Below are positions 1 to 64,000 of a stretch of 64,000 bases of DNA, in pieces. Positions within the stretch are counted from its first letter, which is position 1. Each line of letters opens with the position of its first letter. Both the position numbers and the translations under genes were made by a program. The notes under the pieces were generated by a model. The model was given only the letters and a program-made list of their open reading frames with translations. It was not told the DNA's origin and ran no database searches. This DNA comes from Tillus elongatus (lineage: Eukaryota > Arthropoda > Insecta > Coleoptera > Cleridae): the NCBI GenBank assembly GCA_964006375.1, contig OZ023264.1, positions 172,830,295 through 172,894,294 on the forward strand, read 5' to 3'.

Positions 1-1
1 C

Positions 2-265
2 TCTTCACCAACAGAGGTACAGCTCAACAACGCTCCTTTAGAGGTGTACCTGCAACTACAGCAATGTATGGGGAACACACTAAAACCAACTGATTGGGGT
101 TGTAAGATGGGCCCAGATGGAAGCCTGTGCCCCATCACCACTGACGATCCCCCTGCTCCAGAGGACATCCTCAAAGCCATATTTTGCAGTTGCATAACAG
201 GATGTGGGACACGATGTGGGTGCCCTAAAATAGGGATACATTGCTCAATAGTGTGCAACTGCTAA
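2..265 (+). CDS. C-terminal fragment of an insect cysteine-rich protein (partial)
   Basis: The frame is open from base 2 to a TAA ending at 265 and has no internal start that must be used, so it reads as the last coding piece of a gene running off the left edge. The C-terminal third is a cysteine cluster (FCSC..GCG.RCGCPK.GI.CS..CNC) that follows a DDPPAPEDIL-type proline-rich stretch and a 'DWG' segment. The same order, W-G-W, PPAPE, then CxCxxxCxxxxCxC, is known to me from the C-terminus of a repeated, uncharacterised insect protein family. It resembles CXC/tesmin-type metal-binding clusters, but I cannot assign a function. These sequences are often multicopy, so this may be a repeat-borne fragment and not a working host exon. 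Confidence 0.5.
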   Translation, partial: SSPTEVQLNNAPLEVYLQLQQCMGNTLKPTDWGCKMGPDGSLCPITTDDPPAPEDILKAIFCSCITGCGTRCGCPKIGIHCSIVCNC

Positions 266-1880
266 GGGGAGTGTACTAACCCCACCCCACCCCCCAATCA
301 ATATATTCTGCTAGACGAAGACTGAACACCCACAAACCCTGATGACCCCCCCCCCCCTAGAGACAGAACTAATTCGTTCATAAAACTTACCCATTCTGAT
401 TTTATATTAATAATTTTAAATCAAACCTTGATTTAATGTTAATAAACCTCAATTTACGCAATGATGGTCTTATATTTCCTCATCCCTGTGACCCCTAAAC
501 AGTTAGGCCATTAAAATAAATTGAAAAAAACATACATGAACCAACTGAAAACGATGATAATACCGCGACTATATTTTACGGGAAACTACATCTTTGAGCC
601 AAATTGAAATAAGAATTCGATCATTCCGTCTTCATTATTTTTCATGCCACTTGTATACCAGTCAGCCCTGGTGAGGGAGTGCTAAGCTGCCAATTTGAAA
701 ATTAAAATCTTTTACCGGTTTGTATATAATTTTGTATATATCTCTATGTTTCGTAATCAACCAATATTTATTTTAGAATAAAACATATATTTTGCATATG
801 CACAAAACTTTCCCGATAAACCTTCCATAATATCCATGTACTAAAATCTGGCCCCTGGGGACTATCTCTACGAGAGTTTTCCTGGGCATCCTACTAGCAC
901 AGGGTGGTCCACTACCGTTTCTCCTGTCACTATGTGGCTTCCACTTGCCCCCAAAATATTAGAAATTTCAAGTAAAGTGGTGGCGCTTGAGTTAGCCACA
1001 TTTTTCGAACGAACCGAATATCGACCCAATCCACTCTTCGGAAGTACACCGTCACATTTTTAAGTTTTGTACTGAAGTTACATTGAAATTAGATTTTAAT
1101 ATGATTGTGTGTCCCTTTTTATAACAAGGGTTCTACAAATATCACAGTATGCAGTATATACCTATAGCACTTTCTAGTTTAAATGATTACCCATCACCCA
1201 TTTGCGGAACTAACACTGTTCCATTTTCTATGTTTACGATGGGAATTTGTAGGTAATTAACACACATATAATAAAACGGTTTACATTTGATGAAGCTAGT
1301 TCAAAAGAGAACGAAATTTATATCTTACCGAACCTCGTAATTTGCGTTTCCTAATTAACATTTGCTTTGATGTTTTAAAAATGAAATAAAACACATTATT
1401 GCTTCAAAACGAACATACTATTGCATGACATGAAAATCAAAGAGAAATGTAACACCATATCCTTCTAATATAGAATGTTGAATATCATAAATACTTTTTT
1501 TTTTCATTTAACCAACGGATTTCACTGTAAACGTTTATTTTTATGTACATAGTTGTAACGAAAAATAAATCACAACCAGAACCGGCATTAAAAATACCGA
1601 CCGAAAAATCTGAATTGAGTATTTTGAATTAAGAAATGGTGTTGTAATGTCATATGGTCTAAATGTAATGTATTAGGTTCTCGATGCTATATCTGAATAT
1701 CCTCTTAAAATCAGTTTAATGTCATCTGCGTTAGATTCAGTTTTTGACTTTTGATGGCATGCAGGTTTACAAAACAATTGATGTGAGCGGGAAAAACTTA
1801 CCACACAACTAGGGCACGCACCATTAAAAGTCCAGTGGTTTTACTTACCTGCAAAAGACATAAAGGTAAATAGTAGATTA
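266..1880. other. No gene seen; AT-rich spacer
   Basis: I see no supported ORF, RNA gene or clear repeat pair here. There is a poly-C tract near 346-357 and ordinary AT-rich sequence. The 3' UTR of the cysteine-rich fragment may lie in the first few hundred bases. Confidence 0.5.
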
Positions 1881-2045
1881 TACCACGAGTATTGACTCGC
1901 TATTATTCACGAGGAATATTTACGAATCGAGCCGCGAAACCGGCGAGGGAGTGACATTCCGAGGTAATAATAGCCATTATTGCGAGTAGTATACTCTACT
2001 TTATCCACGACTAATTCATTAAATTAAAACTTTTAATGAACAACT

Positions 2046-2690
2046 TTATTTGTTGATAATATTAAAATTAGTAATAGTACAATTAATAAGCTGAATTGGT
2101 CGTGAACTATCAATAACTTTGGAAGACTTTTTAAAAGAAATATTTGGAATTTCGGCCGCTGTAAAGGAAGAAGATGCTACATTACTATTTATCTGTTTAA
2201 CAATAGTATCTGATGTTGCTGTCTTGTTTCTCATAGACCGATTAATGTAACCTTCAGCTACATGTGTAGATTTCCAACCCCTATGATGCTTTAATCCAGT
2301 TATATCGCCTTCTCCATCAATGTACAGAGTGGCAGATGATCTGCGATAACAATGACCGGTATAATTTTGAGGATTTGGCAAATTTAAATATTTGGCAATT
2401 TGTCTATCTATGGCTGCAAATTTGTTTTTTCCTATACGTTGTATTGTACATTTGGATTTTTGATAATTTAGAAAGAATGAATTGATTATTACATGTGACG
2501 GAAGGAGATTGATGTATTTCTTTACAACATTGTAAAAAGTACTGTTTATGATGAGTGTTCGTTCAATTTTGGTTTTAGTATTGGGTATTGTTATTAACAA
2601 GTGTGTTTGGAGATCCTTCGCGTCTTCAATATTCATTTGATGAAGCTTGTTTGAGCGGAATGCGCCCATAATTACAATAATTAATATAAT
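2046..2690 (-). pseudogene. Crypton-like tyrosine recombinase, C-terminal catalytic half
   Basis: The translated minus strand has the C-terminal domain of a phage-integrase-type tyrosine recombinase as found in Crypton-like eukaryotic transposons. It contains GAFRSNKL (first catalytic Arg), a KTK segment, GHCYRRSSAT (His-x-x-Arg box), and HRGWKS...AEGYI (the His/Trp position and the Tyr nucleophile). Upstream coding sequence is not adjacent: it lies 15.7 kb away at 18353-18829, separated by a hAT insertion. The exon should start right after the 3' splice site inside the duplicated ATCTGAAG. The reading frame itself is open to the stop at 2046. The two frameshifts in the other half make the gene non-functional. 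Confidence 0.8.
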
Positions 2691-2714
2691 CTGAAGTAGG
2701 GATGGGCACCTAAC

Positions 2715-2825
2715 ATCGATGTTTTTGGAATATCGATGTTTTCCATTGAACATCGATGTTTAAAACATCGATGTTGTAATTTCGATGTTATATTTTTAAC
2801 ATCGATGTTATTTGTAATCATCGAA
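2715..2825. repeat. Left hAT subterminal CATCGATG repeats
   Basis: Closely spaced copies of the palindrome ACATCGATGT or close variants follow the left inverted repeat. The matching cluster lies at 18225-18330. They probably bind transposase. Confidence 0.75.
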
Positions 2826-3360
2826 ACACGTTACGTATCCCACAAGTGTCCTGTAATTTTTCAGTTCGAAAGTCTTTAAGTAGCTAAAAAATACATCAAT
2901 TTACTGAACAAATTACTAATTGATTCTTTACTCTTTGCACATTGTGACTTAAGCGACATCTGTACGTGAACGCAGTAAGTATTAAATTCCGGCTACCTGG
3001 CATAAATGGGCACCCCTGTCCGATTAATTGACGTAGTAACATCATAAACAGGAACGTTTAAGCAAATACTATATACCCAGACAGCACAGACACGTTCTGA
3101 GAATATACCAGGAATGTTTGGAAAGAATATTCAAACATCCCCAGAACATTCTCACAACGTACAATATATATTCATAGAACATTCTATGAACATGAGAATT
3201 GGACAGATTCTGTCATACTAATAAGGTTCTTAGAATGTTATTTATAATATTCTTAGGAGCTCCCAGTATCTTCTGAAAATGTTCCACGAACATTCAATGA
3301 ATCTTCTCAAAATGTTCATACATATACTCATGGGAACATTGTGTTTTTAAAAAAGATATA

Positions 3361-4431
3361 CAGGGTGTTTCGCATAAGAAATGACACAGAGCAGAGGCAT
3401 GTAGGGTAACCTAAAATATGGTGATTTACCGCAACTTACTCCTATACTAAGGTGCATCTTTAACAAGTTATAGGCCTTCAAAGTGGGGTTTTAAATTTAA
3501 AAAAAAATCAATATCTCAGTAATACTTCAACTTAGAAAAACCAAATTTGGTACACGTTTTGGGTGTACCAGGAGCATTATTCGTTGGTGAGTAGAATTCA
3601 ATTGAAGCATTTAAAAGGGTTGAATAGTGGTGATGCACCTATAATGTGACAGAATTTCTTAACCTATTGGCGGATCTAAAAAATTATTATTTCATTTTAT
3701 GGGCAAGTAAATTATAAAACTTTTTACTCATGATGTTATTTTTCAAAAAAACGTTTGTCGTTTTCAAGAAAAATCCGAATAACTAAAGACACATATATTA
3801 TTAATGTTACTTAAAATCATCAAAAATTCAATACATGCCTGTGAAATGATCATTTTGAAGAATTTCTATAACTTATCGATAGCAATTTTTTTATTTCTGT
3901 TATTAGAGTTGTCTGTTTTCTAATAAATTATACTTATTCACACTTTTTTCCTGATTGTCAAATTTGACCTATACATAAGTTTATTGGAAAATATTTAATT
4001 TTCGACGATTTTTAGTAAGATTGATAAAATGATTCTTTACTTATTCATGTTTTTCTTGAAAATAACAGGAGTAACAAATTTTTAGAGTAAAATTCCTCAT
4101 AAAATGAAATATGTTCTTAAATCCACCAATCTGTTAAAAAATTATGACATTTTAAGGGTGCATTACCCCTAATAAACCCTTTCAAATGCCTTAATTGAAC
4201 TCTACTTACCATTAATTAATGCTCTTGGTACACTCAAAACGAGTACTAAACTTGGTTTTTCTAAGTTATAGTATTAGAGATATTGATTTTTTTCGAAATT
4301 TGAAAACCCACTGAAGGCCTATAACTTCTCAGGGGCGCAACTTAATATAGGGGTAAGTTGCGTTAAATCAGCATATTTTACGTTTACCTATATGCCCCTG
4401 CCCTGTGTCGGTTCTTATGCGAAACACACTG
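3361..4431. mobile_element. Fold-back MITE with about 0.5-kb inverted arms
   Basis: The sequence from CAGGGTGTTTCGCATAAGAA is repeated in inverse orientation, ending ...TTCTTATGCGAAACACACTG, and both outer ends touch TATA, consistent with a TA duplication. The similarity continues inward through most of each half (for example the ATAGGCCTTCA and CATTTTATG blocks occur in both arms), so the element is essentially one large imperfect palindrome with no ORF. It probably derives from a Tc1/mariner-type element. Confidence 0.8.
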
Positions 4432-5059
4432 TATACATGTGTTGAATGATACAGAAATTAAGAAAATGCAATTATATGAAATATTGGATTTCTCTTCAAA
4501 ATTTACCAATTTTCCACGCTTTAACTGGCCTTTTATATATTTTCGTATAAGCAAGCCCGAGAGGCTAGAATTTCAACTTCAATCACTCACCCTTGTTTAG
4601 GTTGCCATATTGTTCCAGTGACTACACACACCTCTAAACTCAAGTTCAAATATGTAATAAGTCAACAATTCGAGTATTGCTCGTTTATTCAGATTAAGTA
4701 TGTACTTATAATGAATACAAAGAAAAGTCTGAATAAAATATTAATAAAACAATTAAAATTTCAATAACATAAAAATCAAATAAATAAAGATACAGTTCTT
4801 GGAGTTGACAAAAAATGTAATAGCCACATACAAAGTTTTCGAGATGAATAACGACGGTTACCCCCTCTGAAGTTACTTGAAATTTGGCTTGACTATTGAT
4901 CCTACAGGCTTTCAGTATGGCATTAAAAGAATTGTGTTACACAATAGTACTTACACCTTTATAGAATATAACTAAATTGGACAGAACATGCCACAAAATC
5001 ACACTAACTTGCACTGAAACAAAACTACAACTGTCATCGATCAGACCTTTTGACCATTC

Positions 5060-5400
5060 CCTTGTATGGTTGCTTTCTGCTCTGCTTCCGCGGACTTGAT
5101 TTTAACATCTGAAGCTATTTCAATATCCCAATGCCCAATGTTTGTCACCAACAGCATGGATATTCTGGTTGTAAAGGCATACTTTGGCAAAGTGATTCCG
5201 TATCTGATAAATTGCAAGTTTTATTGTACATTCATCTTCCTACCATATGTCCAGGCCCACATTTTCTGCACTGTATAGTGATACTTCTTACAGCATTAAC
5301 TTCTTTCACAGGAGTAAAAAGCCTGAGATGTTGGCTTAGACAATTCTATAGATTTGGTGTATTTTTGTACTTTTCCAGTCCATCCACATCAAACTGTGGT
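5060..5400 (-). pseudogene. Decayed zinc-knuckle (gag-like) remnant
   Basis: Translated on the minus strand, one stretch reads IQCRKCGPGHMVGR and a second in another frame reads NHFAKVC. This resembles the paired C-x2-C...H...C and NHFA-x2-C knuckles of insect retroelement gag or DNA-binding proteins. Stops and frame changes separate the pieces. Plus-strand ORFs here are shadows. This is a weak call. Confidence 0.3.
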
Positions 5401-6186
5401 GGTTTATATTGCATTACTTAGGTACTATTGAACATAACACAATATATATTATACAATGTAGGTGTACCTAATTAGTAAGATGATTCAGTCTCAAGCAAAA
5501 TTGACGAACCGATCATGAGTGTAAACTACAGGAGATGCTTTAAAACTTCTTTCTTTTCTAGGTATGTCTTAGTTCTCACACCATGTTTTAGTTGCTTCTG
5601 TACTCTGGATCTATGTTGTTTGCAATTGCATAGTTCTCCGTATTCACATCTCACATCACATTATTATTTTTAATTAATTATGTTAGAATATAACCTTATA
5701 AAACGTTGTTTGCCACAGACCATTCTTTTGACATTACTTTTTATTTACGTATAGCGGCCATATTCCCTTCCCGGCGGCAAGGACATGCGCTCTGTGCCTA
5801 AAGAATTGATTGTCTAAATATACAATTCGATGTGTTTACCATAGACAGGTAACAGAATCAAACATGCAAAATAGTTACAATTATAATTCTCACCACTATA
5901 CCGTAATTATCATTTATCTTGTTCAATAAATTTTAAAGTTATATGATAATATAAGTACAACTCAAGCACATTCTGAGCGAATATTCGGTATAATAATCTA
6001 TTCAAATATTCTCAGTATATTGATGAAGAATTTTCTTAGGATGTGATTGAATGAATATACTCAGAATATTCAAGATTGAAGTTTGTAATTCCATAAATGT
6101 TATTAGAACATTCCGAAACTAATATTCTGAAAACAGAATGTTCTCACATTGTGAGAACATTCTGAGAATATCTTGTGCTGTATGGG

Positions 6187-7331
6187 TAATGACAATACAG
6201 GACAATCCTATGCTTTAGCATTGGTGATATTTGTGACAAGTACACTAGCGCCACCTAGCGTGAAGTACTGACAACTGAGCGCGTAATTTGAATTGAATAT
6301 TTACCTGCATATTCTTAATTTAGACAATTGGTTTATTATAGATGATTATAAAAACTTGTGCATGACAAAACAGTGAAATTTTTCTGATTATATAGTTATA
6401 AATAGAATTTGTATCAACAATCAGCATGAATAATTCTGCAAATTTCTCTTACCCATAATCTTATTTCGTCATAATTTAATGTAATACCTTGAAACCGTCG
6501 TTAAACTACTATTTCAAGGGTAGATATAGGAATATACTGAAAGCTGTTTCTAAGGATATTAAGTTACAATCTGTACTTACCTATAAATAATTGTTCTAGG
6601 TATAAATGGTAGCACAGTATTCAATGTGTTATATCTCTACATGAAAACTGTCTTATTAATCTAATATTTTAAAATATGTAACTGATATACTTAGTACATA
6701 ATTAAGAAATTGTACAGATAAAAGGTGAGACTAACTCTTACTTCCGTGAATAAATCTATTATAGGGCTGAATATGCTATTTCTACTTGTCTCTTTAAAAA
6801 CTTGTCTTGGGAAGATAATTAAAAGCCTTTACCAAGCAAATAATTTTAAATGTGAAAAAATGTGACAATTTATGCCATACTGAAATAAAACAGGACACAG
6901 AAGAAGATAGAAAAACAGTTTTCTTATATCATATATTATTAATGCAAAACTTTTTTTGCCTTAATATTTCTTTTTTTACGCACTGGAAGTTCTTCTTGAC
7001 AACAGTACCCTTTTCTTGCATCTATAATACGAAATTATCGTCAATCCATGTTATAGTTATTGTTTAATATTCATTATTAGGCGAATTTATAAAAAAAATT
7101 GCTGGTAACAAAAGAAAACACAAAAAAAACATATTCACTTTGGCAACCTATAAAATGTCTGATAGATTTAGCACGTTATAATTCGAACAATTATAGATTG
7201 CACACACCCAACCACCAACATTTATTGTAAAAAAACACAGCTCAAACTTAATTATACATAGTTAAACACCAGCAATTACTAGTGTTACACGTTCTCGAAC
7301 GACGTAATATCAGTACTATCTATTCTTAAAA
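6187..7331. other. hAT backbone, no gene seen
   Basis: This is AT-rich interior of the hAT element between the 3.1-kb insertion and the retroviral tandem. A 17-bp segment near 6187-6203 recurs inverted near 18018-18034, on the other side of the retroviral insertion. No convincing coding sequence. Confidence 0.5.
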
Positions 7332-7335
7332 CGCG

Positions 7336-7743
7336 AGATAACAATAGCCAACTCATACAATGTATATAAGAAGTACAGATCCCGATTCAACACCCAAGGT
7401 CGCTGACGAATGGGTTAATTAAAAGCAGCGCAATAAGAAGAATAGACTATTCATAAATGGGTAAACAACTAGACCTTCAATTCAGCAACCAGCCACCTGC
7501 TAGGATCACCTTCAAGACTGCAACTTAGGTGGAAACCGCCTCTCGGTCCACGCCCCACCAGAGACTATATATGGAAGTTACCAGACCACGGACGGACATT
7601 CCTACATTGTTATTGCTTGAGTCTCTTTTAACTTGTCATAATTTATATTTATCATTTTTTTTATTATTATTCATAAGTATTTTATGTAACATTACTCAAT
7701 AAATTCTTTTAAAAAGTCAAGTGTGTTAACAAGAAAGTTAACT
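7336..7743 (+). repeat. LTR 1 of the retroviral tandem
   Basis: 408 bp. It contains a TATATA box near 7566 and an AATAAA polyadenylation signal at 7698-7703. It appears identical to LTR 2 on reading. Confidence 0.9.
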
Positions 7744-7753
7744 GGCGCAGTCG
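7743..7753 (+). promoter_or_regulatory. Primer-binding site, unit 1
   Basis: TGGCGCAGTCG overlaps the last LTR base and complements the 3' end of tRNA-Ser including CCA. Members of the 17.6/297 errantivirus group use tRNA-Ser. The match beyond the 11th base is poor. Confidence 0.7.
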
Positions 7754-7839
7754 CAACGGATAGTGCTGAAGAACCAAAAGTATATTGATTCTTTGCGTTT
7801 CAACGCTTAACAGCCAAAGAACCGATCAAGAGAGACGTC

Positions 7840-7868
7840 ATGAAGACAGCAGCAATAGCATCGATTCT
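7840..7868 (+). other. Env leader exon, unit 1 (predicted)
   Basis: An ATG at 7840 starts a short hydrophobic reading frame cut by a consensus donor (GTAAGTT) at 7869. The acceptor ending at 10761 opens in phase into the env frame 109 bases upstream of its first internal ATG, with no stop between. Errantiviral env mRNAs are known to be spliced from a 5' leader. The exon would supply the start and the first part of a signal peptide. This is inference from the junction phase, not from transcript data. Confidence 0.7.
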
Positions 7869-7938
7869 GTAAGTTGTTTGCTTCCTTTATTTCCTATATA
7901 TATATATACTGTATTTCCTCATATATTAAAAATATTAT

Positions 7939-9192
7939 ATGTCTGATAGCGATATTGATAATTTAGAACATTTGGAATATAGATTAAGAAATATTAGTAT
8001 TGGCGAAATTGATATTGTAGAACAACCCGATATAAATAATTCTAATGTAAATATGGCAAATCAATTCCAAGAGTTTTACCTTAAAGCAATCCCCGAATTT
8101 AACGGACAACCTGAAAATGTAGGGAACTTCTTAAAAGCTTGTGATCTAGTAATGAACCAATTCTATGATGCAGATAATCCAAATTTATATCTAAACCATT
8201 TTCTATTAAATTATATTCAAACGAAACTAATTGCACAAGCCAGGTTAATTATTAACACTAAAATTATAAACACATGGGTAGACTTAAGACGGGCAATTGT
8301 TGAGAACTTCACCGACCAGCGAGATGAAATTAGCTTACTAGGCGAATTATTAACATTGAAACAGAGACATAACGAGGATGCCTTAGCGTTCAGTAATCGT
8401 TGCAGACACATTGAACAATTACTCATCTCTAATTTAATATCTAATGAACGTAACGAGGGAATTTTAGGATTAAAACAAAACATGTACAGACAACAGACAC
8501 TGAAAGCGTTTATCGGTGGATTAAAAAACCCCCTCGGTATGGTGGTCAGATCCACTCGACCGGACAGCATAGAACAAGCTTTAAAATTTATATTTTCCGA
8601 GGAAAATTATGAATATAGGGACAGATTATTACAACGGTCAAATTTCAACAATAATAACAATAACAGGCACGACAAACAACAAAAACCAGTTTTCCAAAGA
8701 AATACCCCAAATTTTAACAATATTCAATTTCAAAAACCCTTCCAACAACAAAATTATCGTGCACCTTTTAACTATAATTTAAACAGACCCCAAATGTCTC
8801 ACCCACAATTTCAGGGAAACCCTTCAAATCAATTCTCAATGAGAAGACCGACGTACAACCCTAATGACAATACTAGAAGATATCCACAAGCTATGGATGT
8901 CGGCAGTAACAACACGAGACATACTAATTTCAGCCGACAACAACCCTCACAAAATAGACGAAACAATTTTCCTTCCAACAATTTTCAAAAAAGACAAAAT
9001 TTCATACCAGAAGAAATAAACTATAACGAAACGAATAATTCTTTTCCTTTCAATGAATTAGAAAGAAGACAACATTTCTTACCAGAAGAATTAAATTATG
9101 ACGCAACATATAATGAACAATCACCCTCCGAATTATACGATGCACAGCATCAAAATTTTCCGATAGCAGGGAGCTCAAAAACAGAACCGTAA
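7939..9192 (+). CDS. gag: Errantivirus-like gag, unit 1
   Basis: A 417-residue structural polyprotein starting at the first ATG after the leader intron donor. The N-terminal third is helical and has the KAIPEFNGQPENVGNFLKAC and RTLKAF/FIGGLKNPLG-like signatures of Gypsy-group Gag capsids. The last 170 residues are Asn/Gln/Arg-rich and probably bind RNA; no CCHC knuckle is visible, as usual in errantiviruses. The protein is identical in both units. Pol follows in the -1 frame and overlaps the gag end, so a -1 frameshift at the A-run near 9177-9181 is likely. Confidence 0.88.
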   Translation: MSDSDIDNLEHLEYRLRNISIGEIDIVEQPDINNSNVNMANQFQEFYLKAIPEFNGQPENVGNFLKACDLVMNQFYDADNPNLYLNHFLLNYIQTKLIAQARLIINTKIINTWVDLRRAIVENFTDQRDEISLLGELLTLKQRHNEDALAFSNRCRHIEQLLISNLISNERNEGILGLKQNMYRQQTLKAFIGGLKNPLGMVVRSTRPDSIEQALKFIFSEENYEYRDRLLQRSNFNNNNNNRHDKQQKPVFQRNTPNFNNIQFQKPFQQQNYRAPFNYNLNRPQMSHPQFQGNPSNQFSMRRPTYNPNDNTRRYPQAMDVGSNNTRHTNFSRQQPSQNRRNNFPSNNFQKRQNFIPEEINYNETNNSFPFNELERRQHFLPEELNYDATYNEQSPSELYDAQHQNFPIAGSSKTEP

Positions 9193-10628
9193 TAGATATT
9201 AATAATTTTAACACAATATCCCAATTACCCTACGTAATAATAAAAGAACTACCCGGAAAAATACTGATCGACTCAGGTAGTACTAAGAGCCTTTTAAACC
9301 CGTCCATAGCATATAACAACTTTTATAATAAGATTTACAATCACCCGTTTTTGATAAAAAGTTCGCATGGTTACTCCCGCCATAATAATCGAGCCAGTAT
9401 AATTTTAAACTCACTAACGGACAGTGAACAAGAGTTTTGCCTATTTGAATTTAACAAAAATTTCATAGGTCTTATTGGAATTGACTTTTTGATAAAAAAT
9501 CAAGCGAACATTGATTTTAAAAACCAGAGACTCAATTTAAAAAATCGAAGCATTAAGATAAACTTCCCTGATACAAGGGATCATGAAGATAAGATGGGTA
9601 GTAATAGTAGTAGCAATAACAATCGGATAAGTAGGATCATCAAAGCAAATGATGAAATGAATCACCTTAACGTAAGTAATACAATAGACAGAAGCATTAT
9701 TGCACTTGAACTCGACCTAGGAAAGCGTAATCAGCCATTAAATGATGACGATAGAAGGTTACAAAGAGTAAATGACATAACAAAAATGTTCACCCACAAT
9801 AAAGGTAAACGGGATCAAGTTTCATTAAACACATATGAATATCGTCGAAATAAAAATGTGAGTGATACGAGGACGATACAAAAAGATATAACGAAGCAAA
9901 TTCAAAATAAAGCAAATAGGATATTAAATAATTCTTACGATCACCAGAATTATAATAATAATTATACGGGGAGTGTACAAAAAAATATTACAGATAAAAT
10001 TAGGTTAGATGTCGTGCACAAGCCTCGACAAAATGCGAGCAATGCAGACAGTATAATGAAATATGTATATTCAATGTGTAAAGAACACAATAAAATCGAC
10101 CAACCCGTTAAAATCGAAGAGTTTATCCCAAGTACAAAAGCACCTTGTTACAGGGCGGTTATTCCGAACAAAATAAAATATACAGGCACCACGCAAAATG
10201 ATAAGTTAAGTAATAATTTAATTCAGGTACAGGACGACCATCGGCAAATAGGTAAGGAACAAATTTCACAAATAATAAAATCAAAAATCAATAACGAAAA
10301 GAAATTCTCACACGATAAGGTTTACAAGTCGGAAATAAATCCCGTAAATAATGAAACTCAATCAAGATTAAATAATATAAATAAACAAGAGAAAATCATA
10401 CATATAAACGACAATGAAATTAACGACGCAATCGGGTTATTTCACGGAAGTAAATTAAATCACATAAATGCTAAAGAAACATATTTAAGGATGAAAACTA
10501 AATTTAATTTTCCAAAAATGAAACAAAAAATAAAATCTTTTATTAGAGCTTGCCAATATTGCAATAACGAAAAAAATAACTCGTTCCAACTAAATAGATT
10601 AAACAAACAGTCCGATTATATCACCTAG
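9183..10628 (+). CDS. pol: Truncated pol, unit 1: protease plus integrase zinc finger
   Basis: Read in the -1 frame relative to gag, which is open back into the gag 3' end, so no own start is needed. The retropepsin active site LIDSGSTKS is followed by the IGLIGIDFL flap-end motif. A long Asn/Lys-rich stretch with no enzyme signatures occupies the middle. The end carries an integrase N-terminal HHCC finger (LFHGSKLNH...CQYC). RT with its YxDD motif, RNase H, and the integrase DDE core and C-terminal domain are all absent. The shortened frame is nevertheless free of stops, in both units, with two amino-acid differences between them. Confidence 0.8.
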   Translation, partial: RTVIDINNFNTISQLPYVIIKELPGKILIDSGSTKSLLNPSIAYNNFYNKIYNHPFLIKSSHGYSRHNNRASIILNSLTDSEQEFCLFEFNKNFIGLIGIDFLIKNQANIDFKNQRLNLKNRSIKINFPDTRDHEDKMGSNSSSNNNRISRIIKANDEMNHLNVSNTIDRSIIALELDLGKRNQPLNDDDRRLQRVNDITKMFTHNKGKRDQVSLNTYEYRRNKNVSDTRTIQKDITKQIQNKANRILNNSYDHQNYNNNYTGSVQKNITDKIRLDVVHKPRQNASNADSIMKYVYSMCKEHNKIDQPVKIEEFIPSTKAPCYRAVIPNKIKYTGTTQNDKLSNNLIQVQDDHRQIGKEQISQIIKSKINNEKKFSHDKVYKSEINPVNNETQSRLNNINKQEKIIHINDNEINDAIGLFHGSKLNHINAKETYLRMKTKFNFPKMKQKIKSFIRACQYCNNEKNNSFQLNRLNKQSDYIT

Positions 10629-10761
10629 CTTAGTCGAACCTAGATATTCGGATAATCGACAAACGAGACATGACGTAAGAAACTGACTAATAAATCCATA
10701 ATACTAAACGACAAAACTGACGAACAGACGATCACCAAACTAAGTAATCTTCACCTTGCAG

Positions 10762-12439
10762 GTTCATTCTCTTCACCAGAGTAAAACCACAATTAGAAGA
10801 CCTAACAGACAATCCAGGCATACTGCCACGCAAACTGGGACAAGCCTTTTCAGAAAACGATAAATGGAGAATGATTCATATACATGACCTAAGACAACTA
10901 TACGACGACTTTAACAGACTAAAAACTTACTTTGACAACATAATAAGCGTAATGAATGCAGAATACAAATTAGAATACAAAAATTTTATTTTAACAATCA
11001 ATTTCACCATCAGCAATATTGATGACACATTTTATCGAATATTTCCAAGAACGATTAGGAACAAAAGAGGTATAATAAACGGACTAGGATCAATATTCAA
11101 ATCAATAACTGGGAACTTAGATGCAGATGACGGCGACAGAATATATAAAGCTCTTGAAATTTTGAGGAAAGATCAAAATCAAGTACATCAACTTTTTAGT
11201 TCACAGACATCCCTAATGATAGATGCTATAACAGAGTTCAATAAAACAATAGACAACCTGAACCATAACCAAAAAGCCATAGTAGCGAGAATCAACGATT
11301 TGGAATATACAATAGATAGTCTAAAAAGCGACCAACTAACAAATTTTCATAGAGTAAAACATTTGGAATTACTCACTCAAATCAGTTATTTGTTAAATAA
11401 TGTACTAAACATGATATTAACAACAGAAAATGCAATTACTTTTTCAAAATTGAACACGTATCATACGTCAATACTGAAACCAAAATTTATATCAAAAGAA
11501 TTAGAAAATATTGAAAACCATATCTCAAAATCAAGATTAATAACAAAATCCGACATTTCACTTTATGAAAAAATATTTAACATAAAAACCGTTCAAATTG
11601 ATTTTAAAATTATATTCCAAATAGATATACCCTTAGTAGACAAATCAGATTATATTTATTATCAATTGTATGCATTACCAGTCCCTAAAAATCCATATAC
11701 CTTCAGAATGATTGTCCCTAGAACCAAGTACCTAATCCTTAGCAGCAAACACTACGCTTACAGAAACGAAAAGTGTAGGAATCTAAAAGACCAGACATAC
11801 TTTTGTGAAAATGACAACCCGACAGCACTTAACGAAAACAACCCATGCGAAATTAAACTGATCAACTTCCAGAAACCGATAAACAATTGCAAGCAAGAAC
11901 TTGTCAAAATAACAAAAACAACAGTCTCTAAATATGGCAATACCCAATACATAATAGTGGCACCCGAAGAAACGAAAATTAAACTTAGCTGCGAAGAAAA
12001 TGAAGAAACCAAAATAATCAGCGGAACAAAACTGGCGACTCTGAAACCCAAATGCCAATTTATCATCAATAACGAAAGATTTAGTTCAGTACAAATGGCA
12101 TCGGAAACACAACAATCGTTCAATCTCCCAAACATCGAATTGGTAACAAATAAAGCACCCATATTCCCAGACAAATTACCAGAACTAAAATTAGAAAATG
12201 TCCAACTGCACGACTTGAACAATATCAAATCCCAGTTACAATCCATCAATGGCAAAATTCCAGGAACCATCGATTTGCCCATATACCACCCTAGTGTATG
12301 GACAATTATACTATACCTTGTGATAATAATAACAATAATCACAATAACTGCTAGATACTTCTGGCAAAAATCAAAAACGAAAACTGCTGACTCCAAACCA
12401 ATTACTGGATTCCCGATGACTATTCGGAACGAACCATAG
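10762..12439 (+). CDS. env: Env, F-like fusion glycoprotein, unit 1
   Basis: The exon opens at a predicted acceptor (10761/10762) and the first internal ATG is at 10871, giving 522 residues from that ATG. Counting from it, a furin-type site RNKR (63-66) precedes a GIINGLGSIFKSITG fusion-peptide-like segment, the hallmark of baculovirus-F-related errantiviral Env. A helical heptad-like region follows, then a cysteine-containing ectodomain, one membrane segment at about 476-496 and a short basic tail. Family knowledge says such proteins mediate membrane fusion; whether this one works is unknown. It differs from the unit 2 protein at three positions by my reading. Confidence 0.85.
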
Positions 12440-12451
12440 GCTTCGTTCTCT

Positions 12452-12463
12452 AAAGGATGGAGG
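12452..12463 (+). promoter_or_regulatory. Polypurine tract before LTR 2
   Basis: AAAGGATGGAGG lies immediately 5' of LTR 2, the expected site of plus-strand priming. The same tract precedes LTR 3 at 17580-17591. Confidence 0.75.
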
Positions 12464-12871
12464 AGATAACAATAGCCAACTCATACAATGTATATAAGAA
12501 GTACAGATCCCGATTCAACACCCAAGGTCGCTGACGAATGGGTTAATTAAAAGCAGCGCAATAAGAAGAATAGACTATTCATAAATGGGTAAACAACTAG
12601 ACCTTCAATTCAGCAACCAGCCACCTGCTAGGATCACCTTCAAGACTGCAACTTAGGTGGAAACCGCCTCTCGGTCCACGCCCCACCAGAGACTATATAT
12701 GGAAGTTACCAGACCACGGACGGACATTCCTACATTGTTATTGCTTGAGTCTCTTTTAACTTGTCATAATTTATATTTATCATTTTTTTTATTATTATTC
12801 ATAAGTATTTTATGTAACATTACTCAATAAATTCTTTTAAAAAGTCAAGTGTGTTAACAAGAAAGTTAACT
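12464..12871 (+). repeat. LTR 2 (shared middle LTR)
   Basis: 408 bp. It serves as the 3' LTR of unit 1 and the 5' LTR of unit 2, with no extra target duplication at either side. This is the signature of LTR-LTR recombination or unequal exchange, not of two separate insertions. Confidence 0.9.
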
Positions 12872-12967
12872 GGCGCAGTCGCAACGGATAGTGCTGAAGA
12901 ACCAAAAGTATATTGATTCTTTGCGTTTCAACGCTTAACAGCCAAAGAACCGATCAAGAGAGACGTC

Positions 12968-12996
12968 ATGAAGACAGCAGCAATAGCATCGATTCT
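12968..12996 (+). other. Env leader exon, unit 2 (predicted)
   Basis: Same leader ATG and GTAAGTT donor as unit 1, shifted by 5,128 bp. The acceptor ends at 15889. Confidence 0.65.
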
Positions 12997-13066
12997 GTAA
13001 GTTGTTTGCTTCCTTTATTTCCTATATATATATATACTGTATTTCCTCATATATTAAAAATATTAT

Positions 13067-14320
13067 ATGTCTGATAGCGATATTGATAATTTAGAACATT
13101 TGGAATATAGATTAAGAAATATTAGTATTGGCGAAATTGATATTGTAGAACAACCCGATATAAATAATTCTAATGTAAATATGGCAAATCAATTCCAAGA
13201 GTTTTACCTTAAAGCAATCCCCGAATTTAACGGACAACCTGAAAATGTAGGGAACTTCTTAAAAGCTTGTGATCTAGTAATGAACCAATTCTATGATGCA
13301 GATAATCCAAATTTATATCTAAACCATTTTCTATTAAATTATATTCAAACGAAACTAATTGCACAAGCCAGGTTAATTATTAACACTAAAATTATAAACA
13401 CATGGGTAGACTTAAGACGGGCAATTGTTGAGAACTTCACCGACCAGCGAGATGAAATTAGCTTACTAGGCGAATTATTAACATTGAAACAGAGACATAA
13501 CGAGGATGCCTTAGCGTTCAGTAATCGTTGCAGACACATTGAACAATTACTCATCTCTAATTTAATATCTAATGAACGTAACGAGGGAATTTTAGGATTA
13601 AAACAAAACATGTACAGACAACAGACACTGAAAGCGTTTATCGGTGGATTAAAAAACCCCCTCGGTATGGTGGTCAGATCCACTCGACCGGACAGCATAG
13701 AACAAGCTTTAAAATTTATATTTTCCGAGGAAAATTATGAATATAGGGACAGATTATTACAACGGTCAAATTTCAACAATAATAACAATAACAGGCACGA
13801 CAAACAACAAAAACCAGTTTTCCAAAGAAATACCCCAAATTTTAACAATATTCAATTTCAAAAACCCTTCCAACAACAAAATTATCGTGCACCTTTTAAC
13901 TATAATTTAAACAGACCCCAAATGTCTCACCCACAATTTCAGGGAAACCCTTCAAATCAATTCTCAATGAGAAGACCGACGTACAACCCTAATGACAATA
14001 CTAGAAGATATCCACAAGCTATGGATGTCGGCAGTAACAACACGAGACATACTAATTTCAGCCGACAACAACCCTCACAAAATAGACGAAACAATTTTCC
14101 TTCCAACAATTTTCAAAAAAGACAAAATTTCATACCAGAAGAAATAAACTATAACGAAACGAATAATTCTTTTCCTTTCAATGAATTAGAAAGAAGACAA
14201 CATTTCTTACCAGAAGAATTAAATTATGACGCAACATATAATGAACAATCACCCTCCGAATTATACGATGCACAGCATCAAAATTTTCCGATAGCAGGGA
14301 GCTCAAAAACAGAACCGTAA
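13067..14320 (+). CDS. gag: Errantivirus-like gag, unit 2
   Basis: Second copy of the 417-residue Gag, with identical protein sequence to the copy at 7939-9192. The absence of any difference over 1.25 kb contrasts with scattered differences in the 3' part of the unit, which suggests recent duplication or conversion of the 5' half. Confidence 0.88.
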   Translation: MSDSDIDNLEHLEYRLRNISIGEIDIVEQPDINNSNVNMANQFQEFYLKAIPEFNGQPENVGNFLKACDLVMNQFYDADNPNLYLNHFLLNYIQTKLIAQARLIINTKIINTWVDLRRAIVENFTDQRDEISLLGELLTLKQRHNEDALAFSNRCRHIEQLLISNLISNERNEGILGLKQNMYRQQTLKAFIGGLKNPLGMVVRSTRPDSIEQALKFIFSEENYEYRDRLLQRSNFNNNNNNRHDKQQKPVFQRNTPNFNNIQFQKPFQQQNYRAPFNYNLNRPQMSHPQFQGNPSNQFSMRRPTYNPNDNTRRYPQAMDVGSNNTRHTNFSRQQPSQNRRNNFPSNNFQKRQNFIPEEINYNETNNSFPFNELERRQHFLPEELNYDATYNEQSPSELYDAQHQNFPIAGSSKTEP

Positions 14321-15756
14321 TAGATATTAATAATTTTAACACAATATCCCAATTACCCTACGTAATAATAAAAGAACTACCCGGAAAAATACTGATCGAC
14401 TCAGGTAGTACTAAGAGCCTTTTAAACCCGTCCATAGCATATAACAACTTTTATAATAAGATTTACAATCACCCGTTTTTGATAAAAAGTTCGCATGGTT
14501 ACTCCCGCCATAATAATCGAGCCAGTATAATTTTAAACTCACTAACGGACAGTGAACAAGAGTTTTGCCTATTTGAATTTAACAAAAATTTCATAGGTCT
14601 TATTGGAATTGACTTTTTGATAAAAAATCAAGCGAACATTGATTTTAAAAACCAGAGACTCAATTTAAAAAATCGAAGCATTAAGATAAACTTCCCTGAT
14701 ACAAGGGATCATGAAGATAAGATGGGTAGTAATAGTAGTAGCAATAACAATCGGATAAGTAGGATCATCAAAGCAAATGATGAAATGAATCACCTTAACG
14801 TAAGTAATACAATAGACAGAAGCATTATTGCACTTGAACTCGACCTAGGAAAGCGTAATCAGCCATTAAATGATGACGATAGAAGGTTACAAAGAGTAAA
14901 TGACATAACAAAAATGTTCACCCACAATAAAGGTAAACGGGATCAAGTTTCATTAAACACATATGAATATCGTCGAAATAAAAATGTGAGTGATACGAGG
15001 ACGATACAAAAAGATATAACGAAGCAAATTCAAAATAAAGCAAATAGGATATTAAATAATTCTTACGATCACCAGAATTATAATAATAATTATACGGGGA
15101 GTGTACAAAAAAATATTACAGATAAAATTAGGTTAGATGTCTTGCACAAGCCTCGACAAAAAGCGAGCAATGCAGACAGTATAATGAAATATGTATATTC
15201 AATGTGTAAAGAACACAATAAAATCGACCAACCCGTTAAAATCGAAGAGTTTATCCCAAGTACAAAAGCACCTTGTTACAGGGCGGTTATTCCGAACAAA
15301 ATAAAATATACAGGCACCACGCAAAATGATAAGTTAAGTAATAATTTAATTCAGGTACAGGACGACCATCGGCAAATAGGTAAGGAACAAATTTCACAAA
15401 TAATAAAATCAAAAATCAATAACGAAAAGAAATTCTCACACGATAAGGTTTACAAGTCGGAAATAAATCCCGTAAATAATGAAACTCAATCAAGATTAAA
15501 TAATATAAATAAACAAGAGAAAATCATACATATAAACGACAATGAAATTAACGACGCAATCGGGTTATTTCACGGAAGTAAATTAAATCACATAAATGCT
15601 AAAGAAACATATTTAAGGATGAAAACTAAATTTAATTTTCCAAAAATGAAACAAAAAATAAAATCTTTTATTAGAGCTTGCCAATATTGCAATAACGAAA
15701 AAAATAACTCGTTCCAACTAAATAGATTAAACAAACAGTCCGATTATATCACCTAG
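14311..15756 (+). CDS. pol: Truncated pol, unit 2
   Basis: Same layout as unit 1: retropepsin (DSGS), Asn/Lys-rich linker, integrase HHCC finger, and no RT, RNase H or integrase core. Two replacements are visible against unit 1 (Val to Leu and Asn to Lys in the linker near 15140-15165). The shared deletion shows that it predates the tandem arrangement. Confidence 0.8.
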   Translation, partial: RTVIDINNFNTISQLPYVIIKELPGKILIDSGSTKSLLNPSIAYNNFYNKIYNHPFLIKSSHGYSRHNNRASIILNSLTDSEQEFCLFEFNKNFIGLIGIDFLIKNQANIDFKNQRLNLKNRSIKINFPDTRDHEDKMGSNSSSNNNRISRIIKANDEMNHLNVSNTIDRSIIALELDLGKRNQPLNDDDRRLQRVNDITKMFTHNKGKRDQVSLNTYEYRRNKNVSDTRTIQKDITKQIQNKANRILNNSYDHQNYNNNYTGSVQKNITDKIRLDVLHKPRQKASNADSIMKYVYSMCKEHNKIDQPVKIEEFIPSTKAPCYRAVIPNKIKYTGTTQNDKLSNNLIQVQDDHRQIGKEQISQIIKSKINNEKKFSHDKVYKSEINPVNNETQSRLNNINKQEKIIHINDNEINDAIGLFHGSKLNHINAKETYLRMKTKFNFPKMKQKIKSFIRACQYCNNEKNNSFQLNRLNKQSDYIT

Positions 15757-15889
15757 CTTAGTCGAACCTAGATATTCGGATAATCGACAAACGAGACATG
15801 ACGTAAGAAACTGACTAATAAATCCATAATACTAAACGACAAAACTGACGAACAGACGATCACCAAACTAAGTAATCTTCACCTTGCAG

Positions 15890-17567
15890 GTTCATTCTCT
15901 TCACCAGAGTAAAACCACAATTAGAAGACCTAACAGACAATCCAGGCATACTGCCACGCAAACTGGGACAAGCCTTTTCAGAAAACGATAAATGGAGAAT
16001 GATTCATATACATGACCTAAGACAACTATACGACGACTTTAACAGACTAAAAACTTACTTTGACAACATAATAAGCGTAATGAATGCAGAATACAAATTA
16101 GAATACAAAAATTTTATTTTAACAATCAATTTCACCATCAGCAATATTGATGACACATTTTATCGAATATTTCCAAGAACGATTAGGAACAAAAGAGGTA
16201 TAATAAACGGACTAGGATCAATATTCAAATCAATAACTGGGAACTTAGATGCAGATGACGGCGACAGAATATATAAAGCTCTTGAAATTTTGAGGAAAGA
16301 TCAAAATCAAGTACATCAACTTTTTAGTTCACAGACATCCCTAATGATAGATGCTATAACAGAGTTCAATAAAACAATAGACAACCTGAACCATAACCAA
16401 GAAGCCATAGTAGCGAGAATAAACGATTTGGAATATACAATAGATAGTCTAAAAAGCGACCAACTAACAAATTTTCATAGAGTAAAACATTTGGAATTAC
16501 TCACTCAAATCAGTTATTTGTTAAATAATGTACTAAACATGATATTAACAACAGAAAATGCAATTACTTTTTCAAAATTGAACACGTATCATACGTCAAT
16601 ACTGAAACCAAAATTTATATCAAAAGAATTAGAAAATATTGAAAACCATATCTCAAAATCAAGATTAATAACAAAATCCGACATTTCACTTTATGAAAAA
16701 ATATTTAACATAAAAACCGTTCAAATTGATTTTAAAATTATATTCCAAATAGATATACCCTTAGTAGACAAATCAGATTATATTTATTATCAATTGTATG
16801 CATTACCAGTCCCTAAAAATCCATATACCTTCAGAATGATTGTCCCTAGAACCCAGTACCTAATCCTTAGCAGCAAACACTACGCTTACAGAAACGAAAA
16901 GTGTAGGAATCTAAAAGACCAGACATACTTTTGTGAAAATGACAACCCGACAGCACTTAACGAAAACAACCCATGCGAAATTAAACTGATCAACTTCCAG
17001 AAACCGATAAACAATTGCAAGCAAGAACTTGTCAAAATAACAAAAACAACAGTCTCTAAATATGGCAATACCCAATACATAATAGTGGCACCCGAAGAAA
17101 CGAAAATCAAACTTAGCTGCGAAGAAAATGAAGAAACCAAAATAATCAGCGGAACAAAACTGGCGACTCTGAAACCCAAATGCCAACTTATCATCAATAA
17201 CGAAAGATTTAGTTCAGTACAAATGGCATCGGAAACACAACAATCGTTCAATCTCCCAAACATCGAATTGGTAACAAATAAAGCACCCATATTCCCAGAC
17301 AAATTACCAGAACTAAAATTAGAAAATGTCCAACTGCACGACTTGAACAATATCAAATCCCAGTTACAATCCATCAATGGCAAAATTCCAGGAACCATCG
17401 ATTTGCCCATATACCACCCTAGTGTATGGACAATTATACTATACCTTGTGATAATAATAACAATAATCACAATAACTGCAAGATACTTCTGGCAAAAATC
17501 AAAAACGAAAACTGCTGACTCCAAACCAATTACTGGATTCCCGATGACTATTCGGAACGAACCATAG
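15890..17567 (+). CDS. env: Env, F-like fusion glycoprotein, unit 2
   Basis: Full-length open frame with the RNKR cleavage site, fusion-peptide-like segment and C-terminal membrane span, as in unit 1. Three replacements are seen (Lys/Glu, Lys/Gln, Phe/Leu) along with a few silent changes. Long minus-strand frames across this region are shadows of the low-GC codons. Confidence 0.85.
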
Positions 17568-17591
17568 GCTTCGTTCTCTAAAGGATGGAGG

Positions 17592-17999
17592 AGATAACAA
17601 TAGCCAACTCATACAATGTATATAAGAAGTACAGATCCCGATTCAACACCCAAGGTCGCTGACGAATGGGTTAATTAAAAGCAGCGCAATAAGAAGAATA
17701 GACTATTCATAAATGGGTAAACAACTAGACCTTCAATTCAGCAACCAGCCACCTGCTAGGATCACCTTCAAGACTGCAACTTAGGTGGAAACCGCCTCTC
17801 GGTCCACGCCCCACCAGAGACTATATATGGAAGTTACCAGACCACGGACGGACATTCCTACATTGTTATTGCTTGAGTCTCTTTTAACTTGTCATAATTT
17901 ATATTTATCATTTTTTTAATTATTATTCATAAGTATTTTATGTAACATTACTCAATAAATTCTTTTAAAAAGTCAAGTGTGTTAACAAGAAAGTTAACT
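17592..17999 (+). repeat. LTR 3 of the retroviral tandem
   Basis: 408 bp. One T-to-A difference from LTRs 1 and 2 is visible in the T-run near 17914-17918. It is followed directly by the CGCG duplication. Confidence 0.9.
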
Positions 18000-18224
18000 C
18001 GCGAAATCAGCCGGAGTGTCCTGTATTGTCATTATAAAGTATTCGGTTTAAAGCTCGGAGACTGATGGCGCTGGGCTCTGACAGTAACACAGAACCAGTA
18101 ATAGCCGTTTTTTAACCTGCACTTACCATAATCTGCATCGGAATATGTTTCCATTTTCTAATACCTACAAAACTACAAACTATTTTTTCTTTCGAAAGAA
18201 CATAGAATTAGTAAATTTACTATT

Positions 18225-18335
18225 ATTTTGAAAACATCGATGTTTTCCAACATCGATAGTTTCCAGCCGATGTTTTTCCTGCCATCGATAGTAGGTTTCG
18301 ATGATAAACATCGATGTTAACCTCGATGTTTTAAG
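18225..18335. repeat. Right hAT subterminal CATCGATG repeats
   Basis: CATCGATG-type palindromes and degenerate versions precede the right inverted repeat, mirroring 2715-2825. Confidence 0.7.
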
Positions 18336-18352
18336 AAATGTGCCCATCCCTA

Positions 18353-18829
18353 ATCTGAAGCAAACAAGAATATGAGTCTTTGAATAGATAAGATGAAAAT
18401 GTAAATTCACCTTATGTAAAAGAAACATATCATCAGGAGCTTCATCAATAAATTTTCTAATTTGTTCCGGGGTTAGAGTGGAAGACTTCTTTGCTTGAAA
18501 TCATTCGGAATTTCTTTTTAAAACTATCGTAGTTTGCCATAATTTTCCAGATCAACGTCATGGTTTATTCTTAACATAGATTTAATTATTGAACAGAATG
18601 ACCATAATGAGGATGGTTTGTATTTTGCACTTAATTCAGCGAAATAGGTCAGCAGAACTTGTTCGGAAAATGAATTTGCGTTCTTTCGAAGACGCCATTC
18701 GTTGAAGGTTGCGTACGTTTTATTATAAATAGATTTTGATGTTTCCGGTAGCAAGGTAGATGTTGTTGTTGCAGCTAATTCCACAATTTCTGGAAGTGTA
18801 CAAGTAAAAGACTCTTCATTATCATCCAT
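18353..18829 (-). pseudogene. Crypton-like tyrosine recombinase, N-terminal half
   Basis: Starts MDDNEES at 18829 and encodes the helical core-binding domain (LPETSKSIYNKTY.TFNEWR..., LLTYFAELS.KYKPSSLWS), typical of this recombinase family. Two frameshifts near 18490-18530 break the frame; homologous residues resume as LTPEQIRKFIDEAPDDMFLLHK. A 56-bp intron (18355-18410, GTGAAT...TTGCTTCAG) then leads to the exon that now begins at 2690, beyond the hAT insertion. The hAT target site spans the AG/AT acceptor. Together the halves describe one broken gene. Confidence 0.8.
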
Positions 18830-19249
18830 CTCAATACAAATACATAAATACTATGCATTTGACACTGACAGTTTTGAGTTTGTCTACTTTGTTTCCATAG
18901 TATTATTTAATTTTGGTAATTTTGAAATTGGAGAGCAAGAGGGAATAATGACTATTAATCCCTCGACGTTATTCTCTTAGGGATTAATATATGATATTAT
19001 ACCTGCAAAAACTACAAGTACAATACATTATATATTAGTCGTAGATAAAAAATATTATAAAATTTTTATAAGACATTCGGTATTAGGTAATCAATATTAA
19101 TTACAAATTATAAAATTAACTTTTGAGTCATGTGGAAAAAATTATGCGGTAAATTTGCAGATTAACTCCCGAACGCTTTTCAAAAATTTTGTTTTAGAAA
19201 CATACCTAGGAATGCACCAACCACGTGAAAATTTTCTTGTTTACCACCC

Positions 19250-19435
19250 CCAAAGAAGCTACGGGACCAGGAGTGAATAGGGGTGCTGGGCGGGGTAGTG
19301 AAAAGGAAATATGAGCAGAAAATGCGAAGAAAACGGCTTGAAAGCTGTCTTTTTCACATCCCGAAGCCATACTCCCCCTAAACCCTGCCTACCCCGCACA
19401 GCACCCCTATTCGTGCCAGGTCCTTCCTTAAGGGG
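19250..19435. repeat. GC-rich dispersed repeat with internal inverted arms
   Basis: The block beginning GGGACCAGGAGTGAATAGG recurs in the same orientation near 44087-44165. Within this copy a segment of about 38 bp (19262-19300) is repeated inverted at about 19385-19430. The minus-strand 160-residue frame here and its plus-strand partners look like chance frames in GC-rich sequence. A C-run lies at 19524-19535. Confidence 0.5.
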
Positions 19436-19783
19436 TATGAACAAGAAATTTTTCTTGTGGTTTATGCAACGAAGGTGGTTATATGCACGCGAGAGGGGAA
19501 GGAAAATCCCTACGTCAAAGCACCCCCCCCCCCGACCAAAATAGAACGCCAGAGGAAGGAAAACCCATATAAGTGGCAAAGTATGTACAGAAAAAGAGAA
19601 CATCCCATAGCAAATACCGTGAAACAATCGAAATATACAAAAGAGATCAACAAATTTACACATTTGCATCTCAGGCAAATGATATAGGTCCGGCCCTTGT
19701 GTAAACAACCTGTGACATTGTAATTTAACAGCCTTCGACATTGCAATTTCTTCATTGCAAAAACAACATAGAGAACAAATAAC

Positions 19784-20180
19784 ATGTCACCTAGCTGTAA
19801 CAGTCACTTCAGTAGTATCATCCCTAATCTAAGAAAACAGTCTATTTACAAAGAACTGTTGCTTCCTTGGTACTTGTCTACGACACTTAACAGAATTATC
19901 ATAGGCCATGGTGCTTTTAAGTCTCATTTGTATAAAATAAAAGTTGAAGATAATCCATTGCTCATGCGACAATACCAGCCCAGCTGATTTAAATCATTTG
20001 ATTTTTTCCTGTATTATACATCATGAACAAAGAAAAATATTATTTTGTAATTTGATAGAATACAATATTTCCTTTCCACTTGATGTGACATCACTTATGT
20101 ATGAAGCTGTTTGTAATACAAGTGTCATGGTAGCTTTCATGTGTTTTGTTGAAGGCTCTAAGTTAGCTTGGTTTATATAG
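19784..20180 (+). pseudogene. LINE pol C-terminal fragment
   Basis: Two overlapping frames carry the tail found after RNase H in R1/I/Jockey-type retrotransposons: TTLNRIIIGHGAFKSHLYKIK in part, then CSCDNTSPADLNHLIFSC after a frameshift near 19944-19960. The Cys-x-Cys and HLIF-x-C residues of the terminal knuckle are kept. It is 5' truncated, with no RT or endonuclease nearby. It may belong to the same family as the RNase H piece at 36700-37025. Confidence 0.6.
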
Positions 20181-20189
20181 CTCTTAGTA

Positions 20190-22371
20190 AAAAGATGATA
20201 TTCTAAAAATTGGACTGTTCCAATAAATATTGTACCAGTGGCAATATACTATATAGTCTTAAGGGATACTAAATAAACTTAGCAGATTAATGTATAGTCA
20301 GAAAGATTAAAGTAAGTTCCTTTGTGTCTTTCCTTGTGTTAACCTCTTTTGACCGCAGCCTCCCCAGTGCGTTAAAAAGTCACCATGACAGGCTCCATTG
20401 GTGTGAAAAGTGTCCCAGTGTTTCTCCTGCAACAACTTGTAGCGTAGATGTGTGCAGTATGTGTGTGTATGTGCACATGAAGAAATAGTGTGCATTTTCC
20501 GTCCTGCACTTAGTGTTAAGTACTGGACGTATAAAGCCTATTGACGTGGGTGCGTATACATGAGTGTATATGCGCTCGCGTACGTGTGTGGGTGGATATG
20601 TGTGTAAGTTTTAATTTTAGTATATATTTTTAGTAAACAGTGTATAGGGAGATAAAAGAAGATAAAAGAAAAAAAAAAAGAGCCGGTTAGATTAACATAC
20701 TTAAGGCAGGTTTTGCCATTGTGAAAAGCAAGGTCAGATGCATCCTTGTTCATTTTAAAGATTGACAGTGACTGAATGAGCCATTTCTCAAAGACAAAAC
20801 TCTAATAAAAAAAAACATGTCATCGACTAAGAAAAAGGCCACACATGAACCTTATAAGCCACTACAACACCAATGGTCCTTAACGGAACAAGGTAAACAC
20901 CGCACAATTTCAGAAATAAGGTTCGCAAGACACGAATCTATTAGAAACCGCCTAAACGCTTTCCGGTACTAGCGCTGTACTGAAAGCGAGTGATAAACTC
21001 TCAGTTATAATGACGATGGCCCATGAGTCTAGTATATTCTAGGGATTCCCAAACTCAATGTGAACTTTTTGTCAAATGTAATGTTTAGGAGAGAAAGGGA
21101 TGTCACGGCACAGGACGGTACTGGGAAATTGTTAAAAACTGTGTACTGTGTAAGGGACTTTAAACGCAGATAACTCGGGAAATAAGAGAGAACAAAAGGT
21201 ACCAATAGTGTCAGCGTGGATGTAAGACACCAAACTTTATCTATCAGCAGTCGATGTTTTTAAAATAGTTCGGGACTTAATCTGCAAATTCAGCAATTAT
21301 GTTAATCATAGTAAAAAAATAAAATAAATCAAAAATGGAGTTGCTTGTTTTAACCTTGCGTTAGTCGCGTGTATCCACTAGATACTCGAGTTTGTATAGA
21401 AAAGTGGTTTTGAATTTTAGACATTTTGTATCTCACAGATACATGCGACTTTTGCGGTAAGTTTTTTAAATATAGTTTTTGTTTCATGTTTTTGCTATTT
21501 TCAACAGTATAATGAGAAGTTGTTGGATGTGTAAAATTACGCTGTTTAATTTAATTGGCGACTTATAAAAACGACGTTATTTATCATGCGACCATTAATG
21601 TAATGTCTATTATTTTTAGGCAAAGAAATCAATTTTAGGCGTGAAAAGTATGGTTTGAGTAATGAATGAGGATAACAGATTCAAAAGGTTTTGAAAAGTT
21701 TAACAAAATTACTACTAAACTATTTGTGTGTCCCTAGAGATGTTGGGCACGGTAAAAATCTTACAAAACTTGGCGCTTATAATTAACCCGTTCCAAAAAT
21801 GAACTTCTCAACCCAGCAAAATTATATCTCTATGTGCCTAATTTGTAACATTGAAAAAACATGATACAAAACAGAGCAGAGGGACCATTACACAACCGCT
21901 GATGTAATGTAATTCGATACAACCGTGGCTTCTATAGAACCGAAGCGTATATAAATATAAAAGAAATATCTATCTACGCTTTAAATTATAGTAAAGAAAA
22001 TGCAAAGAAATAATGCAGATTCAAATTACATAAGTCATCAAAAATGTATCTTCTCCTGAAAAACGGCAAGGCACGTTCTGAAAACGAGCTCAATTTATAT
22101 AGGGTATACATAATAGAGAGACTCGTAGATGTAGAACGGATTCTACCTAATCGAGATTATCTTTACAGACCTCGGATTTCAAGATTTCGGAGATAAAGCC
22201 TTTTGTATAGGTTTACCTACACACTTTAGCCTGGACATTATGAAATTTATAAGCTTACAAAAGCAAAAAGTTGTAATTACTGTAATGGAATTCTTTACCG
22301 AGTAATATGTTCTTATAGTAGGTTTTTAATCGAGGTATAAAGGCTTGATCTACGTAATGTGAAAGCAAAAA
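20190..22371. other. No gene seen
   Basis: Plain AT-rich sequence with a GT-rich low-complexity patch (about 20455-20610). No supported ORF or repeat boundary. Confidence 0.5.
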
Positions 22372-22418
22372 GTCTGCACGCAAAAAGTGCGTTATGGTAG
22401 TGAATTTTCATAAAAATG

Positions 22419-22498
<80 letters not shown>

Positions 22499-22790
22499 AA
22501 CCAATAACTCAACAATTAACCGATTTTTATTAAACCTTTATCTTAATAACAACTTGGATTATTTCTTTAGCCAGGAAAATTCGACAAGATTTTCCTGGAA
22601 AATTTTGAGTTTTTTTTCTAAAAAAATATCTCCCAAAATTACAAAGCTATTTTTATAAAATTTCGTGGGTATGTTGCCTTTGGAGAGGGCTCAGCACATG
22701 CCAAAACTCAACTTCCTAGGTTTATAAAAAATTACGTACATACATATTTGAAGCATTTAAAGAAAATTCGTCACCATAACGCAAAGCAGG
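22372..22790. repeat. Dispersed AT-microsatellite repeat family, short copy
   Basis: Begins with a CTGCACGCAAAAAGTGCGTTATGG variant of the family end, has (TA)n at about 22420-22496, then the conserved 'ataactcaa..aattaaccga' and 'ccaggaaaat' blocks, and ends with CACCATAACGCA, the inverted end motif. Confidence 0.7.
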
Positions 22791-22814
22791 CATCAAATTT
22801 GTTTGTTTTTGTAT

Positions 22815-24200
22815 TTCAACAACACATAACGAGGGTGCATTCGCCCTGTTCTCCTGGTAGATCTGTTGGGGGCAGCAGGTGGAGGAACTATGGAAGAAAT
22901 CTCCTCTGAGCAGTGCTCGTGCAGATATCTATAAAAGAGAGTGAGGTCACCCACGGCACGTCGGTGGGCAAGGGATGGCAGCTTTTGGTTAGGGTAGGGT
23001 CACCGATGATACATATAGCTCTCTTCTGAATGGAGTCCAGGATAGCGAGTGTAGAAGCAGCAGCGGCCCCCAGATATGGGAGCAGTATTCGAGGTTTGGT
23101 CTTATTTGTGAAGTATATAAGGTATAGAGATTAGCTGGTGAAAAGTATTTGCGAGCCAGGAAGAGGAAAGCTAATTTCTCAGCAGCTGATTCTGCAATTG
23201 ATGTGACATGTTGGTGCCAATTAAGATTCCGATCCACAAAAATGCCAACCAGTGAAAAGGACTCATTACTTTGAATAAGTTGGTTCTTCATTGTTATCGG
23301 TCTAGGGCTGGTGTATCTCTTATGAGATAGAAAGCAAGACTGAGATTTAGCGGAGTTGAATTGTACAAGATGTCAGCTTCCCCGGTCTAATATTTTTTGG
23401 AGATCCACAGAGACAGAACCCTCCATGAGTCTGCGATCCTCATCTAATTGGGCTAAAGATATAGGCTTAGAATATTGTATATTTGAGTGAAGGGTGCTGT
23501 CGTCCACGTAACTATGAACTGGTTTGGATGTGCTAGAGAGGAGGTCATTGATGTGGAAAAGAAACAAAGTAGGGGCTAAAGCTGAACCTTGAGGGACTCC
23601 TGCATTAATTGGATAAAATTTAGAGGAATGACCATCCACAACAGAAATGCTCCGGTTGGAGAGGAAATTTGCTGTCCAGGTACAGAGTTTTGGTGGTAGG
23701 TCATAGGCCGGAAGTTTATTAACCAGCGCTGCGTGCCAACCTGGTCGAATGCTTTGGATATGTCTGGAGCGACAATCTGGGATTCACCGTGTTGTTCCGT
23801 AGACTTGTTCCAAGAATGGGTGACAAAGGAAAGCAGGTCGTCAGTTGATTTGCGCAGACGGAATCGATACTGCCTATGGTTTTTTAACAATTTTAGTAGT
23901 TCGGTGTTTATATACCTTTACATCACTTCAGGCCGGCTAAAAGGAGGTAAATAGGCTTGTAGTTGCTAGTAAACGCTTTTGATCCTTTCTTGGTGTCGGA
24001 TTGTACTCGAGCAGTTTTCCAGTTACTAGGGAATATGCCTCTATTGTAAGATGTCTGAAACAGACGAGTCAGGACAGGAGCAAGTTTTGGAGCGCATTTT
24101 ATTAACCCAATTGCTGGACTTTCTTCAAGGCCAGAGGCTTTCCTGGAATAAGAGAAGAGAGCATCTTTCGTATCTTTTTAGTTTTGAAAATGATATCCGT
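22815..24200 (-). pseudogene. Jockey-like LINE reverse transcriptase, degenerate copy 1
   Basis: On the minus strand, RT blocks appear in order: HRQYRFRLRKSTDDLLSF, IVAPDISKAFDQV, INAGVPQGSALAPTLFL, HSYVDDSTLHSN (the Y-x-DD catalytic box), then GIFVDRNLNWHQHVTSIA and the post-RT LYTLYTSQIRPNLEYCSHIWG. Frameshifts break it into several frames. No endonuclease domain is present, so it is 5' truncated. Compared with the copy at 37.9-39.7 kb, about 180 bp encoding the last 60 residues have been deleted near 22835. Confidence 0.8.
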
Positions 24201-24214
24201 CATTAAATTACCGG

Positions 24215-25440
24215 TATAACCTATATAGTAGAAGCAATGTACCATATTTCGTCAAATAAGCTTTTCGACAATACTCCCAAAAAAGTTTTTTGCATAAAAG
24301 TTTACAAACAATTTTTTCAGAAAACTCGGAAAATATTTTTTTAATAACTTATTAAACATTTATTAGTATGCCCTTCACTTCTGAAACACAAAATACAGGC
24401 GGTTCTATCTGAAACAATTGAGTTACGAGAGTTTGATTTTTTTAATTCAGTCACTATTTGAGAGCACCCGATTCATGACATCTCGATTTTATATGAAATA
24501 ATATACGCAAGAACCTCTATGAATGCGTCCTTTGAGTTACACTCTGATTTTTGTTGGTAAACAGGCCGTATTACAATTTTTGATATGTGCCAAAAATGTA
24601 AAAAGTTGCAAAACAATTGAAATAACTCGGAAACAAACAATATTACAATTCGATGGAAAATGCGAACATGCAATAATATAAGGGGTGTCCGATTTAAAAA
24701 AAATTGTGTCACCGACGACTTATGGGCCAGCCCTGTGATAGTAAAAATATGTTTTTCAAATGTAGCTTAAGACCGTATAATAAACTTATGCATTTTTTTT
24801 CGTCTTTTGTAGAATAACAGTAATATTGAACTTTACCGTATTCATGCGTCACCCTGTATATATTTAAACGGATAGAAACTGAGACTAAACCCGGATATGG
24901 GTCCTAGGGGACCTAGTTCGCCCTAGTTGAAAAAAATCTCTTTAAAATTCAAAAGTCGCGGACTCCCCAAGAACGAATTTCTTGTACGAAAATGTGGCAA
25001 AATTATAGAGAATCATGACTAAAAGTGCTGCTAAAACATCAGAGAAAGTGTCTATTTGAAACGGATTTTCTGGAAATATTTGAGTAAAATCAAGAAGAAT
25101 GACGGTTTAAGCTGAAACTTAAGGACTTGTAAAATACATTTCTTGTAATATTCTTTCTACATAGCTCATATTAGCTTCAGGTTATTTGCCTAAATGTTGC
25201 AAATTTTGAACGGACCTTGGTTTTGGGTACTAGAGACCCAAATTCGCTAAAAGCGCATAACTCAATTTTTTATAGCTAATCATTTAAATTTCGTATGTAC
25301 TTGTTTCTGTAAAGGCAACTTTTGTTTAAAATTTTACTGTCGAAGATACAAAAATTGTCCAGGGGAATATGTAAGAATTTCTCAGAAAACTGGTTCAGTT
25401 GGTCTGGTTAAGGAACTTATTTAATCTATTAATTTACAAA
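24215..25440. repeat. Divergent copy of the dispersed repeat family
   Basis: Contains recognisable family blocks ('accgacgacttatgggccagccctgtgat' region, 'catcagagaaagtgtctattt', 'aatgacggtt') with much divergence and no AT tract. Confidence 0.5.
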
Positions 25441-26522
25441 GTGAACCTTTCTGAGTTTATTTCAAGCTGTATTACATTTAGTTGCGAAGATGCCTAGAGC
25501 CAGCGAGCTTAAGCCGAAGAGCCTGTATGTCCTTTTATTAATATTGACATTTGGATTATCGTAGAACTGTAACACCCTCTATACCTCATTAATTATGCAA
25601 CATATGTGTGTATTCCACCGGGAATAATTTGCGAAATATTGAATCGCATTGTATTTTTTTACTGCAACAAAAAATCAAAACACAAAAATTAACCGATAAA
25701 GTGAGATAGCAATGTGCAGGTATGCAAAACAGCATTATCAGAATATAAATTAAAGTGACGAGAAGCACTTACACATTTTTGCCGAGACAGCACGATGTTC
25801 TGGGGGAAGTTGAGCTAAGAAGTTCTCCAGGTGGTAATATGAGATGAGAATTTTTCAATGAAGGGGAATAATGACATTAACCATAGCTATACCGTCGGCA
25901 AAATTCTTTATAAAGGAACTTCCGAGTAGTAAATTTTCAGTTAAAAACGCGGTTAAACCTAGCCGAGGTGATGATAATCGCATTTGCCAACCTTCTATGA
26001 GCGGGAATAATGAAGTTTTAACGTAACGCATAAAAGTTTGCCGCTTATAATGTTCTGCTTTGTCCGCATTTATTAAAATAATTTAATGATGCAATGCGAA
26101 ATGCTTTTGATGGCGAATGAAAAGCCACAGCATTTGCATTCAAAAGTCTTCTGTAAATTTAACAATAAAGCCAGCAAAATGCGACATTAACTGGGTGAAC
26201 TGAATATCTTTGCCCATAGGCAACGCAAATGTAACGGGTCTCTTATATAAATAGATGATTGTAATGCTGCATAATAGCAATCTTTACTTTAATTGATTAT
26301 ACATTTTAAAGATAATCGTAAGAATAAATTATATCGTCGCTTCACCTGAAAAAATCACACATGTAACAAAATGTACGAATATGACGCAAAAAGCTAGCTG
26401 CGTCGTTAGAAAAACATTCATGTATCTATGTTTATTTATTTGCGATTGACATATAAAAATAAACCTAATAAAAACAGCTAGCCTAATGAAATGAAACAAA
26501 TTGAATAAGAGGAATCCCAGAT
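25441..26522. other. No gene seen
   Basis: AT-rich sequence without supported coding or structured elements. Confidence 0.5.
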
Positions 26523-26642
26523 TTTTAGTGAATTTTTGAGGATATCCCGACTTTTGAATTTTGAAAATAATTGTTTAAATGAACGCTAATTACGCCCCCT
26601 AGAACACAAACCCGGGGTCAGTTTCCATTTTTATATGTATGT

Positions 26643-26715
<73 letters not shown>
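26523..26715. repeat. End of a dispersed repeat copy plus (TA)n
   Basis: TTTAGTGAATTTTTGAGGAT followed by the 'cccgacttttgaa', 'gcccc..gaac' and 'ggggtcagtttc' blocks and (TA)n at 26647-26715, matching the outer end of the family. The Penelope-like element begins directly after the AT tract. Confidence 0.7.
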
Positions 26716-26720
<5 letters not shown>

Positions 26721-26767
26721 CATGCTTGGTTCTCGGGTTAAACCGCGTCCAGAATTTATGGAAACTC

Positions 26768-26802
26768 GACGTTTCGGCTCCTGTTTTGGAGCCATTTTCA
26801 AG
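26768..26802 (-). ncRNA. Hammerhead-ribozyme-like motif, left end of the Penelope element (degenerate)
   Basis: Minus strand: TTGAAAA in the place of the CUGANGA core (C3 and G8 changed), a 6-bp stem II GGCTCC/GGAGCC, then GAAACGTC, which gives the A15.1-U16.1 and C-G pairs of a minimal stem III and cleavage base C17. CTC/GAG can form the start of stem I. The core changes make self-cleavage doubtful. Confidence 0.5.
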
Positions 26803-26914
26803 AGGTAAAGGAAATATGTAAGGACACTCTAAGGCCTCAATCTGCCTACTCCTTAGAGTGATGGACAAAGGTGGGTAAAGGAAATATGTAAGGACACTCT
26901 AAATCCAGTTCACC

Positions 26915-28012
26915 ATGGAAATGGAAAATAATTTTTCTTTGCCTTTCTTAGATGTACGCATCACTAAAAACCCAGTCAGAGGATTTTCTTACACTGTCTA
27001 CCGAAAACCAACCCACACTAATCGGTATCTTAACGCCCAATCTCACCATCACCCATCGCAACTAAATTCCGTGGTTCGAACATTAGTAACACGATCCCTT
27101 AGACTAACGGACAACAACAACAAACAGACAGAATTAAACTTTTTAAGACAGACATTGCTAGAAAACGGATACGACAACAATCACATACTACGAAACATTA
27201 GAAACGCACAACAACAAACCACTACACCACAACAAGAACAAACAGCGTCCACACAACAACACACAGCGTTTTTACCATACATTAAGGGTGTCACCGACAA
27301 AATCAGCCGAATTTTCAGAACCCATAATATCAAAACCGTATTCACAACAGACCAAAAACTATCAAATCTTATAAAAACTCCCAAGGATACGATTCCAAAC
27401 GAATCCCACGGAGTTTACGAAATTCCTTGTTCCGACTGTTCCCGAACTTACGTAGGACAAACAAACAGACGCATCCACAATAGAATATACGAACACACCC
27501 TCGCAGTTAGAAAATCCGACCCCTCATCGGCGCTGGCCATGCATCATATTCATACAGGGCACAAAATAGACTTCGATAATGCCAAAACAATAGCACCGGT
27601 TTACAATTTCAAAACGAGAATTATCCGCGAAGCAATCGAGATTGAAAAACGTCCCGATTGTTTAAATAAGAGAGATGATGGTCTTCGCCTTCCGACTACT
27701 TGGAAACCTATTATATCTTCTTTGCAAACACACAAAAGGGAAATGAATTCCACAGACAATTTTGTTGCATCATTATCCCCCCACTTAATTGCCGGTGACC
27801 CCACTACTTTCACTGATGACGCAACAGGTAGACGAAACGACCTATATAAGACGAGACTTGCAACGAACTGCCAGATCTCTCTGAGGCCTAGGGTTGAACA
27901 CACTGAGACCTCACAGACGATCTCCAGCGAGATTTGGGGAGTAGGCAGATTGAGGCCCCGTAATCGAGCTACAACAACCCAACCTACCTTTATCCACCAC
28001 TCCAAGGAGTAG
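26915..28012 (+). CDS. Penelope-like element: RT thumb region plus GIY-YIG endonuclease
   Basis: 365 residues. The N-terminus has LPFLDVRITK and TVYRKPTHTNRYL, the conserved end of Penelope-type reverse transcriptases. Residues about 165-240 form a GIY-YIG nuclease: GVYEIPCSDCSRTYVGQT, then R and H residues in NRIYEH, and a later REAIEIEK with the catalytic Glu. The fingers and palm of RT with the YxDD motif should lie upstream but are missing, so the element is 5' truncated and the ATG at 26915 is probably not native. The last 25 codons run into the first degenerate 70-bp repeat. The frame has no stop. Confidence 0.82.
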   Translation: MEMENNFSLPFLDVRITKNPVRGFSYTVYRKPTHTNRYLNAQSHHHPSQLNSVVRTLVTRSLRLTDNNNKQTELNFLRQTLLENGYDNNHILRNIRNAQQQTTTPQQEQTASTQQHTAFLPYIKGVTDKISRIFRTHNIKTVFTTDQKLSNLIKTPKDTIPNESHGVYEIPCSDCSRTYVGQTNRRIHNRIYEHTLAVRKSDPSSALAMHHIHTGHKIDFDNAKTIAPVYNFKTRIIREAIEIEKRPDCLNKRDDGLRLPTTWKPIISSLQTHKREMNSTDNFVASLSPHLIAGDPTTFTDDATGRRNDLYKTRLATNCQISLRPRVEHTETSQTISSEIWGVGRLRPRNRATTTQPTFIHHSKE

Positions 28013-28403
28013 GCAGATTGAGGCCTTAGAGTGTCCTTACATATTTCCTTTACCTACCTTTGTCCACCACTCTAAGGAGTAGGCAGATTGAGGCCTTAGA
28101 GTGTCCTTACATATTTCCTTTACCTACCTTTGTCCACCACTCTAAGGAGTAGGCAGATTGAGGCCTTAGAGTGTCCTTACATATTTCCTTTACCCACCTT
28201 TGTCCATCACTCTAAGGAGTAGGCAGATTGAGGCCTTAGAGTGTCCTTACATATTTCCTTTACCCACATTTGTCCACCACTCTAAGTAGTAGGCAGATTG
28301 AGGCCTTAGAGTGTCCTTACATATTTCCTTTACCCACCTTTGTCCATCACTCTAAGGAGTAGGCAGATTGAGGCCTTAGAGTGTCCTTACATATTTCCTT
28401 TAC
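27940..28403 (+). repeat. 70-bp tandem array in the Penelope 3' region
   Basis: The marker AGGCAGATTG occurs at 28011, 28081, 28151, 28221, 28291 and 28361, an exact 70-bp period, with a degenerate earlier unit at 27943 inside the ORF. Inverted copies (about 1.4 units) lie at 26803-26902. Units differ at a few bases only. Confidence 0.92.
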
Positions 28404-28405
28404 CT

Positions 28406-28440
28406 CTTGAAAATGGCTCCAAAACAGGAGCCTAAACGTC
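28406..28440 (+). ncRNA. Hammerhead-ribozyme-like motif, right end of the Penelope element (degenerate)
   Basis: Inverted counterpart of 26768-26802. It carries one further change (TAAAC for GAAAC), so G12 is also lost. Same 6-bp stem II. Confidence 0.45.
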
Positions 28441-28518
28441 GAGTTTCCATAAATTCTGGACGCGGTTTAACCCGAGAACCAAGCATGTCTCACATTAAAG
28501 ACCGCGGAAATCTTTCTG

Positions 28519-28520
<2 letters not shown>

Positions 28521-28601
<81 letters not shown>
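28521..28601. repeat. (TA)n microsatellite
   Basis: About 80 bp of uninterrupted TA between the Penelope element and a Gypsy LTR end. Confidence 0.95.
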
Positions 28602-28606
<5 letters not shown>

Positions 28607-28971
28607 CGTTCTACGGGGTTCTGGATTTGTTGATTACCAAAACACAGCTTTCCAAACTACTAATTTATTATTACCAACTATTTTCCAGCACCAGTGCCAA
28701 CTAAAATATATCTCTTCTCTATTATTAAATATTTCACTATCGCCTTCTATATTCGCTTCCTATAGACCAACACTTACTGCTAACTCGCTTTATACTCTAT
28801 GATCACTTTCACACCACCTTATTCAATACTGAACTAACTTACTCTGCGCACCTCTCGTCTATTTATATCTGTCTATAGAGATTCTAGACGTTCTAAACTA
28901 TTCTACAATACTCTACACCTGTCACGTCTGGTCTATTCTAGAAATGTCATTTCAGAGTGTTTGTTGTGACA
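28602..28971 (-). repeat. 3' LTR of a Gypsy retrotransposon
   Basis: On the minus strand it starts TGTCACAACAAAC directly after a purine tract (AAGAGGGGAGCAG) and contains a TATAAATAG box. It ends against (TA)n. It follows the integrase C-terminus at the right distance. Confidence 0.7.
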
Positions 28972-28982
28972 CTGCTCCCCTC

Positions 28983-29560
28983 TTATATTTGATCGTCCCG
29001 GTCGAATTCTGACATTTCTTGGTATGGCGTAAGTCTGTGCATATGGACCACCTTCATCTTGCTCTTCGGGCTCCTCTGAATGTGATAGACAACGTCATAG
29101 ATCCTTTTGACCACCTTATAAGGACCTTCCCATAATTTCTGTAGTTTCAGTGAGCGTCCCTTGCGTCGTACTGGATTGTAGAACCACACACGATCTCTTT
29201 CTTCAAAACCAGCTGAATTAGCTCGCACGTCATAACGCATCTTCATGCGGTCGCTTTCTACTCGTATATGCATTCCGACAGCAGAGTGGATGGTTTTCCT
29301 TCTCGTCAATATGTCGGGGCTTCCTTCAAGCGAAGTTCTTAGGTGGTACTGGTTCTTCCGTGTAGTTGCTGTTGTTATGATGTTTCTACTTGCACAAATA
29401 TCTCGGCGGGCCCTATTCATCCTTTCGACATCGGCTCTGTTCCAACAAATGTGTTTACTGGCCTTTTTCTGGTTTGGCTCGCAATTACGTGGTCTTTGCA
29501 CCCTTCGTCTTGTATTTCTCTCACACTTTCTTCTCCACTTGCTTCCGGCTGAGTAACTGG
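28983..29560 (-). pseudogene. pol: Gypsy integrase C-terminal region
   Basis: Minus-strand residues SDRMKMRYDVRANSAGFEE, VWFYNPVRRKGRS, LWEGPYKVVKR and KVVHMHRLTPY are the post-catalytic integrase tail of Gypsy-group elements, in order. The DDE core is absent: upstream the sequence changes abruptly to unrelated residues and then to protease. It is therefore a remnant of an internally deleted pol. The plus-strand frames across it are shadows. Confidence 0.8.
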
Positions 29561-29626
29561 GTAGTCTCTTCCTCTCACAGCTCTCTTCACTGGAATGGCA
29601 CTTTCATGGTAGGCGTTGCTATTTTC

Positions 29627-30055
29627 CTATATGGTGATTTTCCGCACTACCAGGTTACTGCCAGGCGACATTATTATTTCTTCACCGCCGATAGTCAGGA
29701 TGTTAGTGCCAAGATCAATTTTAGCGCACTGACCCTGAAGTATGTCCAAGCCAATTATAATCCGGTCTGATATGGCGGCGACTATGTCTCTCTGCTTTGC
29801 CTTCGATGTCCCAATTTGCAGATCGACGTCAGTTTCGCCAAATACCTGTATCCGATCACCACCGGCTGCATTTACTCTGTACGCTCTGTCTGTTTCTCTT
29901 ACTAGCCATCTTGGAACTATGTCGCGGCGAATAATCGTCCTAGGTTCGCCTGTGTCGACGACCATCTGGGCCTTATTACCGCTTACGTATCCGTCTACGA
30001 TGAGAGCGCTGCCAGAATCGCTAACCTGAGAAATGGTTACCGGCCTCAGCTTCAC
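29627..30055 (-). pseudogene. pol: Gypsy aspartic protease
   Basis: 143 residues with VDTGEPRTIIRRD (retropepsin DTG box), a DRAYRVNAAGGDRIQVFGE region and IIIGLDILQGQ, which corresponds to the ILG-D conserved end. It lies between gag and the integrase tail. RT and RNase H, which should follow, are missing. The frame itself is open but has lost its context. Confidence 0.75.
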
Positions 30056-30735
30056 ATTTTAGAGCCCAACATTGGCCCCTTATATGTCCCACCTTGCCGT
30101 TGTTCCAGCAGCGCAAGGCTTTTGTACGGTGAGCTCTTATTGGGTGTTCATGAGACGTCGGCCTTAATTGTTCTGCTATTTTCTCTAGTAGCTGCATGAT
30201 CTTGGATGACTCTGTTTAATTTTCTTCTTGGACTTGGAGACTGCGAACTTTCACATGACTTTCCGACGCTTGCTTTACCACTTCAAACTTCAAAGCATGT
30301 GCCAAAGCATCGTTCCAGTTGTTGTGTCTTGCCATCCTCAGCGCCTGCTGCGTGTCGGTATCTCTGATGGGGTCAATGAAGGCTTGCATCGACAGCTGGT
30401 TGACGCCCTCGTAGCGCAGGTTGCTAGGTGCCAGCCTGCTATGCGAGAGGTCCCGGGTTAGATTCCCGGGCGAGCCAAGTTGACTTTGTCTGGAATATTT
30501 GTAAAATATTGGATGATGGGAAATGAGATGCCGCAGCCAATAATATTGAATAAAAAAAAATCGACAGCTGGTTTAAAAACTCCATCGGAGCTATAGGGTA
30601 GACTAATCGCGTTAGTTTGACAACGTCGGCGTGGAGATGTTGGAGACTTTCGCCTGGTTTCTGACAACGATGTTTCAACTGCAATCGGTACAACTGCAGC
30701 AAATTCAAAAGTCGGGATCTCCCTATTCATAATCT
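30056..30735 (-). pseudogene. gag: Gypsy gag, interrupted by a SINE
   Basis: Minus strand: QKPGESLQHLHADVVKLTRL, then after the SINE AFIDPIRDTDTQQALR and NNWNDALAHALKFEV, a stop, and finally a zinc-knuckle-like CWNNGKVGHIRGQCW (second Cys changed to Asn). This is the capsid and nucleocapsid order of Gypsy Gag proteins. The 5' end and the 5' LTR are missing; similarity stops near 30735. Confidence 0.75.
30402..30559 (+). mobile_element. tRNA-derived SINE with perfect 14-bp target duplication
   Basis: The head resembles a tRNA, with an A-box-like TCGTAGCGCAGG and a B-box GGGTTAGATTCCC, and an A-rich tail (TAAAAAAAA) ends it. ATCGACAGCTGGTT flanks it at 30388-30401 and 30560-30573. It sits inside the Gypsy gag, so it inserted after that element. 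Confidence 0.9.
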
Positions 30736-30739
30736 AGTA

Positions 30740-31530
30740 ATTTATTTTTGATTATCTCAAAACCAGCTTTTTTAGCTAATACTGTTTTTGAACTCATCAA
30801 TTTAATTATCAATAGATAAACATCAGTGCAATCAATTGTATATGAAATTAAATGATGTTTTACAGCCACAGGGGCTTAGGTTTTGAACTGAACCGTTATT
30901 AAAATTGTAATGCTCGCTGCAATATTGGTGTGACGTGGCACTCAAATGTCAGGCGCTTTTTATTTTTACAGTAAAACTAATCGTTACAATTTTTATGTAA
31001 CTCTGAAAACAAGCAGCTGCCTAAATTTGAGTAATCCTTCGAAATAAATGTAACATCTGGTTTTATTCCATTTAATTTTGTTGCATTTAAATTGCAACAC
31101 TTAAAGTGACAGGTCGATATTAACGGAAACACAAAACTGGCCCCAAAACCATATTCCGGAATTTCCACAAATTATTTCAGTGTTGCCATTCAAAACGATG
31201 TATTACTGCAATAGAGACCAATTGCTACTAGTTGTCTGGATGACCACTAGAGGTCTCGATAACCGCATGTACTTAACGCTCTTCTGTTCGTACGTACATA
31301 ACAGACGAATTGTTTATTCCGGTACAAATACAGGAAATTAATTGTCGACATTACATTATTTACAGGATTATATATGTTACACGGATAAATGTGTTTAGCT
31401 GATTGTATCAGCCCGTAATATATTCATCCGTTTTTACTACGGGCTGAATCGATGTGTCCACGTCAAAGCACATGGATATCGCTTGAAGTTCAGATTTCAT
31501 ATTTTCATCTGCAGTGAAACACTTTTCAAT
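30740..31530. other. No gene seen
   Basis: AT-rich sequence. The short minus frame at 30977-31168 is not supported. Confidence 0.5.
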
Positions 31531-31534
31531 GGGA

Positions 31535-32522
31535 TACAGGGTGTTTTCTGAGTATGTGTAGAACATTAAGCGACGTACTCTCGAGAATATTACGAGATAA
31601 ACACGTACTACTTTTTAATTTAGAATGTTTTTAAGTTGCGCAAAGGGCAAGGTTTTCAGGATAGGAGGTCAAAATGCCCTCAGTCGTTGGTGACTGGCCA
31701 TAATTGTAGACATAGACCGACTTTAAAAAATATAGTACAAAAAAAATTGAGAAAAGAAAACCTCTTTAACCGACGTTAAAGATACAAATTACAAAAAATA
31801 TTATCATAATAGTAAATTTTCGTAAGAATATTACACTACTAATACGGCATCTTACTAAAAGTAAACCTTTTAATTTAATTAGACGCGAAGACCTGGTTTC
31901 AAGGTCCTAATACAAGCTCATTTGGAGAATTTTTCTCTTGTACTAACAATAAAATAACTAAACAATATCAGTAATAAAGCAGTCTCTAGTGTTGTGACTG
32001 TTATTATAGTTATTATAGGCTAGTTCTATTTTTATGTTAAATATTGACATACATCACGTAGATATTTTGAAAGCCTCATCCGTCATCTGTGTTTCATTTT
32101 ATTTTCAATTTGATAAATTTTTTGATGAAAACATCATATCATAACATAGCAACAGATATTTATTTGTAGTTGTCATGATTTCGTACTAATTAAATTTTGA
32201 TCTGTCTGAGAATGCTGTCAAGCAGCGAAACTAGTCACAGAAACGTTGAAGAACGTCCTGGAACATCTATAATTCATTAGGGCCTCTTGCTCCAGTTCAG
32301 TTAGCTTACGCGCTGGCTACGCCCTCCACCTACAGAAACGAAACCCAACAGTGAAGCAAGATAAGTAGTCTACAAGTCTGTATGTAGTATGTACCAGTTT
32401 CACCAAGTAAGTGCAGCAACAATCAATGAACTTTTCGGTTTCGAATCGTTTTTTTCCTAACCTCTAGCTGCTATAGTTAGCGAGATATGAATGTCGCCTA
32501 CCTTATGAATCACCCTGTATAT
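31535..32522. repeat. Possible TA-flanked MITE (ACAGGGTG ends)
   Basis: A left ACAGGGTGTTTTCTGAG and a right TGAATCACCCTGT could be the inverted ends of one element, but similarity fades after about 10 bp. It contains a dispersed-family fragment near 31815-31930. Confidence 0.35.
32202..32240 (+). ncRNA. Hammerhead-ribozyme-like motif (G8 changed)
   Basis: Stem I CTGT/ACAG, core CTGAGAA (needs CUGANGA, so G8 is A), stem II GCTG/CAGC, then GAAACTAGTC, giving a two-pair stem III (AC/GU, loop TA) and C17. All elements are in the right order and spacing. Confidence 0.5.
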
Positions 32523-32586
32523 CTCGGCTCGAATGTACTTTTGAAATATCTGTTTACCACTGTCACATATGTACGGCACAATTAGA

Positions 32587-32629
32587 ACCGTAGACCGGTT
32601 TCGCTCTAATTAGAACTCAGCAGTACGGC
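32587..32629 (-). ncRNA. Hammerhead ribozyme motif, tandem copy 1 (A6 changed)
   Basis: Minus strand: stem I GCCGTA/TACGGT, core CTGCTGA (A6 is C), stem II GTTCT/AGAGC, then GAAACCGGTC with a minimal stem III. The core change should abolish cleavage. Confidence 0.65.
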
Positions 32630-32907
32630 ATACTAATTGTAGCAAAAATACACATATAAACTAAAACGGCTATGGTAGCCAGCCTTCCAACACTAAGTGA
32701 GTGGTAAGACACGAAGCAACGTGCCACCGCCTAGTTGCGGAACCAAGTAGTATGTTGTCACACCAGCTCCAAATAACACAAAGTGTTAAAAAATAGAGAC
32801 TGTATACAACCAACTAACAATTTAGTAAATTGTCAGCCCTGGCCCTAATTCTACCCTAAAATGGGGACAAAGTATGTAAGGCTAGATGCATTCTCGCCAC
32901 AATTAGA

Positions 32908-32950
32908 ACCGTAGACCGGTTTCGCTCTAATTAGAGCTCGTCAGTACGGC
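32908..32950 (-). ncRNA. Hammerhead ribozyme motif, tandem copy 2 (intact core)
   Basis: Minus strand: stem I GCCGTA/TACGGT (6 pairs including a terminal G-U), perfect core CTGACGA, stem II GCTCT-AATT-AGAGC (5 pairs), GAAA, stem III AC/GT around CG, and C17 before the predicted cleavage point. Every conserved hammerhead position is met. Very short stem III hammerheads of this type are known in Penelope elements and animal satellites and often work as dimers, which a tandem array would provide. Confidence 0.8.
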
Positions 32951-33430
32951 ATACTAATTGTAGCAAAAATACACCTATAAAGTAATACGGCTATGGTAGC
33001 CAGCCTTCCAACACTAAGTGAGTGATAAGACACGACGCAACGTGCCGCCACCTAGTTGCGGAACCAAGTAGTATGTTGTCACGCCAGCTCCAAATAACAA
33101 AATTGTGGTGAAAATCCATCTAGCCTTACCTACTTTGTCCCTATATTAGCGTAGGAATGGGCAAGGGCTGACAATATACTAAAATGTTAGTTGGTTGTAT
33201 ACATTCTCTATTTTTTAACACTTTGTGTTATTTTAAGCTGGTGTGACAACATATTACTTGGTTCCGCAACTAGGTGGCGGCACAATGCTTCGTGTCTTAC
33301 CACTCATTTAGCACTCTCACATATGTTGGATGAGGTACTATCAAGGCATGCTTGTTTGTTCGTGGCCGCTAAAAAAGTCATCACAAAATGACCAAACCCC
33401 TAAAGACAAGTTTAATATCGAATTGGTATA

Positions 33431-35496
33431 CAGTGTGGAACAGCCAAATGGAATAAATTCGATAACGGATAAATGAGGGCGTGTTGGGAAAAACGCTTGG
33501 ACACGTCGATTTGTATTTTTAACTGCGCATCTTTTTCAAGAAAAAAAAATTATATAGGGTGCGTCATGTGACAGTGGCCAATACCAACTTTCTTATTTTA
33601 AATACAAGCCCCTGTATATTATTAATTTTTTGGATTCTTCAGAAAATTCTAGACATAATTCATGTACAATGTCCTATACCTATCTTCAACTGTTTCGGAA
33701 ATATTAAGTATTTTCAGATTTATTACAAAAATTAACATTAAAAATAGAAAATTATTTTATTTCACAAATTCGCTACATTGCATTCAATACTTATTTCCCA
33801 TTCAGCTCTTGATAATGAGAAAGTAAACAAAAACCATTCCTGCGTTTCTTTTTACTGATATGAAATGAAACAAAAACAAAAACAGTTTTCTTTCTGTTCG
33901 TATAAAACTCGTAGCCTTAGCAACTTGTTGTCTGCCTGCATGACAGTAGTGATTAGTGTCAGTGCTATTGTCGTTTGAATTTCGTTAACTGTACGTAATA
34001 ATATCAGAAAAATGGTTCATTTAACAGAAATGCACAAAATAACCATTCTACAAATGATTGGTTATGGAGATAACACACGGACACAGATGGAAGTGTCTCG
34101 CTTATTTCACGAAAAATTTCCAAATTTGCCGCCTGTATCCCAAGGAACAATTAGCAAAATAGAAAAGCAGTTTCGCGAGCTTGGTCATGTGAGACAGATA
34201 AAAAAAGTAGCTGCCAATGCAGTAAGTGGTGATACGAAATTGGATATTACGCTTGAGTTTCAAGAAAACCCACATACTTCTGGTCGACAAGCAGCCCAAC
34301 TATTCAACGTTAGCCATACAGCAATTTTTCGAACATTAAAGGAAAGTAATATGCATCCCTATAAAATGATACCAACTCAGGAGCTCATGGAGGACGATTT
34401 CGATAGGAGAACGTATTTTTGTGAACAAATGATGGCAATGTTAGATAACAATGTGATCCAATTAGAAGATGTTTTGTTTTCTGATGAGAGCACATTTACA
34501 CTTCACGGTCATGTTAATCGTCAAAATTGCCGCTATTGGTCTAATGAGAATCCTCATTGGATGAGAGAGGAACATACGCAATATCCTGAAAAAGTTAATG
34601 TTTGGGCAGGAATTGTTGGAAATCATATCGTAGGTCCCTTTTTCATTGATGGCAACTTGAATGGGGATAAATATTTAGAACTGCTCCAAAATAATGTCGT
34701 GCCAACTTTGACAAACTTATATCCAGATCCAGCAAACCCACAAGTTCCTGCCAATAAAATATGGTTTCAGCAAGATGGAGCACCGCCCCATTACCAAATC
34801 AATGTCCGGCAGTACCTGAACCAAATTTTTCCAAATCGGTGGATAGGGAGGCGCGGATCGATAGAATGGCCAGCACGATCTCCTGATCTGTCGCTATTAG
34901 ACTACTTTTTGTGGGGATATGTCAAAAGTATTGTATACAAAACTAAGCCCCTCAACTTAGATGACTTAAAAAGACGAATCACGCTTGCGATTAGATCAGT
35001 CACGCCTGAGATGTTGAGTAATGTTAGAAGACATTTCTATACCAGATTAGCATGTTGCCAAGATGTTCGTGGCGAGCATTTTGAACATTTACTACATTGA
35101 CATTAATTTTTTTTGTTTTTTTAAATTATTAAGAAATAATCAGTATTTCTTATTAGAATTTGTGAAATAAAATAATTTTCTATTTTTAATGTTAATTTTT
35201 GTAATAAATCTGAAAATACTTAATATTTCCGAAACAGTTGAAGATAGGTATAGGACATTGTACATGAATTATGTCTAGAATTTTCTGAAGAATCCAAAAA
35301 ATTATTAATATACAGGGGCTTGTATTTAAAATAAGAAAGTTGGTATTGGCCACTGTCACATGACGCACCCTATATAATTTTTTTTTCTTGAAAAAGATGC
35401 GCAGTTAAAAATACAAATCGACGTGTCCAAGCGTTTTTCCCAACACGTCCTCATTTATCCGTTATCGAATTTATTCCATTTGGCTGTTCCACACTG
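33431..35496 (+). mobile_element. DD41D mariner-type transposon, apparently complete
   Basis: 2,066 bp, bounded by TA. The ends CAGTGTGGAACAGCC... and its inverse continue as inverted repeats for about 345 bp each (33431-33775 and 35152-35496) with only an occasional mismatch (for example near 33479/35448). It encodes one intact transposase. Confidence 0.92.
34012..35100 (+). CDS. Mariner-like transposase, DD41D type
   Basis: 362 residues with no stop. The N-terminus has the GYGDNTRTQMEVSRLF helix-turn-helix (DUF4817-like) of this group and a second helical domain near 75-110. Catalytic residues by count are D158 (LFSDEST), D255 (FQQDGAPPHY) and D297 (SPDLSLLDYF), so the spacing of the last two is 41, the rosa-like DD41D class. 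The ATG at 34012 follows the 345-bp inverted repeat and a short leader. The length fits a full transposase. Intact frame plus near-identical inverted repeats point to a recent insertion. Confidence 0.93.
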   Translation: MVHLTEMHKITILQMIGYGDNTRTQMEVSRLFHEKFPNLPPVSQGTISKIEKQFRELGHVRQIKKVAANAVSGDTKLDITLEFQENPHTSGRQAAQLFNVSHTAIFRTLKESNMHPYKMIPTQELMEDDFDRRTYFCEQMMAMLDNNVIQLEDVLFSDESTFTLHGHVNRQNCRYWSNENPHWMREEHTQYPEKVNVWAGIVGNHIVGPFFIDGNLNGDKYLELLQNNVVPTLTNLYPDPANPQVPANKIWFQQDGAPPHYQINVRQYLNQIFPNRWIGRRGSIEWPARSPDLSLLDYFLWGYVKSIVYKTKPLNLDDLKRRITLAIRSVTPEMLSNVRRHFYTRLACCQDVRGEHFEHLLH

Positions 35497-36226
35497 TATA
35501 TTGGCTCTGTTTGATTAAATATAAACCGATCGCCAAAGCTTTGTTTGAGTTACATAATTTTATATTATACTAAACTGGACTTAATGGGTTTCTATTTAAT
35601 TGCCATTTAATAATATAAAGTGATTAGTTATGTACGACAATAGCTACTTAGTTATCAAGCGGTAGATAACTAGGAATATATGAAAGCAGTCATAAACTTG
35701 TTTGATGCGAAATTTCCCAGAATTATTTTATTATTGATAAATACTTAGTGATAAATTATGTACAAGTGGTGAAGTCACATAGTCAGTGTATGGGAAAATC
35801 TATTCTCCTTTATATTATGCATTGTAGATGACAAAGAAAATAATTGTATACCATTTTGTAATAGTATTATAGAATTTATACATAAACCTATTTGTTCTTT
35901 TTATTGTTAGCTAAAAATTTTAACCAAAGCCTGGAAAATCATTTTTTGTTTGTTTTTTCACAAGCATTACGATCTATTAGCATTAAACCTAGATACATTG
36001 TAACAACATTTTCGACAGAGTTTAACTCCATTAGGTTTCCTGGGGCAATTCAAAAATTTCTAGACGCTACATGTGCGTTATCCTAGTGAATTTTGATTGG
36101 AATTTAATAGTCTTATAAAGGAATATTACTAAAATGAATGCTTTCAATTTAAACAGAGCGCTCGAAGATCGGTTGTAAAGGTCCTAATGCACGCTCATTT
36201 TAAAAATTTGTGATACCAACAAAAAA
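35497..36226. other. No gene seen
   Basis: AT-rich sequence. The short plus frame at 35892-36086 is unsupported. Confidence 0.5.
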
Positions 36227-37026
36227 GTTCTATACGCAGCAAGTGCGTTATGGTAGTGAATTTTTATTAAATCATTCAAATTTGAATAACTCAATTTTGT
36301 GTACACTTAGACAGTTGAATTTTGGTACGTCGCAAGGCCTTTCTCAAGGCAATATATTTGCTGAATTTTTTTAAAATATCTTTGTAATTTTTGAAGAAAA
36401 AAATTATTTTCGAAAAAAAAACTCAAAATTTAAATAACTCAATTTTCTATAAACTTAGAAAGTTGAGTTTTGGTACGTAGTAAGGTCTTCCCCAAGGATA
36501 TATATGTACCAAATTTCATTAAAATGGACTTGTAATTTTCGGAGAAAAATTTTTTTTCGAAAGAAAACTCATAATTTTTTCGGAAAACCTTGTTCCATTT
36601 TCTTCGCTAACGAGCTCGTCCAAGCCATTAATAAAATAAAGGCACTTGCCAAGTTTCATCTAAATCGGTTAGTTATTTTTTGAGTTTTTGGAATGGGATG
36701 CTATTTCCATGGTCATTTCGAGAGCTTTGATAACTGCTACTGTTTCTGCCGTATATATGCTGGTTTCTTTGTGTAGCTTAAAAACGAAACTGGATGTCGT
36801 CGATTCGCAGTATATACTACACCTACGGAATCAGATGATTTGGATCCATCGGTAAATATTAGGGCAGATTCTGGAAACTTCTGGATATTTTCACGGTAAT
36901 AGCTTTAAACATCTATGTCTTCACTATGGCAATCTGGTAAAACAACAATTGGATTCCATAGTAAAATTTCATATGACAACGTAAACACTTCTGAATCGTA
37001 CAATATGGTTGGCGTTACTATTGTGG

Positions 37027-37125
<99 letters not shown>

Positions 37126-37200
37126 CATAGTGAAATTTAAACGGATCTTGGATCTGAGTTCTAGGGGTCCTAATTCGCGCTCTTAATGAAACTTTACAAG
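36227..37200. repeat. Dispersed repeat copy with (TA)n, interrupted by a LINE fragment
   Basis: Starts with TATACGCAGCAAGTGCGTTA, continues with two internal 'aataactcaattt...' sub-repeats to about 36690. The family resumes at (TA)n (37029-37120) and the outer block 'ggatctgagttctaggggtcc'. The interval between carries the RNase H fragment. Confidence 0.7.
36700..37025 (-). pseudogene. LINE RNase H domain fragment
   Basis: Minus strand: YRENIQKFPESALIFTDGSKSSDSV in part (first catalytic Asp in TDGS), then after a frameshift KLHKETSIYTAETVAVIKALE, with the Glu of the AE-x-x-A helix. This is the RNase H domain of an R1/I/Jockey-group LINE. The frame has stops. The ends coincide with the family AT tract. 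Confidence 0.65.
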
Positions 37201-37904
37201 CAAACTATAAAAATCCTTCGGAAATTAAAACTTTCTTTATGAAAATTCACCGAAAACTGTTTCTTTAAATTTGATGCAATGATGATGACAGTGTAAGCTA
37301 TTTTTAACAATGTACTTATTTTGTTGACAGAGTTGAGGGGTCCAAATGTAAATTTACTGATATCAATATGCTGTGGCTTAACCAAGAAGCAAATATCTAC
37401 GACCATCGACTTTTTTTAGTGAAGAATCACGATCGCTGCTCATCCCATGCTATTACGAGAACATATAAGGTAACATAAATTTCTCCAACCAATAAATGTA
37501 GAACAGATTTACTCACCGTTGAAACTACAAATCCTCCATCTACTTTAGCACGTTAAAGAGTAACACATGCGATGTTTTCTTTTTGTACGTACACATTCTT
37601 CTTAATCCCCGTGTAGTTTATTCGTCTAGGCAAATAAATTCGCCTATACTACTGGATAAACGAATAGTGGATTTAAAAGTTATAGCGGTCTTTAGTGCAT
37701 CAGCTGTTAAAAGCTCTTGTACATTATTCGTTCAAATAAGAAATGATGGTATTACCACGGTGGTGTGGTTAGCACCGTAATTTACAAACACCTTTTTAGT
37801 AAATCGATAATATACCAAGTATAATTTATACACAGGATGTTTGGTAAGTGATCCACCAATATGTGTCTGTGTGTGTGTGTGAGTGCGTGTGTTTTTTATT
37901 TTAT

Positions 37905-38485
37905 TTTGTTTCAACAACACACCACGAGGGCTCACAGCCTAAATACTATCATACCGTGGGTATCGACAAGGAGAAAAGAGGCAACTTGTTAATTCTGAAC
38001 TTGAAGGTTTGGAGGTTCGGATGAGAAGGAAAAACATGTGCCGGCAAGGAAATCCACAACTTGGAAGTCCTCGGGACAAAAGAGCGGGCACCACAAGATG
38101 TTATAGGTCTGGTGACCTGGACAGTAAAAGGGTACATTCACTCTGTTCCCCTGGTAGATCTGTTGGGGGCAGCAGGTGGAGGAACTATGGTAGAAAGCTC
38201 CTCTAAGCAGTGCCCGTGTAGATATCTGTAAAAAAGAGAGTTCACCAACGGCACGTCGATGCGCAAGGGATGGCAGCCTTTGGGTGAGGGTAGCGTCACC
38301 GATGACACGTATAGCTCTCTGTTGAATGGAGTCCAGGACAGCGAGCGTAGAAGCGGCAGCGACACCCCATATGTGGGCGCAGTATTCGAGATTTGGCCTT
38401 ATTTGTGAAGTATATAGGGTATAGAGATTAGCTGGTAAAACCTATTTGTCAGCCCGGAAGAAGAAACCTTATTTCTTAGCAGCCG
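37905..38485 (-). pseudogene. LINE copy 2, 3' segment
   Basis: Minus strand: post-RT region ANLYTLYTSQIRPNLEYCAHIWG, RELYVSSVTLPSPKGCHPLR and VPRTSKLWISLPAHVFPS, ending in a short 3' UTR with an A-rich AAATAAAATAAAAAA tail at 37890-37915. It is homologous to 22815-23200 but keeps the C-terminus that copy 1 has lost. It begins inside the KK-GF-FRA segment, exactly where the plus-strand segment next door ends. Confidence 0.8.
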
Positions 38486-38489
38486 CATT

Positions 38490-39690
38490 ATTTCTGAGGC
38501 AAAAAACTCGTTTAATAACCACATCAAAAACAAAATACTCTTAAGCTTAAGCGGCAGCAAACACTTCTGGACTCTTGCTAAATCTATTAGGAATAATTTC
38601 TGCAAGAGCACGTTCCCACCGCTAGTCTAAGGAGATGAAATTGTTTCTACCGCCCTGGGCAAGGCTGAACTTTTCGCCTCGTTGTTTGCCGGCAATTGTA
38701 CTATCTGCGCTTGACGAGATTGTTCTCAAAGAATGCGCACCAGAACTTGCTCCTGTCCTGACTCGTCTGTTTCAGACATTTTACAATAGAGGCATATTCC
38801 CTAGTAACTAGAAAACTGCTCGAGTAAAATCCGTCCGCAAGAAAGGATCCAAAGTGTTTCCTAGCAACTACAGACCTATTTCTCTGCTTTCAGTCGTCTC
38901 TGATGGAAAAGTATATAAACATCGAATTACTTTTTTGTTTTAAACACAGTCTAATCCACGACAGGCAGCATGGATTCCGTCAGCGCCGATTAACTGCCGA
39001 CCTCTTTGCCTTTGTCACCCGTTCTTGGAGCAAGTCTATGAAACTACACGGTGAATCCCAGATTGTCGCTCTAGACATAGTTAAAGCATTCGACCAGGTC
39101 TGGCACGCAGCGCTGCTTAATAAACTTCCGGCCTATGGCCTACCACCAAAACTCTGTACCTGGACAGCAAATTTGCGCTCCAACCGGAGCATTTCTGTTG
39201 TCTTGGATGGCCATTCCTCCAAACTGTATCAAATTAATGCAGGAGTTTTTCAAGGTTCTGCTTTAGCCCCTACTTTGTTTCTTCTCCACATCAATGACTT
39301 CCTCTCTAGCACATCCAACCCAGTTCACAGTTACGCGGACGACAGCACCCTCCACTCAAATATACAATATTCTAAGCATGTCTCTTTAGCCCAATTAGAT
39401 AAAGATCACAGACTCATGGAGGATTATGTCTCTGTAGACCTCCAAAAAATATTAGACTGGGGAAGTAGAAATCTTGTACAATTCAACCTTGATTTCTTTC
39501 TCATAAGAGGTACACCAGCCCTAGACCCATCAAAATAAACAACCAAGCTATTCAAAGTAATGAGTCATTTTCACTTGTTGGCATTTCTGTGGATCGAAAT
39601 CTCAATTGGCACCAACATGTCACATCAATTGCAAAAGCGGCTGCTAAAAAATTAGGTTTCCTATTCCGGGCTTGCAAATTTGTAACACAT
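38490..39690 (+). pseudogene. LINE copy 2, inverted 5' segment with RT
   Basis: Plus strand: pre-RT residues, LAPVLTRLFQTFYNRGIFPS, NYRPISLLSV, QHGFRQRRLTADLFAFVT, IVALDIVKAFDQVWHAALL, INAGVFQGSALAPTLFL and HSYADDSTLHSN (RT catalytic box), then NLNWHQHVTSIAK and a stop of homology at FLFRACK. Frameshifts and stops are present, with the longest open stretch at 38903-39538. Orientation is opposite to the 3' segment, the arrangement produced by twin priming. Jockey-like by RT pattern. Confidence 0.82.
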
Positions 39691-39925
39691 TTTTTTTTAA
39701 AAGACTTGCAGTACTTACATATATCTCTATTATCAAACTATAATTTTCTAGCTCCACAGAAAATAGAAACTTATTCAAATAATCGCTAACTGGGATCTCT
39801 AAAACCGGTCTCCCAGGTCCATTTTAATTTAAAGAATTAGTTTTTTTTTAATACATTACTAATAGTGTACAATTCTTATGAAAATTCACTACAATTATGC
39901 ACTTGCTGCGTTCCGAACATTTTTT
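39685..39925. repeat. Dispersed repeat fragment (subfamily shared with 46100-46340)
   Basis: The segment 'acttgcagtacttacat ... gggatctctaaaacc ... tactaatagtgtacaattct' ending in CACTTGCTGCGTTCC is repeated in the same orientation at 46100-46340. Confidence 0.65.
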
Positions 39926-41518
39926 AGTGTATAGTTTGCGTATATAAATAGGATAGTTGTGCCCATTGTTATGTCTTTGACGAAGTGATTAAACAAGACG
40001 AATAACAGAACTACTAATTATTTATTGCTACAACTAACATAAATAACGATTCGTGAACTAGTGAATATAACGTAAATTAAATATGTAATTTTAAATGATT
40101 ATGTACGTTTGTAAAACAATGAGCTGCACTTCCACAACACAACCTTCGTAGGTACCACATTCTATCCTCCTTTTATTCTCCAATGTTGCCGGCTGAAAAG
40201 TCTTATTTCAAACTGGTGACATATGTAACACCCATACAGTTAGTTTAGCGACAGTTACTGATGAAGACAACTTCTTTGTCGAAATACGAATCTAGTACAT
40301 AACTTTGTGTTGCTATTATTATTATCATTATTATTATTATTATTATTATTTTGGATGAGTCTGCTTTTTGGTGAGTTTTCAGCCACAGTGTCCAATCTCA
40401 GTGTTAATGAAATACTAAATCAGAGAAACAGGCAAAAGGGTGGGTAGTAATAGTAACTCTCAATGCCAGGTGGCAGATGTGGATATTTAACGTTAATTCC
40501 TTCCGGTAGGCAGCATTTAAAAATTTTTGGATAACGCTAGTAAACTAATTTTTTAATACTAAAAAGTAAATATCTACATCGGTAACTAATTATTACCACT
40601 CAGCAAACTTAGTACTCGCTGATAGAGAACATTTTAGATCCGACTAACCTATTCAGCTATTGTTCAAAACGGGAGAACAGAGCGATAATTTTCTAACGCC
40701 TACTGTATACTTTTTGCTACAAAGTTAATCAATTTGTTTACTGAAGTCGGCTATAGGCATTCACAAGAAACGCTATTATACAGCGATTAATTCGAATAAG
40801 CAAATAAAACTATATAGCTAGAAACCAACTACCAGCAAACAATTTACAATGCTTATAGCAGCAAACTGTTTTCATCGACTTTTCCAATTAATTGGAATTA
40901 TTGTGAAGGAAACTTTTCAGTTGGTAATTTTCCTACTCATTTTCCACTCAGTGACAAGTGATATAATTTACCATGAAACTTGGCGTAAACTTGGAAACTT
41001 TTAATTGACTACCTGTTATTGGGCTGAAAACATCGGCCAAGCTAACTGATACTAACAATGAAAGCAGAAGAGCACAACTCCAGATTAGTGGGAGCAGCCC
41101 ACTGAACTTTTTCAGATATGAAACTTTGATTGACGAGCTTCTGTTTGTTTTGTTTTCTTTTATGTGTGCACGAGAGTATAAGAAAAACTTGTTTTCCTAA
41201 AGTGAACACATGGATTATTTCTCAACCAGTCAATCACAAAACTTTGTCGGAAACATACGAAGTGTCATCACACATTTCTGTTCGTATTTCCTGACGTATC
41301 TAAATTATATTTTAAATCAAGTAAGCAAGTCACATGCAATTAGTACAGAAATTCAGCGTATGTATAGAAAATACTTTCACAGTACATTTATTTAAAATAT
41401 ACTAAGCTTACACAAATATCATTACAGCCGTCGTCACAGTCTCAATGCGACGACAAGGCGAACTACCAGCACAACTATGCATCTCTAGCAGTTATCAGTT
41501 CATTGGAGCTTCGCTTTT
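39926..41518. other. Mostly unannotated; one hammerhead-like motif
   Basis: No supported gene. The short frame at 41210-41395 is not recognised. A hammerhead-like motif is listed separately, and a short ATT-rich tract follows it (40309-40350). Confidence 0.5.
40252..40298 (+). ncRNA. Hammerhead-ribozyme-like motif
   Basis: Perfect core CTGATGA, one extra A, stem II GACAA/TTGTC (5 pairs, loop CTTCT), GAAA, weak stem III (AT/AT with loop ACGA), and C17. Stem I is GTTA/TAGT with two G-U pairs. The core is intact; the weak stems I and III lower confidence. Confidence 0.55.
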
Positions 41519-41519
41519 A

Positions 41520-41615
<96 letters not shown>
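41519..41615. repeat. (ATT)n microsatellite
   Basis: About 97 bp of ATT repeats; the poly-Ile reading frame across it is not a gene. Confidence 0.97.
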
Positions 41616-41618
<3 letters not shown>

Positions 41619-41688
41619 AATACAAAACAATAAGAGTAACAATATAAATCGAATTACAGCTAATTCGCATACTAGGAAAAAGAAAAAC

Positions 41689-42180
41689 GTCTGGACGCAG
41701 CAAGTGCGTTATGGAAGTGAATTTTCATAAAATTGTTTTTAATAGCAAATGTGTCTCTCTAATGCAAGCAGGCATCAATATGGTTACCGTCGTAGCCTAT
41801 GTACTAGAAAGAATGTACCACATTTTATCAAAATAACATATTGTTTGAAAACGTACAAAAATTTTTCGACAATAAACTTAAAACGTTTCCGAGAAAACTG
41901 GTTTTATAGCCAACAACATTAGATTAATAGCATATTGAGTTATTGAAATTTTAAGCATTTAATAAAAATTCGCTACCAAAACACACTGACTGCGCTTCGA
42001 TTTTTTTCTTACAAACATGCCTCATATTTCGATAAAAAATGCAAAAATCCAATAATATAATGGTGTTCGAAAAAAATAATTTCAGGTATCACCAACGACT
42101 TATGGGCCACCCTGTGATTGTCAAAATAATTTTAGAAGATGCAGCTCAAGATATCCAATAATTAACGTATACATTTTTTT
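41689..42180. repeat. Dispersed repeat copy without AT tract
   Basis: Begins TCTGGACGCAGCAAGTGCG, reaches the inverted inner end (CGCTACCAAAACACACTG) near 41990, then the 'accaacgacttatgggccaccctgtgat' block. Confidence 0.7.
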
Positions 42181-42239
42181 CTCGTATCTTGTATAATAAC
42201 AAGGTATTAAACTAACACTAGTATTAAACTAACACACTA

Positions 42240-43055
42240 GAGCTCAGTTTCCCATTGACTTTGTGTACTCCATGGGCTCTGGTGCTTTACAGAGGAAGGA
42301 AATGATTAAAGACTTGGGCATTGTATTGGATAGGGAATTATCTTTTGGGGATCACATGGAGTACATAGTGTCTAAGGCATATAAAATGTTAGGATTTATT
42401 CATAGATCAACTCTGGATTTTTCATGCAATAGCTTTAGAAGGCTGTATTGTGCTCTGGTTCGCTCTTTGTTGGAATGCTCTTCTGTAGTCTGGAGCCCGA
42501 ATTACAATATTTATATCAATCAGATTGAGGCCGTACAAAATAGATTCTTAAGAATTTGTGCTTACAGAATGGGCTTGCAGAGAAATGATCTTAACCTTTC
42601 TTATTTGCGGAATCGGCTGCACTTGCAGTCACTGAGAGGTAGAAGGATTGTCAGTGATGTTTGTTTTTTGCACAAATTATTAGTGAATAAAATTGATAGT
42701 CCTTCTTTGCTTGAGTTAGTCTCTCTAAGGATTCCGAACTGCACGAGAGCGAGGGAGGTTTTTGTGGTTCCCTTCCATCGAACCAATTATGGCTTTTTCA
42801 GTCCGATGTCGAGAGTGGCGAGAACTGCAAATGAGTATTCGGAGCTCTTGGACATGTTTAATGATTCTGACCGTGTAATTAGAGGAATTTTGAGAGGTGT
42901 TATTGATTGAATTGTCATACATATGGTATACAGGTTATGTTTTGCTTTTTTTGTGTTCTCATATTGTGATTATTTAAGACTAATGTAGTTTTAGATGTTC
43001 TTATTATTATTGTAAATGGTTAATCCGTTGAATAAATAAATAAATAAATAAAACA
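42240..43055 (+). pseudogene. Second LINE family: RT C-terminal region and 3' end
   Basis: One open frame (to 42910) of about 215 residues: MIKDLGIVLDRELSFGDHM, KAYKMLGFIHR, LVRSLLECSSVVWSPN, IEAVQNRFLR and SLRGRRIVSDVCFLHKLL, the region after the RT palm in Jockey/CR1-type LINEs. It is followed by a short 3' UTR and an (AATA)n tail at about 43032-43055, typical of LINE 3' ends. The 5' end is truncated at about 42240, so RT itself is missing. The frame is open and fairly GC-rich for the window, suggesting a young insertion, but it cannot make an active enzyme. Confidence 0.8.
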
Positions 43056-43677
43056 TTTTACAACCACGTAGATATCACATAAGTGGTCCTATCTATCGAA
43101 ATTAAACTCAATCGGTTTAGTTAATATTGTTTTATAACTAAATAAAAAATAAATAATCTACGATATGACCTGAAATTACCTCTGAATGGATGACTATAAT
43201 GTTAGACAAGGTCAGACAGATAAATCAGGGTTCCCCAGCCATTGCAAAACAAAATCTCCAAATTAAGCTTTAAACAAATAGGCTACGAAAGTATGTCACA
43301 ATGAACAATCAGCGGGGTTGCCATTTGCGACAACTTTGATCTGAATTTTAAGATAGAAAAATATTAATAATTTAAAATGTCAATGAAAGTTATTTAATTT
43401 GTCTAAAAGCAATCTAGAACTACGTTTTATTATCTATAAAAACTAAGCTCCCTATTTTCACGGTATTTAAAAGCCATCTCCCTCTCCTAGTTTAATCTGA
43501 CAACACCACTATTTGTCATTTGTTTACTGATAGGAGACATGAGAGAAACGTGCGCGTTCTAAGCATAACCTCGAATCTAACAAACGTCATTGTGTGCATC
43601 AGATTCACGTTGTTAATCAATGCATGTAGGTATTGTATTACTAAACAGTAATAGTATGTATGTGTTGAAAATAGTTT
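43056..43677. other. No gene seen
   Basis: AT-rich sequence without recognisable elements. Confidence 0.5.
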
Positions 43678-44689
43678 AGGTACAGTAAGTGCGTTATGGT
43701 AGCGAATTTTCGTAAAAATATTTCAAATGGTGATCACTCAATTTCCCAGCAAACTATAATCATCAGTTTTAATACATAGTAAAACCCAAATAAAGACAGC
43801 GTGTGTAGTAAATTTTAAAAATAACTACAAATTTGTTTTAAAAAACTTTTTTGTTATTTTGTTTGCAGAAACTGGTTCGATTGCGTTGACTAAAACGAAA
43901 AATACGTGCCATAATTTGGCAGGTACATTCCTTTTGTAAATAAAAATTAAAGTTTCAGTAAATTTGCAGTTTAGCACAAGGGGGACTTTTAGCAAAACAT
44001 TTTCTGAAACATGCTTAGAACCATTTTTGGACGCACATACTACAAGAAAAATTACTTGCAAACATCCCCCAAGAGAGTTACGGGACCAGGAGTAAATAGA
44101 GGTACTGGGCGGGGAAGGAGATAAAAACGAAATGTGAGCGGAAAGTGCGAAAAAATTCATTGAGGGTGGTTGTAGGGATGCAGATGGTGGTAGAGAACCC
44201 CCGCCATGAAGCAGCGAACCAAGATTCTAAAATTATGTTCAAATTTTTCATTTGTTTAAAATATTTTTCCATAATGAATTTGTGAGTGCCTTGTTTGTCA
44301 GTCTCACATAGAGAGCTATAATATTTTATCAATAAAAAAAGCATGGCTGCAGCAACAGTAAATAAGTGCTGAAAGGGGTCTGGGTGCAGCAAGTAGAAAA
44401 TTTGGTGGAAAATTTTCGTAAAAATATTTCAAATTTGATAACTCAATTTCCCACCAATCAATCAATCTTGAGCGTTAGTAAAACGCAGTGTGGGTACTAA
44501 ATTAAAGAAAAATAACATAATGAGCTTCGCGAATAACAAATATTTTTTCTGAAAAACCCTTTTTGTTGTTTTGTTTGCAAAAACCAGTTCGATTGGGTTA
44601 ATTTAAAGAAAATCGTCCAAGCCATTATAAAGGAAAAATACCTGCTATATTTATACGATAATTTGGCAGGTACATTCCCTTTTAGTGAA
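43678..44689. repeat. Fragmented dispersed repeats plus the 19.2-kb GC-rich repeat
   Basis: Pieces of the family ('cagtaagtgcgttatggtag' at 43686, 'gtggaaaattttcg' near 44404) surround a block at 44070-44165 matching 19250-19345 (CGGGACCAGGAGT...). The minus frames at 43825-44392 are not supported. Confidence 0.5.
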
Positions 44690-46062
<1,373 letters not shown>

Positions 46063-46099
46063 AGTTTTTTTTTCTGGAAAACTTTTGTAACTTTAATAA

Positions 46100-46340
46100 A
46101 ATTTGTAACACAACTTTCTTAAAGATACTTGCAGTACTTACATAAATGTATCAAATTTTAATTACCTATTTCGATAGAAAATAGAAATTTCCTCACTCAA
46201 TTGCTTACAGGGACCTCTAAAACCCATCTCCAAGGTTCGTTCAAATTTAAAGAATTAGTTTTAATAATATATCTTACTAATAGTGTACAATTCTAGTGAA
46301 AATTCACTACAATAATGCACTTGCTGCGTCCAGAATATTT
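46100..46340. repeat. Dispersed repeat fragment, matches 39685-39925
   Basis: Same orientation and block order as 39685-39925, ending CACTTGCTGCGTCCAGA. Confidence 0.65.
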
Positions 46341-46344
46341 TATT

Positions 46345-46550
46345 ATAATAACACGAAGTGTTTATTAGACCTGCCGTGACAACGTATTACCTGGCTATGC
46401 CACCGATGGCGACACTGTCGTACATCTCACTATGTTCTACGAGACTGGCTACCTTTAACCGAACTTGCTTTTCGGTGTATTCTGGCTGTGATTTGGTATG
46501 ACGCACTGATGAGCTCTAATGAGAGCAAAACCGGTATGCGTTTTTAATTA
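46345..46550 (+). repeat. Diverged copy of the hammerhead-bearing repeat
   Basis: Reads like the minus strand of 32901-33095: 'gtgacaacgtattacctgg', 'tctacgagactggctacc' and then the ribozyme motif. Identity is clearly lower than between the two 32-33 kb units. Confidence 0.65.
46501..46541 (+). ncRNA. Hammerhead ribozyme motif (G12 changed), compensated stem I
   Basis: Stem I ACGCA/TGCGT, perfect core CTGATGA, stem II GCTCT-AATG-AGAGC, then AAAAC in place of GAAAC (G12 is A), stem III AC/GT around CG, and A17. Stem I differs in sequence from the 32.9-kb homologue but still pairs fully. The G12 change probably abolishes activity. Confidence 0.65.
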
Positions 46551-46851
46551 TAGTCTGAGTGCAACTGGCCTTATACACCAAGTATCGCTTTCTCTCTCAG
46601 ATTTTAACTTTGGACTCAGATAAGTTTTGCGAAATTTTAACATTTTGATGCAAACGATATACTGCCGCTTTATTCACCACGTCCTTTGGATCATACTAGG
46701 TATTTCTGAATTTTATTACGTGATCAGACTTATTTTTTTCTTGTCCTGTAAACCCCCAGAATCTTAGTTTTGTTCTATTTCACACAACTGGTATACTTAC
46801 CAGAACCTACTTAAAATATATAAATCACAATCAGCCTCGCTGCATCTTACA

Positions 46852-47900
<1,049 letters not shown>

Positions 47901-47913
47901 AAATTTTCTTTTT

Positions 47914-47955
47914 TAGTGAATTTTCTTTAAAAAATTCACTAATGGGGAGATCCGT

Positions 47956-48039
<84 letters not shown>

Positions 48040-49097
48040 TACCGATTACTTAAAAAATAATAGACCGATCTTGATCAAACTTAGTGAGTACCTTCCTTTT
48101 GAAAGTGGCTTGGATAAGTTCGTTATCCAGGAAAATCGGACCAGGATTTCCCGGAAAATTTTGTGTTTTCTTTCTAAAAAAATTATATTACCGGAAATAA
48201 CAAAGTGAGGGCAACCAAATTTGGTACGCGTATTTGTATTAAAAGAGTGAACCAACATTTAGGTCTCTAAATTTAACGACAAAGTTACGGGCAGCTAAAG
48301 CAACAAATTTTAGAGTTATCCTCAAAACGTCAAACTCGCAATTTAAAATATAAAAAATTGGCAATGTTTAGGGAAAGAACGCGAAACAAATACGGATTGT
48401 GAAAAGAAAATATTTCAAGAAGAGTGTTATGCGAACCCTTAAGTTTCAGATTCAACCGTCATTGCCCTTCATTTTGCTAAAATATTAACAGAAAATTGAT
48501 TTCAAATATACCCTTTCTCTGATGCTTTCGCTGTGGGTTTAGTGAAGTTTATGGTTTAACGGTCTATAATTTTCAGCTAATTTTCGTAGAACAAATTCGT
48601 TACTGCATTTTAGCATTTTTATCGAAATATGATGCATGTGTGTAAGAAAAAATCTGGACGCAGTAAGTGCGTTTTGGTAGCGAATTTTCATTAAATCCTA
48701 CAAATTTAAATAACTCAATTTGCTATTAACGTAAGTTTTGTTGGTTAGGAAACCAACATTTAACTTTATTTTCGGAAAATTTTTGTATGAACGCAGCAAG
48801 GGCGTTTTGGTTGCGAATTTTCATTAAATGTTTCAAATTTCAATAACTCAATTTGCTATTAACCATAGGTTCATTGGCTAGGAGACCAGTTTTCTCAGAA
48901 ACATTTAAAGTTTATTTTCTGAAAATTTTTGTACATTTTCAAATAATTATTTTGATAAAATATGGTACATTGTTCCTACTATATAGGTTATACCGGTAAC
49001 CAAATTGATGCATGCTCGCATTAGAGCGATATATTTGTAATTAAAAACATTTTTATGAAAATTCACTTCCATAACGCACTTGCTACGCCCAGAGTTT
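47914..49097. repeat. Full dispersed repeat unit with (TA)n and duplicated inner end
   Basis: TTAGTGAATTTTCTTTAAAA start, (TA)n at 47957-48037, inner end motif twice (48655 and about 48785), closing CCATAACGCACTTGCTACGC at about 49090. Confidence 0.75.
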
Positions 49098-49689
49098 TTA
49101 AAGTATGGTATTTGCATTTCCGCACGTTGTGAAACAATAGCGTTGTGTTCCAACTCTACATTGATTTCAGTGCTTCAGTTGCTATGAAACGTTATAATTT
49201 TTTGCTATTCAACAAAACAGTTGTGACACTGCCAGCTAATGTAAGCTGATCAATAACCTAGTCCGTAGACTTAATACGGCGCCTCGGTTTTAATGTGCTG
49301 AATTAATAAATAAGGATAATGAAAGGGAATTACAGTAGCAAGAAGCGAGATAAAAATATGTTCCGGGATATTAAAATTAATCCAAGCTAAAGCATGAAGC
49401 AGGTGTAGTAGTATGTGGAGAGGCATGAAACTATTCGTTGCAAATCTAAACATGTAATACCAGCATACTCAAGTAACACGCGAGCCACGTTATCGTGCGT
49501 TATACGCACTTTCTATAAATTATTGAAAATTAATGGGCATTGTATAGGAAGGAGTAACACGACGCCTTGTCACAATGTGAGCTGTATGATGTAGTACTCG
49601 GCTAACTAACTCACTGTACTCTATTTATGTAGGCAAGAGAAAAGTATTTCAAAGAAACTGGTCGGTGTAAAAAATCTTGGCGCAGTCTA
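49098..49689. other. No gene seen
   Basis: AT-rich sequence; short minus frames are unsupported. Confidence 0.5.
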
Positions 49690-50900
49690 AATAATAATTA
49701 TAATGGACCAGCAAGTGCATTATGGTAGTGAATTTTCATTAAAATGTTTTCATTTTAAGAAAGCAGGCATCAATTTTGGTTACCAGTTTAACCTATATAG
49801 TAAAAACAATATGTCATAAAAATAACTTTATTGTGTGAAAATGTACAAAAATTTCCAAGAGTAAACTTAAAGTGTTCCCGGAAAAACTCGTTTCTTGGTC
49901 AACCTTATAGGGTAATAGCAAATTGGGCTATTCAAACATTTGATCAAAATTCGCTACCATAACGCACTTGCTGCATCCAGAATTTCTTTTCTTACAAACA
50001 TGCATTATATTTCGATAGAAAATGCAAAAATTCAATAACATAAGGTGTGTTTGATTGAAAAAAAGAAAATTTGTATCACCAACGAGTTATGTTATTGTAG
50101 AAATATTTTTTTAAGATGTAGCTTAAGACACCCTATAATTAATATATAAACATTTTTTTCATATCTTGTATAATAACGGATATATTGAGCTTTATTGATT
50201 TTTTACGAAAATTCGACAAAAATTATATAGCATTAAACGATAAACTCTATAGCTAAGGCTACTGCCAAGCATCAGAGAAAGGGTCTATTTAAAATGAATT
50301 TTCTAGAAACATTTTAGTGAAATGAAGGTCAATGACGGTTGAAACTAAGACTTAAGGGTTTGTAAAACATCCTTCTTGAGACATTTGATTTCTATAGCCC
50401 GTATTAGATTCAAGTTATTTGCCTAAATGTTACCGAGTTTGACGTTTTAAATCGCAACTTTGACGTTTTGAGGAAAACCCCAATTTACTTTCCTTTAAAT
50501 ACCTATAACTTTTTTTTCTTTTGACCTATATAGCTAAATTTTGGTAAGTAACTTACCCATAAGGATATAAACCTGCGCACCAAATTTGGTTGCCCTTACT
50601 TTGTTAATTCCGGAGATATAATTTTTTTCGAAAGAAAACACAAAATTTTCCGGGAAAACCTGGGCCGATTTTCCTGGATAACGAACTTATATAAACTATT
50701 TGCAAAAATAATTTATTCATCAAATTTAATCATAATCGGCCGATTATTTTTTGAGTTATCGTTAACATATACAAATTGAAACTGACCCCGGATATGTGTT
50801 CTGGTGGGCCTAATTAGCGGTCATTTGAAGAAATTTTTTCAAATTTCAAAAGTAGGGATCTCCTCATTAGTGATTTTTTTTAAGAAAATTGACTAATATT
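49690..50900. repeat. Full dispersed repeat unit, forward, without microsatellite
   Basis: Inner palindromic unit (about 49705-49981), then the long arm to GATCTCCTCATTAGTGA. Where sister copies have (AT)n, this one reads only 'cgttaacatatacaaattg', so it shows the unexpanded state. Confidence 0.75.
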
Positions 50901-51090
50901 AATATGTTAATTAAACTGTGTTTATGTTACAAAAGGACTGTGGCTATATGAACTGGGTTACCAGTCCAAGGCCAAACAAACAAACAAACCAACGAAACTG
51001 TGTTTAGAAAGAAACAAATAAACAGATAATACAAAATAATGCGATAAACATTACATATATCACTTAGGAAAGATCCTGCCTGTGAATAAA

Positions 51091-52440
51091 AAGTCTGGAC
51101 GCAGCAAGTGCGTTATGGTAGCGAATTTTCGTAAAAATGCTTTTAATAGCAAATATGTCTTGTTTTTACAAGAAGGACATTTGGTTGGCAGTATAACTTA
51201 TATATTAGTAACAATCGACGGTATTTCATTAAAATAGCTTTGTTGTTTCAAAAAGTACAAACATTTTCCGAAAATAAACCTTAAAAGTTCCAGAAAAAAC
51301 TGGTCAGAGTTTCTTGGCTAACGAACCTCTTTAAGCTGTTTACACAGCTGCCAGGATATAATTATTCACAAACAGCTTTAGGACCAAAATGGAAAAAAAA
51401 ATTATGAAAATTTGCAAAAAATTCTTTTACAGAAAATCACCTTGTGTTTTACAGAAATTGCCAGAATTGTTACACCAAATTATATTTTTCACAAAAATTC
51501 AACAACTTTTCTTTTACAATAACTTATTAAACATTTATTATTAATTACCAACATATCACAAAAATCCTTCAAAAATAGATTGCACAGAAACACTAAAAAC
51601 ATTTCTGCGAAAACTTTTAAAATTCAGCCACTATTGGAGCGTGCCCATATACGGCAGCTCAATTTCAAATCTTCTAGGTTATTTGGCTTGTTAACATAGA
51701 TTTGTTATATTAAATAGGCCCATAAAAATCTAGGGACCATCGATGGGACATCAGGAGTTAGCCTGCTCTTTCAGCTAACTGCTCCATAAATTTGGTTTCC
51801 TGATCTCAAACTGTCGGCGAGATACAAATTTGTTCGTAAACTACTACGGCCATAATTAGTTTGAGAAAAATTGACATATGTCAAAAACTGTTGTTGATAG
51901 GTTCATCTAACGTAGGTTGTTTACACCTAGTACTCAAAGAGCAACCGAACCATGTGAAAAAATGTAGGTTTCTAATTAATATATGTATATATCTATTTAA
52001 TATTTAATTTTTGTTACGGTAGTAGGATAAGTTCATTAAAAAAAATTGTGGGATGCCATCACAGAAAAAAAATTCGGGCGGCAGCAAGTGCGTAATAGTA
52101 GAGAATTTTCATAAGAATTTTACAATATTATTATACGGCATATTAGTAAAGTTAATAGTTTAAACTTACACAGACCTTGAAGATCGATTTTAGAGGTCCT
52201 AGCACGCGCACGTTTGAAGATTTTTTTCGAAATTCTTACCACCGATATCTCTTTATTATCAAAAAAATCTTGCGTTCTAACTCCTTTTGCGAAAAATGCC
52301 CAAAACTCAATTTTCCCTGAAGCTAAAGAACTAAATTTTGCTATATCTGCAAATAGTGTAAGTCTCTTTAAAAGAAACTTGTATTACAATTTCATTAAAA
52401 TGATACAGGAGATTTCCAGAAGGAAACTTAATTCGTATTG
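51091..52440. repeat. Partial dispersed repeat copies
   Basis: TCTGGACGCAGCAAGTGCG at 51094 begins a diverged inner unit. A second fragment (GGCAGCAAGTGCGTAATAG) starts near 52079. Sequence between is related only in patches. The frame at 52214-52441 is unsupported. Confidence 0.5.
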
Positions 52441-52444
52441 AGAA

Positions 52445-53639
52445 AAGTAAAGTATCTGCCAAATTATAAACGTAGCATTATTATTTTCCTTATTAATCGC
52501 TATTATGATTTCGTTTTAGTCAACCTAATCAAACCGGCTTTCTCAATATCAACAATAACAAAATTATAATTTAAGACTCAAATGTGACAAACTTATTTAG
52601 GCGTTTTAAACAAAAATGAGATCTTGTTTAAAACGTATAAAATTTGTTCACTATTGTTTCTCCAAATGTCAAAATAAAACATAAAAAACATACATTCATT
52701 GAGCTGGATACGGTCGCGTAACATTCTGCTTAGGGAGCAAGCGCGATGCCCACTGCGACAGCTAGGCGCACGTCAACTAACGTTTTATTTGCGTGATACT
52801 TTAGATCGGCTTCATGCCCGGGATATTATATTCAAAGTATACGTAAAAATTGATTACAGAATTAGTAGAATTACCATTGAAACACATCCCCCGACTGTTT
52901 CGGTCTTATATGACGTATTATGTTTAAGTTTAAAGATAAAATAAACTATTTTAGAATCATATTTATAGAGACTTGGCTTGATTTTGTTTACGTCTCTGCA
53001 ATACTATGCGACAGCATAATATATCTGTGCTGCGCTAAAACTGTATTTTGGGCCGCTAATAAAGCTGCAAAAGTAGTGTGTTTTAATAATTGATTGAACC
53101 CGTCAGTTAAATAACAATCACTTGGCAAAATTTTAATTTCATGCCGTCTGTCATTTCATAATTGCGGCCTAGATTTCACGATTGGTGGTTCGGGTAGGAT
53201 GTTTTATGCCTGGTATATATTTAGTTTGGTTACCGTCGATGTATGGTTTATACCTGTTGTATGAATCAATCTACGCGTGGCAGTTAACTACTCTGTCTAT
53301 CAGGCATTGGACTTTAACCACTAAGTCGTTTCAACGCATGCGTTTGGGATTTTATATTTAATTTGGAAAAAATCAAAATATTGTGTACCAAATTACTTAA
53401 AATTCACAACATAGGTTTATTTGCACTATTTATAGCCACATGTAAAGTCTCATTCCAGTTACTCTGATACTTACAAAAATATAGCAATTTCAAAAAGTTT
53501 TCCCCGATTCTCCACCGGAAAAACTTGGGCATAAAGGCTCATTGTAAATTTTAAATTTTTTCTTTCCATGATGTAGCCTTGATAAAGGAATAAATTAAGC
53601 CGAATGCTTGCAAATTAATAAAGTTTTTTTAAGAAAATA
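52445..53639. other. No supported gene
   Basis: An 81-residue plus frame at 52699-52944 lies in less AT-rich sequence and I do not recognise it; it could be an exon or chance. Nothing else is seen. Confidence 0.4.
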
Positions 53640-53875
<236 letters not shown>

Positions 53876-54167
53876 TTTCACACAGTAATATCTTCTCGTA
53901 ACAATAGGCAACATATATAACGGCAATTTCTTAATTGTGCTTACTTAAATTCCGGAAAAGTTTAGATTACAAGCATTAAATCAAACTGAATCTTGGCATA
54001 TTTTATCTGAATTTTGATGGCAATATATGTGTAAAATGACCTACAAATAAATTAGAGAATCTCAAAGGGAAAAATTTAAATTTTCCGTGGGAAAACTTTA
54101 CTCTCAGAACTGGTTTGACCTGACCTGACCTCAACTGATCTCGGGTCAAGTTTTGACTCATTTAGAA

Positions 54168-55490
<1,323 letters not shown>

Positions 55491-55499
55491 AAAAATGAA

Positions 55500-58400
55500 A
55501 TTTTGTTCATGAAAATTCGCTCAAAACAATAGCTATCAAGATCGTGGTTGTCTCGTCCTTTATCTTTCTTTTTTTTGATATTTTTGTTAGAAAACTCTTT
55601 TAAACTAAAAGGGTAACCGTAATAGTCTAGAGTTGAAATTAAATTATAATTAAAATGTTATGTAAGACAAAATACTTCTAGTGGAATTATGCTGAAAACG
55701 TACTTACAGAGAGTTAAAGAAAATAAAATCAATTAACTCGTTATTTAAAATACGTCGCAAATAGTTACTTTAAATATTACTGACTTAACGAAATTATCCT
55801 TAAGTTAAAAATGCGTAGTTAAATCAGCAGTTTGTAGGCTAAAAAAGCAATTTCTCTTCCAAACTAAATTTCCCCTTTGAGTTGATCATTAGAGGGATAC
55901 TGTCGTAGTAAATGTTGATTATGGTAGATAAAATCTAATATGGTAAATTATTTATGTCATAAAATTTCAAGCGACCTAGTTGAGCCACAACGGGATAAAA
56001 CTTCGAGACACTTTCATGACTTACAATTCCTTAGTGTCGTCAGTTTACTTCCCACATGGTGACATTATTTCTACTTTGTACAAAGTGTCAAAAACTCTAT
56101 AACAAACTTTACACATGTAATGCATTATTATTAAATACGTCAGTTTTTCTACTTTATGGTTTGCGACAAATCAAAATGTGATGATAAAAATCTGGTAATA
56201 TTGTACGTCAACAAGCTCAAGAGTATCAATCGTCCATAAACGAAATTCCGATTTATATATATGTTATAATAACAGTTACTTTAACACATGTAACCGTCCT
56301 GGTTTAGGCAAGAAAAATGGTATGACGTCATAGAGAGTGATTGACCTCAAGTGGATCCAAATCCGGACGATAGTGAGGTCACCATCGCCTACTAGACCCT
56401 AACTTAAAAGTACCTTTCTATCAGATTTATTATTTGCAAGATAAGAGACATTTTGTAGGGCTATAAGATCTTAAGATGGTTTAATATTGAGTCAACTTTT
56501 GGGTTATTCTGCCTGAAGTCCTAAATTTGTGAGATCTTCAGGTCAGAGCCTGGTTACTTGATTTTTAGATATATAGATAATCGATATAAAGAATTATAAT
56601 TTACGTCGCCATTAAATATAAGTTATTTTAGGTAGGAATTATTGTTCAATTAAACAGACATATAGAAAAAGTAAATATATAAATTTATTGATAAAAATTG
56701 TGGCTGGAGAAAATTAATATGATACACCTGGAAAATTTCAAATAAACATTGCATTACACAAAACAAAACAAAACAAAATTAAATGTTCCAAGAAAGAAAT
56801 TAACTATTGCATATGACAGAATAAAAAGTTTATATCGTCTTTCAATCAGTTCTACTGATGCTATCGCAATTTTAATAAGATTTAGGTGGAATTCCTAGAT
56901 AGTGAACTGGACAGTTTGGTTTACTTCTTTAGAGAAAAACCCTGAATGAAGCTCAAAGATATAAAGTCAAATTTCTATTTGCTGATTACAAATTAAATAC
57001 TTGAAACATTTGCAGGTTAGGTAGTTGGTAAACAAACATTTATTAACTTGAAATTACACAGTAATATATCTGAATCTACGTTGCTAACAAAATATTAAGA
57101 AATAGGTACAAAATTACAGTTACTTTTACAGTCACCTTTAATTTAGTTGCGCTGAATGGAAGTTCATATTGCAAATTATTTCAAAATTTGGATGACGCAT
57201 AAGAAAGTTTGAAAGTCACACATTAGCGCCCGCCACAGGGTCTTAACTTCTCACCAGCCAATGTCGGGAAGTGGTGAAAGGCATTTTAACAGGTGTCGAC
57301 CAGACAAGTTGGTACGTACCATTTTAATGATAGACAGGATAGGCAAACCTCTACTTTAAACCGACAGCTGATGCAATGACGTCACCTGCAGGTGATTTAA
57401 CGGAACCTTTTATGACCAAAAATGTACCTGAAGGTATACGGAATTTGAAAGCTAATTCAATTGAGAGCTTGGAAATTTAGATAAACATTTGCGATAGCAT
57501 TAGAGACTTCACTATATCAGAGAACAAAGGGTTACCGTTTAGCTCACGTTTTTCACCAAAACGGATCAAACAAATCAAATCGAGATCAAAACACTTACAG
57601 CACCCACCGATAACTATATTATACGATATTAACGGAAAAAAGTGAGATATTACACCCTTTCAGGGTGATAAAAAGACACGATAGTTTCAACGATGTTTCT
57701 AGCAGGCCCACCTAGAACAGACTCCTCTCGAAGCAGCGTCACACCCGAAGTCTACGCCAAATTTGTCGCGCATTTTGCAACCGTTTTTCGCGATCCTTTT
57801 TTAGCTTCATGTACGTGACAAGGATATAGTGCCTAGAATTGCCTTTATATGCGGAGACGGCACGACGTTTTCAGGGTACGTGCTCCTCGTTCGGTCGGAC
57901 TCCCCTTAGTACTGCAATAATGGACGTGGTCCAACGACTTCTGCTTGACGACAAAGAGATGAGATCATCGTTACGTCAACTGCGCCTTCTAGATCTTTCT
58001 TGTTAGAGAAAACATTTCATCTCTCGATATTTGAATTTTTTACGTATACCAAAGCAGCGCAGTACGGGCCTTACGATAGTTAGATATTGGCGAACTTTCA
58101 ACAACAAATTTTGAAGTTGAAATTTGAAATGCTTTATAGAGATAAGGTTACCTGCTATCATTGTAGCTTCCTGGCGGTTTTCTATGTGTTTTTAACGTAG
58201 TAACGATGCTAAATAAAAACGTAATCGTTACGCATAGTTGAACCATTCATTCTAATTGTAAATTAAAAACTTTCAACTAGATTCAACAAAAGATTGTTTT
58301 TAATTTTCCAATTCAATCAAGGTGGACACCGCAAGCATATTTTAATCTGGCTGCCTTAGTAATATTATTGACATGAAAGTTAATTTGGCTTTATTTTTTT

Positions 58401-58515
58401 TACCTATAAGTCACAATTCTCAATCACAAGGCAAAATAACCACACTTTGAAGGCATTTTGTCCGATTATGGTAAACGAGTTTAGTTTAAATTTATTAGCA
58501 ATCATACATTTATTT
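55500..58515. other. No gene seen
   Basis: Three kilobases without a recognised gene or repeat. 57230-57420 and 57700-58010 are less AT-rich. No ORF of note on either strand. Confidence 0.5.
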
Positions 58516-58523
58516 ATTTAAAA

Positions 58524-58567
58524 TTTCCCGACGCGTTTCGACCCACTAAGAGGCCATCTTCAGGGAA
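58524..58567 (-). ncRNA. Hammerhead-ribozyme-like motif
   Basis: Minus strand: stem I TTCC/GGGA-type (about 4 pairs), perfect core CTGAAGA, one extra U, stem II GGCCT/GGGTC (with G-U pairs), GAAACGCGTC giving stem III AC/GU around GC, and C17. All conserved core bases are kept. Confidence 0.6.
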
Positions 58568-58569
58568 TA

Positions 58570-59815
58570 AATCTAGAAACATAATAAAAAAGGTCGGTCA
58601 GAAAAACATCGTTTTTCTGGTAGGCAATTGTGCAGGTTAGCGCACAATGGTGACAAGACACTCTCTACGGAAACTCCAAGGTTAAAACTCTAAGTTACAC
58701 AATAAAAAGCTAACTAACAGTTAAGCTAAATCTAAGAGACCTACAGTGAAAACATAAGCAGTTACAATGACACAAGCTAAAAAATTAAGTTAAAGCTTAA
58801 CATGCAGTGAAAAATGAATTAACTAATATATCAGAGAAAACTGACAAGCGTCGATAGCCACAAAACGAGTGGAAAAAGGTCTATTATTTAAAAAATTAAA
58901 CAATTAAAGTCTATTGGGGAAATAGAATAAGCCTAGGAGCAAAACTGACAGGGTGAACACTACAACTGGCAGGCATACATCAAGCAGAAACCCCATGAGA
59001 ACTATTAAGGTGGAGAAATTCATAAGAAATTTAATGAGAAAACAAAATGGAGACTATACTTACTTTTCAATTCTTGAAAATGGAAGTTGAAACTATACAA
59101 AAGGGTCAACAGGCAGAAAACTTCAACTATTGCCCCAGACGTTCAGCAACACCACATCTGAATTCGACATAAGTTCATCTTTAAACAACTTCTGTCGAAT
59201 TCGGATGTACAGATTATGCAAAAGAAACACACGAATGTTAAATTTACCAATGTCTGTTGACTGATTTATCTAATTTGTATAAGATGCGTTTTGACAATCA
59301 TAAGTATGGCACACCGATGAGCTCAGAATGTATAAAAATAGTGCTGTAAATTGAATCATGGCTTGCACATAGCTGTGATAATGTATTCTCTTCAGAAAGA
59401 AATTCCCATGAAATGAATTTAAGGTCCATGAATTGACCACAAAGAAAATATTTGTATTCCTATACCCATAAACTTCGGAAACGATATATTACACGAGTTT
59501 TAACGAAGAAATGATAATTTTCACCAAATCACCCCTCACTGATCCCCTACCCTCCTGAAGCGATGTCACCGAAAAACAATTCTAAGCGTTCCATTGTCGT
59601 GTGCTGCATACCAAATTTGGAGATTATATCTCAATTCTTTCTGAAGTTATTGCCCCTACTAACAGACAGACGTACAGACCAACAGACCGATAGACCGGCC
59701 GATCGACAGACAAATAAAATTCGTTCCAAAATACTGTTTTCTATATGTTATGAGATTTTCTACGCCAGTTAAGCAAAAAAAATTCGTAATTTCTTGCACC
59801 AATATTCCACATGTT
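58570..59815. other. No gene seen; one (CAGA)n-like patch
   Basis: A degenerate CAGACNGA repeat at about 59660-59712. The frame across it (59563-59772) is not a gene. Confidence 0.5.
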
Positions 59816-59819
59816 TTAA

Positions 59820-60848
59820 AAAGCAAATGTGTGTGTGTTTTTTTTTTAAGAAAGCAGGCATCAAGTTTGGTTAATAGTATAACCTATGTAATAGAAACAA
59901 TGTACCATATTTCCTCAAAATAACTTTATTGTTTAAAAATGTACAAAATTTTTTCTAAACTAACCGTAAAATGTTCCAGAAGAAACTACTTTCCTGGCGA
60001 ACGAGCCCTAAAGGTTAATAGCCAATTGAGCTGTTCAAATTTGAAGCATTTAATAAAAATTCGCTACCATAACGCACTTGGGGCGTCCCGAGTTTCTTTT
60101 CTTACAAACGTGCATTTTAATACAATGGAAAAAATATAAGGCGTGTTCGATTAAAAAAATAAAAAAAAGAAAGAAAAAGTTTGTATCACCAACGACTTAT
60201 GGGCCAGCCTGTGATTGTAGAAATAATTTTTTATATGTAGTTCAAGACACCCTGTGATCAAGCTATACAATTTTTTTCGTATCTCTATTATTTTTTACTG
60301 AAATTCCTAAAAATTATATACCATCAAACGATAAACTCTATAACTAAAGCTACTGCCAAACCATCAGAGTGTCTATTTAAAATGAATTTTCTAGAAATAT
60401 TTTACTAAAAGGAAGGACAATGACGGTTGAAGCTGAAACATAAGGGTTCTAGAACACCCCTTGCTTCATTTTCTTTAGATAATCCGTATTCGTTTCAGGT
60501 GTTTGTCTAAACGTTTCCAATTTTAACGTTTCTAATAGCGAGTTTAGCGTTATAAGGAAAACCCAACTTTTTATTTAAATGTCTATAACTTTTTGTCTTT
60601 TAAGCTACAGATCTAAATTTTAGTACCCAGTTTACCTGTTGATTGCCCTAACTTTATTATTTCCGAAAATATAAAATATTTTTGAAAGGAAGCCGAAAAT
60701 TTCCGACAAAAACACAACATTTTCTGGGAAAGCCTGGTCAGATTTTCCCGGCTAACGAACGCATCCAAGCCACTTGTAAAAAGAAGGTACTTGCCAAATC
60801 TTATCATCACCGGCATATTATTTTTTGAGTTATCAGTGTGACACATAA

Positions 60849-60918
<70 letters not shown>

Positions 60919-61040
60919 AATAAAAATTCTAACTGGTCCCGGATATTGGTTCTAGAGGGGCTAGTTTGGGTTCACTTGAAGAAACTTTTTCAAAACTCAA
61001 AAGTAGTGATCTCCTCATTAGTGAATTTTTTTTCACTAAT
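59820..61040. repeat. Full dispersed repeat unit, forward, with (TA)n
   Basis: Inner end CCATAACGCACTTGGGGCGTCC at about 60066-60090, long arm, (TA)n 60849-60915, and outer end GATCTCCTCATTAGTGAATTTT. Confidence 0.78.
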
Positions 61041-61203
61041 AGAAAAAAGTATGTTTGGCTACCATTTGAACCGCGTATCACAAGCGGATCTCGACTGCCT
61101 TTTTAAGAAAGCTGATTTGCAGCTACCTTTTTTGACAAAAAAATAAATAAAAAAATTTGTTTGGTGATACGTTGTGACGATGTGGAAGTTATATATTTCT
61201 TTT

Positions 61204-61945
<742 letters not shown>

Positions 61946-62383
61946 TGCTTCATTGTATTTATTTAAAGTTGGTTAAAATAAAACAGCCACATACATTACC
62001 AGAAATAATTATTATAATGCCACTGAATTTGCAATGCGTCAACGGACTAAATTGGAAACAACGTTCCAATCGAATTGGTCTTGGTTTTAGATTTTGCTGG
62101 AAATGAAAATCTGTTTACATAATAATTGCAATGAAAATTGAATATGTCATTCCAAATATTGGGTATCGAACAAAACACATATTTGGTATGTAAAATGCTG
62201 TCACACTGTGTGTGAAAAGCAAGGTTTAATTACAAGCCTAATGTGTACAGATGGAGATAATGGTGCATGTTTATCTACCATCGACAAAGCTGGCAGAAAG
62301 AAACATACTATGTCATGTCATGCACATTATCATGTGATCATTTAAACAGGCGTTTAGGAAATTTGCGTAAAAAAATATCGTTT
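61946..62383. other. No gene seen
   Basis: AT-rich sequence only. Confidence 0.5.
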
Positions 62384-62463
62384 TTGTGAATTTTTGTAGA
62401 AAAAATTCACTAATAAAAAGATCTCAACGAACTAGGCGCTTTAAATATCCAATGTCAGTTTCA

Positions 62464-62546
<83 letters not shown>
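62384..62546. repeat. Outer end of a dispersed repeat with (TA)n
   Basis: GTGAATTTTTGTAGAAAAAA, ATTCACTAATAAAAAGATC and (TA)n 62467-62546; the copy is cut off by the transposon that follows. Confidence 0.7.
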
Positions 62547-62549
<3 letters not shown>

Positions 62550-64000
62550 GGTCGCTGATAAGTCTGGAAACGGTCGATTATCCGGGAAAAAATACAAGGT
62601 GTCGAAAAAAGTTTTATACAAAAGTTTTTGGGTTCTTCAATGTCTACTAGGCGGTGATAATTTCATTTATACAGGGTTGGTCATACAGGCGTGGCACACC
62701 AATATTAATTTTTTTTTAATGGAACACCCTATATATTATTCGATATTTCAATCCTTCTCTTAATTTTGAGCAACATTTATGAGAAGCATAATGTACCTAA
62801 ACTCAATCGTTTCCGGGTAAAAAAATAAATAAAAATAAACGCTCCTGTTTTTAAAATCTATTGGATGAAGAACAAAAATAAATGAAAAGTAGAATATCTC
62901 TTGAAAACAATCTGTGAGTGTGAAAAGAACCGGTTGCGATGTTTTTAACATTGTTTGGAATCCCAAGATAAGATAAGATGCCCATAAGAAACGCAGTATT
63001 ATTCTTTTGTTTTAAAATGTTTCCAGGACAACGAATGTCAAACATTCATTCAGTGTCAACAGTTTTGAAACATTAGTAATTTAGTGTCAACAGTTTTTGT
63101 GCAAAATGGCAAGTTTAAGTGAAACCGAACGTATCGAAATTTTAATGATGATAGGGTACGGTGATAGAACACGAAGTTTTGCTCAAGTGGTGATTATGTT
63201 CAATGAGTTGCATCCTGAGCGGGAATCGATCTCCAAATCCACAGTTTCGAAAACTTTGCATCGTTTTCACGAAACTGGCGGTATCAAGGATAAACCTAGA
63301 ACTGGAAGGCCAGTAACCGTTACAAATGAAGAAAATTCTTTGAATGTAATATTGGATGTGGTGGAAAATCCGAAAACTTCGGCACAGCAATTGGCTTTAA
63401 ATCACAATATGAGTCGATATTCAATTCAAAAGATTACGAAGCGGGAAAAGTTCCGTCCATATAAAAATCATTTATTGCAAGAGCTGAGTGAAGACGATTT
63501 TGATCGCAGAATCGAGTTCTGTGAACTTATTATGGAGAAGTTACGCCAAAATTTTAACTTTGCCAACCACATTTTGTTTTCCGACGAATCTACATTTTGT
63601 TTGAATACACAAGTCAACCGACACAACTGTAGGTACTGGTCAGACGAAAACCCACATTGGATGGAACAAATTCACACCCAAAGACCGCAAAAAGTAAATG
63701 TTTGGTAAGCTATTATTGGTGGACATATCATAGGACTTTATTTTATACACGGTAATTTGAACTCTGCTCGATATTTGACACTTTTGCAAGAATCAATTGT
63801 TCCAGACGTTAGTCGATTATTTCCGAACAATAACGACCCAAATCTACCAGGGGAAGAAATATGGTTTCAGCAGGATGGGGCACCCCCTCATTTTGGAATT
63901 GAGGTACGGGAATATCTGAATCAAACCTTTCCTGGCAGATGGATAGGGCGCAGGGGAACTATTGAATGGCCAGCTAGGTCTCCCGACATGACGCCGCTTG
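62547..64000 (+). mobile_element. Second mariner-type (DD41D-like) element, right end outside the window
   Basis: Begins CAGGGTCGCTGATAAGTCTGG directly after the last TA of an AT microsatellite. The 5' region of about 560 bp precedes the transposase frame. The right inverted repeat is beyond 64000, so its state is unknown. Confidence 0.75.
63106..64000 (+). pseudogene. Mariner-like transposase with one in-frame stop (partial)
   Basis: Homologous to the 34012-35100 protein: MIGYGDRTRSFAQVVIMFNE, STVSKTLHRFHETGGIKD, RTGRPVTVTNEE, QELSEDDFDRRIEFCE, FSDESTFCL (first Asp) and FQQDGAPPHF (second Asp). A TAA at 63706-63708 follows VNVW, and the same frame continues normally to the window edge. The third catalytic Asp should lie just past 64000. 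The single stop suggests a fairly recent loss. The residue after VNVW is Ala in the intact relative. Confidence 0.85.

Follow-up and report, generated by a model that had tools for sequence, protein, structure and literature searches.

Two preferred end sites and head-to-head arms in a hammerhead retrozyme family of the beetle Tillus elongatus

Introduction

What kind of element is the tandem pair of hammerhead-bearing repeats, with its inverted arm, that lies in a 64,000-nucleotide stretch of Tillus elongatus DNA (the whole stretch analysed, hereafter the window), and which type of enzyme could have put it there? Elements of a comparable kind have been described by Cervera and de la Pena (2020) as metazoan non-LTR retrozymes. 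In the main text of that paper (PMC7229834) they carry a type I hammerhead in tandem units of 150-450 bp, have a GC content below 45-50% and duplications of more than 4 bp, are without LTR or coding part and have a self-paired unit RNA; insects are named there among the hosts, without detail.

Head-to-head arms are also a matter of Penelope retroelements. In the available text of PMC11167929, the Penelope protein of the anole cuts the two strands of the DNA and extends each of them; its starts are at two sites inside the RNA, which accounts for the genomic tail, and hammerhead cleavage is not required for insertion in vitro. Rotifer Penelope copies, as described in the available part of PMC3846280, have inverted repeats placed head to head, one of which may bear a tail, and some of the copies are flanked by duplications of 8-10 bp.

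Results and Discussion

The insertion and its unit

Self-comparison, alignment and a flanking duplication delimit an insertion made of two arms, which are joined by their 5' ends with an overlap of 6 nt at the junction (Table 1). The inverted arm seen in the initial annotation of the window is real, but its coordinates are 33101-33311 and not 33105-33315; it matches 32693-32904, and the left 120 bp of the insertion are without an inverted counterpart. The outer (3') end of arm 1 lies 20 nt beyond the cleavage point of hammerhead 1 (+20), off the preferred site A defined below. When 20000 places of the window were drawn at random, 6 had a repeat of 14/15 bases at such a spacing (plus or minus 8); in a looser control, 22 of 3000 places reached a score of 12, compared to 14 for the real pair.

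The open reading frames overlapping the insertion are of 40-66 aa only, and the repeat comparison of the window showed no LTR-like pair for the retrozyme. Folded as a circle, the 321-nt unit gave −105.1 kcal/mol (z −5.0, 200 shuffles) compared to −66.1 for the antisense.

A long inverted repeat between duplications is also what an inverted-repeat DNA transposon (MITE or foldback element) has. The two termini of the insertion, however, do not form an inverted pair, as the repeat is internal and the left 120 bp are unmatched, and different end sites are found in 13 of the 16 clean end pairs of the genome copies described below; such an origin is hardly credible.

Table 1. Coordinates of the retrozyme insertion, of its diverged relative and of the Penelope-like element in the window.
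Feature	Position	Strand	Remarks
Truncated Penelope-like element in TA microsatellite	26713..28521	+	Inverted arm 26713-26902, sense arm 26903-28521, head to head
Left target-site duplication, CACTGTCACATATGT	32558..32572		14/15 identical to 33312-33326
Whole retrozyme insertion, two putative cDNA arms head to head	32573..33311		Self-comparison, alignment, flanking target-site duplication
Arm 1	32573..33106	-	Sense on minus strand; ~1.66 units of 321 nt
Hammerhead 1	32578..32640	-	A6 to C in core; predicted cleavage point 32593/32592
Full unit, cleavage point to cleavage point	32593..32913	-	321 nt, 41.7% GC, no long ORF
Hammerhead 2 with outer stem I	32899..32961	-	Intact core 32950-32908; predicted cleavage 32914/32913
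Arm 2	33101..33311	+	Sense on plus strand; 0.66 unit, unit +10 to +221; outer 3' end at site B
Right target-site duplication, CACTCTCACATATGT	33312..33326		20-bp version (18/20) also possible
Diverged family member	46297..46573	+	~70% identical; left limit approximate; right end +37 after cleavage point, at site A
Hammerhead of diverged copy	46488..46551	+	G12 to A, C17 to A; HH9 25.1 bits, E 0.065 (below gathering)

Hammerhead ribozymes at the locus

The minus strand from 32950 to 32908 reads GCCGTA CTGACGA GCTCTAATTAGAGC GAAA CCGGT C TACGGT, which is a complete type I hammerhead (hammerhead 2) with six pairs in stem I, one of them G-U, five pairs in stem II and every core position present. 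Both descriptor and fold bear out the initial annotation, which had found all the conserved positions on the minus strand at 32908-32950. The second hammerhead that it had seen 321 bp away, with A6 changed to C, is there as well, its further differences from hammerhead 2 being at N7 and in stem II, where one C-to-U change retains a G-U pair. The two-pair stem III that had been proposed is not possible, as ACCGGU permits one A-U pair at most, the loop being the palindromic CCGG.

In the energy model, stem III of the monomer is preferably unpaired, and a competing fold that pairs up the core is 3.2 kcal/mol better than the hammerhead form of the monomer. Two motifs sharing a six-pair stem III reach −46.7 compared to −44.2 for two misfolded monomers. 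These modelled energetics of stem III would fit a dimeric cleavage.

With the strict descriptor, intact-core matches numbered 0 in 100 Markov-1 windows. When up to one core change was allowed, there were 5 matches in the 100 Markov-1 windows compared to 3 in the real window, all three of which are members of the retrozyme family. A looser descriptor gave 1 intact match in the window and 2 in 200 control windows. The pattern alone is weak evidence, because the bare pattern without stems matched 7 times in the window compared to a mean of 1.8 in shuffles. Rfam covariance models do match the motif, but under the curated score: Hammerhead_HH9 gave 25.9 bits (gathering 52), with an E of 6e-4 over 1.1 kb and 0.036 over 64 kb, and the Rfam search returned no match at gathering score.

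The three hammerheads of the window were compared in a 19-pair structure, in which 56 of 57 cells are paired and three pairs show double changes, two of them in inner stem I. Sliding the structure out of register left 0 double changes, and column shuffles were as good in 24 of 500 cases, only three sequences being compared. A model built from the three motifs found no fourth hammerhead in the 64-kb window, and a 30-nt pattern of the motif had no match in the viral_contigs or genome_contigs collections. In the diverged copy at 46 kb, the pairing of stem I is kept through double changes. Identity of this copy is 35/43 in the core compared to 135/186 in the surroundings (P 0.16), and its borders showed no convincing duplication, the best direct repeats being of 9-11 nt in AT-rich letters.

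Since the two units of the insertion differ by ~7% (14/209), one damaged core is the outcome expected of decay, and the intact core of hammerhead 2, judged from these differences, is therefore no sign of present use at the locus.

The family in the genome

The exact intact 31-nt motif occurs 3,459 times (1770 + 1689) in the 1.72 Gb genome, in 30 contigs, compared to 0 + 0 for a reversed-pattern control in the same search. Forty loci were read, namely those with the most window-like units out of 3006 first-look candidates. One retrozyme insertion was present on three contigs (L013, L014 and L033) with flanks 97-99% alike, which points to its having been copied inside a larger repeat. L014 and L033 were left out as the same insertion as L013 (flanks 97% or more alike), giving 38 independent insertions.

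In 23 of 30 loci we found full units, bounded by a cleavage point on either side, 31 in all; 30 of these units measure 318-321 nt and one 327 nt, a spacing that leaves no room for a coding part. The copies are dispersed insertions on many contigs, without long arrays, the longest of the 40 loci read being 1658 bp. In the sampled copies the core is intact in 61 of 90 motifs. Conservation of the core above its flanks, the initial annotation's own criterion, is not seen in the diverged 46-kb copy nor in the sampled copies, with 33/900 substitutions in the core compared to 71/1710 in the rest, and this counts against the initial reading by that measure. As 61 of 90 motifs keep an intact core, we read the absence of excess conservation as decay after insertion.

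By the sequence features tested, the element is a metazoan non-LTR retrozyme and as such of a known kind: it has the type I hammerhead, tandem units of ~320 nt, low GC, the lack of coding part and duplications, here of 11-14 bp, that the main text of PMC7229834 gives for these elements. The genome copies show the features of the non-autonomous, RNA-processed element with tandem hammerheads that had been suggested from the window.

Tandem units would equally suit a satellite DNA spread by recombination, with a fortuitous hammerhead, and hammerhead satellites are known from cave crickets: pDo500 of Dolichopoda, described as satellite DNA in the available text of PMC2837043, is likewise a tandem repeat of insects that carries a hammerhead, with compensatory changes in its stems. 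Long arrays, however, are absent from the 40 loci read, and the family consists of short insertions dispersed on many contigs, with duplications and fixed ends; the duplications at the copies with two different end sites (below) already argue against a satellite, which we hold to be very improbable.

Two preferred end sites

Ends were counted from the cleavage point, site A being +30..48 (mostly 36-41) and site B +212..230 (mostly 216-225). The 61 outer sense-3' ends of the 38 independent insertions fall at site A in 32 cases, at site B in 20 and elsewhere in 9. The value of 52/61 at A or B has a P of 4e-39, with the limits of the sites drawn after seeing the ends and the 9 outside kept in the totals. 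The outer 5' ends (n = 15) are scattered, from 29 to 313. Head-to-head insertions number 23 of 38 and one-sided ones 15, and none has two outer 5' ends, so that an inverted arm is common in the family and not peculiar to the window locus. The Penelope-like terminal architecture that the initial annotation had read from this arm is indeed seen in the genome copies, but the element is a retrozyme and not a Penelope terminal repeat. The reading of the inverted arm as a single copy with a simple 5' inversion was dropped, as the genome copies have preferred sites at both outer ends.

The clean end pairs are A-B in 13 cases, A-A in 3 and B-B in none (P 0.006). Duplications of 11-14 bp flank 11 of the 13 AB insertions, 9 of these 11 being perfect, compared to 1 of the 25 others; this sole duplicated non-AB insertion is that of the window, which has its left end outside site A. 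The duplication detector gave 0 at 756 displaced boundaries. The duplicated words are AT-rich (71%) and are not simple repeats.

Nine independent loci were fetched after the sites had been noted. In these, 7 of 12 ends fell within the noted limits (P 3e-6) and 8 of 12 within wider limits, and three loci were head to head; they held 0 clean AB pairs and 0 duplications found by the detector. The 13 AB copies and the 12 duplications were, without exception, found in the first 30 loci. Additionally, among 100 listed of the 3,459 motifs, which were not chosen by unit, opposite-strand neighbours at 1.5 kb or less are head to head in 9 of 9 cases.

In the fold of the window unit, sites A and B lie opposite each other on one helix. 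This facing was tried as a rule and is weak, since no more than 5 of the 31 unit folds show it; in 10 of the 31, the pair A-B ranks within the nearest tenth of pairs with the same spacing.

Mobilisation by a LINE, in which twin priming of the L1 kind would produce the 5' inversions, has to be weighed against these ends. Inversions with duplications of this length are known from LINEs, and overlaps of 1-7 bases are present at many of the head-to-head joints. Twin priming is, however, expected to leave the second outer end at scattered places, whereas both outer ends here have fixed sites, mostly one of each kind. Neither end of the 12 printed copies carries a poly-A or simple-repeat tail, and the proportion of head-to-head copies, 23/38, also speaks against a LINE, which is an unlikely agent.

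Rare variants and the templates

Variants present at 10% or less were taken as rare, and unit segments of less than 80 nt were left out of the sharing counts. Successive units of the same arm share 71 of 813 rare variants, compared to 14 of 752 for opposite arms and 727 of 76930 between loci; of 1000 permutations, none reached the same-arm value. This sharing within and between arms suggests that each arm was copied either from a single RNA gone over repeatedly or from a multimer whose units are nearly identical, and that the two arms come mostly from different RNAs. The two-RNA step would not be absolute, because opposite arms share slightly above background, their value being reached by 13 of the 1000 permutations. 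Sense stretches longer than one unit, together with outer ends past the cleavage point, require a template in which this point is bridged, be it a circle or an uncut multimer; shared variants would be expected equally from both.

The Penelope family of the window

The truncated Penelope-like element of the window has an inverted arm of 190 nt, identical at 188/190 positions, and its outer ends are at +83 and +109 from an ATG at 28413. This ATG is presumed to be the start of the next Penelope ORF, by its position and by an open frame of 37 codons up to the microsatellite. The ORF at 26915-28012 gave a GIY-YIG match of 21.0 bits, just below the curated cut-off of 22.6, and the protein has insect relatives with RT domains, the named best ones including Harmonia, Leptinotarsa, Anoplophora and Pyrocoelia. 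Approximately six copies of a 70-bp tandem repeat are found at 27982-28405, starting within the end of this ORF, and part of the repeat is also in the inverted arm. No canonical hammerhead was found in the element by descriptor; a hairpin GGCUCC/GGAGCC followed by UAAACGUC overlaps the ATG and is a degenerate hammerhead by eye only.

Among 40 scored genome matches of the Penelope end region, the 3' end is at +106..109 in 33 and at or near +83 in 7. Two opposite ends are in view in 13 of the 30 Penelope loci fetched, and all 13 are head to head, with ends at +77..87 and +106..109. The 112 protein matches listed have an identity of 99-100%, a frame of 921 residues being present in many of them, and the family of 26713-28602 and its genome copies can be taken as young. 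Among the same 112 listed matches, all 20 neighbours on opposite strands at 10 kb or less are arranged head to head, and same-strand neighbours are 3063 bp apart in 10 of 12, forming tandem arrays. TA/AC microsatellites flank the Penelope copies in 7 of 7 checked.

The repeats could then be remnants of the terminal repeats of Penelope itself, with no separate retrozyme, hammerheads and head-to-head ends being Penelope features in the available parts of PMC3846280 and PMC11167929. Against this, the unit spacing of 318-321 nt in 30/31 (327 in one) leaves no coding room, and the retrozyme unit shares no word of at least 10 nt with the end region of the window's Penelope, the only Penelope family compared; remnants are quite unlikely.

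Because of its microsatellite targets and of the absence of a shared end word of at least 10 nt, the window's Penelope family is probably not the direct driver of the retrozyme. Another Penelope family of the genome is the more likely driver.

A proposed route of insertion

We propose that the retrozyme was inserted by two-ended target-primed copying with an enzyme of the Penelope type, an explanation that we give, as a whole, a probability of about 0.74. The hammerheads, the two end sites, the head-to-head arms, the duplications and the sharing of rare variants within, and mostly not between, arms are seen in the sequence itself; to these we infer cleavage, circle formation, a Penelope-type enzyme and two RNAs per event. 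Tandem units of ~320 nt would be transcribed and then cut by their hammerheads, which, given the weakness of a lone stem III, would probably act two at a time. A monomer would then be closed into a circle, or the RNA would stay a multimer. A Penelope-type reverse transcriptase/endonuclease would then nick both strands of AT-rich DNA, 11-14 bp apart, and the 3' end of each nick would prime one RNA, one at site A (~+36..41) and the other at site B (~+216..225). Each copy may pass round its RNA more than once, and where the two unfinished cDNA ends meet they would join head to head, yielding an inverted insertion between short duplications.

More tentatively, and with rather less than an even chance of being right, a dimeric Penelope-type enzyme might hold two different circular retrozyme RNAs, start on them at A and B and copy them in a rolling manner until the cDNAs meet; the tandem and inverted copies of Penelope would likewise arise from circular or multimeric RNA.

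Relation to known systems

The retrozyme resembles Penelope-like elements, as described in the available texts, in that it has arms joined head to head, units in tandem, a choice of two 3' ends and, in part of the copies, short duplications; it also shares with them a hammerhead, which is minimal and, in the model, without a stable helix III. Unlike Penelope it has no RT or GIY-YIG coding part and has a sequence of its own, with units of ~320 nt compared to 3063, and its end sites, counted round the circle from B to A, are separated by ~136 nt compared to 26 in the window's Penelope.

The present copies differ from the metazoan retrozymes printed in the main text of PMC7229834 in that they often consist of two arms head to head and have two preferred end sites; that main text contains none of the terms inverted, head-to-head and opposite orientation. 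Its authors find most invertebrate helices III stable, whereas helix III is weak here, as in amphibians. By helix III, there is a likeness to the retrozyme hammerheads of newt satellite 2 and axolotl Amex1, for which the same text gives one pair, a palindromic tetraloop and an expected dimeric cutting; at most one pair and a palindromic tetraloop are found here too, although the host is an insect.

Among the entries listed in a literature search over titles and the openings of abstracts, with subscription journals mostly outside it, none described head-to-head retrozyme copies or fixed retrozyme end sites. The retrozyme itself being of a known kind, the new part is how its copies end, at two sites and with arms head to head, which is a mark in a family of thousands of motifs. 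The match between this layout and that of Penelope retroelements suggests the kind of enzyme that moves the retrozyme, and the latter offers Penelope research a small, coding-free substrate for two-ended priming, start-site choice and the tandem outcome.

Other elements in the window

The window also holds two near-identical retrovirus-like elements in tandem, at 7939-12439 and 13067-17567 (5128 bp apart), with an envelope-like ORF; the first copy has a Baculo_F match. An ORF on the minus strand at 2046-2753 has a Phage_integrase (tyrosine recombinase) match, presumably of the sort that occurs in Crypton or DIRS-like elements. Two transposase-like ORFs lie at 34012-35100 and 63097-63708, and have what we take to be a mariner/Tc1 look; weak Pfam transposase/helix-turn-helix matches were obtained only in the second.
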